Assembly: GCF_030269305.1 (NCBI RefSeq) | Contig: NZ_BSTC01000011.1 | Coordinates: 62,001 to 126,000, forward strand | Direction of reading: 5' to 3' | Length of the DNA: 64,000 nucleotides | Source: Kineosporia sp. NBRC 101731 | Lineage (GTDB): Bacteria > Actinomycetota > Actinomycetes > Actinomycetales > Kineosporiaceae | In this document: piece after piece, positions 1 through 64,000 of the stretch | Layout of the letters: the number at the start of each line of letters is the position of its first letter | How positions within the stretch are numbered: the first letter of the stretch is position 1 | Translations under genes and position numbers: made by a program | The notes under the pieces: generated by a model | The model's database searches: none | The model's input: only the letters and a program-made list of their open reading frames with translations | Told to the model about the DNA's origin: nothing

Positions 1-1
1 C

Positions 2-388
2 CTGATCGAGCTGCACGGCCCGGCCACCGACGGCCTGGGCCGACCCGGTTTCGCCGGGACAGACGTCTACATCGACGCCGCCGGGGTCGGGGCTGTCGTC
101 CAGACGGTGCTCAAGGTCGCAAAACACCGCGCCGTGCTGACCATCCCGGCGGTGCACAAGAAGCCGGTGGAGGTGGACTTCGGGGCGATCCTGGGCGCGG
201 AGCTCGACATCCGCACCGCGATGGGCTACCCGAGCGAGATCTTCGAGGTGACGGACGCGATCATCGCCAACGTGGAGAAGTACGAGAAGATCATCAGCCA
301 CACCTTCCCGTTCGGCCAGGCCCTGGAGGCCCTCGAGCTGGCCCGCACACCCGGGGCGGCGGACAAGGTCGTGGTGACCTTCGACTGA
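2..388 (+). CDS. Zinc-type alcohol dehydrogenase, C-terminal fragment (gene enters from left edge)
   Basis: The reading frame is open from base 2, with no start in the window, so only about the last 128 residues are seen. The sequence carries the end of the NAD(P) Rossmann fold (DVYIDAAGVGAVVQ) and a typical medium-chain dehydrogenase tail (NVEKYEKIISHTFPF followed by a short helix and KVVVTFD). This tail resembles 2,3-butanediol and threonine dehydrogenase-like members of the MDR family. The catalytic and structural zinc ligands lie upstream of the window, so substrate and zinc content cannot be judged. The stop codon shares one base with the start of the next gene (TGATG), which implies co-transcription and translational coupling with the esterase. 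Confidence 0.85.
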   Translation: MIELHGPATDGLGRPGFAGTDVYIDAAGVGAVVQTVLKVAKHRAVLTIPAVHKKPVEVDFGAILGAELDIRTAMGYPSEIFEVTDAIIANVEKYEKIISHTFPFGQALEALELARTPGAADKVVVTFD

Positions 389-1287
389 TGCCGTTCCTGA
401 CGAATCCCACGGTGGCCCGGGCGATCACGGGTCTGCTGTCGCGAGGGCCGGGCCCCCGCGTGCCCGCCGAGATCGCCTTCGCGGAGATCCCGGCCACGAC
501 CGAGAGCACCCGGATCCCGACCCGGCACGGCGAGATCGGTGCCACCGTCTATCACCCGCCCACCGGTGTGGCGGGCGCTCCGGTCTACCTGAACTTTCAC
601 GGTGGCGGGTTCGTCATCCGTCATCCCGAGCAGGACGACGCGCTGTGCCGCTACCTCGCCGCGAAAGCCGGTGTGGTGGTGCTGAACGTCGACTACGACG
701 TGGCACCCCGTCACCCCTTCCCTATCCCCGTCGAGCAGGGCTACGACGCGGCGGTCTGGGCAGCCGACGAGGGCCGCCCGTGGGACGGCACCCACCTCGT
801 GGTGGGCGGCCAGAGTGCGGGCGGCGCGATCGCCGCCGCCATCGCCCGGCAGGCCCTGGACCAGCACGGCCCTGACATCCAGCTGCAGGTGCTGCACTAT
901 CCGCCCCTCGATCTCGCCACCCCCGGCGAGCAGAAGCGGGCGGCCGGCAAGAGCATCATCTCGATCCCGATGACCCACCTGTTCGACACCGCCTACATTC
1001 CCGACCCCCAGGCCAGGCATCACCCCCTGGCCTCCCCGGCCTGGGGCGGCAACGCCGAATGCATCGAGGGCATCGCCCCGGCCCTCGTGGTGAGCTGCGA
1101 GTACGACCGCCTGCACGACGAGAGCGTCCGGTACGCGGAAAGTCTCCGGGCGGCAGGGGCTCTCGTCGAGCATCTCGACCTGCTCGGGGTCGACCACGGC
1201 TACAACCTCATGGGCGCACCCCGGGAGCTCGTCGAGCGGGTCTACGCGACGATCGCCGATCGGGTCCGGGAGACGACAGGCCCGTGA
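388..1287 (+). CDS. Alpha/beta hydrolase of the hormone-sensitive-lipase (HSL) family, probable carboxylesterase
   Basis: This 299-residue protein is a cytoplasmic esterase candidate. The oxyanion-hole motif HGGGF is at residues 71-75, the nucleophile elbow GQSAGG puts the serine at 143, and the remaining triad members are probably Asp240 (CEYDRLHDE) and His270 (GVDHGYN). These are the signature elements of the HSL/GDXG lipase family, and the length fits. There is no signal peptide. It overlaps the upstream alcohol dehydrogenase by one base, so the two are probably made together and may act on the same alcohol/ester substrate pair; that pairing is inference. The natural substrate cannot be read from the sequence. 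Confidence 0.9.
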   Translation: MPFLTNPTVARAITGLLSRGPGPRVPAEIAFAEIPATTESTRIPTRHGEIGATVYHPPTGVAGAPVYLNFHGGGFVIRHPEQDDALCRYLAAKAGVVVLNVDYDVAPRHPFPIPVEQGYDAAVWAADEGRPWDGTHLVVGGQSAGGAIAAAIARQALDQHGPDIQLQVLHYPPLDLATPGEQKRAAGKSIISIPMTHLFDTAYIPDPQARHHPLASPAWGGNAECIEGIAPALVVSCEYDRLHDESVRYAESLRAAGALVEHLDLLGVDHGYNLMGAPRELVERVYATIADRVRETTGP

Positions 1288-1298
1288 CGATCGCGTGA

Positions 1299-2540
1299 TC
1301 AGGCCGGGCTGCGCAGCTCGTCGACCAGCGCCGCGAGGGCCGGGTGGAACTGCGGGAAGGTCTTTTTCACGCAACCGGGGTCGTCCAGCGTGATGCCCGG
1401 GGTGCGGAGGCCGGTGACGCTGAACGCCATCGCGATGCGGTGGTCGCCGTAACAGGTGATCTGCGCCGGTACGGGCTCGCCGGGCCAGATCTCGATCCAG
1501 TCGCGGCCGGTCTCCACCTGGATCCCCAGCGCCCGCAGGTTGGTGGCGCAGGCCTCCAGCCGGTCGCACTCCTTCACCCGGGTGTTGTACACGTCGATGA
1601 TGCGGGTGGGCCCGTCCGCGAACGGGGCGATCGCGGCGAGGGTCGGCATCGTGTCGGAGATGTCGCGCATGTTCACGGTGATGCCGTGAAGCTGCCCGTT
1701 GCCGGTGACCGTGGTCGCGTGCTCGTCCTTGCTCACCGTCGCGCCCATCCGGGCCAGCACGTCCACGAAGCCCAGATCTCCCTGCAACGAAGAAGAACCC
1801 AGGCGCGGCACCGTGATGGTCTCGCCGAGCAGTGCGGCGGTGGCGAAGAAGTAACTCGCGGACGAGGCGTCGGGTTCGATCGGGTAGGTCCGCGCGATGT
1901 ACGGTTGCGGGGCAACGCGGTAGGACCGGTTGCTGACCTCGACGGTGACCCCGAAGGATGCCATCATCGCGATGGTCATCTCCACGTAGGGCACGGAGAC
2001 CAGATCGGTGACGTCAATCTGCAGGCCGTCTTTCGTGAGCGGGGCCAGCAGCAGCAATGCGGTGAGGAACTGCGAGGAGGTGCCCGCGTCCAGGGTGAGG
2101 TGGCCGCCCGGGATGCCCGAGGTGGTGAGGGTGAACGGATGGTGATCCGGCTCGCCGTGGAAATCGAGGCTCACGCCCAGCTGCTGCAGGGCTTTCGTCA
2201 GCGGGGCCATCGGCCTGCGGCGCATCTGTTCGGACGCGTCGAATTCCACCGTGCCCTTCCCGCACGCTGCGAGCGCCGGCAGGAAACGTGCCGTCGTCGC
2301 TCCGTCGCGGCAGAACACCGAGGCGCCGTCGGCACCGGGCCACTGCGGCTGTCCGGTGATCGTCCACGCCTGGGGTGTGAGATCGACCTGGTAGCCCAGT
2401 CGTTGCAGCCCTTCGGTGAACGCCTCGGTGTCGTCGGAACGCAGCGGCGCGACGAGGGTGGTGGGCCCGGCGGCGGCCGCGGCCAGGAACAGGGCTCGGG
2501 CGGTGATGGACTTCGAGCCGGGAATCTCTACGTGAACCAC
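1299..2540 (-). CDS. aroA: 3-phosphoshikimate 1-carboxyvinyltransferase (EPSP synthase)
   Basis: The 413-residue protein matches EPSP synthase, which joins phosphoenolpyruvate to shikimate-3-phosphate in the chorismate pathway. Recognisable elements are the N-terminal PGSKSITARALFLAA loop, the DDTEAF segment, LDAGTSSQF, the RVKECDRL region and the C-terminal GDHRIAMAFSVTG motif followed by CVKKTFPQF. Length and motif order are those of actinobacterial AroA. It is convergent with the esterase to its left (11 bases between stops) and is a single gene with no aromatic-pathway neighbours. The start gives the usual MVHVEIPGSKS N-terminus. Confidence 0.96.
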   Translation of the reverse strand: MVHVEIPGSKSITARALFLAAAAAGPTTLVAPLRSDDTEAFTEGLQRLGYQVDLTPQAWTITGQPQWPGADGASVFCRDGATTARFLPALAACGKGTVEFDASEQMRRRPMAPLTKALQQLGVSLDFHGEPDHHPFTLTTSGIPGGHLTLDAGTSSQFLTALLLLAPLTKDGLQIDVTDLVSVPYVEMTIAMMASFGVTVEVSNRSYRVAPQPYIARTYPIEPDASSASYFFATAALLGETITVPRLGSSSLQGDLGFVDVLARMGATVSKDEHATTVTGNGQLHGITVNMRDISDTMPTLAAIAPFADGPTRIIDVYNTRVKECDRLEACATNLRALGIQVETGRDWIEIWPGEPVPAQITCYGDHRIAMAFSVTGLRTPGITLDDPGCVKKTFPQFHPALAALVDELRSPA

Positions 2541-2592
2541 GGCGACACAGTAGTACGCCGCACCTGAGAGTGACTTGTTCGCAGTGGTCTTT

Positions 2593-3675
2593 TCAGGCTG
2601 AGATCAGATGGTGGACGAGGTGGGCGGCCAGGCGCGCACGGTCGGGCATCGTGGCGGCCACCAGGTACTCGTGGTCGGCGTGGGCCCCGCCGCCGACGGC
2701 GCCGAGGCCGTCGAGGGTGGGTACGCCGATCGCGGCGGTCAGGTTGCCGTCGCTGCCCCCGCCCACCGCAACGGCTTTCAGGGCGGGGTCGAACGTCTGG
2801 GCGACGGCGAAGAGGTCGGCGGACAGGTCGGGGGTCATCGGTGGGCGGTGAATTCCCCCGCTCACACTGAGCGTCGCACCGGCGAGGTGCGGGACCAAAC
2901 CAACTACGGCGTCTTCAATTCTGGCTCTTTCGGTGGCCGACTCGACCCGCACGTCCACCGTGATCGTCGCCTGGGCGGGCACGACGTTGCTGGCGGTGCC
3001 GGCCGTGCTCATGCTCGGCACCACCGAGGTGCCGAGCTCGGGGTCGGCCAGGGCGGCGATCGCGAGGACCTGGTGGGAGGCCTCGACCAGGGCGTTGATG
3101 CCCTTCTCGGGCTCCAGGCCGGCGTGCGCGGCGCGGCCGGTGATGGTGATGCGGAAGGTGCCGCAGCCCTTCCGGGCGGTCTTCAGGGCGCCACCGTCGC
3201 CGGATCCTTCGAAAACCAGCACAGCGCCGCACTGCTGGGCCAGTTCCTCGATGAGGGGGCGGGACACCCGGGAGCCGACCTCCTCGTCGCAGGTCACCAG
3301 GATCTCCACGCCGGTGAGGTCGTCGAGGAGGGTCAGGCCGTGAACGGCCTGGACCAGGCCGCCGAGCATGTCGAACACGCCTGGCCCGTAGACATGTCCG
3401 TCGGTCACGGCAAAGGGACGCCGGTGCAGGGTCCCGATCGGGAAGACGGTGTCGTGGTGGCCCAGGATCAGGACGCGGGGCTCACCGCCGCCGCTCCAGC
3501 GCACGTGCGGGCCGACGGGGCTCTCGACCAGAGTGGCCTTGCCGCCCAGCCGCGTCTCCAGCAGCGCGGCGACCGCCTGGGCCGAGGCATGGAGAGCGGT
3601 CAGGTCCCCGGACGGGGACTCCACCTCGATCAGCGTGCGCAGGTCGTCGAGCATGGTCGTCAGCTCCGGGGTCAT
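2593..3675 (-). CDS. M20 family metallopeptidase (carboxypeptidase G2 / deacylase-like)
   Basis: This 360-residue protein has the two-domain plan of M20 zinc peptidases: a catalytic domain, a dimerisation domain near residues 170-280 (RITITGRAAHAGLEPEKG), and return to the catalytic domain. Metal-ligand motifs visible are GHHDTVFP, the bridging aspartate in GPGVFDMLGG, TCDEEVGS, and a C-terminal histidine in ADHEY. The segment after the bridging aspartate reads MLGG where most relatives have MKGG or MKAG, a small departure from the family. No signal peptide is present, so action is cytoplasmic, probably on an N-acylated amino acid or glutamyl conjugate. It stands alone between aroA and a divergently transcribed GntR regulator 154 bp away, which could control it. 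Confidence 0.9.
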   Translation of the reverse strand: MTPELTTMLDDLRTLIEVESPSGDLTALHASAQAVAALLETRLGGKATLVESPVGPHVRWSGGGEPRVLILGHHDTVFPIGTLHRRPFAVTDGHVYGPGVFDMLGGLVQAVHGLTLLDDLTGVEILVTCDEEVGSRVSRPLIEELAQQCGAVLVFEGSGDGGALKTARKGCGTFRITITGRAAHAGLEPEKGINALVEASHQVLAIAALADPELGTSVVPSMSTAGTASNVVPAQATITVDVRVESATERARIEDAVVGLVPHLAGATLSVSGGIHRPPMTPDLSADLFAVAQTFDPALKAVAVGGGSDGNLTAAIGVPTLDGLGAVGGGAHADHEYLVAATMPDRARLAAHLVHHLISA

Positions 3676-3829
3676 GTGATCAAGGGTAGGGTTTCGCGCC
3701 GCAAATCGGCGATGAAATGCCCTGGACGGACATTGCTCCCGGTAGTCGTCTGATTGCCGAGGGTTCCAGTGTCACGGTAGGTCTGATGCGATGTGCGCTG
3801 AGTGCCCGATCTGCCACTAGCGTGGGCGC

Positions 3830-4528
3830 ATGTCCGAGAATGGCCCTCGTCCGCTGGAGTACGAGCGGGTGGCCGGCGAGCTGCGGCGGATGATCGTCGA
3901 GGGAGACCTACGGCCCGGCGACCGCCTGCCCCCGGAGGGTGAACTCACGGCGCGGATGCGGGTCAGCCGCGGCACCTTGCGCGAGGCGCTGCGGGTGCTG
4001 TCGGCGCAGAAGATGCTGACCAGTGTGCGCGGCGTCAATGGTGGCACCTTCATCGCCGAGCCGTCACCCGACGACGTCGCGGACTATCTGCAGACAGCGC
4101 TCACGCTGCTGTCGCGCAGTCGCATCACCGTCGGTCAGCTGCTGGAAATGCGCTCTCAGCTAGAGGTTCCGGCGGCCGAGCTGGCGGCCCGGCGGCGTAG
4201 CGACGACGACCTGTGGCGGCTCGAGGCGACCATGACCGGGCCCGAGGCCGACCGGGGCCACGATCACGGCGAGTTCCACATCCTGCTGTTGCGGGCGGCG
4301 GGCAATCCGGTGCTCGACATGACGGCCCGGCCGGTGTTCGCCGTGCTGCGCGACCGGTTCGGGCGCGAGCAGAACGGTCCGGAGTTCTGGGACCAGGTCG
4401 CCGCCGACCACACCGAGATCCTTCAGCATGTGCGCGATCGCAACAGCCGGGCCGCGAGCCGCGCGATGCGGGGTCATCTGGCTGCCCTGCGGGAGGTCTA
4501 CACCCGCATCGACGTGAACCGGCTCTGA
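3830..4528 (+). CDS. GntR-family transcriptional regulator, FadR/FCD subfamily
   Basis: The 232-residue protein has an N-terminal winged helix-turn-helix of the GntR type (YERVAGELRRMIVEGDLRPG, then LPPEGELTARMRVSRGTLREALRVL) and an all-helical FCD effector domain (RSQLEVPAAELAARR, HDHGEFHILLLRAAGN, DHTEILQHVRDRN) that usually binds a carboxylate through a metal held by Asp/His residues. FadR/FCD regulators commonly repress neighbouring catabolic genes. Candidate targets are the divergent M20 peptidase on the left and the dienelactone hydrolase that starts 84 bp downstream in the same direction. The effector is unknown. Confidence 0.93.
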   Translation: MSENGPRPLEYERVAGELRRMIVEGDLRPGDRLPPEGELTARMRVSRGTLREALRVLSAQKMLTSVRGVNGGTFIAEPSPDDVADYLQTALTLLSRSRITVGQLLEMRSQLEVPAAELAARRRSDDDLWRLEATMTGPEADRGHDHGEFHILLLRAAGNPVLDMTARPVFAVLRDRFGREQNGPEFWDQVAADHTEILQHVRDRNSRAASRAMRGHLAALREVYTRIDVNRL

Positions 4529-4611
4529 ACCGGCTCGGCGAGCGGTGAGACCCGGCCTGCGAATAGGTTGAGCGGGCAACCACCTGTCCTTCGAGATCTG
4601 GGAGACCGAGA

Positions 4612-5376
4612 GTGACCGACTTTTCCCCCGTGCATCGTGACCTGATCGACCGTGTGCCGCTCTCACCGGACGCGCGGATCGAGGAAGAGGTCGTGGTCTA
4701 CGACCACAACGGCGTCACACTCGAGGGTTTCGTGGTGTTCGACGCCGCGCTGACCGGGCCCCGCCCGGCCGTGGTCGTGGTGCACGACTGGACCGGCCTG
4801 CGCGAGTACCCCAAGGCCCGCGCCCACATGCTGGCCCGGTTGGGTTACTTCGTCTTCTGCGCGGACATCTACGGTCAGGGCCGCCGGTTCGAGGCGGTGG
4901 AAGACTGTCAGACAGAGGCGGGCAAGTATTACGGCGACCTGCCGTTGCTGCGGGCCCGGGTGGGTGCTGCCTACGACCGGGTGGTGCTCGACGAGCGCTC
5001 CGACAACGCCCGCATCGCCGTGATCGGCTACTGCTTCGGGGGTAGCGCGGCGCTGGAGTTCGCCCGCGCCGGTGCCCCGGTGGCCGCGACGGTCTCGTTC
5101 CACGGGGGTCTGGTGGTGCACGAGCCGGCCGACGTCGACAAGATCACCGGGCCGTTGCTGGTGCTCACCGGTGGCTCCGACCCGGTGGTGCCCGACGAGA
5201 CCCTGGTCGCGTTCGAGAACGAGCTGCGCACCCGGGACGACCTGGACTGGACCGTGACCACCTACGCCGGGGCCCCGCACGCATTCACGCTGCCCGGCAC
5301 CCCGCCGTACCGGGAACTCGCCGACCGGCGCAGCTGGCGGGCCATGCTCGACCTGTTCTCGGAGACCTTGAGCTAA
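4612..5376 (+). CDS. Dienelactone hydrolase family protein
   Basis: This is a 254-residue alpha/beta hydrolase with a GTG start preceded by a purine-rich GGGAGA ribosome-binding site. The catalytic triad of dienelactone hydrolases can be placed at Cys141 (GYCFGG), Asp190 (GGSDPVVPDE) and His223 (APHAFT). Family members hydrolyse carboxymethylenebutenolide in chlorocatechol breakdown, but many actinobacterial homologues act on other lactones or esters. No aromatic ring-cleavage genes are nearby, so a chlorocatechol role is not supported. It lies downstream of, and co-directional with, the GntR/FCD regulator, which may control it. Confidence 0.9.
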   Translation: MTDFSPVHRDLIDRVPLSPDARIEEEVVVYDHNGVTLEGFVVFDAALTGPRPAVVVVHDWTGLREYPKARAHMLARLGYFVFCADIYGQGRRFEAVEDCQTEAGKYYGDLPLLRARVGAAYDRVVLDERSDNARIAVIGYCFGGSAALEFARAGAPVAATVSFHGGLVVHEPADVDKITGPLLVLTGGSDPVVPDETLVAFENELRTRDDLDWTVTTYAGAPHAFTLPGTPPYRELADRRSWRAMLDLFSETLS

Positions 5377-5397
5377 GTATCCGCGGCGCGGTGCCCG

Positions 5398-6480
5398 GTG
5401 CGGGACAATCGCCCGGTGAACGCCGTCCGCTTCCACGACCTCGCCGGTCGCAGCGCCTACGAGGTGCTGGGGGTGGCCGAGACCGCCGGGCCGGACGAGA
5501 TCAACAAGGGCTACCGGCAGCGCATGCGCGAGCTGCACCCGGACCGCCGGCCGGAGCGCGGTGATGACCCTGGCGCGGAGGACGAGACCCACCAGGTCAC
5601 CACCGCTCACCGCTGGCTCCTCCGGCACCGGGCCGCCTACGACGCGTTCGTGCTGACCCGGCGCCAGGCCGACCCGTACTGGGGGCGGTTCTCGGGGCGG
5701 CCCGACGGGGCGCCGCGCACCTCGGCCCTGAGAAGCTCGGCCCTGAGAAGCTCGGCTCCGAGAAGTCCAGCCCTGGGAAGTCCAGCCCTGCGAAGTACGG
5801 CCCTGAGAAGCTCGGCGAGCGAGCGTATGGCTGAGCGGGCGGCGGAGTGGGCCGAGCGGCAGCGTCGTGAGCAGTGGGACGGCCGGGATCGGGATACCGC
5901 GCTGTGGCAGTCCGGAGGTGACACCGGGCCTCTGGACGCCCGTCGCGCGGAGGTGGCCAAACGCCGCCGGCAGCGGCAGGAGGCCGAGGAAAAACGCCGA
6001 ACCCGGCCCGAGCCGGCGTCCGGCAGTGGGCTCTCGGGCCCTGGCCCAGCACCCCCCACCCCTGTTCGTGATCAGGCAAACATTCCCCGGGAAAGTTTGC
6101 CTGATCACGAACAAAAGGGTGGGCCAAGGGCTCGCCCCGATGCCCGGACGACCCCGCCTACCTCGTCCACCCCGCACACCTCGTCCGTACCCTTCATCGA
6201 TCCTCACCGGGCGGGTACCGGTCCACGGGTCTCGTCGCCGCGGGTTCCTCGGCGACGGCGGCGTATTCGCCTGCCGCGCCTAGGATTACCGCGGCTTCCC
6301 CGTCTGGGCGTACCACGCAGGCCTCGGCTGGGTCTGCCCGGGTTGCCGTCGCTGGGTCTGCCCCGGGTGAGGGTCTTACCGAGGCGCCGGGCGGCTTCGG
6401 CGCCAGACCTGGGTGTGGTGGTGCTGGCCGTGGTCTTCGTGGTGCTCGGGTTTCTCGTGGCGGTGCGGGTGCCGTTCTGA
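5398..6480 (+). CDS. J-domain (DnaJ-like) protein with repeat-rich linker and C-terminal membrane anchor
   Basis: Residues about 12-85 form a J domain: AYEVLGVAETAGPDEINKGY, the diagnostic HPD in RELHPDRRP, and a final helix RHRAAYDAF. J domains stimulate the ATPase of DnaK-type chaperones. After it comes a low-complexity stretch of six 5-residue repeats (LRSSA type, residues about 111-140), a charged helical part, an in-frame palindromic repeat element (residues about 222-239), an arginine/leucine/proline-rich repeat region, and one hydrophobic C-terminal segment (VVVLAVVFVVLGFLVAV) that should anchor it in the membrane. The GTG at 5398 or a second GTG at 5416 could be the start. The linker is poorly constrained and the C-terminal part may be recent. 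Confidence 0.72.
   Translation: MRDNRPVNAVRFHDLAGRSAYEVLGVAETAGPDEINKGYRQRMRELHPDRRPERGDDPGAEDETHQVTTAHRWLLRHRAAYDAFVLTRRQADPYWGRFSGRPDGAPRTSALRSSALRSSAPRSPALGSPALRSTALRSSASERMAERAAEWAERQRREQWDGRDRDTALWQSGGDTGPLDARRAEVAKRRRQRQEAEEKRRTRPEPASGSGLSGPGPAPPTPVRDQANIPRESLPDHEQKGGPRARPDARTTPPTSSTPHTSSVPFIDPHRAGTGPRVSSPRVPRRRRRIRLPRLGLPRLPRLGVPRRPRLGLPGLPSLGLPRVRVLPRRRAASAPDLGVVVLAVVFVVLGFLVAVRVPF
5728..5817 (+). repeat. Six tandem 15-bp repeats in the J-domain ORF
   Basis: Six consecutive 15-bp units of the type CTGAGAAGCTCGGCC, with small differences, encode LRSSA-LRSSA-PRSPA-LGSPA-LRSTA-LRSSA. The unit is a multiple of three, so copy-number change would keep the frame. It lies in the linker after the J domain. 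Confidence 0.9.
6063..6113. repeat. Palindromic repeat element (TTCGTGATCA family), copy 1, inside the J-domain ORF
   Basis: Two perfect 19-bp arms (6063-6081 and 6095-6113) flank a 13-bp loop rich in CCCCGGG. Each arm begins with the family core TTCGTGATCAGGC, read inward from both ends. The element is exactly 51 bp, or 17 codons, and keeps the J-domain frame open. Related copies lie near 8343, 21413 and 24170, all of them outside genes. Confidence 0.9.
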
Positions 6481-6512
6481 TCAGTGCTGATCACGGCTGA
6501 TTCACGGCTGAT

Positions 6513-8273
6513 TCACGGCTGGGCAGAACGGGCACTGCTGGTGGTGAGCACGGCCAGGATGACGAGGATCCCGGCCGGTCCGAGCACGAGCCAGGGCGCG
6601 GTCTCCAGGTAGCCGACACCGGCGGCGAGCATGGCGCCCAGTTCCGGGCGGTCGGGGTCGGCACCCAGCCCGAGGAAGCTCAGGCCGGCGATGCCGAGGG
6701 CCGCGGCGGGCAGGCGCACCAGGGCGTGACGTACCAGCGGTCCGAGCACGGCGGGCAGTACGTGCACCCGCAGCAGCCGCCCGGGACCGGCACCCGTCAG
6801 GACCGCGGCCCGCACGTATCCGGCCGACCGGGCCTCGCAGGCCAGGGTGCGGGCGTGCACGGCCAGCGGGATCCAGGCCACGAGCAGCACCGCCAGGCAG
6901 GCCCCGCGCAGACCCGGGCCGAGCGCGGCCGCGACCAGCAGCCCGGCCAGGTTCGACGGCACGGTGGCCAGTACGTCGAGAGCGCCCGGGGTGGAACCCG
7001 GCCCGGCCAGACCGGCCGACGTCCCGACCAGCACCCCGATCACCAGCGCGAACAGCGTGATCCCGGCCGCCAGCGACACCGTGAGCAGGGTGCCGTGAGC
7101 GAGACGGCCCCACTGGTCGTGTCCCACGGCGTCCGCGCCCAGGGGATGGGCGAGGCTCGGTGAGGCCAGGCGCAGGGAGAGATCGGTCGCGGTGCCGTTG
7201 CGGAACCAGCCGACCGACAGCACCACCAGCGCCAAGGTGAGGACGAGGACCCAGGCGGGGCGTCGTCCGTCATTCTGGGTGCCCAGGTGGGTGGGCTCGC
7301 CGGCGGCGCGCTCGGCGTCGGGCACCGCGAGCACCCGGTGCACCGCGGCGGCCATCGCCGCCGCGACCAGACCGACCACGACGAACCCGGCCAGCACCGC
7401 CTGCACCACGGGCAGGTCTTCGGCCAGCACCGCGTCGAGGGCGAGCGTGCCCGCACCCGGGATCGAGAAGACCCTCTCCACCGCGACCGACGAGCCGACG
7501 ATCGACATGCCGACCACCACGGCCTGCGGTGCCCCCACCGCGACCACCCGGCGCACCACCGCGCGGCGCAGAGGACGCAGGTCCAGACCGGACGCCCGCC
7601 ACGCCCGCACCCACGGTTCGGTCAGGGTCTGCTCGGCACTGGCCGAGAGCATCCGGGCCAGCAACCCTCCCGCCGGAAGACCCAGCGAGAGCCCCGGCAG
7701 GACGGCGCTCGCCGGTCCGTTCCAGCCGAAGACCGGCAGTACCCGCCAGGTCACGGCGAACAGCAGCACTGCGGTGACCGCGACCACGACCTCGGGAAGC
7801 GCCGCGAGCGCGGCCGGTACCGGCCCGGACAGCAGGTCCGGACGGCGGGAGCGGGGTTTCGGGCCGGACCGGGCGCCCTGCCGGATCACCGGGGTGAGCA
7901 GCAGCCCGGCCACGGCGACCGCGATCACCCCGGCGGTGCCGGCCAGGGTCAGCGACGTGCCCAGCGCCGGGCCGACCAGCTCGCCGACCGGCCGGCGGCT
8001 CACCCAGCTGGTGCCCAGATCGCCCCGGAGGGCGCCGGACAGCCAGGTGAGAACCCCGGAGACGGGGGACGAGGGAAGGTCCAGTTCCCGGCGCAGAGCC
8101 TCGACCGCGGCCGGGTCGTCACCCCGTGCGGTGAAGCGCACCCGCAGCACGGTCCGGGCCGGGTCTTCACCCCGCAGCCAGGGCAACGCGGCGACCACGA
8201 CCAGCAGGAGCAGGACCGTGGCGAGCGTGCCGGTGATCGAGCGCAGCCCGGACGGCGCTGATCCGCGGCTCAT
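6513..8273 (-). CDS. ABC transporter permease, fused DppB-like and DppC-like subunits (oligopeptide/nickel type)
   Basis: The 586-residue protein joins two permeases that are normally separate. The N-terminal half looks like DppB/NikB (SGALRGDLGTSWVSRRPVGE, an ARMLSASAEQ to RAWRASGLDLRPLRR coupling loop). The C-terminal half looks like DppC/NikC (HPLGADAVGHDQWGRL, then ARSAGYVRAAVLTGAGPGRL as second EAA-type loop). About a dozen hydrophobic segments are visible. The ATG at 8273 is preferred because the open frame upstream reads through a palindromic repeat. It follows the substrate-binding lipoprotein gene 241 bp upstream on the same strand, so a B12-controlled uptake unit is likely. No ATPase gene is adjacent. 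Confidence 0.85.
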   Translation of the reverse strand: MSRGSAPSGLRSITGTLATVLLLLVVVAALPWLRGEDPARTVLRVRFTARGDDPAAVEALRRELDLPSSPVSGVLTWLSGALRGDLGTSWVSRRPVGELVGPALGTSLTLAGTAGVIAVAVAGLLLTPVIRQGARSGPKPRSRRPDLLSGPVPAALAALPEVVVAVTAVLLFAVTWRVLPVFGWNGPASAVLPGLSLGLPAGGLLARMLSASAEQTLTEPWVRAWRASGLDLRPLRRAVVRRVVAVGAPQAVVVGMSIVGSSVAVERVFSIPGAGTLALDAVLAEDLPVVQAVLAGFVVVGLVAAAMAAAVHRVLAVPDAERAAGEPTHLGTQNDGRRPAWVLVLTLALVVLSVGWFRNGTATDLSLRLASPSLAHPLGADAVGHDQWGRLAHGTLLTVSLAAGITLFALVIGVLVGTSAGLAGPGSTPGALDVLATVPSNLAGLLVAAALGPGLRGACLAVLLVAWIPLAVHARTLACEARSAGYVRAAVLTGAGPGRLLRVHVLPAVLGPLVRHALVRLPAAALGIAGLSFLGLGADPDRPELGAMLAAGVGYLETAPWLVLGPAGILVILAVLTTSSARSAQP

Positions 8274-8342
8274 CTCGCGATCCCGGCGATTCCCGTGATC
8301 CCCGCGAGGTGAAGAGCGCGAGTGCGAGAACGGTGGAGCCCG

Positions 8343-8410
8343 ACCTCGTTCGTGATCATGCAGACTCTCCCCGGCCGGGTGCTGAGGGATGGCCCGATCA
8401 CGAACGAGGT
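8343..8410. repeat. Palindromic repeat element (TTCGTGATCA family), copy 2
   Basis: Perfect 15-bp arms (8343-8357 and 8396-8410, ACCTCGTTCGTGATC and its complement) enclose a 38-bp centre containing CTCTCCCCGGCCGGG. It sits in the 241-bp gap between the lipoprotein gene and the fused permease gene, where a strong RNA hairpin could reduce read-through into the permease. That effect is inference. Confidence 0.85.
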
Positions 8411-8514
8411 GGTGGGGCGGGCGTGGTCGGCCACCGGGCCCGGCCCGCCGCATCGCGGGGCCTCTGGAGTGGGCAGGAGCGGGGACACGACGGGTACGTT
8501 CACGGCGCGGGGGA

Positions 8515-10053
8515 TCAGTGGCGGATCGTGGTCTTCGCGGTGATCACCGCGCGCTCCCAGGGGTCACCGGCCAGGCCGGAGACCCCGTCGGCCAGGCCGA
8601 ACTGGGTGCGGTCGTGGACCAGGGGGATGACGGCGACGGCGGACAGCACCACGTGCTCGGCGGCGACCGCGGCCTGGTTGCGGGCGTTCACATCGGTCTG
8701 CGGGGCGGCCTTCGCCAGGTCCGCGTCGAGAGACCGGTCGCAGAACCGGCTGATGTTGTAGCCGCCGTCGCAGCCGAAGTCGGCCTGCAGGTAGCTGATC
8801 GGGTCGGCGGTGTCCTGCCCGTACGAGCGGCTCATGATCACGGCGTCGTAGGTGCCGGCCAGGAGGTCGCTCTCCATCTGGTTGTACTCCTGCACCACCG
8901 TCTTGACGTCGAACCCGGCCTTGCGCCACCGGTCGGCGACGACGGTGGCGATCTCGGCCAGTTCCGGGCGGTCGGAGAACGTGGCCAGCGTGATCTTCTG
9001 CCTCTGCGGGGTCGCGGCCTTCGGGTAGTCCGGGGTCGGGCGCTCGTCGGCCCAGGTGGACACGGACGAGAACAGCCCCTTCGCCGGGTCGGCGGCACCG
9101 GCGTAGATGGTGCCGGCCAGGTCCAGACCGTCCGGACCGTCGAGACCGTCCGGACCGTCCGGACTGTCGAAGGCCTCGCGGGCGGCCTCGCGCTGGGCCG
9201 GGTCCTTGAACACCGTCGAGCTCTGCGTCAGGTGCAGCGACACGGTGCGCGGCAGCGGGACGGCCAGCACGTGGTCGGTGCCGATCTGCTCCAGCTGGTC
9301 GGCCGGGACGGCCTGGGCCACGTCGGTCTGACCGGCTCGCAGCGCGGACGCGCGCTGGTCGCCGTCCGCCACGAAGCTCAGCTCGATGCCGGCCAGGGCC
9401 GGGGTGCCGCCCCAGTAGCTCTTGTTCGCGGTGAGGTCGGCCGAGGTGGTGCCGTTGAGCTGGGTGATCGTGTAGGGACCGGTGCCGGTGCCGACCACGG
9501 ACGGCGAGGCCGGGTCGGCGTAAGCCTTCTCCGAGAGGATCGCCAGCTCCGGCGAGGTCAGCCGCTGGATCAGCACCGGGTCTGCGGTGCGGGTGACGAT
9601 CCGGACCACGCTGTCGCCGTCGGCGGTCACGGTCAGGTCGGTGCCCGACAGCGACCGCGGCGCCGGGTCGGCCTCGGTGGCGTGGGTCAGCGAGTCGGCC
9701 ACGGCCTGGGCGTCCATGGCGGTGCCGTCCTGGAACGTCACGTCCGGGCGCAGCGTGAGCTCCCAGGTCTGGGGGTCGGTCTGCTCCCAGCCCGTGGCCA
9801 GCGACGCCTCGGGACGGCCGGAGGCGTCGAGCTGGGCCAGGGTCTGCGTGGCGCCGACGCCGTAACTGGTCACCGCGTCGTCGCTGTACGGCGAGAGCGC
9901 CGCGACCGGCGTGAACGCATAGGCGTACCGCAGGATCTGGGGACCGTCGCTACCGGCAGCACCGGAATCGCTGCCGCAGGCGGCCAGCGGGAGCAGGGGG
10001 AGGACGAACGCCGCAGCGATCGCCGGGATCTTCAGAAAACGCGCAGGGCCCAT
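8515..10053 (-). CDS. ABC transporter substrate-binding lipoprotein, oligopeptide/nickel (SBP_bac_5) family, under a B12 riboswitch
   Basis: The 512-residue protein starts with a lipoprotein signal (FLKIPAIAAAFVLPLLPLAAC, lipobox LAAC) and continues as an SBP_bac_5 protein: WEQTDPQTWELTLRPDVTFQ, DAQAVADSLTHA, GTGPYTITQLNG, and near the end the QADFGCDGGYNISRFCD segment. This family binds peptides, nickel chelates or other small ligands outside the membrane. The start at 10053 is chosen because it gives the signal peptide and lies 47 bases past the B12 box of a cobalamin riboswitch. It is followed by the fused permease. Control by cobalamin suggests the ligand is cobalt, a cobalt chelate or a corrinoid precursor rather than a peptide; this is inference from context. 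Five 9-bp repeats are found inside the gene at 9126-9170. Confidence 0.88.
   Translation of the reverse strand: MGPARFLKIPAIAAAFVLPLLPLAACGSDSGAAGSDGPQILRYAYAFTPVAALSPYSDDAVTSYGVGATQTLAQLDASGRPEASLATGWEQTDPQTWELTLRPDVTFQDGTAMDAQAVADSLTHATEADPAPRSLSGTDLTVTADGDSVVRIVTRTADPVLIQRLTSPELAILSEKAYADPASPSVVGTGTGPYTITQLNGTTSADLTANKSYWGGTPALAGIELSFVADGDQRASALRAGQTDVAQAVPADQLEQIGTDHVLAVPLPRTVSLHLTQSSTVFKDPAQREAAREAFDSPDGPDGLDGPDGLDLAGTIYAGAADPAKGLFSSVSTWADERPTPDYPKAATPQRQKITLATFSDRPELAEIATVVADRWRKAGFDVKTVVQEYNQMESDLLAGTYDAVIMSRSYGQDTADPISYLQADFGCDGGYNISRFCDRSLDADLAKAAPQTDVNARNQAAVAAEHVVLSAVAVIPLVHDRTQFGLADGVSGLAGDPWERAVITAKTTIRH
9126..9170. repeat. Five tandem 9-bp repeats inside the substrate-binding protein gene
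   Basis: Units of the type GACCGTCCG/GACCGTCGA repeat five times and encode alternating PDG and LDG tripeptides on the minus strand. The insertion lies in a probable surface loop and keeps the frame, so it looks like slippage expansion. Confidence 0.85.
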
Positions 10054-10095
10054 GGAACAGACCGCCTCCAGCACCTCGTGGTTGCGAAACAAGTG

Positions 10096-10268
10096 CCGTG
10101 GCCGGTCTCCTGGCTCTCGGGTCAAGCGCTGCCGGCGAACCTTCCCAGGCGGTCCCGTCATGACGGTCCCGCCCAGTGGCGCCCGATGCGGACTGTGCGA
10201 GCCGGCAGCTTCCCGATCACAGTGGCGAGGGCCGCTCCGGTATCACACCGGAATTCCCGAACACCACG
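10096..10268 (-). ncRNA. Cobalamin (B12) riboswitch
   Basis: Read on the minus strand, the region from about 10265 down to 10100 has the ordered conserved blocks of the cobalamin riboswitch: GGTGTTCGGGAATTCCGGTG, GGAGCGGCCC then TCGCCACTGTGA, a GCCACTGGG block, a GGGAAGG block, and the B12 box GAGCCAGGAGACCGGCC at 10116-10100. The lipoprotein ATG follows 47 bases after the box, with a GGAGG in between, so control at translation initiation is plausible. In known cases adenosylcobalamin or methylcobalamin binding turns the downstream gene off. Boundaries are approximate. Confidence 0.93.
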
Positions 10269-10284
10269 ACGTTGTCACGCTACC

Positions 10285-11841
10285 TCAGAGATCACCCAGC
10301 GCTGCCACCGGCCTCTCGACGCAGTCGGCGACGAACCGCAGGAACCCGCCCGCCACCGCGCCGTCACACACCCGGTGATCGAAACTCAGCGTCAGCTGCG
10401 TGACCTGTCGCACCACCACCTGACCAGCTACGGCCCAGGGTCGCTCGATGATTCTCCCGATCCCGAGGATCGCCGCCTCGGGGTGATGGATGATCGCCGC
10501 AGCGCCGTCGGTGCCGAACACCCCGTAGTTGTTGACCGTGAACGTCCCGCCGGTCAGATCACCCGGCGTGAGTGCACTCTCCCGGGCCCGGCCCGTCATC
10601 GCGCTGATCGCGCCCGCCAGCCGTCGCGTGCTGAGCAGATCCGCGTCTTTGATCACCGGCACCACCAGGCCACGATCGGTCTGCGCCGCGAACCCCAGGT
10701 GCACAGCCCGATGCCGGTGGATCTCCCCACCCTCGACCGTCGCGTTCAGCTCCGGATACCGCCGCAACCCCGCCACGCCGAAACGGGCGAGCAGCGCGAC
10801 GATGCTGACAGGGGTGCCCGGGGGTGAACCGGGGGGTGCGCTGTTGAGCACGGCCCGGGCCTCGAGCAGCCCGGTCGCGTCGGCATCGACCCAGAGGGTG
10901 GCCTCAGGAATCTCCCGGCGCGATCGAGAGAGTTTCTCGGCAGCCACCCGCCGTATCCCGGTCAGGGGGACCCGCTCGAACCCGCGGTCGGGGGGCCATG
11001 CTGAGGCGGGGAGGGATGGAGGCGGCGGAGACGCTGCGGTCCGGAAGCTTTCGGAGGAAACCGTTCCTGAGGACGTGGTCTCGGGGAGCGTGGGCGCAGG
11101 AGGCGTCGGCCCGGGACGCCGTTCAGGCTGGGAGCGGGCCGCCTGCTCGACGTCGGCCCGCAGGATCAGACCGCCAGGGCCGCTGCCGGTCACCTGGCGC
11201 AGATCGAGACCGGATTCACGGGCCAGGCGCCGCACCAGCGGAGAGATGACGCGCAGGGCGTGGGTTTCCGTGCCCGGCGGAAGAACACGGGGAGTCGGTG
11301 CGACGGCGCCAGCGTCTGGTGTGGCAGCGTCAACTCCGGGTGTAACGGCATCAGTTTCTGGGACGAGGGCCGGGGCGCCCGGCCGGCGCAGGGGCCGACG
11401 GCGCCGGGGTGTGGGGGCACCGGCTGATGATGTGCCGTAGCCGACCAGAACGTTTCCGCTGCCTGCGTTCTCACCTCTGCCGGTGGTCTCACTGCTGCCT
11501 GCGGATTCACTGCGGCCGGCGCCTTCCTCGCTCTTTTCGTCGAAGCCCGGTGGGGCGACCTCCACCCCCGGCTCTCGCAGACCGCCGAAGGAGGTCTCCC
11601 AGCGACGGGTCTCGGCGATGGTGATCAGAGGTGTGCCCACGGCCAGGACATCACCCGGTTCGGCGTGCAGCACGGTGACGACACCGGCGAACGGGACCGG
11701 GACCTCGACCGAGGCCTTGGCGGTCTCGACCTCGACGACGGGCTGGTCGACCGTCACCTCGTCACCGACATCCACCAGCCAGGTCATGATCTCGGCCTCG
11801 GTCAGGCCCTCACCCAGGTCGGGCAGGAGGAAATCAGCCAT
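10285..11841 (-). CDS. bkdC: Branched-chain 2-oxoacid dehydrogenase E2, dihydrolipoamide acyltransferase
   Basis: The 518-residue protein shows the E2 layout: an N-terminal lipoyl domain (residues about 1-75, lysine in VETAKASVEV), an acidic/Ser-Gly linker, a peripheral-subunit-binding domain (VISPLVRRLARESGLDLRQV, about 195-235), an Ala-Pro linker, and the catalytic acyltransferase domain ending in DHRVCDGAVAGGF, which holds the HxxxDG active-site motif. It transfers the acyl group from E1 to CoA. Its start overlaps the E1beta stop by 8 bases, and the order E1alpha-E1beta-E2 is that of actinobacterial bkd operons. An E3 lipoamide dehydrogenase gene is not adjacent. Pyruvate or acetoin specificity cannot be fully excluded. 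Confidence 0.92.
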   Translation of the reverse strand: MADFLLPDLGEGLTEAEIMTWLVDVGDEVTVDQPVVEVETAKASVEVPVPFAGVVTVLHAEPGDVLAVGTPLITIAETRRWETSFGGLREPGVEVAPPGFDEKSEEGAGRSESAGSSETTGRGENAGSGNVLVGYGTSSAGAPTPRRRRPLRRPGAPALVPETDAVTPGVDAATPDAGAVAPTPRVLPPGTETHALRVISPLVRRLARESGLDLRQVTGSGPGGLILRADVEQAARSQPERRPGPTPPAPTLPETTSSGTVSSESFRTAASPPPPSLPASAWPPDRGFERVPLTGIRRVAAEKLSRSRREIPEATLWVDADATGLLEARAVLNSAPPGSPPGTPVSIVALLARFGVAGLRRYPELNATVEGGEIHRHRAVHLGFAAQTDRGLVVPVIKDADLLSTRRLAGAISAMTGRARESALTPGDLTGGTFTVNNYGVFGTDGAAAIIHHPEAAILGIGRIIERPWAVAGQVVVRQVTQLTLSFDHRVCDGAVAGGFLRFVADCVERPVAALGDL

Positions 11842-12871
11842 GATGGGGCTCGCCCTCCCACTGCAGCCGGCTGACCGCGTCGAGGATGCGTTCGGCGTCG
11901 GGCAGGTGATGATGCTCGAGTTGGGGCGGGGGATAGGGAATGTCGTATCCGGTGACCCGCAGGATCGGGGCTGCGAGGGAATGGAAGCACTGCTCGGTGA
12001 GGCGCGCGGCCACCTCGGCGCCGTATCCGCAGAACCCCGCGGCCTCGTGTACGACCACGGCCCGGCCGGTGCGCCGCACGCTGGCCGTGACGGTCTCGTC
12101 GTCGAACGGGCTCAGACTGCGCAGGTCCACCACCTCCAGGTCGTACCCCTCGTCGCGGCCGATCCGGGCGGCCTCCAGTGCGGTCTCCACCGTGCCGCCG
12201 TACGTGATCACCGTGACGTCACGGCCCGGCTGCACCACGCGCGCCTGGTGCAGCTCCGGTCCGTCTACCGCGCGATCTATCGGTTCCTTGGTCCAGTAGC
12301 GGCGTTTGGGCTCCAGGAAGATCACCGGATCGGGGCTGTCGACGGCCTGGCGCAGCAGACGGTACCCGTCGGAGGGTGTGGCGCACGTGACCACGCGCAG
12401 CCCGGCGGTGTGCGTGTAATAGACCTCGGAGGAGTCGCAGTGATGCTCCACCCCGCCGATGCCACCCCCGTACGGAATACGCACCACGATCGGTAACCCG
12501 ACGCGTCCGCGGGTGCGGTTGTGCATCTTGGCCAGATGGCTGGTGATCTGCTCGAAGGCCGGGTAGGCGAAGGCGTCGAACTGCATCTCCACCACCGGGC
12601 GCAACCCGTTCATCGCCATGCCGATCGCAGTGCCGACGATGCCGGACTCGGCCAGCGGCGAGTCCCAGACCCGGTCGGGCCCGAACCGCGCGGCCAGGCC
12701 GTCGGTCACCCGGAACACCCCGCCCAGCGGCCCGACGTCTTCCCCGAACACGACCACCCGATCGTCGGCATCCAGCGCGTCACCGAGTGCCTGGTTCAGT
12801 GCCCCGGCGAGCGAGACCGGCTGATGCACCGATGATTCCACCTGACCTGCGCGCTCCGTCACCGTACTCAC
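11834..12871 (-). CDS. bkdB: Branched-chain 2-oxoacid dehydrogenase E1 beta subunit
   Basis: This 345-residue protein is the transketolase-like beta chain of a heterotetrameric 2-oxoacid decarboxylase. Characteristic stretches are ALNQALGDALDADDRVVVFG, the GPLGGVFRVTDGLAARFG loop, SPLAESGIVGTAIGMAMNGL, and RTGRAVVVHEAAGFCGYGAE in the C-terminal domain. It forms the thiamine-diphosphate site together with the alpha chain encoded just upstream. The gene overlaps its neighbours on both sides (4 bases with E1alpha, 8 bases with E2), so the three are one translationally coupled operon. Its likely role is in breakdown of valine, leucine and isoleucine keto acids or supply of branched acyl-CoA primers. 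Confidence 0.93.
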   Translation of the reverse strand: MSTVTERAGQVESSVHQPVSLAGALNQALGDALDADDRVVVFGEDVGPLGGVFRVTDGLAARFGPDRVWDSPLAESGIVGTAIGMAMNGLRPVVEMQFDAFAYPAFEQITSHLAKMHNRTRGRVGLPIVVRIPYGGGIGGVEHHCDSSEVYYTHTAGLRVVTCATPSDGYRLLRQAVDSPDPVIFLEPKRRYWTKEPIDRAVDGPELHQARVVQPGRDVTVITYGGTVETALEAARIGRDEGYDLEVVDLRSLSPFDDETVTASVRRTGRAVVVHEAAGFCGYGAEVAARLTEQCFHSLAAPILRVTGYDIPYPPPQLEHHHLPDAERILDAVSRLQWEGEPHHG

Positions 12872-13986
12872 CGGATTCCCCTCCCGCCGGGTTCATGTCC
12901 GTCCATCGTGGCCCTTCCCCCTACCGGAAGGTCCAGCGCGTCCGCGCGCTGCCGGGCCAGCGCGGCTGTCGGCCGCGCGTAGACGTACTCGAACAGATCC
13001 GACGGTGAGACCGGTGCATCGGTGCCCATCCGCGTCCTCACTCCGGCAGCCAGACCCTCAGCCTCGGCGTCGAACCCGGTTGCATCGAAATCCCCGGACG
13101 AAGAGAGAAAGACGGCGAGCCGCCGGACCGGGTCGCGCTCCAGCCAGCCGGCCACCTCGTCGTCCTGCCGGTATCGCGAGGCGTCGTCGGCATTGGTGTG
13201 CGCCTCGATCCGGTAGGTGAGCGCCTCGATCAGCGTGGGACCACCTCCGGCGGCAGCGGAGGCGATCGCCGAGGAGACCGTCGCATACACGGCCGCCGCA
13301 TCGTTCCCGTCGATCTGCTCCGATCGAATGCCATAGCCAATACCCTTGTGGGCCAGGGAAGGAGCCGCCGTCTGCCGGTGAAGCGGCACGCTGATCGCAT
13401 ACCCGTTGTTCTGCACCACGAACACCACGGGCGCCTTCCACACGGCCGCGAAGTTCAGTGCCTCGTGGGTGTCTCCCTCGCTGGTGGCCCCGTCGCCCAG
13501 CAGCACCACCGCGACCGCGTCCTCACCCCGCAACCGGGCCGCGTGTGCCACCCCGACCGCGTGCAGCGTGTTCGTCGCCAGAGGGGTGCACTGCGGCGCG
13601 ACCCGGTGCTCGTAGGGGTCGTACCCGCAGTGCCAGTCCCCCCGGAAGCTGACCAGCACGTCGACCGGATCGACCCCGCGGGTGACCACCGCGACGCAGT
13701 CGCGGTAGGTCGGGAACAGCCAGTCCTGCGGGCGCAACGCCAGCGCCGTACCGGTCTGGCAGGCCTCCTGGCCCCGCGAGGAGGGATACACCGCGAGGCG
13801 TCCCTGCCTCGTCAGCGCCGTGACCTGGGCGTCGAAGCGGCGGCCCACGACCATCGCCCGGTAGAGCGCGACCAGCGTGTCGTGATCGGGCAGTTCGTAC
13901 GTGCCGTCACCGGTCGCGACACCGGCGGCATCGATGAGCCGCACCGGCCCCTCCGACGGCAACAGGCCCAGCCAACCCTCAGTCAC
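12868..13986 (-). CDS. bkdA: Branched-chain 2-oxoacid dehydrogenase E1 alpha subunit
   Basis: This is the 372-residue alpha chain of the E1 decarboxylase. The thiamine-diphosphate motif is clear: LLGDGATSEGDTHEALN followed after the usual spacing by VQNNGYAISVP. Other family hallmarks are YPSSRGQEACQTGTALAL and YRIEAHTNADDASRYR, which contains the phosphorylation-loop region that is regulatory in mitochondrial enzymes. It is first in the operon and begins with GTG at 13986, with AAGGTGGAA upstream as ribosome-binding site. A 14-bp palindrome lies 40 bp upstream. The closest type is the branched-chain enzyme; pyruvate dehydrogenase E1alpha is the main alternative. Confidence 0.93.
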   Translation of the reverse strand: MTEGWLGLLPSEGPVRLIDAAGVATGDGTYELPDHDTLVALYRAMVVGRRFDAQVTALTRQGRLAVYPSSRGQEACQTGTALALRPQDWLFPTYRDCVAVVTRGVDPVDVLVSFRGDWHCGYDPYEHRVAPQCTPLATNTLHAVGVAHAARLRGEDAVAVVLLGDGATSEGDTHEALNFAAVWKAPVVFVVQNNGYAISVPLHRQTAAPSLAHKGIGYGIRSEQIDGNDAAAVYATVSSAIASAAAGGGPTLIEALTYRIEAHTNADDASRYRQDDEVAGWLERDPVRRLAVFLSSSGDFDATGFDAEAEGLAAGVRTRMGTDAPVSPSDLFEYVYARPTAALARQRADALDLPVGGRATMDGHEPGGRGIR

Positions 13987-14025
13987 CCGGTTCCACCTTC
14001 ACCCTTGAATGCGGACGCGAAATAC

Positions 14026-14039
14026 TGACCGTACGGTCA
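14026..14039. promoter_or_regulatory. TetR-type operator candidate upstream of the bkd operon
   Basis: TGACCGTACGGTCA is a perfect 14-bp palindrome in a locally A/T-rich context (AATAC before it, TTAAT after it), 40 bp before the GTG of bkdA and 122 bp beyond the alanine dehydrogenase stop. Size and symmetry are typical of TetR-family operators in actinobacteria. No regulator gene is adjacent, so the regulator would act in trans. Confidence 0.6.
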
Positions 14040-14115
14040 TTAATCCTTGCCTGCGGGTGGCGGTGCGTCAATGGTGGACGCGCACGGGCTCGCGTCGGTG
14101 GGGTGGGCAGCGACG

Positions 14116-14155
14116 CACGAGAGGCCCGCCGGATGATTCCGGCGGGCCTCTCGTG
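14116..14155. terminator. Strong hairpin terminator after alanine dehydrogenase
   Basis: A perfect 17-bp stem (CACGAGAGGCCCGCCGG paired with its complement at 14139-14155) closes a 6-base loop. It starts 7 bp past the ald stop on the minus strand. There is no T-tract, as is common for actinobacterial terminators. It separates ald from the bkd operon, which is read in the same direction further on. Confidence 0.9.
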
Positions 14156-14161
14156 AATGGA

Positions 14162-15277
14162 TCAGGCCAGGAGAGAAGCCGTCTCGGTGTACTCCAGGCC
14201 GTGGGCCAGGGCGACGGGGGCGTAGGTCACCTTGCCGTCGTGCGTGTTCAGCCCACGGGCCAGCGCCTGGTCGGCGGCCAGTGCGTCCTTCCAGCCCCGG
14301 TCGGCGAGCGCGACCGCATAGGGCAGGGTGACGTTGGTGAGGGCTCGGGTGGAGGTGCTGGCCACCGCGCCGGGCATGTTGGCCACGCAGTAGAAGATCG
14401 TGTCGTGGACCGCGTAGGTCGGCTCGGCGTGCGTGGTGGGACGTGAGTCCTCGAAGCATCCGCCCTGGTCGATGGAGATGTCGACGAGCACGGCGCCCGG
14501 CTTCATCCGGCGCACCAGGTCGTTGGAGATCAGGGTGGGGGCCTTCGCACCGGGCACCAGCACGGCGCCGATCACCAGGTCGGCCTGCAGCGCGGCCTGC
14601 TCGATCTCGAAGGCCGAGGAGGCGATGGTCTGCACGCGGCCGCCGAAGACCTGGTCGGCGGCGCGCAGCCGGTCCACGTTGAGGTCGAGCAGCTGCACGT
14701 CGGCGCCCATCCCGGCGGCGATCGTGGCGGCGTTCATCCCGGAGATGCCCGCGCCGATCACGACCACGCGGGCCGGGCGCACCCCGGGCACGCCGCCGAG
14801 CAGTACGCCCCGGCCACCTTCCGAGCGCATCAGCTGGTGGGCGCCGGCCTGCGGGGCCAGTCGGCCCGCGACCTCGCTCATCGGGGCCAGCAGGGGTAGC
14901 GCGCCGGCGTCGGTCTGCACGGTCTCGTAGGCCACGGCGGTGGTGCCGGCGGCGAGCAGGGCGTCGGTGCAGGAGCGGGACGCGGCCAGGTGCAGGTAGG
15001 TGAACAGGGTCTGGCCGGCCCGCAGCCGGGCGTACTCGGCCTCCACCGGCTCCTTCACCTTGAGCACGAGTTCCGCGGAGCTCCAGACCTCCTCGGCGGT
15101 GTCGAGGATCTTGGCCCCGGCCGCCTCGTAGTCGGTGTCCGGCAGGGCCGAGCCGATGCCGGCGCCGCGCTCGATGACCACGTCGTGCCCGCGCAGCGTC
15201 AGCTCGCGGACGCCGGCGGGGGTGATGGCCACGCGGTACTCGTGGTTCTTGATCTCCTGGGGGACACCGACCAGCAT
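14162..15277 (-). CDS. ald: Alanine dehydrogenase
   Basis: The 371-residue protein catalyses NAD-dependent interconversion of L-alanine and pyruvate plus ammonia. Family features are [20 protein letters not shown] at the N-terminus, [13 protein letters not shown] with the substrate lysine, TYLHLA with the catalytic histidine, the NAD-binding [16 protein letters not shown], and [18 protein letters not shown] with the catalytic aspartate. Length is the normal 371. It is transcribed away from an Lrp/AsnC gene across a 150-bp A/T-rich region, the standard arrangement in actinobacteria, in which the Lrp protein (AldR) controls ald in response to alanine. The terminator directly after the stop shows it is monocistronic. 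Confidence 0.97.
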
Positions 15278-15357
15278 GCTGCGCTCCTCGTCACGAAGGG
15301 GCCTCTCCGGCCACGTGACGGCAGAGTGCGTGATGATTCCGTTTCCAGGTTGTTTCG

Positions 15358-15372
15358 TCGAAGATTATTCGA
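15358..15372. promoter_or_regulatory. Probable Lrp-type binding site between ald and its regulator
   Basis: TCGAA-GATTA-TTCGA is an inverted repeat with an A/T centre, the usual form of Lrp/AsnC sites. It lies 80 bp before the ald start and 56 bp before the Lrp gene start, within the most A/T-rich stretch of this divergent region, so it could serve both promoters. Confidence 0.5.
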
Positions 15373-15427
15373 TTCTCAGCGGTTAATCTGTTGATGAATT
15401 CGTATCGGCCCAGGTGGAAGGCTTGCC

Positions 15428-15913
15428 ATGGCGAATAATCGTCGATCCGGTCACGGGCCGGCCGAACTCGACGAGATCGACCGCCAGATCCTCGCCGAAC
15501 TCGTCGCGGACGCCCGTCTGCCGAACAACGCGCTGGCCGCCCGGGTCGGGGTCGCGCCGTCCACGTGCCTGTTGAGGGTGCGCCGGCTTCAGGAGGCCGG
15601 GGTGATCCGGGGGTTTCGGGCCGAGCTGTCGCCCGAGGCCCTGGGGCGTTCGCTGCAGGCGCTGGTGGCGGTACGCCTGACCACCCCCTCCCGCCACCGC
15701 ATCGGGGCCTTCGCCCAGGAGATGGCGGCGCTCGACGGCGTCCTCAATGTGTTCTTCCTCGGTGGGGCCAACGACTTCCAGATTCATATCGCGGTCGAGT
15801 CGCCGGATGCTCTGCGCGATTTCGTGGTGCGGAACCTGAGTGCGCGGCGGGAGGTGGGTTTCACCGAGACCAACGTGATCTTCGAGCACCTGGTGGCGGG
15901 CGTCAGCCCGTAG
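15428..15913 (+). CDS. Lrp/AsnC-family transcriptional regulator (AldR-like)
   Basis: This 161-residue protein has an N-terminal helix-turn-helix (IDRQILAELVADARLPNNALAARVGVAPSTCLLRVRRL) and a C-terminal RAM/AsnC effector domain (LQALVAVRLTTPSRH to GGANDFQIHIAV) that binds amino acids and mediates oligomer formation. It is divergent from alanine dehydrogenase, as aldR is in mycobacteria, so it is probably the alanine-responsive regulator of ald. The ATG at 15428 follows a GGAAGG ribosome-binding site. Whether it activates or represses cannot be told from sequence. Confidence 0.93.
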   Translation: MANNRRSGHGPAELDEIDRQILAELVADARLPNNALAARVGVAPSTCLLRVRRLQEAGVIRGFRAELSPEALGRSLQALVAVRLTTPSRHRIGAFAQEMAALDGVLNVFFLGGANDFQIHIAVESPDALRDFVVRNLSARREVGFTETNVIFEHLVAGVSP

Positions 15914-15966
15914 GCGTAAGCCCGGGGGCCGATGCGCTCGCGGCGGTGCCTGGCTACCGTGGCGGC

Positions 15967-17055
15967 ATGGACCTCTTCCTCCCGCGGAGATCCCCTGGGG
16001 TCCCGCCGCGGGTGATCGGGCTGCTCGTGGTCGGATCGGCGGTGTTCTGGCTGGGTAACGACCTGGACGCGATCGTGACCGTCGCGGTCTTTGTGCCGCT
16101 GCTCGTGCTGCGCGGTCCGGTGGTGAGCCTGATCGCGGTCCTGCTGGTGGCGTCACTCCTGGCCCCTTTGCCCCAGTACGACACCGCGATCATGATCGGG
16201 ATGCTGGCGGAGTACCTGGCGGTGGCGCTGCTGGCCCTGCGCCGGCCGTGGCCGGTCTCCCTGCCTCTCGCCGTTGTGGTGGCGGTCGGTCAGCAACTGG
16301 TCGGGTTCGCGTTCGTGCAACAGTTCGCCGGGTCCGGCAGCCTTCTGCTGATCATGGTCACCGTGTGGACGCTCGCGAACTCGGCGGGCGCGGCGCGGCG
16401 ACGGGCCGAGGTGGCCCGGGTCCGGGAGACCGAGCAGGCGATCGAGGCCGAGCGTCTGCGGATCGCCCGGGAGATGCACGACCTGATCGCCCACAGCCTC
16501 GGGGTCATCGCGATCCAGGCCGGGGTGGGGGCCCGGGTGATCGGGAGCCGGCCCGACGAGGCGGCCAAGGCGCTGAGAGCCATCGAGAACACGAGCCGGC
16601 AGACGCTCTCCGAGCTGCGGCGCACCCTGACTGCCCTGCGCCGCGCCGATCCCGAGGGCGTGCCCGGCGAACCGCTGCCCGGACTGGGCGATCTGGAGCG
16701 GGTCGTGTCCACCGCCGGATTGTCCGGGGTGGCGGTCGAGGTGGAGCGACTGGGCTCGGTGCGGGAACTTCCTGCCGACGTCGAACTCTCGGCCTACCGG
16801 ATCGTCCAGGAGTCGGTCACCAACGTGGTGCGCCATGCCGGGACGCCGCACTGCCTGGTGCGTCTGGACTACCGGAGCGCCGAACTGTCGGTGGAGGTCC
16901 TGGATTCGGGACGCGGCCCGGCCGGTTCGTCGGAGGGCGGCTACGGGCTGATCGGGATGCGGGAACGGGCTACGCTGCTGGGCGGATCGTTCGACGTCGG
17001 GGCCCGGGCCGATGGCGGGTTCCGGGTGGCGGCCCGGCTTCCGGTTCCGGGGTGA
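15967..17055 (+). CDS. Sensor histidine kinase, NarL/DesK-type (HisKA_3)
   Basis: The 362-residue kinase has an N-terminal membrane part of about 4-5 hydrophobic segments (GLLVVGSAVFWLGNDL through LLLIMVTVWTLANSAGAA), a short coiled linker, the HisKA_3 dimerisation helix with phospho-acceptor histidine in REMHDLIAHSLGVIA, and a C-terminal HATPase_c domain (SAYRIVQESVTNVVRHAG, DSGRGPAGS, GLIGMRERATLLGG). The start at 15967 gives the full first membrane helix. The next gene, 11 bp downstream, is its response regulator. No extracellular sensor domain is evident, so the stimulus is probably membrane-related. Confidence 0.92.
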   Translation: MDLFLPRRSPGVPPRVIGLLVVGSAVFWLGNDLDAIVTVAVFVPLLVLRGPVVSLIAVLLVASLLAPLPQYDTAIMIGMLAEYLAVALLALRRPWPVSLPLAVVVAVGQQLVGFAFVQQFAGSGSLLLIMVTVWTLANSAGAARRRAEVARVRETEQAIEAERLRIAREMHDLIAHSLGVIAIQAGVGARVIGSRPDEAAKALRAIENTSRQTLSELRRTLTALRRADPEGVPGEPLPGLGDLERVVSTAGLSGVAVEVERLGSVRELPADVELSAYRIVQESVTNVVRHAGTPHCLVRLDYRSAELSVEVLDSGRGPAGSSEGGYGLIGMRERATLLGGSFDVGARADGGFRVAARLPVPG

Positions 17056-17066
17056 GGAGAGGGCTT

Positions 17067-17723
17067 GTGACGATTTCGGTGGTGCTGGCCGACGACCAGC
17101 CGCTGATCCGGGCCGGCCTGCGGGTCCTGCTCACCGACACCGGCGATCTGAGGGTGGTGGGGGAGGCGGGGGACGGGTTCGAGGCGGTGTTGCTGGCTGC
17201 CTCGCTGCGGCCCGATGTGGTGGTCATGGACCTGCGGATGCCCGGGCTGGAGGGTATCGAGGCCACCCGGCGCATCACGGCGCACGACCCCGGGGTGCGG
17301 GTACTGGTCCTGACGACGTTCGACGACGACGAGTCGCTCTACGGGGCCCTGCAGGCCGGGGCCAGTGGATTTCTGGTCAAAGACGTTGCCCTGGAAGACA
17401 TGCTGTCGGCGATCCGGGTGGTCGCGGCCGGTGACGCGCTGATCGCGCCCCGGCTGACCCGGCGGCTGATGAACGCCCTGACCGGCCGGGTCGCCCGGCC
17501 CACGGCCCGGGGGAGCCTGTCGGTCGTCACCGATCGGGAACGGGAGGTGCTCACCCTGGTCGGACGGGGGTTGTCGAATGCCGAGATCGGCGCCGAACTG
17601 GTCATCAGTGCGGCCACGGCCAAGGCCCACGTCTCCCGGCTGCTGACGAAACTTGATGCCCGCGATCGGGTTCAGCTGGTGATCCAGGCCTACGAGTTCG
17701 GTCTGGTGAAACCCACCCGCTGA
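17067..17723 (+). CDS. NarL/LuxR-family response regulator
   Basis: The 218-residue partner of the upstream kinase has a receiver domain (VVLADDQPLIRAGLRVLL, phospho-acceptor aspartate in VVMDLRMPGLEG, conserved lysine in FLVKD) and a C-terminal LuxR-type helix-turn-helix (LSVVTDREREVLTLVGRGLSNAEIGAELVISAATAKAHVSRLLTKL, here described in parts). It starts with GTG, with GAGGAGAGGG just upstream. Targets are unknown; regulators of this class often control genes next to them, such as the membrane glycosyltransferase gene that follows. Confidence 0.95.
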   Translation: MTISVVLADDQPLIRAGLRVLLTDTGDLRVVGEAGDGFEAVLLAASLRPDVVVMDLRMPGLEGIEATRRITAHDPGVRVLVLTTFDDDESLYGALQAGASGFLVKDVALEDMLSAIRVVAAGDALIAPRLTRRLMNALTGRVARPTARGSLSVVTDREREVLTLVGRGLSNAEIGAELVISAATAKAHVSRLLTKLDARDRVQLVIQAYEFGLVKPTR

Positions 17724-17968
17724 ACGGTCAGGCCATCAGGGCCAACGTCCCGCCGGGATGCCCGGTCATCGGGAGCCCGAGCGCGGCCGGGGTCTCGTAG
17801 GTCACCGGCTCCAGCACCTCGGGATCAGCGAAAGCCGTTGCCGCTCAGCTGCGATGCGTGACCGTTCCGGGTCGTCCGGACCGGACCCGGAGCCTACGCC
17901 CAGGGGATGGCAGCGGTGTGGCCCGTGGGCCGATGTGGCGGGGCGGGGCCGACGGCCACGGTGGGGTC

Positions 17969-19189
17969 ATGTCTGGAACGCAGATCTTGAGGACGCGGGT
18001 GGGCGTCCTGACGTTGCCGGTACGACTCTCATGGAGAGACCCCGGATGGTGGCTCACGGCACAGATACTCGTGGTCACTGTCTTCTCGTTGTTCTGGAAC
18101 CCCTTGGACTTCTCCATCTATCGTCTGGGTGGCTCGGCCGTCCGGTCGGGGACCGACCTGTATCTCGAACGCCAGGCCGGGCTGTTCTTCACCTACACAC
18201 CCTTCGCAGCACTGAGTTTCACGCCTCTCTCCTGGATCCCGCTGGTCCCGTCCCGGTTGCTCTGGGAGCTGGCCACGGTCGCGGCGTTCGCCCTCGCCTG
18301 CCGCGAGATGCTGCTGCTGGCCAGGCTCTCGCGGCTGCGACCGGGCTGGGTGGTCGTCGGCGGGCTGATGCTCGAACCGGTCTGGCACACTCTGTTCCTC
18401 GGCCAGATCAACGTGTTCCTGCTGGCCCTGGTGCTGTTCGACGTGCGCCGGGTGGCCGGGGGGACCGGTCTGGGGGTGGGCGTCGGGATCGGCGTGGCCG
18501 CCGCGATCAAGCTGACGCCGGGAATCTTCATCGTGCTGCTGCTGTGCGCCGGGAAGGTCCGGGCCGCGGTGACCGCGGCTGTCACCTTCGTCGCGTGCAC
18601 CGGGCTCGGGGTCGTCGCTGCTCCCGGTGCCTCCCGGCTGTACTGGAGCAAGGTCTTCTTCGACACCTCCCGGGTCGGGGCGTCTTACATCAGCAACCAG
18701 TCCCCGTTCGGGGCGCTGGTCCGGCTGCTCGGAGGCCGCGAGAACGTCGGCAGCTGGTACCTCGTCGTCCCGCTGGTGCTGCTGACCTACGGGCTCGTCC
18801 TCGCCACCCGCCGGGCCCGCAGCGGTGACTGGGCCGCCGCGGTGGCCGTGGGCGGTCTGACCAGCCTGGTGGTCTCGCCGATCTCGTGGAGCCACCACTG
18901 GGTGTGGGCCCTGCCGGCGCTGGTCGTGCTGGTGCGGGACGGGCGCCACCGGGTGGCTCTGGCCGCGGGTGCGGTACTGGCGCTGTCGCCGATGTGGTGG
19001 TTACCCCGTGACCTGCCGGTGGACTGGCTGACGGCGAACGCCTACCTGGTCATGGGCCTGGCTCTGCTCGGTCTGCTGGGGGTTTCGGGTGAGCGCGCTG
19101 GCGATGTGTTGCCGTTGCGCCGATCGGGGACGATTGTCCGCTCCGGGACCTTCAGTCGGCGCTGCTTCGAGCCGAAGAGCGGGGTGTGA
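17969..19189 (+). CDS. Polytopic membrane glycosyltransferase of the GT87 / DUF2029 type (putative mannosyltransferase)
   Basis: This 406-residue integral membrane protein has about ten hydrophobic segments and the early loop with acidic residue and tyrosine ([18 protein letters not shown], then [16 protein letters not shown]) seen in GT-C polyprenol-phosphate-dependent mannosyltransferases of actinobacteria. A later [14 protein letters not shown] segment fits too. Such enzymes add mannose to lipoglycans or glycolipids on the outer face of the membrane. The ATG at 17969 is preferred over upstream starts because the extra residues would be unlike the family. Its stop overlaps the start of the chemoreceptor gene by 4 bases, an unusual partner. 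The 245 bp before it contain no recognisable gene. Confidence 0.75.
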
Positions 19190-21318
19190 CAAGATTGCCG
19201 CGCACCGTGACCCTGCGGGTCACCCTGTTGTTGCTGGGTGTCGGAAGCATTGTGCTGACGGCCGGAGTACTGGGAGGGGTCGCTGCCTGGCAGAGCGGTG
19301 TCTTCAGCAGCAAGGCCGACGAGACCATCGCCGACCAGCGCGACAGTGAGCTCGACAGCCTCACGTCCCAGGTCTATCAGCTGGTCAACAATGCGGGTGC
19401 GGCCACCCAGGACCGGGTCAACCGGGCCAACACCGTGGCCCTGGCCGATCTCGCCGAGAAGGGTGGGCTCGAGCTCGGCGACTCGACGGTGACGTGGAAC
19501 GCGGTCAACCAGGTGAGCCAGAAGGCCGGCACGGTCCAGCTGCCGCGGGTGAACGTCGACGGCACCTGGCTGGGGCAGAACCGGGACGTGAAGAAGGCCA
19601 CTCCGGTCGTCGACACCCTCGCGGCGAAGGTCGGCGGCCGGGTCACGATCTTCCAGCGGATGAACAAGGCCGGTGACCTGCTCCGGGTCGCGACGAATGT
19701 GCCCAACGCGGAGGGGAAACGGGCCATCGGCACGTACATCCCGTCGGTGGGCGCCGACGGCAAACCGAACGCCGTGGTCGCGGCCATCACGGCGGGCAAG
19801 TCCTACCGCGGCGTGGCCCAGGTGGTCGGTACCTGGTACGTCACGGCGTACGACCCACTGAAGGACGCGAACGGTGACGTGGTCGGGGCGGTCTTCTTCG
19901 GTGTCCCGCAGGCCGACGCGATCAAGGAACTGACCGAGAGTATCGCGGCCACGAAGATCGGCCAGCACGGTGGTGTCTCGATCTTCAGCAACGAAACTGC
20001 CGACCGGGGAAGGGTCATCGCATCGGGCCTGCCGGCCCCGGCCGGTGACAAGCCGCTCGAGGCCGTGGACGCCTCCGGAACCGCCTACGTCCAGCAGATC
20101 GTCGATGCCGCGGCCCAACTCGAGGACGGCCAGGTATGGACGGGGGAGTACAAACTGCCGGGCCGGGACGATGCCGCGGCGGCCGACAGTACGATGCGGG
20201 TGATGTACTACTCGCCCTACAAGTGGGCCATCGCGGTGCAGACGTACAACCCCGACTATGCCGCTGCCAGTAACGCTCTGAGCGACGGCCGCAGCAGCAT
20301 GCTGATGATCCTGGCCCTGGCGGCCGGGCTGCTGACCGTGATCGGTGGTGGCCTGGCCTGGTACTGGGCGCGACGTACGGTGCTGCGGCTGGACACCCTC
20401 ACCGGGGCCCTTGACAAGGTGGCCCACCGTGACCTGAACGTGCAGGTCACCGAGGGAACGGACGAGATCGGCAAGATGAGTGCGGCGCTCAACACCGCGG
20501 TCGGCGAGATCCGTTCCCTGCTCTCGGACATGGCCCGCACGGCCACCGGGGTGGCCCGGGCCGCCGGGCAGGTCTCGAGCGTGGGGGATGAGGTGGCCGG
20601 GGCCGCCGACGCGGTCGCCGCCCGCACCACCCACGTGGCGACCGAGGCCGACGACGTGGCCCGCACGATGGCCACGATGGAGACCGGGTCCAACGAGATG
20701 TCCTCCGCCATCGGCGAGATCGCGCGCAACGCCACCCAGGCCGCATCCGTGGCGCAGGAGACGGTGCAGCGCACCGAACAGGCCCGGGCCGTGATCAACC
20801 GGCTGGGCAACTCCAGCGCCCAGATCGTCGACGTGGTGGAGGTGATCAACGCGATCGCCGGGCAGACCAACCTGCTGGCGCTCAACGCGACGATCGAAGC
20901 GGCCCGGGCCGGTGAGGTCGGCAAGGGCTTCGCCGTGGTCGCCAACGAGGTCAAGGAACTGGCGCGCCAGACGGCCGAGGCCACCGTCGACGTGACCACG
21001 CGCGTCAATGCGATCAAGACTGACACGGACGACGCGGTGGCGGCGATCGTGGCCATCGGTGAAGCGATCGAGCGGGTCAGCAGTTTCCAGGACGCCATCG
21101 CCGGCGCCGTGGAGGAGCAGAGCTCGGTGACCTCGGAGATGAGCCGGGCCGTGCAGCTGGTCACCGCGGGCGGGACCCAGATCAGTGCCGGTATCGGCGA
21201 GGTCAAGAACACCGTCGCGAGCACTCTGACGGCGGTGGGCAGTTCGCGTGAGGCGGCCCGCACGCTGGACGAGAACGCGCGGGAACTCACCCGTCTGGTG
21301 GAGCGCTTCGCCCGCTGA
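19186..21318 (+). CDS. Methyl-accepting chemotaxis protein with periplasmic Cache domain
   Basis: The 710-residue chemoreceptor starts with GTG overlapping the previous stop. Layout: first membrane helix (residues about 5-30), a large extracellular Cache-type sensor (about 35-360; motifs [41 protein letters not shown]), second membrane helix ([21 protein letters not shown]), HAMP ([20 protein letters not shown]), and a long cytoplasmic coiled-coil signalling domain with the conserved hairpin tip ([20 protein letters not shown], then [15 protein letters not shown]). It should sense a small ligand and control CheA. No che genes are nearby. Its presence implies the host is, or was, motile. Confidence 0.95.
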
Positions 21319-21412
21319 CTTTCCAGCAGAGCACGTGGTGGATTCGTGGCTCGGCCACTGATCTCCCGGAGGGCCCGCGTGCGGGACGAGATCATCGCCA
21401 AGGTCCCCACTT

Positions 21413-21502
21413 CTTCGTGATCATACAAAACCTCCCCAGCGTTCTAGAACTCTCGGTCTCGCAGTTCTAGAACTCCGGGGAGGTTTTGCATGATCACGGA
21501 AG
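21413..21502. repeat. Palindromic repeat element (TTCGTGATCA family), copy 3, with nested GTTCTAGAAC repeats
   Basis: Outer arms of about 25 bp (CGTGATCATACAAAACC plus CTCCCC on the left, matched on the right at 21477-21502 with one mismatch and a 1-base bulge) enclose two copies of the self-complementary GTTCTAGAAC (21441-21450, 21464-21473). It lies between the convergent stops of the chemoreceptor and the MFS gene, where it would form a bidirectional terminator-like hairpin. Confidence 0.88.
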
Positions 21503-21520
21503 GGTTGGAGGGGGTTGGGG

Positions 21521-23035
21521 TCAGCTCGCCGCGGTGGCGGGTTCGAGGGTGGGCTGCGGTTCCGGGGCGGCTTCGCGGCGCAGCAGCAGGAACACGATCA
21601 CCGAGCCGAGCAGACCCACCAGGCCGGCGATCAGGAAGGCGCCGTGCAGGCCCGCGGCGAAGGCCTCGTGGATGGCGGTCTCGAGCTGCCCCCGGACGTT
21701 CTCCGGGGCCGCCTGCAGGACGGCCTGGGTCTGGCCGCCGGACACGGCCGAGGCCAGCCCGTCGGCACCGGGGACGTCGTGCGAGGCCAGGGTGTCGGCG
21801 GCGCGGGAGGTGAAGACCGACCCGAGGATCGCCACCCCGAAGGCCAGGCCCAGCTGGCGGGCGGTGTTGAGCACGCCCGAGGCCATGCCGCTGCGCTGCA
21901 CCGGAACGGCGGAGAGGGCCGCGGCGGTGAGCGGAGGTGTGGCCAGGCCGACGCCGAGACCGACGACGAGCAGGCCCGCGAGCAGGGCGGTCCACGACGA
22001 CTGCGGGTGCACGAAGAGCATGAGCAGGGTGCCGCACCCGATCAGGAACAGTCCGGCGCCGATCGGCCGGGCCACCGGAACACCGTGCATTCTGCGGCTG
22101 AGACCGCCGGCCACGACGAACGCCACGGCCGACATGGGCAGCAGCACCAGGCCGGTCTTGAGCGGGCTGAGGCCGACGACCGACTGCAGCCAGATCGAGA
22201 TCAGGGCGCTGGAGCCGAAAGCGGTGGAGGAGAGCACCGCTGCGGCCAGCACGGCACCGGTGAAGACCGGGCTGCGCAGCAGGGCCAGGTCGATGAGCGG
22301 GTTGGCGGTGCGGCGCTGCAGCACCACGAACACGGCCAGGGCGAGCACCCCGAGCACGGCCGTGACGATCGGCGTGGTGGCCGTCCAGCCCTCCTCGCCG
22401 GCCTCGATGATCGCGTAGGTGATCAGGCTGGCGGCCGCGGTGAAGGTGATCATGCCGGGTACGTCGAGACGCACGCGGCGGCGCTCGGCGTCCTGGAACA
22501 CGATCAGCGACAGCGCGATGGCCAGGATCGAGACCGGGAGGTTGACCCAGAACGCCCAGCGCCAGGACAGCAGGTCGGTGAGCACGCCACCGATGACCGA
22601 GCCGACACCGGCGGAGGCCCCGGCCACGGCGCCCCAGATGCCGTAGGCGGTGCCCCGGTCGCGCCCGGAGTACGACACGTTGATCAGGGCCACGGTGGTG
22701 GCGAACATCGCGGCGCCGCCGATGCCCTGCACGGCCCGGCCGATGATGAGCACGGTGATGTCTTGCGACAGGCCGCAGGCGACCGAGGCGGCCGCGAAGA
22801 CCGTCAGGCCGGTCAGGTACACCCGGCGGCGGCCGAGCGCATCGGCCAGGGCCCCGGCGCCGAGCATGAGCGCGGCCAGACTCAGGGCGTAGATGTCGAT
22901 GACCCACTGCACCTGGCTGAAACTCGCGTCCAGGTCGCGGGTGACGTCGGGCAGGGCGACGTTCACGATCGTGACGTCGATGAGCAACATAAAGGTGCCC
23001 AGGCAGACCGCCAGTAGCGGGGTCCACTTACGCAT
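21521..23035 (-). CDS. MFS transporter, DHA2 (EmrB/QacA) 14-helix drug-efflux type
   Basis: The 504-residue integral membrane protein opens with LLAVCLGTFMLLIDVTIVNVALPDV, the signature of the DHA2 drug:proton antiporter group, and has motif-C-like GVGSVIGGVLTDLLSWRWAFWVNLP in helix 5. About 14 hydrophobic segments can be counted. It would export a lipophilic compound in exchange for protons. It is divergent from a tandem Lrp/AsnC-type regulator 115 bp away, which probably controls it. The ATG at 23035 has GGGAG about 10 bases upstream. Confidence 0.93.
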   Translation of the reverse strand: MRKWTPLLAVCLGTFMLLIDVTIVNVALPDVTRDLDASFSQVQWVIDIYALSLAALMLGAGALADALGRRRVYLTGLTVFAAASVACGLSQDITVLIIGRAVQGIGGAAMFATTVALINVSYSGRDRGTAYGIWGAVAGASAGVGSVIGGVLTDLLSWRWAFWVNLPVSILAIALSLIVFQDAERRRVRLDVPGMITFTAAASLITYAIIEAGEEGWTATTPIVTAVLGVLALAVFVVLQRRTANPLIDLALLRSPVFTGAVLAAAVLSSTAFGSSALISIWLQSVVGLSPLKTGLVLLPMSAVAFVVAGGLSRRMHGVPVARPIGAGLFLIGCGTLLMLFVHPQSSWTALLAGLLVVGLGVGLATPPLTAAALSAVPVQRSGMASGVLNTARQLGLAFGVAILGSVFTSRAADTLASHDVPGADGLASAVSGGQTQAVLQAAPENVRGQLETAIHEAFAAGLHGAFLIAGLVGLLGSVIVFLLLRREAAPEPQPTLEPATAAS

Positions 23036-23150
23036 GGAACGACTCCCAGTAGTTTTTGTGGTGTTGAAAGGAGCATGGGGCAGGTGGCCCGGCGAACGTC
23101 GCCAGAAGTCCCGAGAGCGTTAGAATCCTCCATCGAAGGGCGGTGGTTCG

Positions 23151-24164
23151 ATGGAAATCCTCACGACCGATGATCTGGATCAGAAGCTCATCCATGCGCT
23201 GCGGCTGGATCCTCGCATTCCGTTCGCCCGGTTCTCGTCACTTACCGGCGTTTCCGAGCAGACCGTGGCCCGCCGGTTCCGGCGGCTGCGCGAGCACGGC
23301 GTGGTGAGGGTGATGGGACTCGTCGACCCCTTCGCCAATGGTCAGGGCAATTGGATGGTGCGCATCCGGGCCCGTCCCGACGCGGCCGGCCCGCTGGCCG
23401 ACGCCCTGGCGCAGCGTCCCGACGTCTCCTGGGTGTCGCTGACCTCGGGCGGCACCGAGATCCTGTGCGCGGCGCGCTCGCACACCGGGCACGGCACCGA
23501 GCCCAGCCAGGAACTGCTGCTGCGCCGTCTGCCGCACACCAAGGAGGTCATCGACTTCACCGCCCAGATGGTGATGCACCGCTTCGACGAGCGCCTCGGC
23601 TCGATGGGGCACCTGACGGAGCTGGACCCGGCCCAGGTGACCGAGATCCGGCGCGGGGCCCTGATGCGTGTCGAGGGCGCCGACCCGGCGGTGCCGATCG
23701 GGCCGGACGACGACACACTGCTGGCGCAGTTGCGGGCCGACGGTCGCGCTCCGGTCTCCCGGCTGGCCCAGGCCACGGGCTGGAGCGCGGCCCGGGTGCA
23801 GCGGCGCCTGGACGAGCTGGTACACGCCGGGATGTTCTACTTCGATGTCGAGATGGCCATCGAGGCGCTGGGTTTCGCCACCCACGCGACGCTCTGGCTG
23901 ACGGTCTCCCCGGCCGATCTGGACCGGGTGGGGCTGGAACTGGCCGAGCACAAGGAGATCGCCTACGTGGCGGCGATCAGCGGCAACCGCAACCTCACGG
24001 CCTCGGCCATCACCCGCGACCCCGAGCATCTCTACCAGTACGTCACCCGGCGACTGGGAGCCATCCCCGGGGTTCAGCAGCTCGAGATCTCACCCATCCT
24101 GCGCCGTCTCAAGCAGAACGGGACGTTCATGCGGGACGGGCGTCTGGCCGCCCCGGCCGGCTAG
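23151..24164 (+). CDS. Tandem Lrp/AsnC-type transcriptional regulator
   Basis: The 337-residue protein is two Lrp/AsnC modules in a row. Module one has the helix-turn-helix LIHALRLDPRIPFARFSSL to VARRFRRLREHGVVRVMG and an effector-like domain. Module two starts near residue 190 with LLAQLRADGRAPVSRLAQ to VQRRLDELVHAGMFYFDVEM and a second AsnC-type ligand domain (GFATHATLWLTVSPAD). Such double regulators are common next to transporters in actinomycetes. It is divergent from the MFS pump, so local control of efflux is the likely job. The effector is unknown. Confidence 0.88.
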   Translation: MEILTTDDLDQKLIHALRLDPRIPFARFSSLTGVSEQTVARRFRRLREHGVVRVMGLVDPFANGQGNWMVRIRARPDAAGPLADALAQRPDVSWVSLTSGGTEILCAARSHTGHGTEPSQELLLRRLPHTKEVIDFTAQMVMHRFDERLGSMGHLTELDPAQVTEIRRGALMRVEGADPAVPIGPDDDTLLAQLRADGRAPVSRLAQATGWSAARVQRRLDELVHAGMFYFDVEMAIEALGFATHATLWLTVSPADLDRVGLELAEHKEIAYVAAISGNRNLTASAITRDPEHLYQYVTRRLGAIPGVQQLEISPILRRLKQNGTFMRDGRLAAPAG

Positions 24165-24169
24165 CCATC

Positions 24170-24219
24170 GTTCGTGATCAGGCCACGTCTCCCCGGGGAA
24201 ACTCTGCCTGATCACGAAC
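24170..24219. repeat. Palindromic repeat element (TTCGTGATCA family), copy 4
   Basis: Perfect 14-bp arms GTTCGTGATCAGGC (24170-24183) and complement (24206-24219) enclose a 22-bp loop containing CTCCCCGGGGAAAC. It begins 6 bp after the Lrp-type regulator stop and ends 16 bp before the stop of the convergent hybrid kinase, in the position of a shared terminator. Confidence 0.9.
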
Positions 24220-24234
24220 AGAGGACGCGCGTCC

Positions 24235-26430
24235 TCACTTCTCGGGGGTTGCCGAGACCTCGGCCCGCCGCTGCGGGAAGTCACCGGTGGCGAGGTGTTC
24301 CAGGACCTCCGAGAGCTGGCCGGCCTTCCAGGGTTTGGGTAGGAAGTCGTCCATCCCGGCCTCCAGGCAGGCGTGCCGGTCATCGTCGAAGGCATTGGCC
24401 GTCATCGCGATCACCGGAGTACGAAGACCCAGCGGACACTCGGCCGCGCGGATCCGCCGGGTCGCCTCCAGCCCGTCCAGCACCGGCATGTGCACGTCCA
24501 TGAAGACGGCGTCGAAGGTTCCGGCCAGCACCGCCGCGACCGCGGCCTCGCCGTCGTCCACCATGTCGACCACCAGCCCGCGGGAGGTGAGCATGGCCCG
24601 GGCGATCAGCTGGTTGGTCTCGTTGTCCTCGGCCACCAGGACGTGCTTGCCCGCCAGGGTGGCCTCCGGGGACCGGCGCGGACGGGGCACCGCCGCGACC
24701 GGCACCGGTGCCGCGGTCCGGGGCAGCGCGACGAGCAGGGAGAACCGGGTGCCCTGACCGGGGTCGGAACTGACGCTCAGCTGCCCACCCATCGCCAGCG
24801 TGAGTCCTTGCGCGATCGACAGGCCCAGGCCGGTGCCGCCGTACCGCCGGGTGGTGTCGGAGGAGGCCTGCACGAAGGGCCGGAACAGGTTCTTCATCTG
24901 CTCGGTGTCCATCCCGATCCCGGTGTCGGCGACCACCAGACGCACGCGGTCACCCGCGTCCTCGATCGTGACCGTCACCGACCCCTGATCGGTGAACTTC
25001 ACCGCGTTGGCGATCAGGTTGGTGAGGACCTGCCGCAGTCGGGTCGGGTCACCCGTGCGGTAACGGTGCAGGCCGTCCGCGGTCTCGAGAATCAGCTGGA
25101 TCCCGGCCTGTTCGGCGCGCGGGCGGGAGGGAAGCAGCGCCTCCCGGGCCACGGCGACCACGTCCAGCGGGACCTGTTCCAGGTCGATCCCGCCGGCCTC
25201 GATCTTGGCCACGTCAAGACTGTCGTTGACGATGTCGAGCAGCACGTGCCCGGCCCGGTCGGCGCCCGAGATCCACTCGGGAGTCTGCGGGGAGCCCGGG
25301 TTCTCGGCCAGCAGCGAGGTGTAGCCGAGCACCCCGTTCAGCGGTGTGCGGATCTCGTGGCTCATCGTGGCCAGGAAGTCGCTCTTGTGCCGGGACGCCA
25401 CGCGCAGTTCCTGCGCCTGCTCCTCGGAGGTGGCCCGGGCCCGGCGCAGTTGCGCGATCAGTTCCTGGCGCTCGTCGCGGTGCAGCGCGAGCACGAGGGC
25501 CACCAGCGCCGCGATCGCCACGAACGCCTGGGCCAGCAGGACGCGGGTGGCCGGGGAGGTGGCCACGAACGGCCCGTGGCCGGTCAGGGTGAAACTGAGG
25601 ACGCCGACGGCCACCAGCCACACATGCGCGGCTACCAGCGTGGTGTCGAAGCGCAACGAGAACCACATCGACAGCGGCAGCACCAGATAGGACAGCGGCA
25701 GACCGTCCGCGAGCCCGAAGACCACCCCGTAGGCCACGGCGAACAGCAGGGTGGCCACCACCAGTTCGAGTTCGCGCTCGCGGGGCGGGACCAGGCCGGC
25801 CAGGCCGTTGCCGGCGATCCGCAGGGCCAGCGCGGCGAAGACGAAGGTGTTGGTGGCGTTGCGCAGCGTCCAGGCCCCGGCCAGGTTCCAGAACTCGAGG
25901 TGGGACGAGGTGGCCAGGGCGGCGGGGCCGAGCAGGGCGCCGGCTGCGGCCCCGGCCAGGGCGGCCAGTACCCAGAAGGCCAGGTCGGCCGAGCGTCTCA
26001 GTCGCCAGGCCTGCGGCCGCAACCGGCTCAGCACGGCGGTCTCGACCAGGGCCTGGACCACGTTGGCGACGCCGAGCGCCAGTGAGATCGGCAGGGACAG
26101 GTCGCCGGCGAGGTGGTTGATCGCGGTGGCCACGGCGGCCATCACCACCGAGCTGACCACCAGCGGCGCCCGGCCCCGGGAGCAGGCCCACAACAGCCAG
26201 ACGAACCCGACGGCAGCGGCCGGCCAGACCAGGGACAGGGAGGTGCCGGGCAGCCGGGAGAGCCGCCCCAGCAGCACCGCCACGGCGTAGACGACGGTGA
26301 AGACCGGCACCATGATCACGACGGGTGCCGACGGCCACGGACCCAGGTGCCGGGTTGTTCCCTGATCCGTGCCCACGCGACTTTTTCGACGCCCGGAGCT
26401 GGACGGGTGAGCAGCCGCTCCGGTCGTCAC
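24235..26430 (-). CDS. Membrane hybrid sensor histidine kinase with C-terminal receiver (MASE1-like sensor)
   Basis: The 731-residue protein has an N-terminal block of about eight membrane helices resembling MASE1 (GTSLSLVWPAAAVGFVWLL at about residue 63), a short coiled region, HisKA with the phospho-histidine in LATMSHEIRTPLNGVLGY, HATPase_c (LTNLIANAVKFTDQGSVTV, VADTGIGMD, GTGLGLSIAQGLTLAMGG), and a receiver domain (VLVAEDNETNQLIARAML, aspartate in FMDVHMPVLDGLEAT). It would autophosphorylate and pass the phosphate to its own receiver and then to a separate phosphotransfer protein. There is no partner gene beside it. The start is uncertain: the ATG at 26430 is nearly in contact with a 10-bp tandem repeat array. 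Confidence 0.9.
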   Translation of the reverse strand: MTTGAAAHPSSSGRRKSRVGTDQGTTRHLGPWPSAPVVIMVPVFTVVYAVAVLLGRLSRLPGTSLSLVWPAAAVGFVWLLWACSRGRAPLVVSSVVMAAVATAINHLAGDLSLPISLALGVANVVQALVETAVLSRLRPQAWRLRRSADLAFWVLAALAGAAAGALLGPAALATSSHLEFWNLAGAWTLRNATNTFVFAALALRIAGNGLAGLVPPRERELELVVATLLFAVAYGVVFGLADGLPLSYLVLPLSMWFSLRFDTTLVAAHVWLVAVGVLSFTLTGHGPFVATSPATRVLLAQAFVAIAALVALVLALHRDERQELIAQLRRARATSEEQAQELRVASRHKSDFLATMSHEIRTPLNGVLGYTSLLAENPGSPQTPEWISGADRAGHVLLDIVNDSLDVAKIEAGGIDLEQVPLDVVAVAREALLPSRPRAEQAGIQLILETADGLHRYRTGDPTRLRQVLTNLIANAVKFTDQGSVTVTIEDAGDRVRLVVADTGIGMDTEQMKNLFRPFVQASSDTTRRYGGTGLGLSIAQGLTLAMGGQLSVSSDPGQGTRFSLLVALPRTAAPVPVAAVPRPRRSPEATLAGKHVLVAEDNETNQLIARAMLTSRGLVVDMVDDGEAAVAAVLAGTFDAVFMDVHMPVLDGLEATRRIRAAECPLGLRTPVIAMTANAFDDDRHACLEAGMDDFLPKPWKAGQLSEVLEHLATGDFPQRRAEVSATPEK

Positions 26431-26440
26431 CCGGTCGGAT

Positions 26441-26510
26441 CAGCCGGGGCCAGCCGGGGCCAGCCGGGGCCAGCCGGGGTCAGCCGGGGTCAGCCGGGGT
26501 CAGCCAGGTC
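26441..26510. repeat. Array of 10-bp tandem repeats upstream of the hybrid kinase
   Basis: Six head-to-tail units of CAGCCGGGG(C/T) run from 26441 to 26500, followed by a degenerate seventh unit. The array begins 11 bp before the proposed kinase start. A 10-bp unit is close to one helical turn, so changes in copy number would move upstream sites without changing the face of the helix. Confidence 0.9.
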
Positions 26511-26599
26511 AGCGAGGGTCGGGGAGGGTGGCCGGCTCGGTGGGGCGTGTTTCTGCCGGCTCAGCAATCTGCTCCCGCGATTCACGGACGGGCAGTGGA

Positions 26600-26653
26600 G
26601 CGTTGTGTACACCTGGTACATCCGGTACCGGATGTACCAGGTGTACACAACGC
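26600..26653. promoter_or_regulatory. 54-bp perfect palindrome between two leftward genes
   Basis: The two 27-bp halves are exact complements, with centre at 26626/26627 and no loop. Each half contains TGTACACCTGGTACATCCGG, and both TGTACA and GGTACC are themselves palindromic, so the site has nested symmetry. It lies 75 bp beyond the 3-hydroxyisobutyryl-CoA hydrolase stop and 170 bp before the hybrid kinase start, both read leftward. It could be an operator for a symmetric regulator, a terminator, or a recombination site. It is less GC-rich than the surroundings and has no T-tract, which favours an operator or DNA-structure role. Confidence 0.75.
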
Positions 26654-26727
26654 GAACCTGTCGGCCCATGGACCGGGGCCGTCGGCCCGGCTCCCAGGGC
26701 CGCCCGCAGCCGTGGCCCGGGAAGGCC

Positions 26728-27777
26728 TCAGAAGGTGAGGTCCCCGCCGGGTGCCTCGGTGAACGCCCGGGCCACCACGGCCGGGTCGATGTCCTGCACC
26801 CGGGCGGGGTTCCAGCGCGGCTTGCGGTCCTTGTCCACCACCTGCGCGCGGATGCCCTCGCGCACGTCGTCGCGGTCCAGGCTGTGCGACATCATCCGGT
26901 AGTCCTGCACCAGGGCGGCACGCAGGTCGGGCAGGTCGGTGCAGCGGCGGATCGCGGTCAGGGTGATCTGCAGCGAGGTGGGCGAGCGGGTCAGCAGTAC
27001 CCGGGCGGCCTCCTGCGCGGCCGGAGCCGGATCGTCCTCGAGGCGCTCGATGATCGCGGCCACGTCGTCACCGTTGTAGCAGCGGTCGATCCATTCCCGG
27101 TCGGTGGCCAGATGCCCGGGCTCGGGGGTGGTCGCCCAGGTGTCGAGGATGTCCTGCACGACCTTCCACGAGGTGGCATGGGCCAGGTCGGGCAGGGCAC
27201 CGGCGGGAGTGTGCACGTCGGCCAACCCGCACAGCATTGCGTCAGCGGGCCCCACCGGCAGGCCGGTCAGGGCCAGGTGGGTGCCCAGTTCACCGGGCGC
27301 CCGGGCCAGCAGCCAGGTGCCGCCCACATCCGGGACCAGGCCGATGATCGTCTCCGGCATCGCCAGCCGGGAGTCGGCGGTGACCACCCGGGGCCCGGCG
27401 TGACAGCCCAGGCCGACGCCACCGCCGTAGGTGATGCCGTTCAGCAGGGCGACCACCGGCTTGCCGTAGTCGGCCAGCACGGCGTTCATCCGGTACTCCT
27501 CGCGCCACAGCGCCCGGGCCGAGTCGCCGCCGTCGATCAAGGTGGAGATCGACACGGCCTTGATGTCGCCGCCGGCGCAGAACCCGCGTGGGCCCTCGCC
27601 GTCCAGCAGCACACACTCGATCTCGGGGTCGTCCTGCCACTGGAGCAGACTGGCGAAGATGGTGCGGATCATGGCGTGGGTCAGCGCGTTGATCGCCTGC
27701 GGGCGGGTCAGGGTGATCCGGCCGACCCGGCCCTGAACGACCACACGGACAAGCTCGGGGGCATGGGAATCAGGCAT
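26728..27777 (-). CDS. 3-hydroxyisobutyryl-CoA hydrolase-like protein (enoyl-CoA hydratase/isomerase superfamily, ECH_2)
   Basis: The 349-residue protein has the crotonase fold: VGRITLTRPQAINALTHAMI, the oxyanion-hole segments GFCAGGDIKAV and GITYGGGVGLGCHAG, and VTADSRLAMPETIIGLVPDVGG with the catalytic glutamate. The longer C-terminal part, with helical segments such as CTDLPDLRAALVQDYRMMSH and the ending KPRWNPARVQDID, is typical of 3-hydroxyisobutyryl-CoA hydrolases rather than ordinary hydratases. It removes CoA from 3-hydroxyisobutyryl-CoA in valine degradation, which fits the bkd operon at 10-14 kb in this window. It is monocistronic; a 54-bp palindrome follows its stop. Confidence 0.88.
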   Translation of the reverse strand: MPDSHAPELVRVVVQGRVGRITLTRPQAINALTHAMIRTIFASLLQWQDDPEIECVLLDGEGPRGFCAGGDIKAVSISTLIDGGDSARALWREEYRMNAVLADYGKPVVALLNGITYGGGVGLGCHAGPRVVTADSRLAMPETIIGLVPDVGGTWLLARAPGELGTHLALTGLPVGPADAMLCGLADVHTPAGALPDLAHATSWKVVQDILDTWATTPEPGHLATDREWIDRCYNGDDVAAIIERLEDDPAPAAQEAARVLLTRSPTSLQITLTAIRRCTDLPDLRAALVQDYRMMSHSLDRDDVREGIRAQVVDKDRKPRWNPARVQDIDPAVVARAFTEAPGGDLTF

Positions 27778-27848
27778 CGGGACGAACGCTACCGGCGCGC
27801 GCTGTGCTCTGCGCTGTCGCGGTGGCCGGAATGGGCGAGGATCTTTCC

Positions 27849-28799
27849 ATGACCTTCCCCACCATCCGGATCGGGATCGGGCTCGCCGCGGCGGCCCGCC
27901 CCGCCTACATCACGCCCGCCCGGGGTGCCGACCTGGGCGGGGACCGGGCCGTGGAGCGGCTGCGCGCCCGCAGCCACGACCTGCTCGACGCCGCCTACGC
28001 GGCCGGGGTGCGATATGTGGATGTGGCCCGTTCCTACGGTCTGGCGGAGGACTTCCTGGCCGGCTGGCTGGCGCTGCGACCGCAGGCGGTGGACGTGGTG
28101 GTCGGGTCCAAGTGGGGCTACCGGTATGTGGGCGACTGGCGCCTGGACGCGGACGTGCACGAGGTGAAGGACCACTCGCTGGAGGCGTTCGGCACGCAGT
28201 ACCCGATCAGCCACGGGCTGCTGGGCGAGCGGCTGGCGATCTACCACCTGCACTCGCTGACGCCGGACTCCCCGGCGCTGGGCGACCAGGCCCTGCACCT
28301 GGCCCTGGCCCGGCTGCGGGCCGCGGGCACCCGGGTCGGTTTCTCCACCTCCGGCCCGCACCAGGGCGAGGTGGTGCGCCGGGCGCTGGAACTGGAGGTG
28401 GACGGCCAGCCGCTGTTCACGTCGGTCGAGGCGACCTGGAACGTGCTGGAACCGTCGGCCGGACCGGCCCTGTCCGAGGCGGCCGAGGCGGGGGCGACGG
28501 TGATCGTGAAGGAGGCCGTGGCCAACGGCCGGCTGACCCCGGCCGAGAACGACCCGCACCCGGCGGCCGTCCAGGCCCGGCGGGTGGCGGCGGAACTCGG
28601 CGCGGGGGTGGACCAGGTGGCGACGGCCGCCGCGCTGGCCCAGCCGTGGGCGTGGCGGGTGCTGTCCGGGGCGGTGACGACGCAGCAGCTGCGGGCCAAT
28701 CTGGGTGCGGCAGCCCTGGATCTGGTCCAGGACCTCACCGGACTGGCCCAGCCCTCGCAGGAGTACTGGGCGCAGCGCTCGGCGAGAGCCTGGGCCTGA
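27849..28799 (+). CDS. Aldo/keto reductase family oxidoreductase
   Basis: The 316-residue protein has a TIM-barrel aldo/keto reductase pattern: DVARSYGLAEDFLAGWL with the catalytic tyrosine, VVGSKWGYRY with the catalytic lysine, and AIYHLHSLTPDSP with the histidine of the tetrad. It is more divergent than the next reductase, with the C-terminal cofactor loop ATAAALAQPWAWRVLSGAVT. The ATG at 27849 is preceded by GAGGAT. It reduces a carbonyl with NADPH, but the substrate is unknown. It is convergent with the second aldo/keto reductase, with 10 bp between stops; the two are not close copies. Confidence 0.85.
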   Translation: MTFPTIRIGIGLAAAARPAYITPARGADLGGDRAVERLRARSHDLLDAAYAAGVRYVDVARSYGLAEDFLAGWLALRPQAVDVVVGSKWGYRYVGDWRLDADVHEVKDHSLEAFGTQYPISHGLLGERLAIYHLHSLTPDSPALGDQALHLALARLRAAGTRVGFSTSGPHQGEVVRRALELEVDGQPLFTSVEATWNVLEPSAGPALSEAAEAGATVIVKEAVANGRLTPAENDPHPAAVQARRVAAELGAGVDQVATAAALAQPWAWRVLSGAVTTQQLRANLGAAALDLVQDLTGLAQPSQEYWAQRSARAWA

Positions 28800-28809
28800 G
28801 AGCTGAGGA

Positions 28810-29823
28810 TCAGCCCTTGAACTGGATCCCGGAGAGGATCTCCTCGATCTGGGCGACCTCGTCGTCGGACAGGGCGATGTTGCCCAGCGCCTCGACGTTC
28901 TGGTCCAGCTGCTGCACCGACGAGGCACCGATGACCAGCGAGGTGACCCGCTCGTCACGCAGGGCCCAGGCCAGGGCCAGCTGGGCCAGTGACTGACCGC
29001 GCTTCTCACCGATCGCGGCCAGGCTGCGCAGACCCGCCTGGAGGTCCTCGGTGATCACGCCCGCGTCGAGGGTCTTGCCCTGGGTGGCGCGTGAGCCCTC
29101 GGGAATGCCGTTGAGGTACCGGTTGGTCAGCAGGCCCTGCTGCAGCGCCATGAACGCGATCACGCCGAAGCCCTCGTCGGCCGCGGCGTCGAGCAGGCCG
29201 TCGTCTTCGATCCAGCGGTTCAGCATCGAGTAGGACGGCTGGTGGATGAGCAGCGGGGTGCCCAGCTCGCGCAGCAGCCCGGCGATCTCGCGCGACTGTG
29301 CGGCGGTGTAGCTGGAGATGCCCACGTACAGCGCCTTGCCCTGACGGACCGCGGCGTCGAGCGCGGTCGCGGTCTCCTCCAGCGGCGTGGTCGGGTCGAA
29401 GCGGTGCGAGTAGAAGATGTCGACGTAGTCCAGTCCCAGACGCGTCAGCGACTGGTCCAGCGACGACAGCATGTACTTACGGCCGCCGCCGCCCTGGCCG
29501 TAGGGGCCGGCCCACATGTCGTACCCGGCCTTGGTCGAGATGACCAGCTCGTCGCGGTACGGCTTGAGGTCGGAGGAGAACAGCCGGCCGGCGTTGATCT
29601 CGGCGCTGCCGTAGGGCGGGCCGTAGTTGTTGGCCAGGTCGAAGTGGGTGATGCCCAGGTCGAACGCGCGCAGTGCGATGTCCCGCTGAACGCTCCACGG
29701 CTTGTCGTCGCCGAAGTTGTGCCAGAAGCCGAGGGACAGCATCGGCAGGTCGAGCCCGGAACGACCCGTGCGGCGGTAGCTCATGCTGCCGTCGTAACGG
29801 GCGGGATCGGGGCGGTAGGTCAT
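28810..29823 (-). CDS. Aldo/keto reductase, YghZ / Kv-beta-like
   Basis: This 337-residue reductase closely follows the YghZ (L-glyceraldehyde-3-phosphate reductase) group: YRRTGRSGLDLPMLSLGFWHN at the start, FDLANNYGPPYGSAE with the catalytic tyrosine, ISTKAGYDMWAGPYG with the lysine, DIFYSHRFDPTTPLEET with the histidine, and the C-terminal NADP-binding VTSLVIGASSVQQLDQN. It probably detoxifies aldehydes such as methylglyoxal, as E. coli YghZ does. It is transcribed away from the very large kinase/GGDEF gene, with about 150 bp between starts. Confidence 0.93.
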   Translation of the reverse strand: MTYRPDPARYDGSMSYRRTGRSGLDLPMLSLGFWHNFGDDKPWSVQRDIALRAFDLGITHFDLANNYGPPYGSAEINAGRLFSSDLKPYRDELVISTKAGYDMWAGPYGQGGGGRKYMLSSLDQSLTRLGLDYVDIFYSHRFDPTTPLEETATALDAAVRQGKALYVGISSYTAAQSREIAGLLRELGTPLLIHQPSYSMLNRWIEDDGLLDAAADEGFGVIAFMALQQGLLTNRYLNGIPEGSRATQGKTLDAGVITEDLQAGLRSLAAIGEKRGQSLAQLALAWALRDERVTSLVIGASSVQQLDQNVEALGNIALSDDEVAQIEEILSGIQFKG

Positions 29824-29975
29824 CGGTGCGCTCCAACGGGGTGGGTCGAGTCGGTGGCCTCGTTGGCCGAGTCACATTCTGTCCTGCGCCCGGCCCGGCG
29901 ACGACATCGGCCTCGCTCGCCCGTCGGGGTGACCGCCCCGGTCAAGCTGCCACCGGTTCCGGCCGAACGGGAAAT

Positions 29976-32900
29976 GTGAGTCCGGAGCAGAGGGGGACCC
30001 CGGGCCCCGGGACGGGCACGGCGTCGGTCGGTGTGTCCGTCGACCTACCCGATTTCGAGGTACTGGGTCAGCTGGGTGGGGGAGCAGGCAGCACCGTGTA
30101 CCGGGTGCGCCGTCGCCGGGACGGGGCGACACCCGACACCCACGAAGCCCTCGACGCTCAGGATGCCCGGGACGTCCAGGAGTACGCCCTGAAGCTGCTG
30201 GACCGGCCCGACGGGCTGGCGGGCCTGCGGCGCGAGGCCGCGCTGCTGACCGCCGTGGACCACCCCGGTCTGCCCCAGGTGCATCAGGTGGGGATGGCCG
30301 ACCGCCGCCCGTACCTGGTGATGGACCTGGTGCGCGGCACCTCCCTGGCCGACGAGCTGACCCGCGGCGCGCTGCCCGCCGAGCGGGTGGTGGCGCTGGT
30401 GCTGGACGTGATCGAGCCGCTGGCCGCGGTGCACGCGCGCGGTCTGGTGCACCGTGACCTGAAGCCGCAGAACGTCATGGTGCTGCCCGACGGGCAGGCC
30501 CGGCTCATCGACTTCGGCCTCACCGCCCGCGAGGGCGAGGACGAGGAGAGCGAGACACCGGTCGCGGTAGGCACGCTCGCCTACTCGGCTCCCGAGCAGT
30601 CGGGCATGCTCAAGCGCCCCGTGGACAACCGGTCCGACCTGTACTCGCTCGGCGTGATCATGTTCGAGGCCCTCTCCGGGGTCCTGCCGTTCCCCACCGC
30701 CGACGTGGGTGAACTGCTGCGCGCGCACGCCTCGCTGGCTGCGCCCGACCTGACCGGCCTGGTGCCCGACACCCCGCCGGAACTTGCCCTGATCGTGGCC
30801 ACCCTGCTGGCCAAGGACCCGGACGACCGGTACCAGGACGGTCGCGCGCTGGCTGAGGACCTGCGGGCCGTGGCCGGCAAGCAGACCGCCGCGGCCCGGG
30901 CGGACAGGGCGCCGATGTTCGGGCGGCAGAACGAACTGGACACCCTGCGACAGCAGTGGACGCGGGTACGCGCCGGCCGCGGCGGGTTCGCCTTCGTGCG
31001 CAGCGACAACGGGCTGGGCAAGACCCGGCTGGTGCACGAGTTCGGCGACCTGGTCGAGGAGACCGGCGGCCTGGTGCTGCGGGCCCGGGTGCTGCCCGAC
31101 GAGGCGCTGCCCTTCGCGGCGTTCCGCGAGGTCTTCGTCCATCATCTGCAGCAGATCGCCCGCCTGCCCCGGGGCGAGCGCTCGGCGTGGGCGGACCGGC
31201 TGCGTGCGGCGTTCGGGAGCTGGTCGCCGGTGATGCTGGCCCGGATCGCGCCCGGGCTCGACGCCGTGGTGCGGCCGGGCGGGGAGGCTGCCCCGGATGC
31301 GGCTCTCTCCTCGGCCTCGGCCGAGGAGACGCTGCACTCGCCGCGCGAGATCGCGGCCCTCACCGGGCAGCTGCCCCCGGACGGGGGACCGGCCGAGGGA
31401 GCCGGCGAGCTCCGGGCCGACGCCCTGGTCGAACAGCAGAACGACGAGCAGTTCGGGGCGGCGATCGCGGCGGCACTGCTCGACCTGGCCCGCACCTCCG
31501 GCGGGCTGCTGCTGATCCTCGACGACGTGACCGCCGCCGACGCGTCCGTCCGTCAGGTGATCGGGCATCTCGCCGAGCAGGTCCGCGACGTGCCGATGCT
31601 CTACCTGGGCACCGGCCGCGACGGTGAGCTGGAGCGGGTGCTCGGCAACGCCGACCTGACCGCCTACGTGGCCCAGGCGACCCGGGTGCTCGACATCGAC
31701 CTGCGGCTGGCGCCGCTGGACGAGTCGGCCGTCGGCTCCCAGATCCGCTCGCTGATCCCCGGCCAGCGCCTGCCCGACGCGGATCTGGCCGCCCTCACCA
31801 CCCGCAGCAACGGCAACCCGTTCATCGCCCAGGAGTACCTGTGGGCGGTGCTGGACGCCGGCCTGCTGTGGCCGGACTGGGGCACGTGGCAGCTCGACCT
31901 GGACCGCCTCGACGCCCTGGACCTGCCCCAGGATGCGATGGGCCTGCTGGTCAACCGTGTGCAGAACCTCGCCCCGCACGCCCGCGACCTGTTGGTGGTG
32001 GCCGCCGCCATGGGGGCCGAGGTGCGGGTCGACGTGGTCGCGGCCGTCGAGCGGCGCAGCACGGCCAGTGTGCTGGGCGTGTTCACCGAGGCCGCCCGAC
32101 AGCGACTGGTCGAGCCGGCCGAAGGGGGCACGTTCCGGTTCCTGCACGGCCGTATCGCCGAGGCGGTGCTCGCCGAGCTGACCCCCGCCCAGCTGGAGCA
32201 ACTGCACCTGCGCATCGCCGACGTGCTGGCCACCCGCCGCTCCGCCTCGTTCACCCAGGCCGTCGCCCACACCTTCGCGGTGGCCCGGCACTACCTGAAG
32301 GCCGGTTCCACGGCCTCGGCCGACAAGGTCTACGCCTCCTGCCTGGAGGCGGGCAAGCTCGCGCTGGAGGAGTCCGCGGCCGAGGACGCCGTCATGTTCC
32401 TCGAGCACGCCGCCCATCTGGCCCGCCGGCGCGAGAACGGTTCCAGCGCGGTGCTCGTGCTGCTGGGCCGGGCCCTGAAACAGGCCGGGCAGTTCAGTGC
32501 CTCCCGGCGCCGGCTGGAACAGGCCCTGGCGGTCGAGAAGGACCCGCTGGCCCAGGCCGCCATCCACACCCTGCTGGCCGAGGTGCACCGGGCCGGCTAC
32601 CGCAGCGAGGAACTGCGCGACGCCATCGCCAAGGGCTTCGCTGCAGCCGGAAAAACTCTGCCGCGCAGCACTTTCTGGTTGATCTTCAGCTCAGTGGCGA
32701 TGGCCCTGGCCTCGGTCGTACGGCGGCGTCTGCGCCCGGTGCTCGGCGATGTCAGCGGCGAGGCCCGGCGCCGCGCGCTGACGATGGCGGGGCTGCACGA
32801 GGCCGCGATCGTCGGCGCGAACCTGGGGATGCGGGTACCCGAGTTCATCGCCCACAACCTGCGCGCGCTGTACTGGGCGGCGAAGCTCGGCCACGGCCGC

Positions 32901-35486
32901 CGGTTCGTGGCGGCCCAGGCCAATGTCGGCGTGCTGTGCGCGGCCGTGGGCCTGAACCGGGCCGCGGAGCGCTGTTACCGTCGCTGCGACGGTGACCCCT
33001 CGGCGCACACCCCGCAGACCCGCTCGATGCTGCGCTCGTTCCGCCTCGGGGGTTCCTGGGCGGGCAACCGCCCCGAGGGGCGCGAGTGGCCCCGCCAGTT
33101 CGACGATTTCAGCTCCTGGCTGGACTTCGTGCCGCTGATCGACTCGATCAGCACCTTCAACCTCAACGCCTGCTTCGCGGGGCGTACCGAGGACGCGCAG
33201 CACTGGCTGGCCCAGGGCCGGATGCGGCTCAGCGACCGGGGCGAGGAGATCACCTCGTTCGTCATCGCCCCGGCGATGACGGCCGCCCTGCTGGGCCGGT
33301 CGGTGGAGGCCGAGACCGAGATGTCCCGCCTGAACCGGGTGGCGGACGAGATCGGCGCCCGGCAGCTGAACTTCATCCGGCTGATGGCCGGTCTGTTCGT
33401 GCAGCTGGAGGACGACGGCACCGACGAGTCGGTCGATCACCTGGTCAGCGATATCGAGGCGCTGCGGCTGTCCCCGAGCCTGGTCTGGCGCGCGCAGCGG
33501 CCGATCTTCTGGCTGCTCGCCTCGGCCCGCCTGGCCCAGGCCCGGGCCTGCGCGCACCCCACCACACCCGAGGCGATGAAACAGCAGACGCTGCGGATGA
33601 GCCAGGCGCACCAGGCGGTCGAGACGCTCGGCCGGGCGGCGAACACCGAGGAACTCAAGGCCTTCTGGGCCGTGGCGCGGGCCGACCTGCTAATGCTGCA
33701 GGACCAGCCCCGCAAGGCCCTGGACGTGCTGGCCGGCCTGGACGTCGCGGTCGAGGACGACCTGCCGACCGTGGCCTTCGAGGTGGCCCGGATCGCGGCG
33801 CGGGCCCTGCACTCGCTGAATCCGAAGGAGAGCCATCGCCGCGCCCGTACGGCCTACACGGTGGCGGTCGCGGAGGGCTGGCCCCAGCGGGCCGCGTCCG
33901 TGGTCCGCGAGTTCTCCCTTCCCGTGGAGGACCGGGTCCTGCGCACCGGTGGCAGCCACGACAACACCTACTCCGGCAGCCACGAACGCGAGCGCCTGGA
34001 GGCTCTGCAGGAGGTCAGCGCGGCTGCGGCCAGGGTGCTGGACCCTCGCGTGCTGGCCCGTATCGCCCTGGACGAGACCATCCGCATCCTCGCCGCCGAC
34101 CGCGCGTTCCTGTTCCTGGTCGATTCCGACACCGGCACGCTGACCCAGCACCTGGGCCGGTCGGCCGCCGGGGAGGACCTGGAGAGGCTGACCGGTTACA
34201 GCACGAGCGTGGTCGAGATGGTCTGGCGCACGGGCGAGGCGAAGGTACTGGCCGGGACGGAGGAGGGGGCCGCGCTCGGGGCGCAGAGCGTGGTGCTGCA
34301 CGGTCTGCGGTCGATCCTGGTGGCCCCGATGATGCTCGACGGCCGGATGCGGGGCGTGGTCTACCTCGACAGTCAGGTGGCCAAGGGCATCTTCACCCAC
34401 CACGACACCGTCATCCTGGGCGCCCTGACCAGTTTCGTGGCCTCGTCCCTGGAGACGGCCCGCGCCGCCCAGCTGGCGATCAAGGCGCAGACGGCCGAGC
34501 GGTCGGCCGAGCTGGCGAAGGCGCTGCAGCAGGCGCAGGAGCGGATGGCCGAGCCGGTCGAGCCGATGGGTGTGCTCAACCAGCTCCTGCTGTCGGCCGG
34601 CCGGGGCGGTGGGGTGCTCGGCGCCGACACCGCGTTCGTGGTGCGCCCGGGGCGTTCCGGGGTCGGGAACCGCACCGGCATCGTCCTCACTCCGGACGTG
34701 CGACTGCCCTTGATGACGGCGTTCACCGACGACGGCAGCGCGTCGGCGATCTCCGGTGTGCTGACACCGGTCTCGGGGGATGCGAGCAACGCCCCGGCAC
34801 CCCTGCCCGACCGGCTGCCGGGCCTCTCCTCGTGGGTGGCCCTGCCGTTGCGGGCCACCGACGTCGACCTGGGTCTGCTCGTGCTCGGGGCGCAGGACGC
34901 CGAGAGCCCGCTGTCGGCGTCGGTCGACCTGGCCGCCGCCCTGGTGGCGCAGGGCATGACCGCCTACGACCGGGCCGCCTTGTTCGAGCGGGTGCAGGAA
35001 CTGGCCGTGGTGGACGAGCTGACCCAGCTGGCCAACCGGCGCCGGTTCTTCGAGATCGCAGCCCGCGACCTGGAGGCGGCCCAGCGCCAGGACCGGCCGC
35101 TGATCGGCATGATGATGGACATCGACCACTTCAAGCGGGTCAACGACAACCACGGCCACCCGACCGGTGACGACGTGATCGCCGAGGTCGCCCGCCGCCT
35201 GGCTGCCCAGGTGCGCACCACCGATGTGATCGGCCGCTACGGCGGCGAGGAGTTCGCCGTGCTGCAGCAGGGCGACGACCCGGATCTGGAACTCGCCGAG
35301 CGGCTGCGGCTCTGCATCTGCGAGAAGCCGGTCGAGACCCGCACCGGCCCGTTGCCGATCACGATCAGCATCGGCGTCGCGCACCTGCGGGCGGACGACG
35401 AGGATGTGGCCTCCCTGCTGGCCCGCGCCGACCAGGGCCTCTACAAGGCCAAGGAGGGCGGGCGCAACCAGGTCGGCGTCGTCTGA
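29976..35486 (+). CDS. Serine/threonine kinase - AAA ATPase - TPR-like - GAF - GGDEF multidomain signalling protein
   Basis: This is a 1836-residue cytoplasmic protein. Residues about 20-295 are a PknB-type kinase: glycine loop GQLGGGAGSTVY, lysine 73 in YALKLLD, HRDLKPQNVM at 159-168, DFGLT, and APEQ. Residues about 315-720 are an ATPase of the kind seen in MalT and guanylate-cyclase proteins, with P-loop NGLGKTRL near 345 and LLLILDDVTAADASV as Walker B. A helical TPR-like region runs to about 1320. A GAF domain (about 1350-1500; VLARIALDETIRILAADRAF) and a weaker second GAF-like segment precede a GGDEF domain (about 1665-1830) with DIDHFKRVNDNHGH, active-site GGEEF at 1756-1760, and the product-inhibition motif RTTD five residues before it. 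It should both phosphorylate proteins and make cyclic di-GMP. The GTG at 29976 is the likely start; GTG 30030 is an alternative. Confidence 0.9.
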   Translation: MSPEQRGTPGPGTGTASVGVSVDLPDFEVLGQLGGGAGSTVYRVRRRRDGATPDTHEALDAQDARDVQEYALKLLDRPDGLAGLRREAALLTAVDHPGLPQVHQVGMADRRPYLVMDLVRGTSLADELTRGALPAERVVALVLDVIEPLAAVHARGLVHRDLKPQNVMVLPDGQARLIDFGLTAREGEDEESETPVAVGTLAYSAPEQSGMLKRPVDNRSDLYSLGVIMFEALSGVLPFPTADVGELLRAHASLAAPDLTGLVPDTPPELALIVATLLAKDPDDRYQDGRALAEDLRAVAGKQTAAARADRAPMFGRQNELDTLRQQWTRVRAGRGGFAFVRSDNGLGKTRLVHEFGDLVEETGGLVLRARVLPDEALPFAAFREVFVHHLQQIARLPRGERSAWADRLRAAFGSWSPVMLARIAPGLDAVVRPGGEAAPDAALSSASAEETLHSPREIAALTGQLPPDGGPAEGAGELRADALVEQQNDEQFGAAIAAALLDLARTSGGLLLILDDVTAADASVRQVIGHLAEQVRDVPMLYLGTGRDGELERVLGNADLTAYVAQATRVLDIDLRLAPLDESAVGSQIRSLIPGQRLPDADLAALTTRSNGNPFIAQEYLWAVLDAGLLWPDWGTWQLDLDRLDALDLPQDAMGLLVNRVQNLAPHARDLLVVAAAMGAEVRVDVVAAVERRSTASVLGVFTEAARQRLVEPAEGGTFRFLHGRIAEAVLAELTPAQLEQLHLRIADVLATRRSASFTQAVAHTFAVARHYLKAGSTASADKVYASCLEAGKLALEESAAEDAVMFLEHAAHLARRRENGSSAVLVLLGRALKQAGQFSASRRRLEQALAVEKDPLAQAAIHTLLAEVHRAGYRSEELRDAIAKGFAAAGKTLPRSTFWLIFSSVAMALASVVRRRLRPVLGDVSGEARRRALTMAGLHEAAIVGANLGMRVPEFIAHNLRALYWAAKLGHGRRFVAAQANVGVLCAAVGLNRAAERCYRRCDGDPSAHTPQTRSMLRSFRLGGSWAGNRPEGREWPRQFDDFSSWLDFVPLIDSISTFNLNACFAGRTEDAQHWLAQGRMRLSDRGEEITSFVIAPAMTAALLGRSVEAETEMSRLNRVADEIGARQLNFIRLMAGLFVQLEDDGTDESVDHLVSDIEALRLSPSLVWRAQRPIFWLLASARLAQARACAHPTTPEAMKQQTLRMSQAHQAVETLGRAANTEELKAFWAVARADLLMLQDQPRKALDVLAGLDVAVEDDLPTVAFEVARIAARALHSLNPKESHRRARTAYTVAVAEGWPQRAASVVREFSLPVEDRVLRTGGSHDNTYSGSHERERLEALQEVSAAAARVLDPRVLARIALDETIRILAADRAFLFLVDSDTGTLTQHLGRSAAGEDLERLTGYSTSVVEMVWRTGEAKVLAGTEEGAALGAQSVVLHGLRSILVAPMMLDGRMRGVVYLDSQVAKGIFTHHDTVILGALTSFVASSLETARAAQLAIKAQTAERSAELAKALQQAQERMAEPVEPMGVLNQLLLSAGRGGGVLGADTAFVVRPGRSGVGNRTGIVLTPDVRLPLMTAFTDDGSASAISGVLTPVSGDASNAPAPLPDRLPGLSSWVALPLRATDVDLGLLVLGAQDAESPLSASVDLAAALVAQGMTAYDRAALFERVQELAVVDELTQLANRRRFFEIAARDLEAAQRQDRPLIGMMMDIDHFKRVNDNHGHPTGDDVIAEVARRLAAQVRTTDVIGRYGGEEFAVLQQGDDPDLELAERLRLCICEKPVETRTGPLPITISIGVAHLRADDEDVASLLARADQGLYKAKEGGRNQVGVV

Positions 35487-35487
35487 C

Positions 35488-37038
35488 CTACCAGTCGGTG
35501 GGCTCGTAGTCCTTGAGGAAGATGCCGTACAGGTCCTCGCCGGCCTCGCCCCGCACGATCGGGTCGTAGACCCGGGCCGCTCCGTCGACCAGGTCCAGGG
35601 GGGCGTGGAAACCCTCGTCCGCCAGCCGGATCTTGGTCGGGTGGGGCCGCTCGTCGGTGATCCAGCCGGTGTCGACGGCCGTCATCAGGATGCGGTCGCT
35701 CTCCCACATCTCCCGCGCGCTGGTGCGCGTGAGCATGTTCAGCGCGGCCTTGGCCATGTTCGTGTGCGGGTGGCCCGGGCCCTTGTACCCCCGGCTGAAC
35801 TTGCCCTCCATGGCCGACACGTTGACCACGTACTTGCGGTGCGAACCGGCCGCGGCCATTGCCGGGCGCAGTCGGCTGATCAGGATGAACGGCGCGACGC
35901 TGTTGCACAGCTGCACCTCGAGCAGCTCCACCGGGTCGACCTCCTGCACCGGCTGCACCCAGCTGTTGGTGTGGTGCAGGTCGGGCACCAGGCCCCCGGC
36001 GTCGATCGCGGTGTTGGCGGCGATGCGAGCAGGGGACGCGGAACCGGCCGTGAGCGCGAGAGCTGTCAGGGCGTGGGGGGAGGGCGCCCAGTGGCCGTTG
36101 CTCACGCCGCCCTCCTCGTGCACCGCGCCCGCGATCGCGTCGATGGACGCCGGGTGCGCCTCCGGGGTGCGGCCGATCGTCAGCATCTCCGGCAGCGGGC
36201 CCTCGGGCAGCGGCGCCGACTCGGCAGCGGCCAAGGGGGCGTACGAGCCGGGGGAGCGGCGCACCGTCTGCGCGGCGTTGTTGATCAGGATGTCCAGCGG
36301 ACCCTGCGCGGCCACGTCGTCGGCCAGCGCGCTGACCTGGGCCGGGTCGCGCAGGTCGATGCCGATGATGCGCAGCCGGTGGATCCAGTCCTGGCTGTCG
36401 TCCATCGAGGTGAAGCGGCGCACGGCATCGGCCGGGAAGCGCGTGGTGATGGTCAGGTGCGCGCCGTCGCGCAGCAGCCGCAGCGCGATGTGCATGCCGA
36501 TCTTGGCCCGCCCGCCGGTGAGCAGGGCGCGGCGGCCGGTCAGGTCGGTTCGCGCGTCGCGGCGCTGCCGGTTCTTCGCGGCGCAGTCGGGGCACAGCTG
36601 GTGGTAGAACACGTCGACCCGGGTGTAGCGCTTCTTGCAGGTGTAGCAGCCGCGCGGGCGCATGTACTCGCCGGCCGAGCCGGTCTCGTCGCCCGTGCCC
36701 TGGTTGGCCTCGGCGGCCGCCGAGGACAGGGGCAGACCCTGGGTCTCGTCGTCGATGCGGCCGGGGGCCCCGGTGGCTGTGGCTGCCGTCACGGCGGCGT
36801 CGTTGGCGTTGATCGTGGCCCGGCGCTGGGCGCGGCGGTCCAGCTTGGCCGCCTTGAAGATCTTCGCAGTGGCCAGCCGCACCTTCAGGAAGTCCGGGTG
36901 CTCGGCCGGCAACTGCTCCACACGGGCCAGTACCTGCAGGCAGAGGTCCAGGTCAGCGGGGTCGATGCCCTCGGCACCGGGGTCGCCGGTGCCGTCGCTC
37001 GGGTCGGTCTCGGCCTGGTCGTCGAGTTGCGCCGTCAT
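35488..37038 (-). CDS. SDR-fold protein with N-terminal helical domain and zinc ribbon
   Basis: The 516-residue protein has an acidic/helical N-terminal part (residues 1-150), a C4 zinc ribbon near 150-175 (CYTCKKRYTRVDVFYHQLC then PDC), and a Rossmann SDR domain: LTGRRALLTGGRAKIGMHIA for nucleotide binding, ILINNAAQTVRR, and VNVSAMEGKF with the conserved serine. Where ordinary SDRs have YxxxK, this one reads HTNMAKAALNML, with threonine in place of the catalytic tyrosine. The family is recognisable as an unusual zinc-ribbon SDR group, but its reaction is not known to me. It ends 1 bp from the stop of the kinase/GGDEF gene (convergent). Confidence 0.8.
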   Translation of the reverse strand: MTAQLDDQAETDPSDGTGDPGAEGIDPADLDLCLQVLARVEQLPAEHPDFLKVRLATAKIFKAAKLDRRAQRRATINANDAAVTAATATGAPGRIDDETQGLPLSSAAAEANQGTGDETGSAGEYMRPRGCYTCKKRYTRVDVFYHQLCPDCAAKNRQRRDARTDLTGRRALLTGGRAKIGMHIALRLLRDGAHLTITTRFPADAVRRFTSMDDSQDWIHRLRIIGIDLRDPAQVSALADDVAAQGPLDILINNAAQTVRRSPGSYAPLAAAESAPLPEGPLPEMLTIGRTPEAHPASIDAIAGAVHEEGGVSNGHWAPSPHALTALALTAGSASPARIAANTAIDAGGLVPDLHHTNSWVQPVQEVDPVELLEVQLCNSVAPFILISRLRPAMAAAGSHRKYVVNVSAMEGKFSRGYKGPGHPHTNMAKAALNMLTRTSAREMWESDRILMTAVDTGWITDERPHPTKIRLADEGFHAPLDLVDGAARVYDPIVRGEAGEDLYGIFLKDYEPTDW

Positions 37039-37135
37039 GATGTGTGAACCGCTCGGGTTTCTGCTCGGGAAGCTGTCGGGGTGACCTGAAGAAGATACGC
37101 AATCGCCGGACCAGGTCGCGACGCGTTCACCCCTA

Positions 37136-37190
37136 GCCGTCAGACCGCCGTCAGACCGCCGCCAGACAGCCGTCAGATGGCCGTCAGATG
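37136..37190. repeat. Five tandem 11-bp repeats ending in the HEAT-protein stop codon
   Basis: Units GCCGTCAGACC, GCCGTCAGACC, GCCGCCAGACA, GCCGTCAGATG and GCCGTCAGATG follow one another directly. The last unit contains the TGA stop (minus strand, 37186-37184) of the leftward gene, so the array appears to have grown out of the 3' end of that gene. The remaining 97 bp up to the SDR start hold nothing recognisable. Confidence 0.85.
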
Positions 37191-37723
37191 GCCAGGGCCA
37201 ACTGGGTGCGGGAGGGCAGGGTGACGCGGCCCGCGTCGAGCGAGCTGGGCATGGCCTCGGGGGCGTGGTCGGCCAGCCACTGCCGCTCCAGGGCCGAGAG
37301 CCGGATCCACTCCTGACGCAGGAACCCGACCAGCTCCACCGCCTTGCGCGAGCCGATCGGCGCGTGGATCAGCAGGTAGGAGATCGGCATCGCGGGCGGC
37401 AGTGCGGCCCGCCGGGGCCCGCGCTCGATCACCTCACCGGCGAAGAACTCCATCACCGAGTCCCAGGCCCGCCCGTCGCCCACGTGGTAGAGCAGGTCGG
37501 CCGCGCACTCGCGGACCGCCCGGGTGCGGTCGGTCAGGAGCGCGGCCAGATCCCCGGTGGCGCCGGTCCCGGCCAGGCAGGCCAGGGCCACGACGGCGGC
37601 GCAGCGCAGGTCCTGCCGCCCGGGCCCGGTCGCGGCGATGAACTCACGCAGCTCGACCGAGGCCTGGGGCCTCGTCGACGTCCCCAGTTCGAGGGCCCTC
37701 AGAATTTCGGTACCCGGATTCAC
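37184..37723 (-). CDS. Small HEAT-repeat-like protein of unknown function
   Basis: The 179-residue protein is mostly alpha-helical, with two to three HEAT-like helix pairs (RQDLRCAAVVALACLAGTGA, LAALLTDRTRAVRECAADLL, and YHVGDGRAWDSVMEFFAG). Such repeats usually form a protein-binding scaffold. The GTG at 37723 is chosen because AGGGAGGA stands about 9 bases before it; the frame extends 15 codons further to an ATG without such a site. There are no membrane segments or signal peptide. It stands alone between the zinc-ribbon SDR and a divergent methyltransferase. I do not recognise a specific family. Confidence 0.7.
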   Translation of the reverse strand: MNPGTEILRALELGTSTRPQASVELREFIAATGPGRQDLRCAAVVALACLAGTGATGDLAALLTDRTRAVRECAADLLYHVGDGRAWDSVMEFFAGEVIERGPRRAALPPAMPISYLLIHAPIGSRKAVELVGFLRQEWIRLSALERQWLADHAPEAMPSSLDAGRVTLPSRTQLALAI

Positions 37724-37833
37724 CGCGCGTCGTCCTCCCTGGTGAACTCCCTGGTGAAAGGACCTCACAAACTAGTGGATCGGCGCTGCGTAATTCGCTG
37801 GCTCCGGGGAGCCGGTCCCGGGAGTATCCGGAC

Positions 37834-38595
37834 ATGGACCGACACCGTGTCTCCCGTCTCGCCCACCGTGACCATCCGATCGCCGCCCCGCTGAACGACG
37901 AGGCGGTCGACGAGGTGCTACGGCACGCCCTGGTTCCCGAAGAGGAGCTGCATCTGCTGGATCTGGGCTGTGGCGGCGGGGAATGGATCCTGCGGGCCCT
38001 GGAGCGGTCCGGGTCCGCGAGCGCCGTCGGCGTCGACGTCTCGGAACCCGCACTCGCGCACGCCACGGCGCAGGCGCAGCGGCGCGGGGTGGCGGAGCGG
38101 CTGGTTCTCGAGCGTGAGGACGCCGGTCAGCTCGCCTCCGGGGGGTCTTACGACGTCGTGTTCGCCGTGGGGGTCAGCCACGTCTTCGGGGGACTGGCCC
38201 CGACCCTGGAGGTGGCGGCCGAACACCTGGCGCCCGGCGGACGGCTCGTGATCGGTGACGGTTTCTGGGCCGCGCCGCCCTCGCCGGAGGCCGTGGAGAT
38301 GCTCGGGCCACTGCTGGACCTGGCCGGGAGCATGGCCGTGGTGACGGGCGCGGGCTGGACGCCGGCGCACGGGCACATCAGCACCCGCGCCGAACTCGAC
38401 GCCTACGAATGGGCCTGGACCGGGTCGCTGGCCGGCTGGGCGCTGGACCAGCCGCCCGGTTCCCCGGACGCCGCCGATGCCCTCGCGGTGGCGCAGGGAC
38501 ACCTGGAGGAATGGCTGCGCGACTACCGCGACACGTTCGGATTCCTCACCCTCGTGCTGCGCCGCCCGCCGTCTGCCCTGTTGCCTCCGGCGTGA
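37834..38595 (+). CDS. SAM-dependent methyltransferase, class I
   Basis: This 253-residue protein has the Rossmann methyltransferase motifs: motif I ELHLLDLGCGGGEWILRAL, motif II AVGVDVSEPALAHATAQ, an acidic post-II residue in EREDAGQL, and motif IV YDVVFAVGVSHVFGG followed by LAPGGRLVIGDGFW. The N-terminus is polar, with a possible cap formed by HRVSRLAHRDHPIAAPLND. It is a soluble enzyme that probably methylates a small molecule. It is divergent from the HEAT-like gene and convergent with the metal ATPase; neither gives a clue to substrate. Confidence 0.88.
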   Translation: MDRHRVSRLAHRDHPIAAPLNDEAVDEVLRHALVPEEELHLLDLGCGGGEWILRALERSGSASAVGVDVSEPALAHATAQAQRRGVAERLVLEREDAGQLASGGSYDVVFAVGVSHVFGGLAPTLEVAAEHLAPGGRLVIGDGFWAAPPSPEAVEMLGPLLDLAGSMAVVTGAGWTPAHGHISTRAELDAYEWAWTGSLAGWALDQPPGSPDAADALAVAQGHLEEWLRDYRDTFGFLTLVLRRPPSALLPPA

Positions 38596-38677
38596 CCACA
38601 ATGCTCCTGTCGATGGCCGGGCGATTCAGGCGTGCCTGCCCATCGCTGTGGACTCACGTCTTCATGCACGCCAAGGG

Positions 38678-40594
38678 TCAAACTCGCCAGTGCTTCTCGC
38701 GCAGCAGGCGGAGCCCGTTCAGCCCGACGATCACGGTCGATCCCTCGTGCCCGGCCACGCCCAGCGGAAGGGGCAGGTCGCCCAGCAGGTCCCAGAGCAC
38801 GAGCGCGGTGATGAAAGTGGCCGCGATCGTCAGGTTCGCGATCATCACCCGCCGGGCCTTGCGCGACAGGGCGATCACCGCCGGTACGGCGGTCAGGTCG
38901 TCGCGCACCACCACCGCATCGGCAGTGTCCAGCGTGAGGTCCGCCCCGGCGGTGCCCAGGGCGATGCCGACATGGGCCGCCGCGAGTGCGGGGGCGTCGT
39001 TGATGCCGTCGCCGACGAAGGTCAGGTGTTCGCCCTCGGCCTGCAGTTGCCGGATCGTGTCGAGCTTCTGGTGGGGGAGAAGGCCGGCCCGCACGTCCCG
39101 CAGGCCGGTCTGCCGGGCGACGTGAGCGGCGGCGGCCGGGTTGTCGCCGGTCAGGAGCAGGGGCGGCCGGCTGGTGAGGGTGGTCGCGGCGGCGATCGTT
39201 CGGGGTGCGTCCGGGCGCAGTCGGTCGGTGAACCCGGCGACGGCGGCGAGGTCACCGTCGATGTGCACGAGGACGACGGTCTCGCCGCGGTTCTGGAGTT
39301 CGGTGACGAGGGGGAGGTGCTGTCCTCGGGGTGAACTGATGACGAGGTGGTGGCCCTCCACGGTTCCCTCCACCCCCACCCCGGGGTGGGCCGAGAAGTC
39401 TTGTGCGGGAGGGACGTCCATCATCTGCTCCCTGGCTTCCCGCCCCACGGCCCGGGCGATCGGATGCTCGCTGCCGTGCTCGACGGCGGCGGCCAGGCGC
39501 AGGATCTCGCTCGTGGACCAGGTGCCGAACGGGTGGACGCCGGCGATCACCGGGGCGCCGTGGGTGAGGGTGCCGGTCTTGTCGAACGCGACCTGGGTGG
39601 TGGTGGCGAGTCGTTCCATCACCACGGCCGACTTGATCAGCACGCCGTGGCGCCCGGCGTTTGCGATCGCCGCGAGCAGCGGGGGCATGCTGGAGAGCAC
39701 GATCGCGCACGGGGAGGCGACGATCATGAACGTCATGGCGCGCAGCAGAGCGTCTTTCGGGGCCTCACCGAGGATGAGGGGCACGGTGAGCAGGAGCACG
39801 GTGGCGGCGACCATGCCGATCGAGTAGCGCTGCTCGACCTTCTCCACGAACAGCTGGGTGGTGGCCCGGGTGTTGGCGGCCTCCCGCACGAGTCCGGCGA
39901 TGCGGGCCACCACCGAGTCCTGGGCGGGCCTGGTGACCCGCACGCGCAGCATCCCGGTGCCGTTCAGCGTGCCCGCGAACACCTCGTCGCCGGGCTGCTT
40001 CCCGGCGGGCAGGGGTTCCCCGGTGATCGTGGCCTGGTCGACGTCGCTGACGCCGGAGACGACCTGGCCGTCGGCCCCGATCCGTTCCCCGGGGCGGACG
40101 ATCACCTCGTCGTCGACGGCCAGGTCGGTGGTGGGAACGGTCTGCTCGCCGCGGGCGGTCACCCGTACGGCGGTCTCGGGCGCCAGCTCGAGGAGCCCGC
40201 GTACCGAGTCTTCGGTGCGGGCGGTCGCGAAGGCCTCCAGCGCACCGGAGGTGGCGAAGATGACGATGAGGAGGGCGCCGTCGAGCACCTGCCCGATCGC
40301 GGCGGCGCCGATCGCCGCGACCACCATGAGCAGGTCCACGTCGAGGGTCTTCTCCCGCAGCGCTCTCAGGCCGGCGAGTGCGGGCTCCCAGCCGCCGGCG
40401 GCGTAGCAGCCCAGGTAGAGGGTCTCGGTCAGGGCCGGTGGGGTCGCGGCGACCTGGGTGAGCAGGCCCAGCAGGAACAGGCCGAGTGAGGCTGCTGCCC
40501 ATCGCATCTCGGGGAGGGCGAGCCAGCGGGTGGATCGGGCGCCGGGTGCCGGGGTGGACGGGGCCGGGTGTTCGGCGACGGCCGTGGGCGGCAT
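38678..40594 (-). CDS. Heavy-metal P1B-4-type ATPase (CoaT/CtpD-like, Co2+/Fe2+ class)
   Basis: The 638-residue pump has the P-type core: phosphorylation motif DKTGTLTHG, actuator loop TITGEPLPAGKQPGD, nucleotide domain with SEHPIARAVG, and the hinge GDGINDAPALAAAH. The membrane metal motif is SPC (MTFMIVASPCAIVLSSMPP) rather than CPC, and the last helices carry HEGSTVIVGLNGLRLL. SPC plus HEG(G/S)T is the signature of subgroup P1B-4, which exports cobalt or ferrous iron, and sometimes zinc or nickel. No N-terminal metal-binding domain is present, as usual for this subgroup. The ATG at 40594 was chosen over longer frames that run into the operator. It is divergent from an ArsR-type sensor. Confidence 0.92.
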   Translation of the reverse strand: MPPTAVAEHPAPSTPAPGARSTRWLALPEMRWAAASLGLFLLGLLTQVAATPPALTETLYLGCYAAGGWEPALAGLRALREKTLDVDLLMVVAAIGAAAIGQVLDGALLIVIFATSGALEAFATARTEDSVRGLLELAPETAVRVTARGEQTVPTTDLAVDDEVIVRPGERIGADGQVVSGVSDVDQATITGEPLPAGKQPGDEVFAGTLNGTGMLRVRVTRPAQDSVVARIAGLVREAANTRATTQLFVEKVEQRYSIGMVAATVLLLTVPLILGEAPKDALLRAMTFMIVASPCAIVLSSMPPLLAAIANAGRHGVLIKSAVVMERLATTTQVAFDKTGTLTHGAPVIAGVHPFGTWSTSEILRLAAAVEHGSEHPIARAVGREAREQMMDVPPAQDFSAHPGVGVEGTVEGHHLVISSPRGQHLPLVTELQNRGETVVLVHIDGDLAAVAGFTDRLRPDAPRTIAAATTLTSRPPLLLTGDNPAAAAHVARQTGLRDVRAGLLPHQKLDTIRQLQAEGEHLTFVGDGINDAPALAAAHVGIALGTAGADLTLDTADAVVVRDDLTAVPAVIALSRKARRVMIANLTIAATFITALVLWDLLGDLPLPLGVAGHEGSTVIVGLNGLRLLREKHWRV

Positions 40595-40640
40595 GGGAGC
40601 CCCTTCCGGGAGGAACGGCGGAAGGCCGAAGCTATCAGAA

Positions 40641-40662
40641 CATGTGAAGAGATATTCATATG
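40641..40662. promoter_or_regulatory. ArsR-type operator candidate between metal ATPase and its repressor
   Basis: CATGTGAA-GAGATA-TTCATATG is an inverted repeat with 7 of 8 paired positions, the size and A/T character of CzrA/NmtR-class operators. It is 47 bp upstream of the ATPase start and 74 bp upstream of the ArsR gene start, in a markedly A/T-rich island, so it could repress both promoters. Confidence 0.7.
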
Positions 40663-40735
40663 AGCCGATGTCTGCGGTGCCGGGTGGGCGGGGACTTTCG
40701 GCCCTGGTCAGTGACGGCACGGTAAAGTCGCGCCT

Positions 40736-41089
40736 GTGGGACACGGAGTGCAGGGACGCGACCGGCCTCCGGTCCGTCTGGACGCGGAGACCGCGGCTCA
40801 CGTCGCCACCACCCTGCAGGCCCTGGCCACCCCGAGTCGCCTGCTGATCCTCACCGAGCTGCGCCAGGGTCCCCGGGCCGTGAGTGAGCTGGCCGAGGCC
40901 GTGGGCATGGAACAGTCCGCGGTGTCGCACCAGCTACGGCTGCTGCGCAACCTCGATCTCGTGGTCGGGACCCGGTCGGGCCGCAGCATCGTCTACAGCC
41001 TGTACGACCAGCACGTGGCCCAGTTGCTCGACGAGGCGATCTATCACAGCGAGCACCGCAGGCTCGGCGTGAGTGACAAACTCGCCTGA
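40736..41089 (+). CDS. ArsR/SmtB-family metal-sensing repressor (NmtR/CzrA-like)
   Basis: The 117-residue protein has the ArsR winged helix (LATPSRLLILTELRQGPRAV, SELAEAVGMEQSAVSHQLRL, then the GTRSGRSIVYSLYD wing). In the C-terminal helix it has DQHVAQLLDEAIYHSEH, which matches the alpha-5 metal site DxHx10HxxH of CzrA and NmtR that binds zinc, cobalt or nickel. There is no alpha-3 cysteine pair, so it is not an arsenic or cadmium sensor. It is divergent from the P1B-4 pump and should lift repression when cobalt, nickel or zinc is high. The start is GTG at 40736, or GTG at 40748. Confidence 0.92.
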   Translation: MGHGVQGRDRPPVRLDAETAAHVATTLQALATPSRLLILTELRQGPRAVSELAEAVGMEQSAVSHQLRLLRNLDLVVGTRSGRSIVYSLYDQHVAQLLDEAIYHSEHRRLGVSDKLA

Positions 41090-41164
41090 CACCTGGGCTA
41101 CCCGGGCATCAGACGACACAATGGCATCTCGTTCGAGGTGCTGGACCGTGTGGGGAGTCGCCGG

Positions 41165-41761
41165 ATGACCGAGTCGAAGACCATCGGGATCGTGCTGTTC
41201 GACGGGGTCGAGGAGCTGGACGCCGTCGGCCCGTGGGAAGTGCTGGCGTCCTGGACGCTGAACCATCCCGATGACGGCTACCGGGTGCTCACCCTCTCGC
41301 CCGACGGTGAGGTCGTGACCTGCGCCAAGGGCATGCGGATCACCCCCGACCACTCCTTCGCCTCCGCCCCCGCACTCGACGTGGTGCTGCATCCGGGCGG
41401 CCAGGGCACCCGCCGGCTCCTGCGCCAGGCCCGCCACCTGGACTGGGTCCGCGAACAGGCTGCCCGCGCCGAGCTGATGACCAGCGTCTGCACCGGGTCG
41501 CTGGTCTACGCCGCGGCCGGCCTGCTGACCAACCGCCCGGCCACCACCCACTGGGGCTCGCTCGACCTGCTCACCGAACTCGACCCGACCGTCCGGGTGG
41601 ACGAGAAGGCCCGGTTCGTGGACGACGTCACCGTCGTCACCAGTGCGGGAGTGTCGGCGGGCATCGACATGGCCCTGCACCTGGTCTCCCGGCTGAGCTT
41701 CCCCGACCGGGCCCGCGACGTGCGGCGGGGGATCCAGTACGACCCCGAACCACCGGTGTAG
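41165..41761 (+). CDS. DJ-1/PfpI family protein (isonitrile hydratase-like)
   Basis: The 198-residue protein belongs to the class I glutamine-amidotransferase-like fold: IGIVLFDGVEELDAVGPWEV at the start, acidic residue before the nucleophile, and the nucleophile elbow SVCTGSLVYAAAGLL with cysteine, then TTHWGSLDLL and TSAGVSAGIDMALHLV. The pattern is close to isonitrile hydratases and to the amidotransferase domain of AraC-type regulators, but no DNA-binding domain is fused here. The role is unknown; it may be hydratase, glyoxalase or stress-related. The ATG at 41165 is used because the 9 codons before it are not conserved in type. Confidence 0.88.
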   Translation: MTESKTIGIVLFDGVEELDAVGPWEVLASWTLNHPDDGYRVLTLSPDGEVVTCAKGMRITPDHSFASAPALDVVLHPGGQGTRRLLRQARHLDWVREQAARAELMTSVCTGSLVYAAAGLLTNRPATTHWGSLDLLTELDPTVRVDEKARFVDDVTVVTSAGVSAGIDMALHLVSRLSFPDRARDVRRGIQYDPEPPV

Positions 41762-42550
41762 CTTCATACGGCCGCAGCGCTGAACGCCGGTGAGGGCATC
41801 CCGATGAGGCCGTGGCGGGAGATCGAGATGGAACGCAGTCTGTAGCTGCACCTGGCCAGGGTTCCTGAATTGGTCGAGGGGCAGATCGCAGCACCGCCGA
41901 CCAGCGCCTTGGCACAGGTTGCCGAGGCTATGGTCGCTCTCGAAGGCCGGCCGGATCGGGGAAGTTCTGTGCGCTGTGGCCGCACGGAACTTCCCCAGTA
42001 CTGGATAACGGTGGCCCCGGGTCGATCGGTGAGCTAGCAACTCAAGAGGGCGACTGTCCACGCCGATTCAGCGGCCCATGCGGCCCGAAGACGTGATCTC
42101 CGAACTTCCGCCAGAGTACTCGGACTGGACCTGCGCGAAGACGGCCGTCAGCCGGGGCATGTCTCCAATGCAGGTCATTTGCACGATCGCCCTCTACCGA
42201 TGCCCGGTGATTTGGAGCGAGGAGTTCACCGCCGCCGGGGGCCCCGAGTCGTCTGTACCGGCGGAGGTCCTGGAGCGTCGCGTGGCCAGACGCCATAACA
42301 AGCACGATGAGAAGGACAAGAGGGTGCAGCGATGTGTCTTTCTGGACACGGCAGGAGAAGTCATTCCGTCTTCGGCCACGAGTGGGCACATCGCCCGTTG
42401 CGATCTGCGGACAGTTCCTCCCCGGTAAGGCATGGTCGAGGTGCTGGCTCTATCCGGTGTCGACCGGGCGATCCTGCCCGGCCGCCAGCTATTTGACCCG
42501 GACAACCGCACTTGGCCCACCTCATCAGGAAGGAGTGATCCGGCGGGAGG
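41762..42550. other. Non-coding or decayed stretch of about 790 bp
   Basis: No convincing gene is present. The base composition is lower in GC than the flanks and no frame shows the strong third-position G/C of neighbouring genes. One + frame after 41829 reads LHLARVPELVEGQIAAPPTS onward to about 42035 and looks like a gene remnant; a TAG stop interrupts it just before that segment. A frame of 116 codons at 42078-42428 and an opposing one at 42042-42389 have no recognisable features. Together with the two pseudogenes to the right this looks like a decay zone. Confidence 0.55.
41958..41996. terminator. Hairpin terminator candidate downstream of the PfpI-type gene
   Basis: A 16-bp stem (GGGGAAGTTCTGTGCG at 41958-41973 with CGCACGGAACTTCCCC at 41981-41996, one G-U pair) closes a 7-base loop. 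It lies about 200 bp after the PfpI stop, in non-coding sequence, without T-tract. Confidence 0.65.
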
Positions 42551-42844
42551 TCAGCGCGAGGCGACCTTGTTCATCTCGGACTGGTAGTACAGCGGGAAGG
42601 TGCCGAAGACGAAGATCAGCAGCAGTCCCAGGACCCCGTTGCAGGTGGGCGGCAGGCCCGCGGCTTTCTGGGCGTCGGCGATCCGCTGCCCGGTGCGGTA
42701 GATGCTGACGAACGGCGGCACGACGACGAACGCCCCGAACGTCACCGCGATCAGCGAGACGAGCGGGTTGACGTCCGAAGCCGGGTTGATCCGCGTCTCG
42801 TTGTTGATCTTGTAATACCAGACCAGGTTGTAGATCCCAGTGAC
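42551..42844 (-). pseudogene. DUF4234-type membrane protein, 3' remnant
   Basis: On the minus strand the open frame reads TGIYNLVWYYKINNETRINP followed by two hydrophobic segments (VNPLVSLIAVTFGAFVVVPP and GVLGLLLIFVFGTFPLYYQ) and ends MNKVASR. This is the core and C-terminal part of a DUF4234 family membrane protein. The N-terminus is missing: at about 42844 the sequence changes abruptly to a fragment of an enolase-superfamily gene in the opposite direction. An internal ATG at 42745 could make only a 64-residue piece. Confidence 0.75.
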
Positions 42845-43415
42845 ATCGGGCGATTGTCGACGAAGCTGGGGCCTCGGTGGGCCGCAGCGGTCTGGCCACG
42901 CAGGCCATCGCGGCGATCGACGTGTGTCTCTGGGATCTCAAGGCTCGCCGGGCCGGCCTGTCGGTGGCCAAACTGCTCGGTACCCATCGTGACTCGGTGC
43001 GCACCTACAACACCTTGCCCGGGCTCTGGACACCCCCATCGCCACCGGGGAGATGCTGACGAGCGTCGCCGAGCACGTGCGGCTCATCGACCTCGGCGCC
43101 AGTGACATCGTGCAGCCCGATGCCCGGCGCGTCGGTGGCATCACCCAGTTCCAGAAGCTCGCCGTCTACGCCGAGCACCGCCGGCTCGACCTGGCCCCGC
43201 ACTTCGCCATGGAGATCCACCTGCACCTGGCCGCGGCCTACCCACTGGAGCCGTGGGTGGAGCACTTCGACTGGCTCGAGCCGCTGTTCGAGGAGTCATG
43301 GGTGACGGCCGATGGACGCATGCAGGTTTCCGGGCGACCCGGACTGGGCATCACCCTGACCGGTCAGGCCCGGGCCTGGACCGTGGCCACGGCCGAATGC
43401 GGAAAGTTTCCCTGA
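42844..43415 (+). pseudogene. Broken mandelate racemase / muconate lactonizing enzyme-like gene (enolase superfamily)
   Basis: Two pieces in different frames are visible. Piece one (42844-43010) reads IVDEAGASVGRSGLATQAIA, DVCLWDLKARRAGL and RDSVRTYNT, from the middle of the N-terminal half of an enolase-superfamily protein. Piece two (43038-43415) resumes at IATGEMLTSVAEHVRLIDLG, DIVQPDARRVGGITQF and LAPHFAMEIHLHLAAAYPLE to a normal C-terminus. The first ~80 residues and about 100 residues of the barrel, including the KxK and metal-ligand region, are deleted, with a frameshift at the join. It cannot make an active enzyme. Confidence 0.88.
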
Positions 43416-43458
43416 AACACCCGCCCCGGGGGGCGGGCGCGCGTCCATCATCGACAAC

Positions 43459-44856
43459 TCAGCACAGAGGCACATTGACGGCCAGCCCGCCCAGTGCCGT
43501 CTCCTTGTACTTGTGACTCATGTCGGCGCCGGTCTGCCGCATGGTCTCGATGACCTGGTCGAGGCTGACGTGGTGGCGGCCGTCGCCGCGCATGGCCATC
43601 CGGGCCGCATTGATGGCCTTCACCGCCGCGATCGCGTTGCGCTCGATACACGGGATCTGCACCAGCCCACCGATCGGGTCGCAGGTCAGGCCCAGATTGT
43701 GCTCCATCGCGATCTCGGCGGCGTTCTCCACCTGCAACGGGGTGCCGCCCAGCAGCTCGGCCAGCCCGGCCGCGGCCATCGCCGAGGCCGAACCCACCTC
43801 ACCCTGACAACCCACCTCGGCGCCCGAGATCGACGCGCGCTCCTTGAACAGCAGCCCGATCGCCGCGGCGGTGAGCAGGAACTCGGCCGCCGCCTGGTCA
43901 CGCTCTTCCTGCGGCGCGACCTCGATCCACGGAATGTAGGTCATCGCGTAGTACAGCACCGCCGGGATGATGCCCGCGGCACCGTTGGTGGGAGCCGTGA
44001 CCACGCGTCCACCGGCGGCGTTCTCCTCGTTCACCGCCAGCGCGATCAGGTTGACCCACTCGATCGCCATACCCGGTTCGTGGTCGGGGTCTTCGGTGAC
44101 CAGGTCGTCGTGCCACTTCTTCGCCCGACGCCTCACGTTCAGGCCTCCGGGCAGGTTCCCCTCCTCGCGCACACTGCGCTCCACGCAGTCGTTCATCACC
44201 TCGTGGATCCGCTTGAGCCCCAGCCGGACCTGCTCCTCGGTGCTGAACGTCAGCTCCTGCCGGAGCATGACCTCGCTGATGCTCAGGTCCAGGCGCTCGC
44301 AGCGCTCCAGCAGATCGTCGCCGGAGGTGAAGCAGTCGGGGGTGTGCTCGCCCTTCTGCGGTCCGTCCACGCCGGCCGGTTCCTCCGCGCCCTCGCGCAC
44401 GATGAACCCGCCACCCACCGAGAAGTAGGTGTCGCAGGCCAGTTCCAGGCCCATCTCGTCGTAGGCGGTGAACCGCAGGGCGTTCGGGTGCCGGGGGAGT
44501 ACGGTGAGCGGGCGCAGCACCACGTCGTCGTCCAGGCTGAAGGCGATCTCGTGCCGGCCGCCCAGATGAAGGACGCGGTCCTTGCGGATGCGCGCGGCGA
44601 TCCGGGTGTAGTCGTCGGGTTCGACGGACTCCGGGCGCACGTTCTCCAGCCCGACCGCCGAGGCGATCAGGGTGCCGTGCCCCTCACCCGTGGCCGCGAG
44701 CGACCCGAACAGGTCGACCCGGACCCGTCTGACCAGCTCGGTGCGCCCGAGCTTGTCGAGGGTCTCGGCGAACTCCGCCGCCGCCCGCATCGGCCCGACC
44801 GTGTGCGAGCTCGACGGACCCAGACCGATGCTGAAGATGTCGAAGACGCTGATCAT
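43459..44856 (-). CDS. sdaA: L-serine dehydratase (deaminase), single-chain iron-sulfur type
   Basis: The 465-residue protein converts L-serine to pyruvate and ammonia with a [4Fe-4S] cluster. The N-terminal beta domain starts [20 protein letters not shown], where the SSSHT loop binds substrate. The alpha domain has [55 protein letters not shown] with cluster cysteines, and the C-terminal GLAVNVPLC tail cysteine that acts as the fourth ligand in related enzymes. Length and motif order are normal. It is transcribed leftward toward the pseudogene zone and is divergent from the DinB gene. Confidence 0.96.
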
Positions 44857-45045
44857 GTGAACGACCTCCCGCTGAAGCCCAACTTCTCGATGCTAGGCGA
44901 ATCATGCGTTTCGTCCCGTGACGAATACGTGACCAGCATGAGTCGCACGATGCGGCACGAACATCGCGATGCGCAACTGGTCGGCGCCGAACGGCCGCGG
45001 GCGGTGCTCCGCGCTCCGGCTCGGTCAGGAGGCAGACTGGCGGGC

Positions 45046-45636
45046 ATGGCGGACCTTGGCGACCCGAAAGCCGCACTGAAGCATTATCTGCAGGCGACGC
45101 GGGACAATCTCATCTGGAAGCTCGACGGGCTGAGCGAGCGCGAGGCCCGACTGCCCCGGACAGCGACCGGCAACAACCTGCTGGGGGTGTTCAAGCACTG
45201 CCTCAACGTCGAGGCCGGCTACTTCGGGCCGACCTTCGAGCGTGAGTTCCCCACCCCTGAGGAACTGGTCGCGCTGCCGGCCTTCGAGGAAGACCCGCAG
45301 GCCGACTGGTATGCGCGCGAGGACGAGACGAAGGAAGGGCTGATCGACCTGTACCGCCGCGTGGGGGTGTTCGCGGACCGGACCATCGACCAGTTGCCCC
45401 TCGACGCTCCGGGACGAGTGTCCTGGTGGCGGCCGGATGCGCAGGTCGTGACGCTGCAGAGGATCATCATCCACGTGACTGTCGACCTCGCCCGGCACGC
45501 CGGTCACATGGACATCATGCGCGAGCAGCACGACCGCGCGGTCGGCTTGCGGCGGGAGAACAGCGGTGTCCCCGACGACTACGACTGGCCGGCGTACACC
45601 GCCCGGCTGACCAAGATCGCCGACCGCTTCGCCTAG
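45046..45636 (+). CDS. DinB / DUF664 family protein (possible thiol-dependent metalloenzyme)
   Basis: The 196-residue protein has the four-helix DinB-like fold: LKHYLQATRDNLIWKLDGLS, LLGVFKHCLNVEAGYFG with the first histidine, and LQRIIIHVTVDLARHAGHMDIMRE with the C-terminal HxxxH pair that completes a metal site. Members in actinobacteria include mycothiol- or bacillithiol-dependent S-transferases. The ATG at 45046 is preceded by AGGAGG at 45028-45033. It is divergent from serine dehydratase, with 189 bp between starts. Substrate is unknown. Confidence 0.9.
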   Translation: MADLGDPKAALKHYLQATRDNLIWKLDGLSEREARLPRTATGNNLLGVFKHCLNVEAGYFGPTFEREFPTPEELVALPAFEEDPQADWYAREDETKEGLIDLYRRVGVFADRTIDQLPLDAPGRVSWWRPDAQVVTLQRIIIHVTVDLARHAGHMDIMREQHDRAVGLRRENSGVPDDYDWPAYTARLTKIADRFA

Positions 45637-45850
45637 TCAGCATGTCCGGGGCATTTCCGGACGGATCGTCCTCCAGATGGATGTTCGGGTCAGCGAGCCA
45701 TCAATTCGTCAGCTGCTCGGCTGATGCTTCCGTGGCCTTCCGGTTCCTTGTCGCCGGAACTGTCGCGGTGAAGGAGGGGAGGCGACCTGGCCGCTTCGGC
45801 ATTCTCTCGCCGGGCTGAAACTGCGCCTGCGCAGATCGTGGCGGCAGTAC

Positions 45851-46456
45851 GTGCTGGCCCTGCTCGGACCGCCGGTGGTCGCGGCTGGAACGGTGCTGGT
45901 CGCCCTGCTCGCCGGCTGGTACGAGTGGGACGCCTCGGCGCTGGAGGAGTCGCTCGGTGGGGTCCCGCTGCCCCTGGCCCTGCTCGGCCTGATGCTGATC
46001 TCGATCCTGCTGGTGCCGTTGTTCTGGGGCGAGGAGTTCGGCTGGACCGGTTACCTGCGCCCGAGAATGCCTACCGGTCGGCCACTCCTGGCTCTGCTGC
46101 TGACCTCGCTGATCTGGGCGGTCTGGCGCTACCCGCTGGTCTTCACCGGCTACACCGAATTCGGCAACGTGTTCCTGGGACTGCTCTGCTGGACGTCGAT
46201 CTTCTTTACGCTGCAGGCCATCCTGACCGGGCTCTACGAACGCAGCGGCAGCATCTGGGTGCCGAGCCTGGCGCACGCCGGCAACAACTTCGTTCTCTGG
46301 ATGCTCCCGGCCGTGCTCATGGTGGACACCGGCCAGATCAGCGGGGAGATGCTGAACCTGGTCGGTCTCGTTCCGTTGATGCCGCTGGCGATCTGGGCCT
46401 GGCGCAGTTCCCCGCGGCACACCGGGTTGCCGCTGGACACCCAGGCCTCGGCGTAG
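45851..46456 (+). CDS. CPBP-type intramembrane protease homologue, degenerate and possibly 5'-truncated
   Basis: The readable frame gives about 200 residues with five to six hydrophobic segments and the CPBP (Abi/RCE1) pattern. Motif 1 reads GEEFGWTGYL where the family has EExxxR (arginine replaced by threonine), motif 2 reads IWAVWRYPL where a histidine is expected, while the last motif SLAHAGNNF is kept. The coding frame continues upstream of the GTG at 45851 through a family-like stretch (LAGLKLRLRRSWRQYVLAL) without a good start, and the first helices expected in the family are absent. It is therefore probably inactive or a pseudogene. Expected role in an intact form would be peptidase-like membrane cleavage. 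Confidence 0.6.
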   Translation: MLALLGPPVVAAGTVLVALLAGWYEWDASALEESLGGVPLPLALLGLMLISILLVPLFWGEEFGWTGYLRPRMPTGRPLLALLLTSLIWAVWRYPLVFTGYTEFGNVFLGLLCWTSIFFTLQAILTGLYERSGSIWVPSLAHAGNNFVLWMLPAVLMVDTGQISGEMLNLVGLVPLMPLAIWAWRSSPRHTGLPLDTQASA

Positions 46457-46483
46457 GCGGAGGGTGGCCTGCACGGTTGCCAT

Positions 46484-46517
46484 ATTGATTCACGATATGG
46501 AAATATCGCAAATCAAT
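46484..46517. promoter_or_regulatory. 34-bp A/T-rich palindromic operator candidate upstream of the DUF2975/HTH pair
   Basis: Two concentric inverted repeats share the centre at 46500/46501: outer ATTGATT and AATCAAT, inner CGATAT and ATATCG; 13 of 17 positions pair. It is one of the most A/T-rich spots in the window and ends 40 bp before the DUF2975 start, so it probably overlaps the promoter. The HTH protein encoded by the second gene is the obvious candidate to bind it. Confidence 0.65.
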
Positions 46518-46557
46518 ACGAATGACCGTCGCGTTGCCATGAGTAGGACGTTGCCTG

Positions 46558-47307
46558 ATGACCCGAAGAGCTTTCCGGATCGGCGGCTGGGCTGCCTTGG
46601 CGCTCGGCGCCCTGGCTGCCCTGTCGGCGGTGATCGTGGTGGTGACCGGCGCCCTGGCGTTGACCGGGCGGGTGACGTACCCGGTAGATGCCAGTCTGGG
46701 GCCGTTCTCGGTGCATGACCGGGTATCGATGCCGGTCGCTGTCTGGCAAGAGGTGTGCCAGAAGGCCAGCGTCGATGACTCGGGCGAACCGAGTGACTGC
46801 CTGCGACTCTTCCTGCATCAGAATAGCGAGGACAGCGGGTCCGGGCCGGTTCACGTTCAGGACGCGGATGTCCGGCCTACCGACCTGTATGCGACCGGGT
46901 CGATCGCCCTGGCCACGACGGGCGGGTGGAGCCCGCTCGTCGCGGCATCGGTGGCCCGCAAGGCCATCGGCCTGATGGTGATCAGTGCCGTGCTGCTCCT
47001 GCTCTGGCGGCTGCTGGCGAACTCGGCGGCCGGAGATGTCTTCAGCACTCGCGCGGTACGGCAGGTGCGAGGTATCGGGTGGCTGGTGATCCTGGGAAAC
47101 CTGGTCAAGCCGGCCGTGGCCTTCGCCGTGAGCTTCGACGATGGCTACTCCATGCCGATGTTCGGCTACGGTCACCCCTTCGTGGAAAAGGTGGGCGAGG
47201 CCGGGGTCAATCTCACTCAGCTTGCTCTCGGTGGGCTGATACTCCTTCTCGCCGAAGCTTTCCGCCATGGTGCGGTCGTCGAGGCCGAGCGCAGGCTGAC
47301 GGTCTGA
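46558..47307 (+). CDS. DUF2975-type membrane protein
   Basis: The 249-residue protein has four hydrophobic segments (LAALSAVIVVVTGALALTG; IGLMVISAVLLLLWRLLA; IGWLVILGNLVKPAVAFAV; NLTQLALGGLILLLAEAFRHG), with a roughly 90-residue loop between the first two. The C-terminal block ending LLLAEAFRHGAVVEAER is typical of DUF2975, whose members are usually paired with a small Cro/XRE-type HTH, as here. The stop shares one base with the start of the HTH gene. The function of the pair is unknown; by analogy with membrane protein-regulator pairs it may sense membrane or envelope state and release the HTH. Confidence 0.82.
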   Translation: MTRRAFRIGGWAALALGALAALSAVIVVVTGALALTGRVTYPVDASLGPFSVHDRVSMPVAVWQEVCQKASVDDSGEPSDCLRLFLHQNSEDSGSGPVHVQDADVRPTDLYATGSIALATTGGWSPLVAASVARKAIGLMVISAVLLLLWRLLANSAAGDVFSTRAVRQVRGIGWLVILGNLVKPAVAFAVSFDDGYSMPMFGYGHPFVEKVGEAGVNLTQLALGGLILLLAEAFRHGAVVEAERRLTV

Positions 47308-47537
47308 TGCCCATCGTGATCCGGCTCGACCGGGAGTTGGTCGAGCGCAAGATGACTCTGACAGAGCTCTCCGAACGTGTCGGTATCACCGTCGCCAACC
47401 TCTCCATCCTCAAGACCGGCAAGGCCAAGGCCGTCCGGCTCTCCACCCTCGAGTCCATCTGCCGGGAACTCGGCTGCCAGCCGGGCGATATCATCGAGTA
47501 CGTCGCCGAAACCGACGACGATGTCATAGAGACCTAA
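47307..47537 (+). CDS. Small Cro/XRE-type HTH regulator (YozG-like) paired with DUF2975
   Basis: This 76-residue protein is a single helix-turn-helix domain: VIRLDRELVERKMTLTELSE, RVGITVANLSILKTGKAKAV, and LSTLESICRELGCQPGDIIEY. That is the compact Cro-like repressor form found next to DUF2975 proteins. It overlaps the upstream gene by one base (TGATG), so the two are made in balance. It may bind the 34-bp palindrome upstream of the operon and regulate its own synthesis. Confidence 0.9.
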   Translation: MPIVIRLDRELVERKMTLTELSERVGITVANLSILKTGKAKAVRLSTLESICRELGCQPGDIIEYVAETDDDVIET

Positions 47538-47576
47538 GGTGATAGGGCTTCAGGGAGCGCCCCTTCCGCTGGAGAT

Positions 47577-48029
47577 TCAGGCCTCGACGTAGGTGGCGAG
47601 CTGGTCCAGCGACGAGGCGAGGCCGGTGGCGTGGTCCTCGGCGGAGATCCCGTCGGGTACGTCGTCGGCCCGGATCTCCACCTCGCTGCCCCCTTCGGCC
47701 GCGCAGACCTGCCAGGTCATCAGCATCGTGCCGGCGAACGCCGGGTCTTCGGACTCGAAGTCCACCGCCTGCACCAGTCGTACCCCGTCCACGACCTCGA
47801 CGATTCGCGCGTCCACCACGTCGGTGTTCCCGGTGGTCTTGCCCGGCGCGTTCTCGAAGGTCAGCACGAGCTGGTAGGAGCCGCCGGTGCGAAGATCGAA
47901 ATGGCGGAACCGGCCGGTCGATCCGGCCGGCGGCAGCCACGCCTGAAGGGCGGCCTGCCCGATGAACGCCGCGAAGACCTTCTCGGGCGGGGCGGCGACG
48001 GTACGGGTCGCAACATCGGTACGCGGCAT
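47577..48029 (-). CDS. SRPBCC / AHSA1-like domain protein
   Basis: This 150-residue protein has the START-like helix-grip fold: RTVAAPPEKVFAAFIGQAAL at the N-terminus, WLPPAGSTGRFRHFDLRTGG, VVDGVRLVQAVDFES, and a long C-terminal helix (ATGLASSLDQLATYVEA). AHSA1-type proteins often bind hydrophobic ligands or assist stress responses. No catalytic residues are recognisable. It lies 39 bp upstream of the CoA-transferase gene, on the same strand read in the opposite order, and its stop faces the HTH regulator. Confidence 0.88.
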   Translation of the reverse strand: MPRTDVATRTVAAPPEKVFAAFIGQAALQAWLPPAGSTGRFRHFDLRTGGSYQLVLTFENAPGKTTGNTDVVDARIVEVVDGVRLVQAVDFESEDPAFAGTMLMTWQVCAAEGGSEVEIRADDVPDGISAEDHATGLASSLDQLATYVEA

Positions 48030-48068
48030 CTGCCCAGGCTATCGAGGTGCTGGTCCCGGCCGCAGGCG

Positions 48069-49370
48069 CTACTGCGCATACGTGGGGGCGTCTTCTCCGT
48101 GGTGGTGCGGGGCGTGGGGGTAGCTTACCGGGGTGCCGTACAGATCGAAGGGGGACGGCACGTAACGGATTTCGCCGTAAGGGCTCGGCGCGGTCAGAAG
48201 GTCGGGGTCGGTCAGGGGTTGCACCGGGACCTGGGGTGCCCGGCTGCGGAACAACAGATCGGCGGCCCGGACCAGGGACAGGTGGGCGATGCCGCTCACG
48301 CCGTGCCTCAGGCGGGCGGCGGTCAGGCCCACGACCGCCGCGACGATGCCGTAGCCGGTGGCGTGGTCCAGGGCTTGCACCGGCAGGGCACCCGGGCGGC
48401 CGTCGCGCAGGCGGTAGACGTCGGCGATTCCCGTTGCGGCCTGGACGATGCTGTCGAAACCGCGGCGCTGTGCCCAGGGACCGCGATCGCCCCAGGCGTC
48501 GAGGTTCACCACGATCAGCGACGGATAGTGCTCGTGCAGGACGGCGGGGGACAGGCCGAGCGCGCCGTTGCGGTAGCCGAGCACCACCACGTCGGCCCGG
48601 GCCAGGAGGTCGTGCCGGGTTTCGGGGGATGCGACGAGGTCGAGCAGGGCCGTGCGCTTGCCGAAACCGCTGTCCACGTGCTGGTCCTCGAGCTCGGGCA
48701 GGTGGGGCGGGTCGATCCGGAGCACGTCGGCGCCGAGCGCGGCCAGGGTGCGGGTCGCGACCGGGCCGGCGACCACCCGGGTCAGGTCCAGCACTCTCAT
48801 GCCGGTCAGGGGCAGGTCGGTGCCCGGGCGCCAGGCCACGGCGGGCGAGGGTGAGACGTCGAAGGAGATCCAGTCGCGCGGCGGGGATCCGGCGGCCATC
48901 GGGGAGGCCAGCCACTGCGCGCGGGTGCGGACGGCGGCCGCGATCCCTCCGGCCTCCCCGATCACCCGCTCCGCCTCGACAGAACTCAGACGCCGCAAGG
49001 CGTCCACGACGTCCTGCGCGGTGGAGGCCCCGAGCGCCTGACGCAGCCGGGCCTCGTGGTGCGGATAGTTCGCGTGGGTGCGCACCCAGCCGTCGGTGGT
49101 GGCGAAGAACCCGGACATCGACGCGAAGCCGAGCGGACGTCGTCCGTCAATGCGCAGGTGGCCGAGAGAATCGAACGCGGCGGCGACCCGGAGAGGCGAC
49201 GCGCGCAGCGCACCGGGGTTGTTCAGCAGGTCGTCGACCGCCGCGCAGGCCAGCCCGGTCGAGGCCAGGGCGAGCCCTTCCACGTCGAGCGGGCCGCCCC
49301 ACCAGCGCCGCGGTCCGTAGGCCGGCTCACCGGCGTGCAGTTCCAGGGGCGGGAGGATCGGGTCTGTCAT
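48069..49370 (-). CDS. CaiB/BaiF family III CoA-transferase
   Basis: The 433-residue protein has the class III CoA-transferase core in its second half: LPLTGMRVLDLTRVVAGPVA, LAALGADVLRIDPPHLPELE, GKRTALLDLVASPETRHDLL, RADVVVLGYRNGALG, and ALDHATGYGIVAAVVGLTAA. The order looks shifted, because about 230 residues precede the core instead of starting with it. The N-terminal half (WWGGPLDVEGLALASTGLAC, DGWVRTHANYPHHEARLR) resembles the other CaiB lobe, so this is a two-lobe or circularly arranged member. It moves CoA between organic acids. The ATG at 49370 avoids an extension that would run into the divergent LysR gene 97 bp away, its probable regulator. Confidence 0.88.
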   Translation of the reverse strand: MTDPILPPLELHAGEPAYGPRRWWGGPLDVEGLALASTGLACAAVDDLLNNPGALRASPLRVAAAFDSLGHLRIDGRRPLGFASMSGFFATTDGWVRTHANYPHHEARLRQALGASTAQDVVDALRRLSSVEAERVIGEAGGIAAAVRTRAQWLASPMAAGSPPRDWISFDVSPSPAVAWRPGTDLPLTGMRVLDLTRVVAGPVATRTLAALGADVLRIDPPHLPELEDQHVDSGFGKRTALLDLVASPETRHDLLARADVVVLGYRNGALGLSPAVLHEHYPSLIVVNLDAWGDRGPWAQRRGFDSIVQAATGIADVYRLRDGRPGALPVQALDHATGYGIVAAVVGLTAARLRHGVSGIAHLSLVRAADLLFRSRAPQVPVQPLTDPDLLTAPSPYGEIRYVPSPFDLYGTPVSYPHAPHHHGEDAPTYAQ

Positions 49371-49467
49371 GCCGGCCTTCCGGAAGATACCCACGGCGTA
49401 ACCGCCGACCGCTCCATCATGCCGTACGGGTATCGATGGGCCGGGATCTCGCGTACCGTCCGGCGCC

Positions 49468-50346
49468 ATGTTCTCGTTCGAGCAGCTACGCGGTTTCGTC
49501 GCCGTGGCCGAGGAACTGCACTTCGGCCGGGCGGCCACCCGGCTGTCGATGACCCAGCCCCCGTTGTCCCGCCTGGTGCAGAAACTGGAACGGGAGGTGG
49601 GTGTGCGGCTGTTCGACCGGGACAGCCGCGGCGTGCGGCTGACGCCGGCCGGGACCGCGTTCTACGGGGAGGCCCGGCGGCTGCTGGCGCTCGCGGAGAG
49701 CGCGCCGCAGCAGGCGCGGCGCATCTCGGAGGGTTCGGCCGGCACGTTACGGGTGGGCTTCACCGCCGGCGCGGGCTACGGGGTGCTGCCGCGGCTGCTC
49801 AACCATCTCTCCGCCCGGCTGCCCGATCTGGAGCTGGAGCTGTTCGAGATGGTCAGCCGCGACCAGGTGGAGGCGGTACAGACCCACGAGATCGATCTGG
49901 GGCTGGCGCGTCCGCCGTTCGACGCGGCACTGTTCGGGCACCGGTTACTGATGCGCGAGGCGCTGGTGGTCGCCGTTCCCGACACCCACCCGCTGACGCA
50001 ACTGGATCGTGCGGTGCAGCCGGACGATCTGGTCGCCGAGCCGCTGATCATGCACTCGGACGCGAAGGCCCGGTACTTCTACGACCTGGTGGTGGGGCTG
50101 ATGCCGGTGCGGCACGACAACGTCGTGCACTCGGTCAGTCAGATCCTCACCATGGTCTGGCTGGTCCAGGGGGGAAGAGGCGTTGCCCTGGTGCCGCACA
50201 GCACCGAGTTGATCCGGGTGGACGGGGTGAGCTTTCTGCCGTTTGCCACCCCGACGCCGAAACCGGTTGAACTGCATCTTCTCTGGGCTCGGGACAGTCA
50301 GAACCCGGCACTGCCCGTGGCGCTGGAGGCCTTGAAGGGCCAGTAG
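49468..50346 (+). CDS. LysR-family transcriptional regulator
   Basis: The 292-residue regulator has the LysR winged helix (FSFEQLRGFVAVAEELHFGR, AATRLSMTQPPLSRLVQKLE) and the two-lobe effector domain (GTLRVGFTAGAGYGVLPRLL, LARPPFDAALFGHRLLMREA, VVGLMPVRHDNVVHSVSQIL). It is divergent from the CoA-transferase, the classic position for a LysR protein and its target. The effector is probably a carboxylic acid or CoA-ester precursor handled by the transferase, which is inference. A strong terminator hairpin overlaps its stop codon. Confidence 0.95.
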   Translation: MFSFEQLRGFVAVAEELHFGRAATRLSMTQPPLSRLVQKLEREVGVRLFDRDSRGVRLTPAGTAFYGEARRLLALAESAPQQARRISEGSAGTLRVGFTAGAGYGVLPRLLNHLSARLPDLELELFEMVSRDQVEAVQTHEIDLGLARPPFDAALFGHRLLMREALVVAVPDTHPLTQLDRAVQPDDLVAEPLIMHSDAKARYFYDLVVGLMPVRHDNVVHSVSQILTMVWLVQGGRGVALVPHSTELIRVDGVSFLPFATPTPKPVELHLLWARDSQNPALPVALEALKGQ

Positions 50347-50373
50347 ACGGCGCCGGGAGGACCGGCGCCGTCT
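50345..50373. terminator. Bidirectional terminator hairpin
   Basis: A perfect 12-bp stem AGACGGCGCCGG / CCGGCGCCGTCT closes a 5-base loop, between the convergent stops of the LysR gene (50346) and the SDR gene (50384). Confidence 0.9.
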
Positions 50374-50383
50374 GCACCCGGAA

Positions 50384-51211
50384 CTACAGGGCGCCGCCGG
50401 CGTCGACGACGTGCGTCGTGCCGGTGACGTAACGGCCGTCGTCGGTCACCAGGTACATGACCGCGTTGGTGATGTCGATCGGTTCGGTCACCGGCACCGG
50501 GAGGGCGTTGAGCGTGTTGGCGGCGACGATAAAGTCGTCGTAGCCCGGCTTCTCCAGGTCGGGGCGGAACAGCGCGTAGGTGGCATCGTTCAGGATCATC
50601 GGGGTCTGCACCGTGGTGGGGTGGATGGTGTTGACCCGGATGTTGTGGGGTGCCCACTCCTTCGCGGCGGTCTTCATCAGCGAGACCAGACCGGCCTTGG
50701 CGGCCGAGTAGTGGCCGTTGTTGCCGTTGGCGACCATCGCGGCCAGCGAGCTGGTGATGACCACCGAGCCACCCCGTCCACCGTTGATGATGTGGGGAAC
50801 GGTCGCCTTGAGGGTCTTCCAGGCGCCGGACAGGTTGATGTCGATCATTTCGTTCCACTGGTCCTCGGTGAGGTCCAGCAGCGGGGCCATGCTCGAGATA
50901 CCGGCGTTGGCCAGGACGATGTCGAGACGGCCGAACTCCGCGACACCCTCCTGGGCGACGGCGGTCAGCGCGGCCAGGTCACGGATGTCGGCCGTGCGGG
51001 CGATGATGCGGCGGTCCAGGGCCTCGACGGCCTTGACCGTCTCGGCCAGGTCCTCGGCCGTGGCCGTGGCGTACGGGGCGGACTCGACCTGGTCGACGAT
51101 GTCGACGGCGATGATGTCGGCACCCTCCTCGGCCAGCTTGATCGCGTGGCTACGGCCCTGCCCGCGAGCAGCTCCGGTGATGAACGCGACCTTGCCTTCG
51201 ACGCGGCCCAT
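50384..51211 (-). CDS. Mycofactocin-coupled SDR family oxidoreductase
   Basis: The 275-residue protein has the SDR motifs GKVAFITGAARGQGRSHAIK, DIVLANAGISSM, the serine in VVITSSLAAM and YSAAKAGLVSLMKTAAKEW. The insert after the cofactor strand (AVDIVDQVESAPYATATAED) and the GRVEGKVAFITGAARGQG start are the marks of the mycofactocin-dependent carveol-dehydrogenase-like SDRs, which hold NAD(H) tightly and pass electrons to mycofactocin. It is divergent from an MftR-like TetR gene, which strengthens the call. The substrate is an alcohol. Mycofactocin biosynthesis genes are not in this window. Confidence 0.9.
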   Translation of the reverse strand: MGRVEGKVAFITGAARGQGRSHAIKLAEEGADIIAVDIVDQVESAPYATATAEDLAETVKAVEALDRRIIARTADIRDLAALTAVAQEGVAEFGRLDIVLANAGISSMAPLLDLTEDQWNEMIDINLSGAWKTLKATVPHIINGGRGGSVVITSSLAAMVANGNNGHYSAAKAGLVSLMKTAAKEWAPHNIRVNTIHPTTVQTPMILNDATYALFRPDLEKPGYDDFIVAANTLNALPVPVTEPIDITNAVMYLVTDDGRYVTGTTHVVDAGGAL

Positions 51212-51345
51212 GAGGCTCCTTCGATGGTGGGGGAGAGAAGTTATGGCACAGTGTGACGTAACTTAACGAAGGCGGTTTGCACCTGTCCACCCCGTGATGC
51301 ACCATTTCATGTCACGGTTTGTTGTGAGGCGCCGTCGGCCGCACC

Positions 51346-51972
51346 ATGACTTCCATGACGCGACCTCCAGGTGGCCGCCCGGCCACGACCAGCGTGCGGG
51401 AGCTGGCCGACACGGCGCAGCGGCTGTTTCTGGAACGTGGCTTCGAGAACGTGACCGTCGAGGACATCGCGGTCGCGGCCGGGGTGAGCCGGCGCACCTT
51501 CTTCCGGTACTTCTCGACGAAGTCGGATGTGCTGTGGGTGGAGACCCCGGGTGAGAACGAGCAGTTCGCCAAACTCCTGGCCCACGCCGACCCGGCCCTG
51601 CCCTACGACCAGGTGATCATCCAGGCCGCGCTGACCACACATCGCATCACCTCGCCCGCGCAGCGCGAATGGGCCCTGCACCGGGCGCAACTGGTGTTCA
51701 GTACCCCGGCCGTGCAGGCCCAGATCTGGGGCGCCTTCCAGGAATGGCGCAGCCAGGGAAGGGCTTTCGCGGCCCGGCAGACGGGGCTCGACGAGGCCGG
51801 CTTCTTCCCGCTGGCGGTCGGGCAGGCCCTGGTCGCGGCCATGCTCACCGCGCACGAGTACTGGGTCGAGAACCCCGAGACCGAGCTGGAACCGGCTCTG
51901 GTGCGGTCTCTCTCGCTACTTCTTCCCCCCGACCCCCGGTTCGTGCGGGATGGAATGCGGGAGGGGCGCTGA
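51346..51972 (+). CDS. TetR-family regulator, MftR-like (mycofactocin-associated)
   Basis: The 208-residue protein has the TetR helix-turn-helix SVRELADTAQRLFLERGFEN, VTVEDIAVAAGVSRRTFFRY, FSTKSDVLWVE, which matches the mycofactocin regulator MftR closely in type (the RRTFFRYF recognition helix). The C-terminal ligand domain is helical (FAARQTGLDEAGFFPLAVGQ). MftR proteins respond to acyl-CoAs and repress mycofactocin genes. Here it is divergent from a mycofactocin-coupled SDR and convergent with an aldehyde dehydrogenase, so local control of an alcohol-to-acid pathway is likely. Its stop lies inside a terminator hairpin. Confidence 0.85.
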   Translation: MTSMTRPPGGRPATTSVRELADTAQRLFLERGFENVTVEDIAVAAGVSRRTFFRYFSTKSDVLWVETPGENEQFAKLLAHADPALPYDQVIIQAALTTHRITSPAQREWALHRAQLVFSTPAVQAQIWGAFQEWRSQGRAFAARQTGLDEAGFFPLAVGQALVAAMLTAHEYWVENPETELEPALVRSLSLLLPPDPRFVRDGMREGR

Positions 51973-51985
51973 GCGTCCCTCCCGC
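51957..51985. terminator. Terminator hairpin overlapping the TetR stop codon
   Basis: A 13-bp stem GCGGGAGGGGCGC with GCGTCCCTCCCGC (one G-U pair) has the TGA stop as its 3-base loop. It separates the convergent TetR and aldehyde dehydrogenase genes. Confidence 0.85.
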
Positions 51986-51993
51986 CCTACGCG

Positions 51994-53364
51994 TCAGTCG
52001 GCGATGTAGTACAGCCGCTTGTTGCAGAACTCGTCGAAGCCCAGTGGGCCCAGCTCCCGGCCGAAGCCCGAGCTCTTGGTGCCGCCGAAGGGCAGCTCCG
52101 CGGCCTCGCCGGCCGGGGTGTTGACGTTGGTCATGCCGACGTCCAGACGACGGGCGATGCGCTTGGCGCGCTCGGTGTCGACACTGAAGACCGAACCACC
52201 CAGACCGAAACGGGTGGCGTTCGCCAGCTCGACCGCCTCGTCCTCACTGCTGACCTTGTAGACCACCGCGACCGGCCCGAACAGCTCCTCGCTGTAGGCC
52301 CGCATCTTCGGCGTCACGCCCGTGAGCACGGCGGGGGAGTAGTGGGCCGCCGGGCCCTCACCCAGCACCCCACCGGCGTGCAGGGTCGCGCCCTGGCCGA
52401 CAGCCTCCTGCACCTGCTCGTCGATCGACTCCGCGGCCCGCCGCGAGGACATCGGGGCGTGGGTGGACGCGTCGATCGCCTTCGCCTTCTCGGTCAGCTG
52501 TGCGACGAACTCGTCGTACACCGAGTCCATCACGATCATGCGCTTGTTCGAGTTGCAGACCTGCCCGTTGTTGTAGACCCGGAAGTCCCACGCCGTGGCG
52601 GCCAGCTTCGCCACGTCGTCGGTGTCCAGCACCACCATCGGGTCGGAGCCACCCAGCTCCAGCACGCACTTCTTCAGGTACTTGCCCGCCAGCTGCGCCA
52701 CCACGGCGCCGGCCCGCTCCGAACCGGTCAGCGACACGCCCTGCACGCGCCGGTCGGCGATGATCGTCTCGATCTGCTCGTGCGTGGCGAAGACGTTGAC
52801 GTACGCACCCTCGGGGACACCCGCGTCCTTCATGATCTGCTCGACGGCCAGCGCCACCTGCGGCACGCTCTCGGCGTGCTTGAGGATCACCGTGTTGCCC
52901 AGCACCAGGTTGGGCGCCGCGAACCGGGCGATCTGGTAGGTCGGGAAGTTCCACGGCATGATGCCCAGCACCGGGCCCACCGGGCGACGCTCGACCACGG
53001 CCGTGCCACCGGTGTCGCTGCTGGTCGGGATCGTCTGGTCGGCACCCAGCCGCGGACCCTCGGTGGCGTAGTAGTCGAAGATCGCCTGGCTGAACTCCGA
53101 CTCCTCCTTGCCCTCGTCGTAGGCCTTGCCCATCTCCTGCTGCGACAGCTTCGCCAGCTCGTCGGCGCGCTCGCCGAACAGCTCGGCCACGCGCTTCACC
53201 ACGGCGGCGCGCTCTTCGAGCGAGCGGCCCCGCCAGGCGGTGAAGGCCGTGTGGGCTCCGGCGATCGCCGACTCGATCTCGGCGTCCGTCGCGAAGGGGA
53301 AAGTCTTCAGCACCTCACCGGTAGCGGGGTCGGTGACCTGGTACGACGGCTGCGTAGGGCTCAT
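51994..53364 (-). CDS. NAD(P)-dependent aldehyde dehydrogenase, succinate-semialdehyde dehydrogenase type
   Basis: The 456-residue enzyme follows the short SSADH/GabD-like group: QVTDPATGEVLKTFPFATDA at the start, GPVLGIMPWNFPTYQIARF for cofactor binding, VLELGGSDPMVVLDTDD with the general-base glutamate, NGQVCNSNKRMIV with the catalytic cysteine, and ELPFGGTKSSGFGRELG near the end. It oxidises an aldehyde to the acid. With the mycofactocin-coupled alcohol dehydrogenase two genes away it could complete an alcohol-to-acid route; this is inference. Its start lies 61 bp from the phage-type integrase stop, so an element has inserted just upstream of its coding region. Confidence 0.93.
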   Translation of the reverse strand: MSPTQPSYQVTDPATGEVLKTFPFATDAEIESAIAGAHTAFTAWRGRSLEERAAVVKRVAELFGERADELAKLSQQEMGKAYDEGKEESEFSQAIFDYYATEGPRLGADQTIPTSSDTGGTAVVERRPVGPVLGIMPWNFPTYQIARFAAPNLVLGNTVILKHAESVPQVALAVEQIMKDAGVPEGAYVNVFATHEQIETIIADRRVQGVSLTGSERAGAVVAQLAGKYLKKCVLELGGSDPMVVLDTDDVAKLAATAWDFRVYNNGQVCNSNKRMIVMDSVYDEFVAQLTEKAKAIDASTHAPMSSRRAAESIDEQVQEAVGQGATLHAGGVLGEGPAAHYSPAVLTGVTPKMRAYSEELFGPVAVVYKVSSEDEAVELANATRFGLGGSVFSVDTERAKRIARRLDVGMTNVNTPAGEAAELPFGGTKSSGFGRELGPLGFDEFCNKRLYYIAD

Positions 53365-53400
53365 GCGCTTCTCCTGCAGGGGCTGGTGGTTGCGTCGGGG

Positions 53401-53429
53401 CTGAGCCTAGTTTGCCGGAGTAGGCTCAG
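53401..53429. repeat. Inverted repeat at the host/element boundary (terminator or attachment-site candidate)
   Basis: CTGAGCCTA (53401-53409) and TAGGCTCAG (53421-53429) are perfect 9-bp arms around an 11-bp centre TGTTTGCCGGAG-like segment. The right arm overlaps the end of the integrase gene. It sits exactly between host gene and element, so it may be the integrase terminator, part of the left attachment site, or both. No tRNA is present here. Confidence 0.55.
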
Positions 53430-54865
53430 TCTCGGCTGGGGTGAGTGCTGGCGTCAGATAGCTGTTCTGCTACAGGCGCTTCCAGATCCAGGACAAGATC
53501 TGGGGCGTTCTCCGGGCGGCGCTGGTCACTTTGCCGGTCACTACGCACATCGGCGGTCGTCTTGGTGCCGCGGCCGGTCTCAAGCTGGGCCGCGATCGCC
53601 TCGAGCACCGGGCGTGCACGCTCGGCCCGCACGGTCAGATAGTGCTTCTTCGTGACCGCGCCGTCGGGCGTGTGACCTGCGACCGCGGTGATCACCTCAA
53701 GGTCCGACCCTGCCTCGTGCAGGGCCGTGACGGCAGAGGACCGCAAATGCTTCAGCGTCGCTGTCCTGCTGGTCCCGGGCACGATCACATCTTGCATGAT
53801 GCGGGAGAAGGTCCGCGAGATGTTGCCCGGCTGAAGTGGCCGCCCGTCGACCTGACAAAACACCAGACCATGGTCGGCGTAGTCGGGCCCGTACCGGTCA
53901 CGCTCGAGGGACTGCTGGGCGTGGTGTGCGTCCAGGCGGGCACCCATGGACCCGATGATCGGCAGGATGCGCCGGCCCGCCTGAGACTTGGGTGGGCCGA
54001 AGTAGATTCCCTGATGGGCGCTGCCGCAGAAGGGGCACGCCCATGATCCGGGCTCCCGTACCAGGGCGCGGCGCACGCTGAACTGCTGGCCGGAGGGGTC
54101 GCGGTCGTCCCATCGCAGGCCCAGGATCTCGGAGCGCCGCGTGGGCCACAGCACGTACGACCACCACATGGCCTCGAGGCGGTCGCCGGCGATCCGCTCA
54201 AGGAACGTCCCGGAGATTTCCCGGCCGACGTCGACGGGCGGGCGGGTGACGACCTGGATGGGCTTGGACCGGTCGACCCAGTTCTGAGTGATGAGGTTGC
54301 CGTCGACGGCGTGGCCGAGTGCCGTGTGCAGGATACCGATGATCGTTTTGCGTGTGACCGCCGCCAGTCGCTTGGGGGGCTTCGCGGGGCTCGACTGGTA
54401 CGTGTACGTGGACAGCGCTTTGGCGACCTGCTGGATGTGGTGGGGTCGAAGCTGTCCGAGACGCACGTGCCCGATGTAGGGGATGACGTGGATGGCGAGC
54501 TGGTTCTCGTAGCCGTTGACGGTGTTGGGTCGCAGGCCTTCAACGCGCTCGGGGTCGCCGGGGTCGAAGGCCGTGGCGCGCAGGCCGGCGATCCACTGCT
54601 CGAGGAACTGGGCCAGGGTTAGCCCGCGGTCGTGGGCGTACGTGCCATCGCTGATGGCGGTGCGCTTGTCGCGCTGGTCCTGGTCTGCGAGCTCGCGCGT
54701 GGGGAAGGTCTCTGACCACTGTGGTTTGCCCAGGAGACCGGTTGCCGGGTCGGGTAGCCCCATGCGGTAGCGCCATCCGACGGGGCAGGAGCACCAGCGC
54801 CCCCGCTTGTCCTTCTTCGGGTGGCGGGAGCAGTCCTTTTTGGCTTCGGACCAGGCGCGTGGCAT
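53426..54865 (-). CDS. int: Tyrosine recombinase / phage-type integrase
   Basis: The 479-residue protein has an N-terminal AP2-like or arm-binding part (CSCPVGWRYRMGLPDPATGL, SDGTYAHDRGLTLAQFLEQW), a core-binding SAM-like domain (GYENQLAIHVIPYIGHVRLG), and the catalytic domain with the first arginine in WPTRRSEILGLRWDD, HLRSSAVTALHEAGSD as the HxxR box, GHTPDGAVTKKHYL with the second histidine and the nucleophile tyrosine. An inserted CPFCGSAHQGIYFG segment with a possible cysteine pair lies between the arginine and HxxR boxes, as in many actinophage integrases. It is the outermost gene of the element and should act on the site next to its stop. Confidence 0.93.
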   Translation of the reverse strand: MPRAWSEAKKDCSRHPKKDKRGRWCSCPVGWRYRMGLPDPATGLLGKPQWSETFPTRELADQDQRDKRTAISDGTYAHDRGLTLAQFLEQWIAGLRATAFDPGDPERVEGLRPNTVNGYENQLAIHVIPYIGHVRLGQLRPHHIQQVAKALSTYTYQSSPAKPPKRLAAVTRKTIIGILHTALGHAVDGNLITQNWVDRSKPIQVVTRPPVDVGREISGTFLERIAGDRLEAMWWSYVLWPTRRSEILGLRWDDRDPSGQQFSVRRALVREPGSWACPFCGSAHQGIYFGPPKSQAGRRILPIIGSMGARLDAHHAQQSLERDRYGPDYADHGLVFCQVDGRPLQPGNISRTFSRIMQDVIVPGTSRTATLKHLRSSAVTALHEAGSDLEVITAVAGHTPDGAVTKKHYLTVRAERARPVLEAIAAQLETGRGTKTTADVRSDRQSDQRRPENAPDLVLDLEAPVAEQLSDASTHPSRD

Positions 54866-54871
54866 GAGCGC

Positions 54872-55300
54872 TCAGGCGTCGGGGTCGATGCCGTGCTCGG
54901 CGAGGAGGGCGCGTAGGCGGGTCTCTTCTTCCTGCTGATCGCAGAGGAGGGAGATGACCATGTGGGCGGCGCGCCTTTTGGATCCGGTGAGGGTGTGGGC
55001 GCGTGCGTCGAGGCCTGCCGTGAAGGTGCTGGCGCTGGCGGTGTCTTTGATGCCGACCTCGCGGGCGAAGAGTGCGAGGACGTCCCACTCGGGCAGGCGC
55101 AGTGACGCGGCGACGGCCTTGACGTTCTTGGTGCGGGGGATGTCGGTGAATTGCTCGTCGGGGTCGAGCATGCGGTAGGCGGTGGTCTTGTCGACGCCTG
55201 CGGCTTTGGCGAGCCAGGGGCCGGGTTTTTCGTCGGTGATGCGGGCGGCTGCGTCGCGGAGCACCTCGTGTCGGCGCGGCATATCGGGCTTGGTGGGCAT
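54872..55300 (-). CDS. HTH protein, putative phage repressor or integration regulator
   Basis: The 142-residue protein has a Cro/XRE-like helix-turn-helix (ITDEKPGPWLAKAAGVDKTT, AYRMLDPDEQ, NVKAVAASLRLPEWDVLALF) in its first 80 residues and a helical C-terminus rich in charged residues (CDQQEEETRLRALLAEHGID) that could mediate dimers. It is 6 bp upstream of int on the same strand and is divergent from the early operon, the usual place for an immunity repressor. The palindrome at 55451-55471 is a good candidate for its operator. An excisionase role is less likely given its size. Confidence 0.72.
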   Translation of the reverse strand: MPTKPDMPRRHEVLRDAAARITDEKPGPWLAKAAGVDKTTAYRMLDPDEQFTDIPRTKNVKAVAASLRLPEWDVLALFAREVGIKDTASASTFTAGLDARAHTLTGSKRRAAHMVISLLCDQQEEETRLRALLAEHGIDPDA

Positions 55301-55529
55301 AGGTGGATGCTCCGGTCATTCATCGCTTATGGCAAACACGGCTGGGGGCCAGCCTACAAAAGTTGAGTTACGAACCGATCGTGAACGTCGGACGAGATCC
55401 CCGTCCATCCGGGCAGGTAGTCGCGGGAAAGGCGCGTCGCAGATTGACCAGAGTAGGATTAGGTCCTACTCTTGAAGTATCAGAAGCAAGGGTGCGCAAG
55501 GCGTACTACGGGTGGCATGGGGGCAGAGC
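55301..55529. other. Divergent control region of the element
   Basis: This 229-bp gap between the leftward HTH gene and the first rightward gene is the most A/T-rich part of the element. It contains the promoter-operator described at 55444-55472. A leftward promoter for HTH and int must also lie here, perhaps around 55340-55400, but I cannot place it with confidence. Confidence 0.6.
55444..55472 (+). promoter_or_regulatory. Sigma-70-type early promoter with overlapping palindromic operator
   Basis: TTGACC (55444-55449) and TACTCT (55467-55472), spaced by 17 bp, make a good -35/-10 pair on the + strand. A perfect inverted repeat GAGTAGGA-TTAGG-TCCTACTC (55451-55471) fills the spacer and overlaps the -10. 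Binding there would block RNA polymerase. The first early gene starts 58 bp after the -10. Confidence 0.75.
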
Positions 55530-55877
55530 ATGGCCGAACGTATCCAGTGGGTGATCCTGCGCCGCGGGGTTGAGCTGGGATACCGCCTGGATGCCGTCGG
55601 TCTGACGGTCGATGGACTGGCTGAGGTCGTCCCGCTGACTGCCGTCCAGATCAATAAGGTCATCCGCGGCGAAGCCCGCGTCAAAGCGTTCGTCGCGGAA
55701 GCGATCCTCGCTGCAATCAGTCCGCGTCTGGAGTTCGATCGCTTCTTCGAGAGCGTTTCCCGCACGTCCAAAGGGTTGGATCTAATCCCACAGGCGCGTC
55801 GTACAATGCCTGTCGGGCCCCGGGAAATTGACCCAACCGGGCGAGGCTCCATCCTGGCCGGACGGGGGACCCAGTGA
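55530..55877 (+). CDS. Small HTH-like protein, first gene of the early operon
   Basis: This 115-residue protein has one probable helix-turn-helix (GLTVDGLAEVVPLTAVQINK then VIRGEARVKAFVAEAILAAI) and a basic, unstructured C-terminus. It is first behind the operator-controlled promoter, so a Cro-like or antirepressor role is possible. The ATG at 55530 follows GGGGGCAG; an ATG six codons earlier is an alternative. Its stop overlaps the next start by 4 bases. No specific family is recognised. Confidence 0.65.
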   Translation: MAERIQWVILRRGVELGYRLDAVGLTVDGLAEVVPLTAVQINKVIRGEARVKAFVAEAILAAISPRLEFDRFFESVSRTSKGLDLIPQARRTMPVGPREIDPTGRGSILAGRGTQ

Positions 55878-56356
55878 GCAGGGCGACTGACCTATCGGTG
55901 CTCCTGCCGCTGCCCCTGACCGTCCCGTTCCTGACCGCTGCCCGAGCGCACGGACTCGACCGGTCCGCGGCGTTCCGCGCCAAGCGAGCCCAGCGACTCC
56001 CGTTCCGGCTCCTGTCGGTAGGGGAGCGCTGCCACCAGGCCCTCACCATCGACCTCATCGACCACTTCGGGCCGGACGCCCGAGTGCTCGACCTGATCGG
56101 CGACGCCCCAGGGATCGCGTTGCGGGACCTTCTGGACGGGGACATCTCGTTGCCGCTCGCTCAGGCGGGGGCGTTCTTCCGCCGCGACCCGAGCACCACG
56201 TACTTCCTGCGACGCCGGGGAATGCTCCCGTTCCCTCTGGTCGGCGACGGCCGGGCCGCAAAGGCTCCCGTGTACGGGCTCCTGGAAGCGGCCGGATTCA
56301 CGGGCGAGCAGATCGTCCACCTGCGGGACATCACCGCGGCCTCGAAGGCCGCCTAA
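55874..56356 (+). CDS. Putative DNA-binding protein of the early region
   Basis: The 160-residue protein starts with GTG, overlapping the previous stop. It has a first helical part with basic residues (AFRAKRAQRLPFRLLSVGER), a helix pair around LIGDAPGIALRDLLDGDISL, and a C-terminal segment PLAQAGAFFRRDPSTTYFLR then FPLVGDGRAAKAPVYGLLEA, which resembles the winged helix of excisionase/MerR-like phage proteins. Role is unknown; excision or transcription control are both possible. It is coupled with the upstream HTH gene. Confidence 0.6.
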   Translation: MSRATDLSVLLPLPLTVPFLTAARAHGLDRSAAFRAKRAQRLPFRLLSVGERCHQALTIDLIDHFGPDARVLDLIGDAPGIALRDLLDGDISLPLAQAGAFFRRDPSTTYFLRRRGMLPFPLVGDGRAAKAPVYGLLEAAGFTGEQIVHLRDITAASKAA

Positions 56357-56450
56357 GAGCTGGCGGCGGCGCCCGGCTGCTGATCGCGTCGGGGCCGCCG
56401 CCCACCAACCCATTACCAGGGCACCGCCATGCCCAGATGAGGAGATCACA

Positions 56451-56738
56451 GTGAGTCTGACACAGGTCGAGAGCGCCGTGCCGGTCTTGGATCCGGCGCC
56501 GATGCCGCCGGAGACGATGATCCGCGCCCAGGTCGCGACGGAGCGCGGGTGCAAGTCCCGCGAGGACGTCGTGGTCATGGTGAAGATCGCGGGCGAGGCG
56601 CAGAACATGTGGATTATCCCGGCGGAGGTCGACGACTTCCGTGGCTGGGTCCGCGATTCGGAGATCGTCGCCGTCGTCGAGGTGCTGTACGCGCCCACCC
56701 CGGTCGTGCCGGCGCAGCGGGTCGGGAGTGCGGCGTGA
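56451..56738 (+). CDS. Hypothetical protein of the early operon
   Basis: The 95-residue protein starts with GTG at 56451, behind a clear GAGGAG at 56439-56444. It has a beta-rich centre (MIRAQVATERGCKSREDVVV, NMWIIPAEVDDFRGWVRDSE) and no recognised motif. It is the first of nine genes joined end to end by 4-base overlaps, so it marks the start of a second translational block, 94 bp after the putative DNA-binding gene. Confidence 0.65.
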   Translation: MSLTQVESAVPVLDPAPMPPETMIRAQVATERGCKSREDVVVMVKIAGEAQNMWIIPAEVDDFRGWVRDSEIVAVVEVLYAPTPVVPAQRVGSAA

Positions 56739-58222
56739 GCAACGACTACCGGCACGGCCTGAACATCACAGCCCTGGTCGAGTCTGGTTCGGATCGCAGC
56801 TACCCCGACGACCCGACGCAGGCTCGCCAGTGGGCGCACTTGCTGCCATCTGGCGAGTACCGCATAGACGGTGACCAGAACTGGACTCGCGATGGCCGTG
56901 GTCTGGAGGCGAAGAACTGGGACCGCCCGCAGGAGCTCGTTTTTCCGGAAGGGACGCGCATCGTCCACCGCGACATCTCCATCGGTTACGGCCCATGGGT
57001 CGATCAGGAGACGGGCGCGGCTGCCGCCGCTGCTAAGTCGTTCGACCTCAAGATCGGCGACACCGTGCGCGTAGTCGGATGCACGACCGCGGCTCATGTC
57101 GGTCTGGTCGGCAAGCTCATGGACAACCCCGAGCACGACGGTCCGACGGTGGATCTCGGTGATCAGTTTGCCGGGACCACCGACGGTGGCCCCTGCTGGG
57201 CGGATGAGGTCGCTCCCGTCTGGCAGGTCGGCGAGGGGGTCACTGAGGAGCCTCCGATCGGGACCACGGTTCGCGTCGGCCACGGCTACTTCCGGCGCGG
57301 CACCGACGGTAGCTGGTTCGACCTGTCTGACATGAACCGCTATTCGTGGGCCGACCTCCTGGCCATGGCTACCACGAATGGCGTGGATGTCATCTACGTT
57401 TCCGATTCCGAGGCCCGGCCCACCTTCGTCGTCGGCGAGGTGGTCACCCCCGAGATGGGCGAGCCACCCGTGGGTTCGGCGGTCAAGGATCGCGACGGGG
57501 ACCTGTGGACGCACAGGGCCACTTGGGTGAGTGCGGGCTCGACCCTGACTGGCTGGTCCAGCGCAAAGGGGTACGGACCCCTCACCCTCGTCTCCCTGCC
57601 CGACCAGCCCACCGAATCCCATGCCCCACAGCCGAAGTCGCAGGAGGTTCCGACGGGTGGCATTCCTGACGCAACGGTCGCCGAGGATGGCCCACCCATC
57701 CACGACGACGTGAAGCAGGGCGACAAAGTCACCATCACCGGGACCGTGGCCAGCGTCGGTAAGCACAGCGGACTGCCGGGGTTCTGGGTGGACGACGTGG
57801 ATCACAGCAGGCAGGAAATCCATGTCACGGATCGCAAGGTTTCGATCGCCCGGCCATCGACGGCGGAGGCCCGCGAGGTGCCGCTGAGTGAGATGCGTGA
57901 TGGGGATGTGGTCTCGGCGTCGTTCGTGTTCAGGAGTGATCGCACCGACGAAGGGCACTGGAGTGACGGACTGCTGGCAGCCGACGCGGCGGGTGGGTGG
58001 CTGGTGTTGCAGGAAGCGTCGGCAACCCGACCCATCAAGGCCCTCCCCACCACTCCCGGCAAGGCCGTGCTAGCCACCATCAGGTACCCGTCGGGCCAGG
58101 AGTTCAACAGGGTCATCGGGCTCGACCAGTCGGGCCAGTGGTACGAGATTCTGGATCGCGAGCCTGTAAACGTCGATCAGGTGCTGGACTTCGTGAAGCT
58201 GCTGGCGGGTGAGGAGCGATGA
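56735..58222 (+). CDS. Large beta-rich hypothetical phage protein with repeated SH3/OB-like segments
   Basis: The 495-residue acidic protein starts with GTG, overlapping the previous stop by 4 bases. It is predicted mostly beta and appears to be made of repeated short barrels: FDLKIGDTVRVVGCTTAAHV, QGDKVTITGTVASVGKHSGL with FWVDDVDHSRQEIHV, and VPLSEMRDGDVVSASFVFRS. These recall KOW/SH3 or OB folds, but no catalytic motif is seen. Low-complexity proline/glutamate linkers separate them. Its place before the recombination genes suggests an early accessory or nucleic-acid-binding role, which is inference only. Confidence 0.6.
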   Translation: MSNDYRHGLNITALVESGSDRSYPDDPTQARQWAHLLPSGEYRIDGDQNWTRDGRGLEAKNWDRPQELVFPEGTRIVHRDISIGYGPWVDQETGAAAAAAKSFDLKIGDTVRVVGCTTAAHVGLVGKLMDNPEHDGPTVDLGDQFAGTTDGGPCWADEVAPVWQVGEGVTEEPPIGTTVRVGHGYFRRGTDGSWFDLSDMNRYSWADLLAMATTNGVDVIYVSDSEARPTFVVGEVVTPEMGEPPVGSAVKDRDGDLWTHRATWVSAGSTLTGWSSAKGYGPLTLVSLPDQPTESHAPQPKSQEVPTGGIPDATVAEDGPPIHDDVKQGDKVTITGTVASVGKHSGLPGFWVDDVDHSRQEIHVTDRKVSIARPSTAEAREVPLSEMRDGDVVSASFVFRSDRTDEGHWSDGLLAADAAGGWLVLQEASATRPIKALPTTPGKAVLATIRYPSGQEFNRVIGLDQSGQWYEILDREPVNVDQVLDFVKLLAGEER

Positions 58223-58593
58223 GCGCGGACCGTCTGCACCTCTGGGATTACGACCACCCGTACTACGCATGCGAAGGCAACTACTACAAGCGCGATCACG
58301 CGCACCGATGGGCGTCCTGGGCTGAGTTCATGAGCGAACTCGGCTCGTCGGACGAGGACCTGAACCTGATCTACCGGTGGGACTGGTTCACCCCTGACCC
58401 GACCGATTATGAGGATGGCGAAGAGATCCCGTCGGAGCGAATCAACCTGTTCTTCATCTTGCAGCGCAAGGCCATCTGCATGTCCGCGCACATCGACGTG
58501 ACCCGCGACCAGGAGCCAGAGATCCGCGCCTTCCTCGTCAAGCGCGCCCGGACCGTAGCGCAAATCTGGGAACCGATTGGAGTTGAACTGTGA
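58219..58593 (+). CDS. Hypothetical acidic early-operon protein
   Basis: This 124-residue protein is acidic and rich in aromatic residues (LWDYDHPYYACEGNYYKRDH, WASWAEFMSELGSSDEDLNL, YRWDWFTPDPTDYEDGEE), followed by a helix-forming end. It overlaps both neighbours by 4 bases. The composition, with high Asp/Glu/Trp/Tyr, is that of small phage proteins that mimic DNA or block host enzymes, but there is no recognisable domain. Confidence 0.6.
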   Translation: MSADRLHLWDYDHPYYACEGNYYKRDHAHRWASWAEFMSELGSSDEDLNLIYRWDWFTPDPTDYEDGEEIPSERINLFFILQRKAICMSAHIDVTRDQEPEIRAFLVKRARTVAQIWEPIGVEL

Positions 58594-58955
58594 ACCTTCC
58601 CGATGACACGTTCCTCGGCTACCTGATCTGCGATGAGGCCTGGTACGCCGAGACACTGAGGCGAACGGGTGCCGCGAGGAAGTACCCCGAGATCATGGTC
58701 TCGGCTTCGGCGCGCGGCGGTGGCTGTGCGTGGGAGTTCCCGATCGAGGAGTTCGAGCTCGGTGGGAGGATGGTTACTCGGGCCCGGATTTTCAACGAGT
58801 CCTATGTGGCATTCCAGCAGGTCCCGGAACTGTTCGAGCTGCTGGCCGAACGCCGCCCGCAGACCTTGCAGCATGTCCGGGAGATCCTGGATGAGCTGGG
58901 CGCTGTCGATGAAACCCAGCGCGTCACACCCGAGCGCTACCGGACGTTGTCGTGA
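58590..58955 (+). CDS. Hypothetical early-operon protein
   Basis: The 121-residue protein begins with GTG, overlapping the preceding gene by 4 bases. It has an alpha/beta pattern (FLGYLICDEAWYAETLRRTG, KYPEIMVSASARGGGCAWEF, RIFNESYVAFQQVPELFELL) and a helical end (TLQHVREILDELGAVDET). No motif is recognised. It directly precedes the RecE-like nuclease gene and shares its transcript. Confidence 0.6.
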   Translation: MNLPDDTFLGYLICDEAWYAETLRRTGAARKYPEIMVSASARGGGCAWEFPIEEFELGGRMVTRARIFNESYVAFQQVPELFELLAERRPQTLQHVREILDELGAVDETQRVTPERYRTLS

Positions 58956-59812
58956 GCGTCGCGGAACTGGGCGCCGGCCACCCGACGGTCATCACCGAGC
59001 CCGGCATGTATGACCTACCGGAGAGGGTGTACCTGTCAGACCCGACACCAAACGGCTCGATGTCGTCGTCGACAGCGAGGCGCATTCTCAAGCCGGGCGG
59101 GCCGCGGCGCGTGCAGTGGGAGCGCAAGCACCCGCAGTTCAAGGACGCATACGACCTGGGCACCGTTACCCACCTGCACGTGCTCGGCAAGGGCGCCGAA
59201 GTGGTCGAGGTCGAGGCGTCGTCATGGCAGACCAAAGCGGCGCAGGCCGAGCGGGATGCGGCACGCGCCGAGGGCAAGACGCCAATCTTGACGAAGGATC
59301 TGCTGAAGGCGAAGGCCATGGCCCGAGCGGTCCTCTCCCACAAGCGGGTCCGTGAACTGGGGCTGTTCAAGGACGGGAATGGCCTGGCTGAGCAGTCGAT
59401 CTTCTGGGATGACGAGGAGCACGGGATCACGCGTCGGGCGATGCTCGACTGGTTTGGTGACATCCCCGCGGACCTGAAGACGACGAACGATGCGTCACCT
59501 GAGGCGATCGCGAAAGCTGTTTACAGCTACGGGTATGACCAGCAGGACGACTGGTATCGGGCGGCGATCCGCTCCACCGGGCACGATGACAACCCGCCGT
59601 TCCTGTTCGTTTTCGTCGAGACCGAGGCGCCGCACTTCGTGGCCGTGGTCGAGCTCGATGACGCGTTCCTGGACCGGGGAGAGCGCCGCAACCGGGCGGG
59701 CATGGAGCGGTGGGCCAACTGCCGGGAGTCGGGGATCTGGCCCGGTTACACCGAAGAGATTCAGACCATCAGCCCGCCGCGGTGGGCACGCTACGAGGGG
59801 GACGACCTGTGA
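58952..59812 (+). CDS. RecE-like PD-(D/E)XK exonuclease (DUF3799 type)
   Basis: The 286-residue protein resembles the nuclease domain of exonuclease VIII (RecE): LSDPTPNGSMSSSTARRILK near the start, AYDLGTVTHLHVLGKGAEVV with the conserved histidine, GLAEQSIFWDDEEHGITRRA, MLDWFGDIPADLKTTNDASP with the nuclease DxK, and YSYGYDQQDDWYRAAI with the glutamine/tyrosine helix. It should degrade one strand of double-stranded DNA ends and leave 3' tails for the annealing protein encoded next. GTG start, 4-base overlaps on both sides. A RecE-RecT pair is normal in phage recombination modules. Confidence 0.88.
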   Translation: MSVAELGAGHPTVITEPGMYDLPERVYLSDPTPNGSMSSSTARRILKPGGPRRVQWERKHPQFKDAYDLGTVTHLHVLGKGAEVVEVEASSWQTKAAQAERDAARAEGKTPILTKDLLKAKAMARAVLSHKRVRELGLFKDGNGLAEQSIFWDDEEHGITRRAMLDWFGDIPADLKTTNDASPEAIAKAVYSYGYDQQDDWYRAAIRSTGHDDNPPFLFVFVETEAPHFVAVVELDDAFLDRGERRNRAGMERWANCRESGIWPGYTEEIQTISPPRWARYEGDDL

Positions 59813-60762
59813 CTGTCGAGACTTACACCATGCCCGAGGTTCCCGAAGCCAGTGGGAACCTGGACGGCCTGATCCAGTGGACGCAGGCCGCCGACGCGGT
59901 CTACAAGGTCGCGCAGAAGATCTGTGAGACCACGTTCTGCCCGGCCGCGTACCAGCGGAAGCCGTTCGAGGCGACTGCCGCGATCCTCGCTGGTTCGGAG
60001 GTCGGTCTCTCGCCGATGGCTGCACTGAAGGCATTCGATGTCATCCAGGGCCAGGCTGCGCCTCGCGCGATCACGTTGCGGGCCATCGTGCAGTCCCGTG
60101 GCCACACGATCGAGGTCGTCGAGCAGACGGGCGTCCGGGCCGTCGTCCGCGGCCGGCGGGTGGGCCAGGACGAGTGGCAGACGTCGACGTGGGATCTGGA
60201 CCGGGCCCGTGGTCTCCAGCTCTTGTCGAAGGACAACTGGAAGAAGCAGCCGGGCGCGATGCTGGTGGCGCGTGCGACGTCGGAGTGTGCGCGGCTCATC
60301 GCGGCTGACGCAATCCTCGGTATCCCGTACTGCGCGGAGGAGCTGGAGGACGGCGTCTACCAGGTCACGGAGGCGCGTCCCGGCCGGGCGAAGGTTGCCG
60401 GGCGGGCGCTGGAGGCGATCCCGGACCAGCGTGCGCCGGAGGTCGAGGCGACAGCCATCGAGAGTGGCGAGCCGCAAGCTCGGGCGGACGTCAGCGGTTC
60501 GGTCGAGATGATCGACCAGGAGCAGGTGGCAGCGCTGGGTGAGATCTGGAAGGCGCTGAAGGTCACTGCGCGGGAACGCAAGGCTCGCGTTACGGCGGCT
60601 GTCATCGGGCGTGAGGTGGCGTCTTCGACGGACATGACGTACGCGGAGGCCGACAAGCTGCTGTTGGAGCTGGCTGAGGTCATGGCGTGCGAGGACCCGG
60701 CGGCCGAGTTGGACCTGATTGTGGCCCGAGCGCCTGGCGACGTCGTTCCGGAGCCGAAGTGA
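59809..60762 (+). CDS. RecT-like single-strand annealing recombinase
   Basis: The 317-residue protein has the RecT pattern: LIQWTQAADAVYKVAQKICE, GSEVGLSPMAALKAFDVIQG, QAAPRAITLRAIVQSRGHTI, WQTSTWDLDRARGLQLLSKD and GAMLVARATSECARLIAADA. It would bind single-stranded DNA made by the upstream exonuclease and pair it with a complementary strand. GTG start at 59809 overlaps the nuclease gene by 4 bases. The last 90 residues form a separate helical tail (ERKARVTAAVIGREVASSTD) that may contact host proteins. Confidence 0.88.
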   Translation: MTVETYTMPEVPEASGNLDGLIQWTQAADAVYKVAQKICETTFCPAAYQRKPFEATAAILAGSEVGLSPMAALKAFDVIQGQAAPRAITLRAIVQSRGHTIEVVEQTGVRAVVRGRRVGQDEWQTSTWDLDRARGLQLLSKDNWKKQPGAMLVARATSECARLIAADAILGIPYCAEELEDGVYQVTEARPGRAKVAGRALEAIPDQRAPEVEATAIESGEPQARADVSGSVEMIDQEQVAALGEIWKALKVTARERKARVTAAVIGREVASSTDMTYAEADKLLLELAEVMACEDPAAELDLIVARAPGDVVPEPK

Positions 60763-60995
60763 TCCGCGAGCCGGGCGGCCCCCGGTTCCGTCGTGCCGCG
60801 GAGATGCTCCGCGATGACCCGTGGCTGGTCGACGAGACGGTCAGCAACAGCGCTGCGGGCAATCTCGACGAGGCGGCGCTGTTGCTGGATCGTGCGTTGA
60901 TCGGTGACGTGGATGAGCGGCTGTCGACGGTGGACTGGCCGATGCTGTGGGTGGTCGTCCGCCGTGTCGAGCGGGAAGCGACGGTCCCGGCATGA
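60759..60995 (+). CDS. Hypothetical small helical early protein
   Basis: The 78-residue protein is mostly helical and acidic (RFRRAAEMLRDDPWLVDETV, NLDEAALLLDRALIGDVDER, MLWVVVRRVEREATVPA). It starts with GTG, overlapping the RecT-like gene by 4 bases and overlapping the RusA gene by 4 bases at its end. No domain is recognised. Position suggests a recombination or replication accessory. Confidence 0.6.
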   Translation: MIREPGGPRFRRAAEMLRDDPWLVDETVSNSAAGNLDEAALLLDRALIGDVDERLSTVDWPMLWVVVRRVEREATVPA

Positions 60996-61390
60996 CCCAT
61001 GTCGAGACCAGGTTCGAGCTGGTCTTCCCGGTCGCTGACGTGAAGCTGTTCATCAACGCGAACGACCGCACCCACTGGCGGGTGCGTCATCGCAAGACGA
61101 AGCACTGGCGGGGCGTGGCCAAGTTGATGGCCTCTTCGGCCCGGAATCGTGGCGGGTTGCCGCTGATGGAGCGTGCGGCGATCACGGTGTGGTTCACGTT
61201 TCCGACGTTGCACCGGCGCGACGTTGCGAACCTCTACCCAACGGCGAAAGCACTTCTCGACGGCGTGGTTGATGCTGGGGTCCTCCCGGACGACAACGAC
61301 AAGCACGTGCTGGGCCCGGACTGCCGGCGCGAGCCGGGTAAGGGGCCGTTGTCGATGCGGATGGTGTTCGAGCCGCTAGATCCCTCGTGA
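60992..61390 (+). CDS. RusA-family Holliday-junction resolvase
   Basis: The 132-residue protein fits the RusA endonuclease: FPVADVKLFINANDRTHWRV, a basic segment RHRKTKHWRGVAKLMA, then LHRRDVANLYPTAKALLDGV with the metal-binding aspartate, and VLPDDNDKHVLGPDCRREPG with the second acidic cluster. RusA dimers cut Holliday junctions formed by phage recombination, which fits the RecE/RecT genes just upstream. ATG start with 4-base overlap. Confidence 0.85.
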   Translation: MTHVETRFELVFPVADVKLFINANDRTHWRVRHRKTKHWRGVAKLMASSARNRGGLPLMERAAITVWFTFPTLHRRDVANLYPTAKALLDGVVDAGVLPDDNDKHVLGPDCRREPGKGPLSMRMVFEPLDPS

Positions 61391-61647
61391 CCGCGCCCCG
61401 GTGTGTGGTGCGGGTGGTGTGCGCGTCGGAGTCGTGCTGGCTGGCCGCTGAGCTCCCGGCTGCGGTGTGCCGGGTGACCTCGGACGAGCATGGCCTGATT
61501 CTGATGTGGCCGTGTGGCGGGTGCGGGTGTGGCTGGGTCCGCCCTGTGGGCAAGGACCAGGTCGCGCTGCTGCGGGCGTCGGCGGTCGAGTGGACGCCAG
61601 GGGCGCTGGCCCTGGCGGCGCGGCTGCTGCATCCCGCAGGGCTCTGA
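61387..61647 (+). CDS. Small cysteine-rich hypothetical protein
   Basis: The 86-residue protein has cysteines in ESCWL, AAVCRV and the cluster PCGGCGCGW, which could form a small zinc site, and a helical end (LLRASAVEWTPGALALAARL). GTG start, 4-base overlap with RusA; it is the last gene of the overlapping series. A 74-bp gap follows before the ParB-like gene. Function unknown. Confidence 0.55.
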   Translation: MTAPRCVVRVVCASESCWLAAELPAAVCRVTSDEHGLILMWPCGGCGCGWVRPVGKDQVALLRASAVEWTPGALALAARLLHPAGL

Positions 61648-61721
61648 CGTGTGGCTCTCGCGCCCGGCCGATCTCCGGGCGCGGGGGCGACACATCAGTG
61701 TCGATGAAACAAGGAGCTGAG

Positions 61722-62570
61722 ATGGGCAAGAGCAATGACGTTTCGGTAGAGGTCATCGATCCGGCGAGGGCTACCGCACTGCTTGCCACACAGAAGAAGA
61801 ACCGCCTGCTGGGGCATGACAAGGTGAAGCAGTATGCGGGCGACATGAAGGCCGGCCGTTGGCGTTCCCGCTGCAGCACTCTGCATATTGACTGGAACGG
61901 CGCCTTGATCGACGGTCAGCATCGGCTGCACGCGGTCATTGCTGCGGGCTTGGGGCAAGAGTTCATTGTGAGCCGCGGCCACGATCCAGATGACCAGAAC
62001 CATCTGGACAACGGCAAGAACAGGACCGCGGCCCAGCAGATGGGCCTGAACGGCGTGCCTGTCCCCGGAAAGCAGGCACCTGTGGCGCGCAACCTTCGGG
62101 CGTTCGACGAGGGCGCCCTGCAGGCGAGCATGGGCAACAGGAGCGGTGGCGCCTTCCCGGCGAAGCTCGCAACGATGGAAGCCCAGAAGGCCGAGGAGAA
62201 ACTGATCCTGTGGGCTATCGGTCTGGCGGGGCCGAAGGCGGTCAAGCGGACGGCGTTCTCGGCGGCGTCGCTGCATTCTGCGGCGGCAATCATCGTCCGG
62301 CAGAGCGAGCTTCCTGCAGTGACCGCGGAGGCGGTGGAGGAGTTCTTCGATGAGTGGCTGAACCCGAAGCGGCCGATCGTCAGCAAGGCCATCACGTGGT
62401 TGAACGCCCTGGATCCCGGCACGTACACCAGCAAGCCGGGGCCCGCTCAGGTGGGGGCGTTGATCCGATCGTGGAACGACCACCGTGGAGGACATCGGTC
62501 GCGGTCTGGTGTCGCCTTGCAGGGCAAGGACGGGAAGTGGATTCCGTTCCCTGACCAAATCGCTCCTTAA
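61722..62570 (+). CDS. ParB/Spo0J nuclease-fold phage protein
   Basis: The 282-residue protein has the ParB-nuclease-like start: RLLGHDKVKQYAGDMKAGRW, STLHIDWNGALIDGQHRLHA with the DGQHRL box that binds nucleotide in ParB/sulfiredoxin folds, and HDPDDQNHLDNGKNRTAAQQ. The C-terminal half is helical (AIIVRQSELPAVTAEAVEEF). The ATG at 61722 is selected by AAGGAG at 61711-61716. Phage members of this group are usually of unknown role; CTPase, nuclease or DNA-modification functions have been proposed for relatives. No partner ParA is present. Confidence 0.78.
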   Translation: MGKSNDVSVEVIDPARATALLATQKKNRLLGHDKVKQYAGDMKAGRWRSRCSTLHIDWNGALIDGQHRLHAVIAAGLGQEFIVSRGHDPDDQNHLDNGKNRTAAQQMGLNGVPVPGKQAPVARNLRAFDEGALQASMGNRSGGAFPAKLATMEAQKAEEKLILWAIGLAGPKAVKRTAFSAASLHSAAAIIVRQSELPAVTAEAVEEFFDEWLNPKRPIVSKAITWLNALDPGTYTSKPGPAQVGALIRSWNDHRGGHRSRSGVALQGKDGKWIPFPDQIAP

Positions 62571-62571
62571 C

Positions 62572-62811
62572 GTGCCCCGCCGGCATCCTCGCCGCCGTGT
62601 TCCCCCGCCGCGCCGGACCAGTTGGTTGGTTTGCTCGAAGCGGTGCATGGACGAGGCGGAAGCTGGCCGAGTCCTGGCCCGGTACCGCGATCGCCGGGAG
62701 CGTGGCTGGGCGGATCCAACGAGGCCGTACACGGCCATCTATGAGTGCAGCGTCTGCGGTACAGGCGTCTGGCATTTGACGACGAAACCACAAGGGGAGA
62801 AGACGAAGTGA
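62572..62811 (+). CDS. Small zinc-ribbon-like phage protein
   Basis: This frame starts with GTG 1 bp after the ParB-like stop and gives 79 residues; an internal ATG at 62647 would give 54. It has a CSKRC pair, a helix (DEAEAGRVLARYRDRRERGW) and a YECSVCGTGVWHL ribbon ending in WHL, the pattern of small actinophage proteins with a two-cysteine-pair zinc site. It overlaps the next gene by 4 bases. Role unknown, probably nucleic-acid binding. Confidence 0.65.
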   Translation: MPRRHPRRRVPPPRRTSWLVCSKRCMDEAEAGRVLARYRDRRERGWADPTRPYTAIYECSVCGTGVWHLTTKPQGEKTK

Positions 62812-63914
62812 CAACGACTGAGGATGAGATCGTTCCGGACGACACGTCCGCGCTGGGTACACCGGTGGACACGGGGCCGGCCCGGATGATCCTGAAGGTG
62901 TCGGCGCGCGACCTGCGGGCGGGCCTGACGTCGGTGAAGGAGCACCAGTCGCTGGATGACCTGCTCCCGGAGCTGTGCCGGATGCGGGCCTACGTGCGGT
63001 CGGGGAATCTGTTCCTCTCGGCCACGGACCGGTTCACGCTGGGCATGGCGTGTGTGTCCGTGTGGGAGAACGAGTACGACGATGACGGCGAGTTCTTCGA
63101 CCTGTCCCGGGTGCAGGTCGGCGAGATGCTGGCGATGTTCAAGGCGGGCAAGTCGTCAGACGACATCGCCGATGACTTCCTGGAGATCAGGGTGTCGGAC
63201 CGGTTCATCGTGGTGACCGATGTCGCGGGCATGATCCCGGGCAAGTCGGTGTCGTGGCCGCGGATCGAGAACGCCGACGGGTTCCCGAATCTGGTCGACA
63301 TGATGGGTCGGATTCAGGGCCTGGCCGGGACGGCGACCAGTAGCGCGATGCACACCAACGGGAAGATGCTCAAGCGGTTCGACGCGGCCACGAAGGTGTA
63401 CGAGAACGTCCTGACGATCCGTCCGACAGGCGAGAAGGCCGGGGCTTTGGCGATGGCATGCGGGGAGTCGTTCCGCGGCGCGCTGATGCCGGTGCCGCTG
63501 GCCGAGTTGGCGCTGGCCGAGTTGGAGGCGAACGACCGGGCGTGGGATCAGTGGCTTGGGGCCGTGGACATCGGTACGGGCGAGCTCCCGCCGATCGTGC
63601 CGGCCCCACGTGACCCGGAGCCCGACGTCGCCGAGGTCGAGGTGCTGGCCGGCCAGACGGACGCGGTCGAGGCCGCTGGTCTGGAGCTCCTGATCGCTGC
63701 GGCCGAGCTGGTGGTCACCGAGCAGTACTGCACGAAGGCGATGTTGCAGCGGAAGCTCCGGGTCGGGTTCGTGAAGGCCGCGGATCTCCTGATCGAGCTG
63801 GAGCAGGAGAACATCGTGGGCCCGGAGGCGGACGAGAAGTTCCCGGTGCTGGTTGCGGTCGAGGATCTGCCGGAGCTTCTCGCTGATCTGCGGGAGGGCC
63901 CGGCCAGCGAGTAG
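62808..63914 (+). CDS. Sliding-clamp-like protein fused to an FtsK gamma (winged-helix) domain
   Basis: The 368-residue protein starts with GTG, overlapping the zinc-ribbon gene. Residues about 25-260 have a clamp-like pattern (MILKVSARDLRAGLTSVKEH, NLFLSATDRFTLGMACVSVW, DRFIVVTDVAGMIPGKSVSW, GALMPVPLAELALAELEAND) related to the DNA polymerase III beta subunit. Residues about 300-368 read LELLIAAAELVVTEQYCTKA, MLQRKLRVGFVKAADLLIEL, ENIVGPEADEKFPVLV. This is the gamma winged helix of FtsK, which in hosts recognises KOPS sequences. A clamp joined to a DNA-reading domain is unusual. The clamp assignment is less sure than the gamma domain. Confidence 0.7.
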   Translation: MTTTEDEIVPDDTSALGTPVDTGPARMILKVSARDLRAGLTSVKEHQSLDDLLPELCRMRAYVRSGNLFLSATDRFTLGMACVSVWENEYDDDGEFFDLSRVQVGEMLAMFKAGKSSDDIADDFLEIRVSDRFIVVTDVAGMIPGKSVSWPRIENADGFPNLVDMMGRIQGLAGTATSSAMHTNGKMLKRFDAATKVYENVLTIRPTGEKAGALAMACGESFRGALMPVPLAELALAELEANDRAWDQWLGAVDIGTGELPPIVPAPRDPEPDVAEVEVLAGQTDAVEAAGLELLIAAAELVVTEQYCTKAMLQRKLRVGFVKAADLLIELEQENIVGPEADEKFPVLVAVEDLPELLADLREGPASE

Positions 63915-63924
63915 GAAGGTTGAG

Positions 63925-63987
63925 GCGCGCCCTTGTGTCGGTATCTGAAACCGCGAAAGTGGGATACGATCCGTCACGAGGGCGCGC
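63925..63987. terminator. Long inverted repeat after the clamp-like gene (terminator or control site)
   Basis: Arms GCGCGCCCTTGTG (63925-63937) and CACGAGGGCGCGC (63975-63987) pair over 13 bp with one G-U, around a 37-base centre. It starts 11 bp after the clamp-like stop. The centre contains TACGAT (63965-63970), so a promoter for the next, unseen gene could be embedded. The last 13 bases of the window hold nothing recognisable. Confidence 0.6.
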
Positions 63988-64000
63988 TTCTGCGTCCGGA

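Follow-up and report, generated by a model that had tools for sequence, protein, structure and literature searches.

A predicted single-chain signal integrator of Kineosporia with Ser/Thr kinase, STAND-like, GAF and diguanylate cyclase domains, and the co-occurrence of its family with flagellin-type genes

The idea that a Ser/Thr kinase could be coupled to cyclic di-GMP is already in print, because a Clostridium thermocellum protein of 1826 aa (gi 23020879) combining a STYK domain, 6 TPRs and a GGDEF domain was published in 2005, and the available part of the same paper already suggests that STYKs have a role in making cyclic di-GMP, an output common to histidine kinases (PMC1262709). The protein analysed here likewise carries, on one chain of nearly equal length, an N-terminal Ser/Thr kinase, a centre of helical repeats and a C-terminal GGDEF domain, but the clostridial protein, known to us by description and not by sequence, comes from another phylum, and the available part of its description mentions neither a GAF nor an ATPase domain (PMC1262709). 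The cyanobacterial dual kinases cbSTKIII and HstK, as far as the available part of their description goes, also begin with a Ser/Thr kinase and place a GAF domain before the C-terminal output, which is a histidine kinase in their case and GGDEF in ours (PMC2176072). Since HisKA and HATPase gave no Pfam match in our protein at E 0.001, it falls outside the cbSTKIII/HstK type.

Three other systems offer partial likenesses. The TOMM system kinase/cyclase fusion protein (TIGR03903) joins, by its name, a kinase to a nucleotide cyclase; its model matches our protein with an E-value of 5e-58 over the whole protein, the best of three matched stretches being residues 81-299, and membership was rejected at 196.9 bits against an equivalog cut-off of 705.75. 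The bacteriophytochrome-activated diguanylate cyclase of Idiomarina (5llw) resembles it in joining sensor domains to GGDEF by long helices, and has what we take to be a phytochrome light sensor with neither kinase nor STAND part. PknK-type kinases consist of a kinase followed by a MalT-like, STAND-type AAA/TPR region and, to our knowledge, contain no GAF and no GGDEF; our protein shares with them the kinase followed by such a region, a likeness drawn from description and not from sequence. A 'kinase + MalT-like' protein is listed for M. tuberculosis in the available part of PMC1262709. The literature searched, mostly without subscription journals and for one query covering 20 of 1,625 hits, yielded among its titles and abstracts no study of a kinase-STAND-GAF-GGDEF architecture in actinomycetes, which is a weak negative, and no precedent for the STAND reading, the second GAF domain, the flagellin co-occurrence or the pattern of losses described below. 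The available parts of PMC1592074 and PMC1183210 hold no case of a STYK joined to GGDEF, and that of PMC2671525 concerns two separate proteins.

The window, a stretch of 64,000 nucleotides from Kineosporia sp. NBRC 101731, contains the gene at positions 29976-35486 (+) as a single uninterrupted frame of 1836 aa with a GTG start; the earliest start available to the frame is at 29673. The host genome (8.26 Mb) has 75 GGDEF matches. An orthologue with 66-93% identity (BLASTP) occurs in each of five other genomes of the genus that were searched, and a paralogue with 45-46.5% identity in all six, giving two copies per genome. All five orthologues are single frames running from kinase through GGDEF, and all are flanked by the same two genes, which by our own reading encode an aldo/keto reductase-like protein (28810-29823, -; divergent) and an SDR-type oxidoreductase (35488-37038, -; convergent). 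A frameshift joining two genes, the artefact against which the original prediction had asked to be checked, is ruled out by these single frames and shared flanks. No operon partner was seen at the locus, the gene lying between a divergent and a convergent neighbour. Pairwise dN/dS against two congeners ranges from 0.05 to 0.41 and is below 1 in every domain, so no module looks neutral, and all domains of the protein are under purifying selection.

Other features of the locus deserve mention in their own right. An out-of-frame ATGTGA start-stop pair (29974-29979) overlaps the GTG start, and could affect translation initiation or be there by chance. A few kb from the gene, a frame of 731 aa (24235-26430, -) reads to us as a hybrid histidine kinase, with a hydrophobic N-terminal part, a HisKA-like SHEIRTP motif and a C-terminal receiver. 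One genus orthologue (L059:5875-12501, +) has a frame of 2209 aa, which exceeds the window protein by about 370 residues; the additions lie at the N-terminus and between window-protein residues 439 and 481.

Searches with profile HMMs placed Pkinase, AAA_16, GAF and GGDEF above their curated Pfam cut-offs, and every residue that had been singled out beforehand is present (K73, HRD 159-161, GLGKT 346-350, GGEEF 1756-1760 and RTTD 1747-1750); all coordinates given below for parts of the gene are on the + strand. The Hanks-type Ser/Thr kinase domain (residues 28-287, 30057-30836; PF00069, E 3.3e-34, 118.9 bits against a cut-off of 31.7) contains K73 (30192-30194), E87, HRD 159-161 (30450-30458) and DFG 179-181, the motifs typical of such kinases being the VAIK Lys, the alpha-C Glu, HRD and DFG. 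Diguanylate cyclases are marked by GG[DE]EF, a metal-binding Asp, GTP-binding residues and an RxxD site; the GGDEF domain (residues 1677-1832, 35004-35471; PF00990, E 7.4e-42, 143.3 bits against 23.8) has D1715 and K1720, and its RTTD inhibition site and GGEEF active site span 35214-35255. Both the kinase and the cyclase residues are intact in all 12 genus copies, that is, six orthologues and six paralogue copies.

The part between kinase and GAF is most readily read as a STAND-like module. Residues 314-538 (30915-31589) match AAA_16 (PF13191, E 5.5e-18), and the region has a fold match to the STAND protein 6mfv. The P-loop expected near residue 345 is at that location but lacks the canonical form GxxxxGK[ST]: the altered Walker A SDNGLGKT (residues 343-350, 31002-31025) has Ser for the first Gly and keeps GK[ST] itself. 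This Gly is lost in 6/6 window orthologues (the window protein included) and kept in 6/6 paralogue copies of the genus. STAND proteins are characterized by a Walker B of the form hhhhDD and by a GxP motif; LLLILDD at 511-517 fits the former, and the latter is found as G613-N-P615, with G613 and N614 invariant in 20/20 rows and P615 in 90% or more. The NTPase is followed, as in STAND proteins, by superstructure-forming repeats: the end of the module and a TPR-type superhelix occupy residues ~561-1320 (31656-33935). The AlphaFold2 model of residues 300-1340 (mean pLDDT 82.6, pTM 0.68) comprises a nucleotide-binding domain and a helical superhelix, helical from ~737 to 1313, and its top Foldseek match is the STAND-TPR protein 6mfv_A (E 2.3e-9, 11.0 A rmsd) with a low TM of 0.35 by query length and 0.52 by target length. 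TPR profiles match weakly, and the central-region profile also matches designed TPR proteins and MamA.

Toward the C-terminus, the GAF domain anticipated near 1350-1500 was located by Pfam at residues 1355-1492 (34038-34451; PF01590, E 2.4e-10, and PF13185) and recurs in the AlphaFold2 model of residues 1322-1836 (37-row alignment, mean pLDDT 86.3, pTM 0.55). In this model it is followed by a 51-residue connecting helix (residues 1475-1525, 34398-34550; model helix 154-204), a second GAF-like domain, a second long helix (residues 1646-1678, 34911-35009; model helix 325-357) and GGDEF. The second GAF-like domain (~1530-1641, 34563-34898) has no Pfam match in the window protein and appears degenerate; we recognize it from the modelled strands and helices and from the fold match to 5llw, the best solved match of the C-terminal model in Foldseek (E 2.2e-25, 17% identity). 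The 5llw alignment has an rmsd of 16.7 A over 626 columns, hence the domains match better than their placement. Overall, we read the chain as a kinase followed by a STAND NTPase with its TPR superhelix, two GAF domains and GGDEF.

A membrane-protein reading was rejected: the top 19-residue Kyte-Doolittle means are 1.79 (from residue 673) and 1.71 (from residue 497), both in parts matched or modelled as globular. A hydrophobic helix at ~897-916, with a value of 1.49 in the window protein and of at least 1.6 in 59 of 100 relatives, is modelled by AlphaFold2 inside the superhelix. We take the protein to be probably soluble and predict it to be cytoplasmic, although it may associate with a membrane.

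A GGDEF domain is active only as one of a pair, and this pairing can be controlled by sensors attached through helical linkers. STAND proteins act as switches, reshaping or assembling upon binding nucleotide and ligand. We consider it about an even bet that the protein as a whole, predicted to be cytoplasmic, integrates signals on a single chain and has cyclic di-GMP as its constant output. The STAND/TPR module and the two GAF domains would sense ligands or partner proteins, a change of shape or a dimerisation would pass along the long GAF helices, and these would set two GGDEF domains face to face for cyclic di-GMP synthesis, which the RxxD site would halt by feedback. The kinase at the N-terminus, probably active, would tune the cyclase by phosphorylating its own chain or a partner without being an obligatory trigger. 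In its simplest working, STAND and GAF parts would bring the chains together and position the helices, and the kinase would adjust the result or act on partners. This explanation starts from direct observations, namely the architecture, the intact active-site residues, the purifying selection, the conservation in the genus and the co-occurrence with flagellin-type genes.

The original prediction had held that kinase-ATPase-GAF proteins usually end in histidine kinase or cyclase/regulator domains and had drawn attention to the GGDEF end. That end turned out not to be exceptional, since a kinase-AAA-GAF-GGDEF protein is the best central-region match in 71 of the 73 actinobacterial genomes fetched (71 Micromonosporaceae genomes, G756 and G259). 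These best hits carry all five modules (kinase, AAA, centre, GAF, GGDEF) on a single frame, which makes the GGDEF end the rule in the actinobacteria sampled; the two exceptions are L217, where the kinase match is missing, and L253, split over two frames. The central-region profile was matched in 71 of 250 Micromonosporaceae genomes at E 1e-40 or better, in two of 200 Streptosporangiaceae genomes, and in 18 of a 396-genome phylum sample at E 1e-30 or better, nearly full-length matches in this last sample being confined to our own genome and G259. Among the best 80 of 594 relatives, from which organisms are named as examples only, the same Pfam domain order occurs in Planosporangium, Planomonospora (P. 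venezuelensis is now filed by NCBI as Thiemannella), Couchioplanes, Actinoplanes, Herpetosiphon and a Lachnospiraceae MAG, as well as in Catellatospora with a degenerate kinase, and a histidine kinase forms the C-terminus of relatives from a Margulisiibacteriota MAG, a Polyangia MAG and Burkholderia. Relatives with this order in other genera rule out a unique architecture. A same-family relative in G010 (L067:4552-9684, -) shows no GGDEF match and degenerate kinase residues.

The relative constancy of the modules was assessed on 98 GGDEF-type rows, a table in which each of 73 genomes is represented by its best hit out of more than 110 matches listed, and which omits the HisKA-ended L075 and L078, the duplicates L187 and L223 (identical to L071 and L073) and the split L253. 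The cyclase varies least among the modules: its residue set is complete in 96 rows (L067 has no GGDEF, and L068 is without one tested GGDEF residue) as against 81 for the kinase core, 62 for RxxD and 59 for a canonical Walker A. This bears on the notion that GGDEF might be a sensor of cyclic di-GMP or GTP, with the kinase as the real output: the RxxD site of the window protein would suit such a role, but the catalytic residues are kept in those 96 rows, including a 13-row clade that has an altered kinase and no RxxD, so we regard it as highly improbable.

That clade, from the Micromonosporaceae, makes up 13 of the 17 rows in which the kinase core is altered. The alpha-C Glu is replaced by Gln in 12 of its members, three of which also have Arg for the VAIK Lys, and L217 belongs to it; GGEEF is kept in 13/13, which indicates that the cyclase can be retained without a standard kinase core. 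A direct relay, in which the kinase would phosphorylate itself or the STAND/GAF part in cis and thereby switch GGDEF on or off, was the possibility raised by the original prediction, and agrees with a kinase core intact in 81/98 rows and in 12/12 genus copies, with a kinase dN/dS of 0.19-0.22 against the two congeners, and with the presence of kinase and cyclase on one chain in 71/73 fetched best hits. Against it stand the 13-row clade and the acidic activation-loop segment 185-198, where the 12 genus copies share no conserved Ser/Thr (some are without any) and where any Ser/Thr occurs in 72/100 rows. We therefore hold a relay to be possible but doubtful.

A divergent gene matching the AAA and central profiles adjoins 13 of the 73 fetched loci, and these are exactly the loci of the kinase-altered clade. 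Two such genes, L256:5805-8717 (-) and L257:5832-8774 (-), encode products of 971 and 981 aa in which neither kinase nor GAF nor GGDEF was matched, possibly large LuxR-type regulators, although this is a guess.

Walker A is non-canonical in 39/98 rows, with 30 K-to-R changes, six G-to-S changes (the window orthologues), two GKN and one G-to-V. Most of the K-to-R rows form one clade that includes Actinoplanes utahensis (L246) and the Couchioplanes copies; the Planomonospora pair branches next to this clade. Since 39 rows, among them the six window orthologues, are without the canonical motif, the ATPase is doubtful as an obligatory step, and since rows with an altered Walker A keep GGDEF, retention of the cyclase does not depend on a canonical P-loop. 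In 42 rows both kinase core and Walker A are canonical, the kinase alone in 39 and Walker A alone in 17, with no row having neither, a mutual exclusion significant by a Fisher test that ignores kinship (7e-5). Because the Walker A state changes only seven times and the kinase state four times on a quick tree that carries a long-branch warning, this exclusion may be a chance event.

GGDEF is retained both in rows with an altered kinase core and in other rows with an altered Walker A, which could also mean two independent outputs, the STAND/GAF sensor governing a cyclase and, uncoupled from it, a kinase directed at other proteins. PknK-like kinases, with a comparable STAND/TPR part and no cyclase, give this possibility some plausibility, but the two conserved neighbours suggest no kinase substrate, and we judge it unlikely. 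The single-chain integrator, in which the kinase tunes the cyclase, thus remains our preferred explanation; the activities, the order of signalling, the solubility and the biological role that it assigns are predicted ones.

As a proxy for flagella we used the flagellin N-domain family PF00669, counting matches over the Pfam cut-off, which drops one of 88 Micromonosporaceae genomes (taken as G495 from its E-value) and four of 12 Streptosporangiaceae genomes. In Micromonosporaceae, PF00669 is present in 70/71 genomes with the fusion family and in 17/179 without it (Fisher 2e-44), and in Streptosporangiaceae in 2/2 and 6/198, respectively (Fisher 0.0014), kinship being ignored in both tests; G505 carries the fusion family with no PF00669 match, and most of the 71 Micromonosporaceae genomes come from a few clades. 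In the phylum sample, PF00669 occurs in 2/2 genomes with a nearly full-length match and in 58/394 without (chance 0.023). Accordingly, a nearly full-length match to the fusion family is absent from 58 of the 60 phylum-sample genomes with PF00669, which we count against our preferred explanation. Of eight genomes from the named and MAG loci, four of which are also counted within the 250 Micromonosporaceae, PF00669 matches Planosporangium, Planomonospora, the Micromonosporaceae MAG, Couchioplanes, Actinoplanes and the Lachnospiraceae MAG, and gives no match in Catellatospora and Herpetosiphon, where the domain order is present. The host's own family says nothing on the association because all 13 of its genomes match PF00669, central-region matches being found in eight (eight candidates scored per genome). 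Some PF00669 matches are weak, with E-values of 1e-12 to 1e-21 in several genomes, and PF00669 also catches a hook-associated protein. In the host genome, PF00669 matches lie on contig C1 and the fusion gene on contig C11.

Zoospore formers have the highest numbers of GGDEF proteins in the phylum, where counts range from 0 to 80, according to the available part of PMC10746217; the host genome has 75 GGDEF matches. Any GGDEF family might therefore follow flagella, and the association may be with zoospore-type cyclic di-GMP signalling in general rather than with the fusion family in particular. Our own reading of the co-occurrence is that the fusion protein is a cyclic di-GMP synthase linked to motile-spore life. 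In motile-spore actinomycetes, cyclic di-GMP would probably serve the transitions linking mycelium, flagellated spore and germination. We tentatively suggest that a family of STAND-gated kinase/diguanylate cyclases arose or expanded with flagellated-spore life and helps decide when spores swim or germinate, its cyclase being constant and its kinase core and ATP switch exchangeable.

In the actinobacterial groups sampled, relatives of the fusion family are nearly confined to genomes that carry flagellin-type genes as well. The family provides candidate cyclases for genetic study, with two copies in each of the six genus genomes searched, and its natural variants with an altered kinase core or Walker A are ready comparisons of which module matters. 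If our explanation is true, a single chain would connect cyclic di-GMP to a Ser/Thr kinase and to an NLR-like (STAND) sensor, in bacteria with spores that swim for no more than a few hours.
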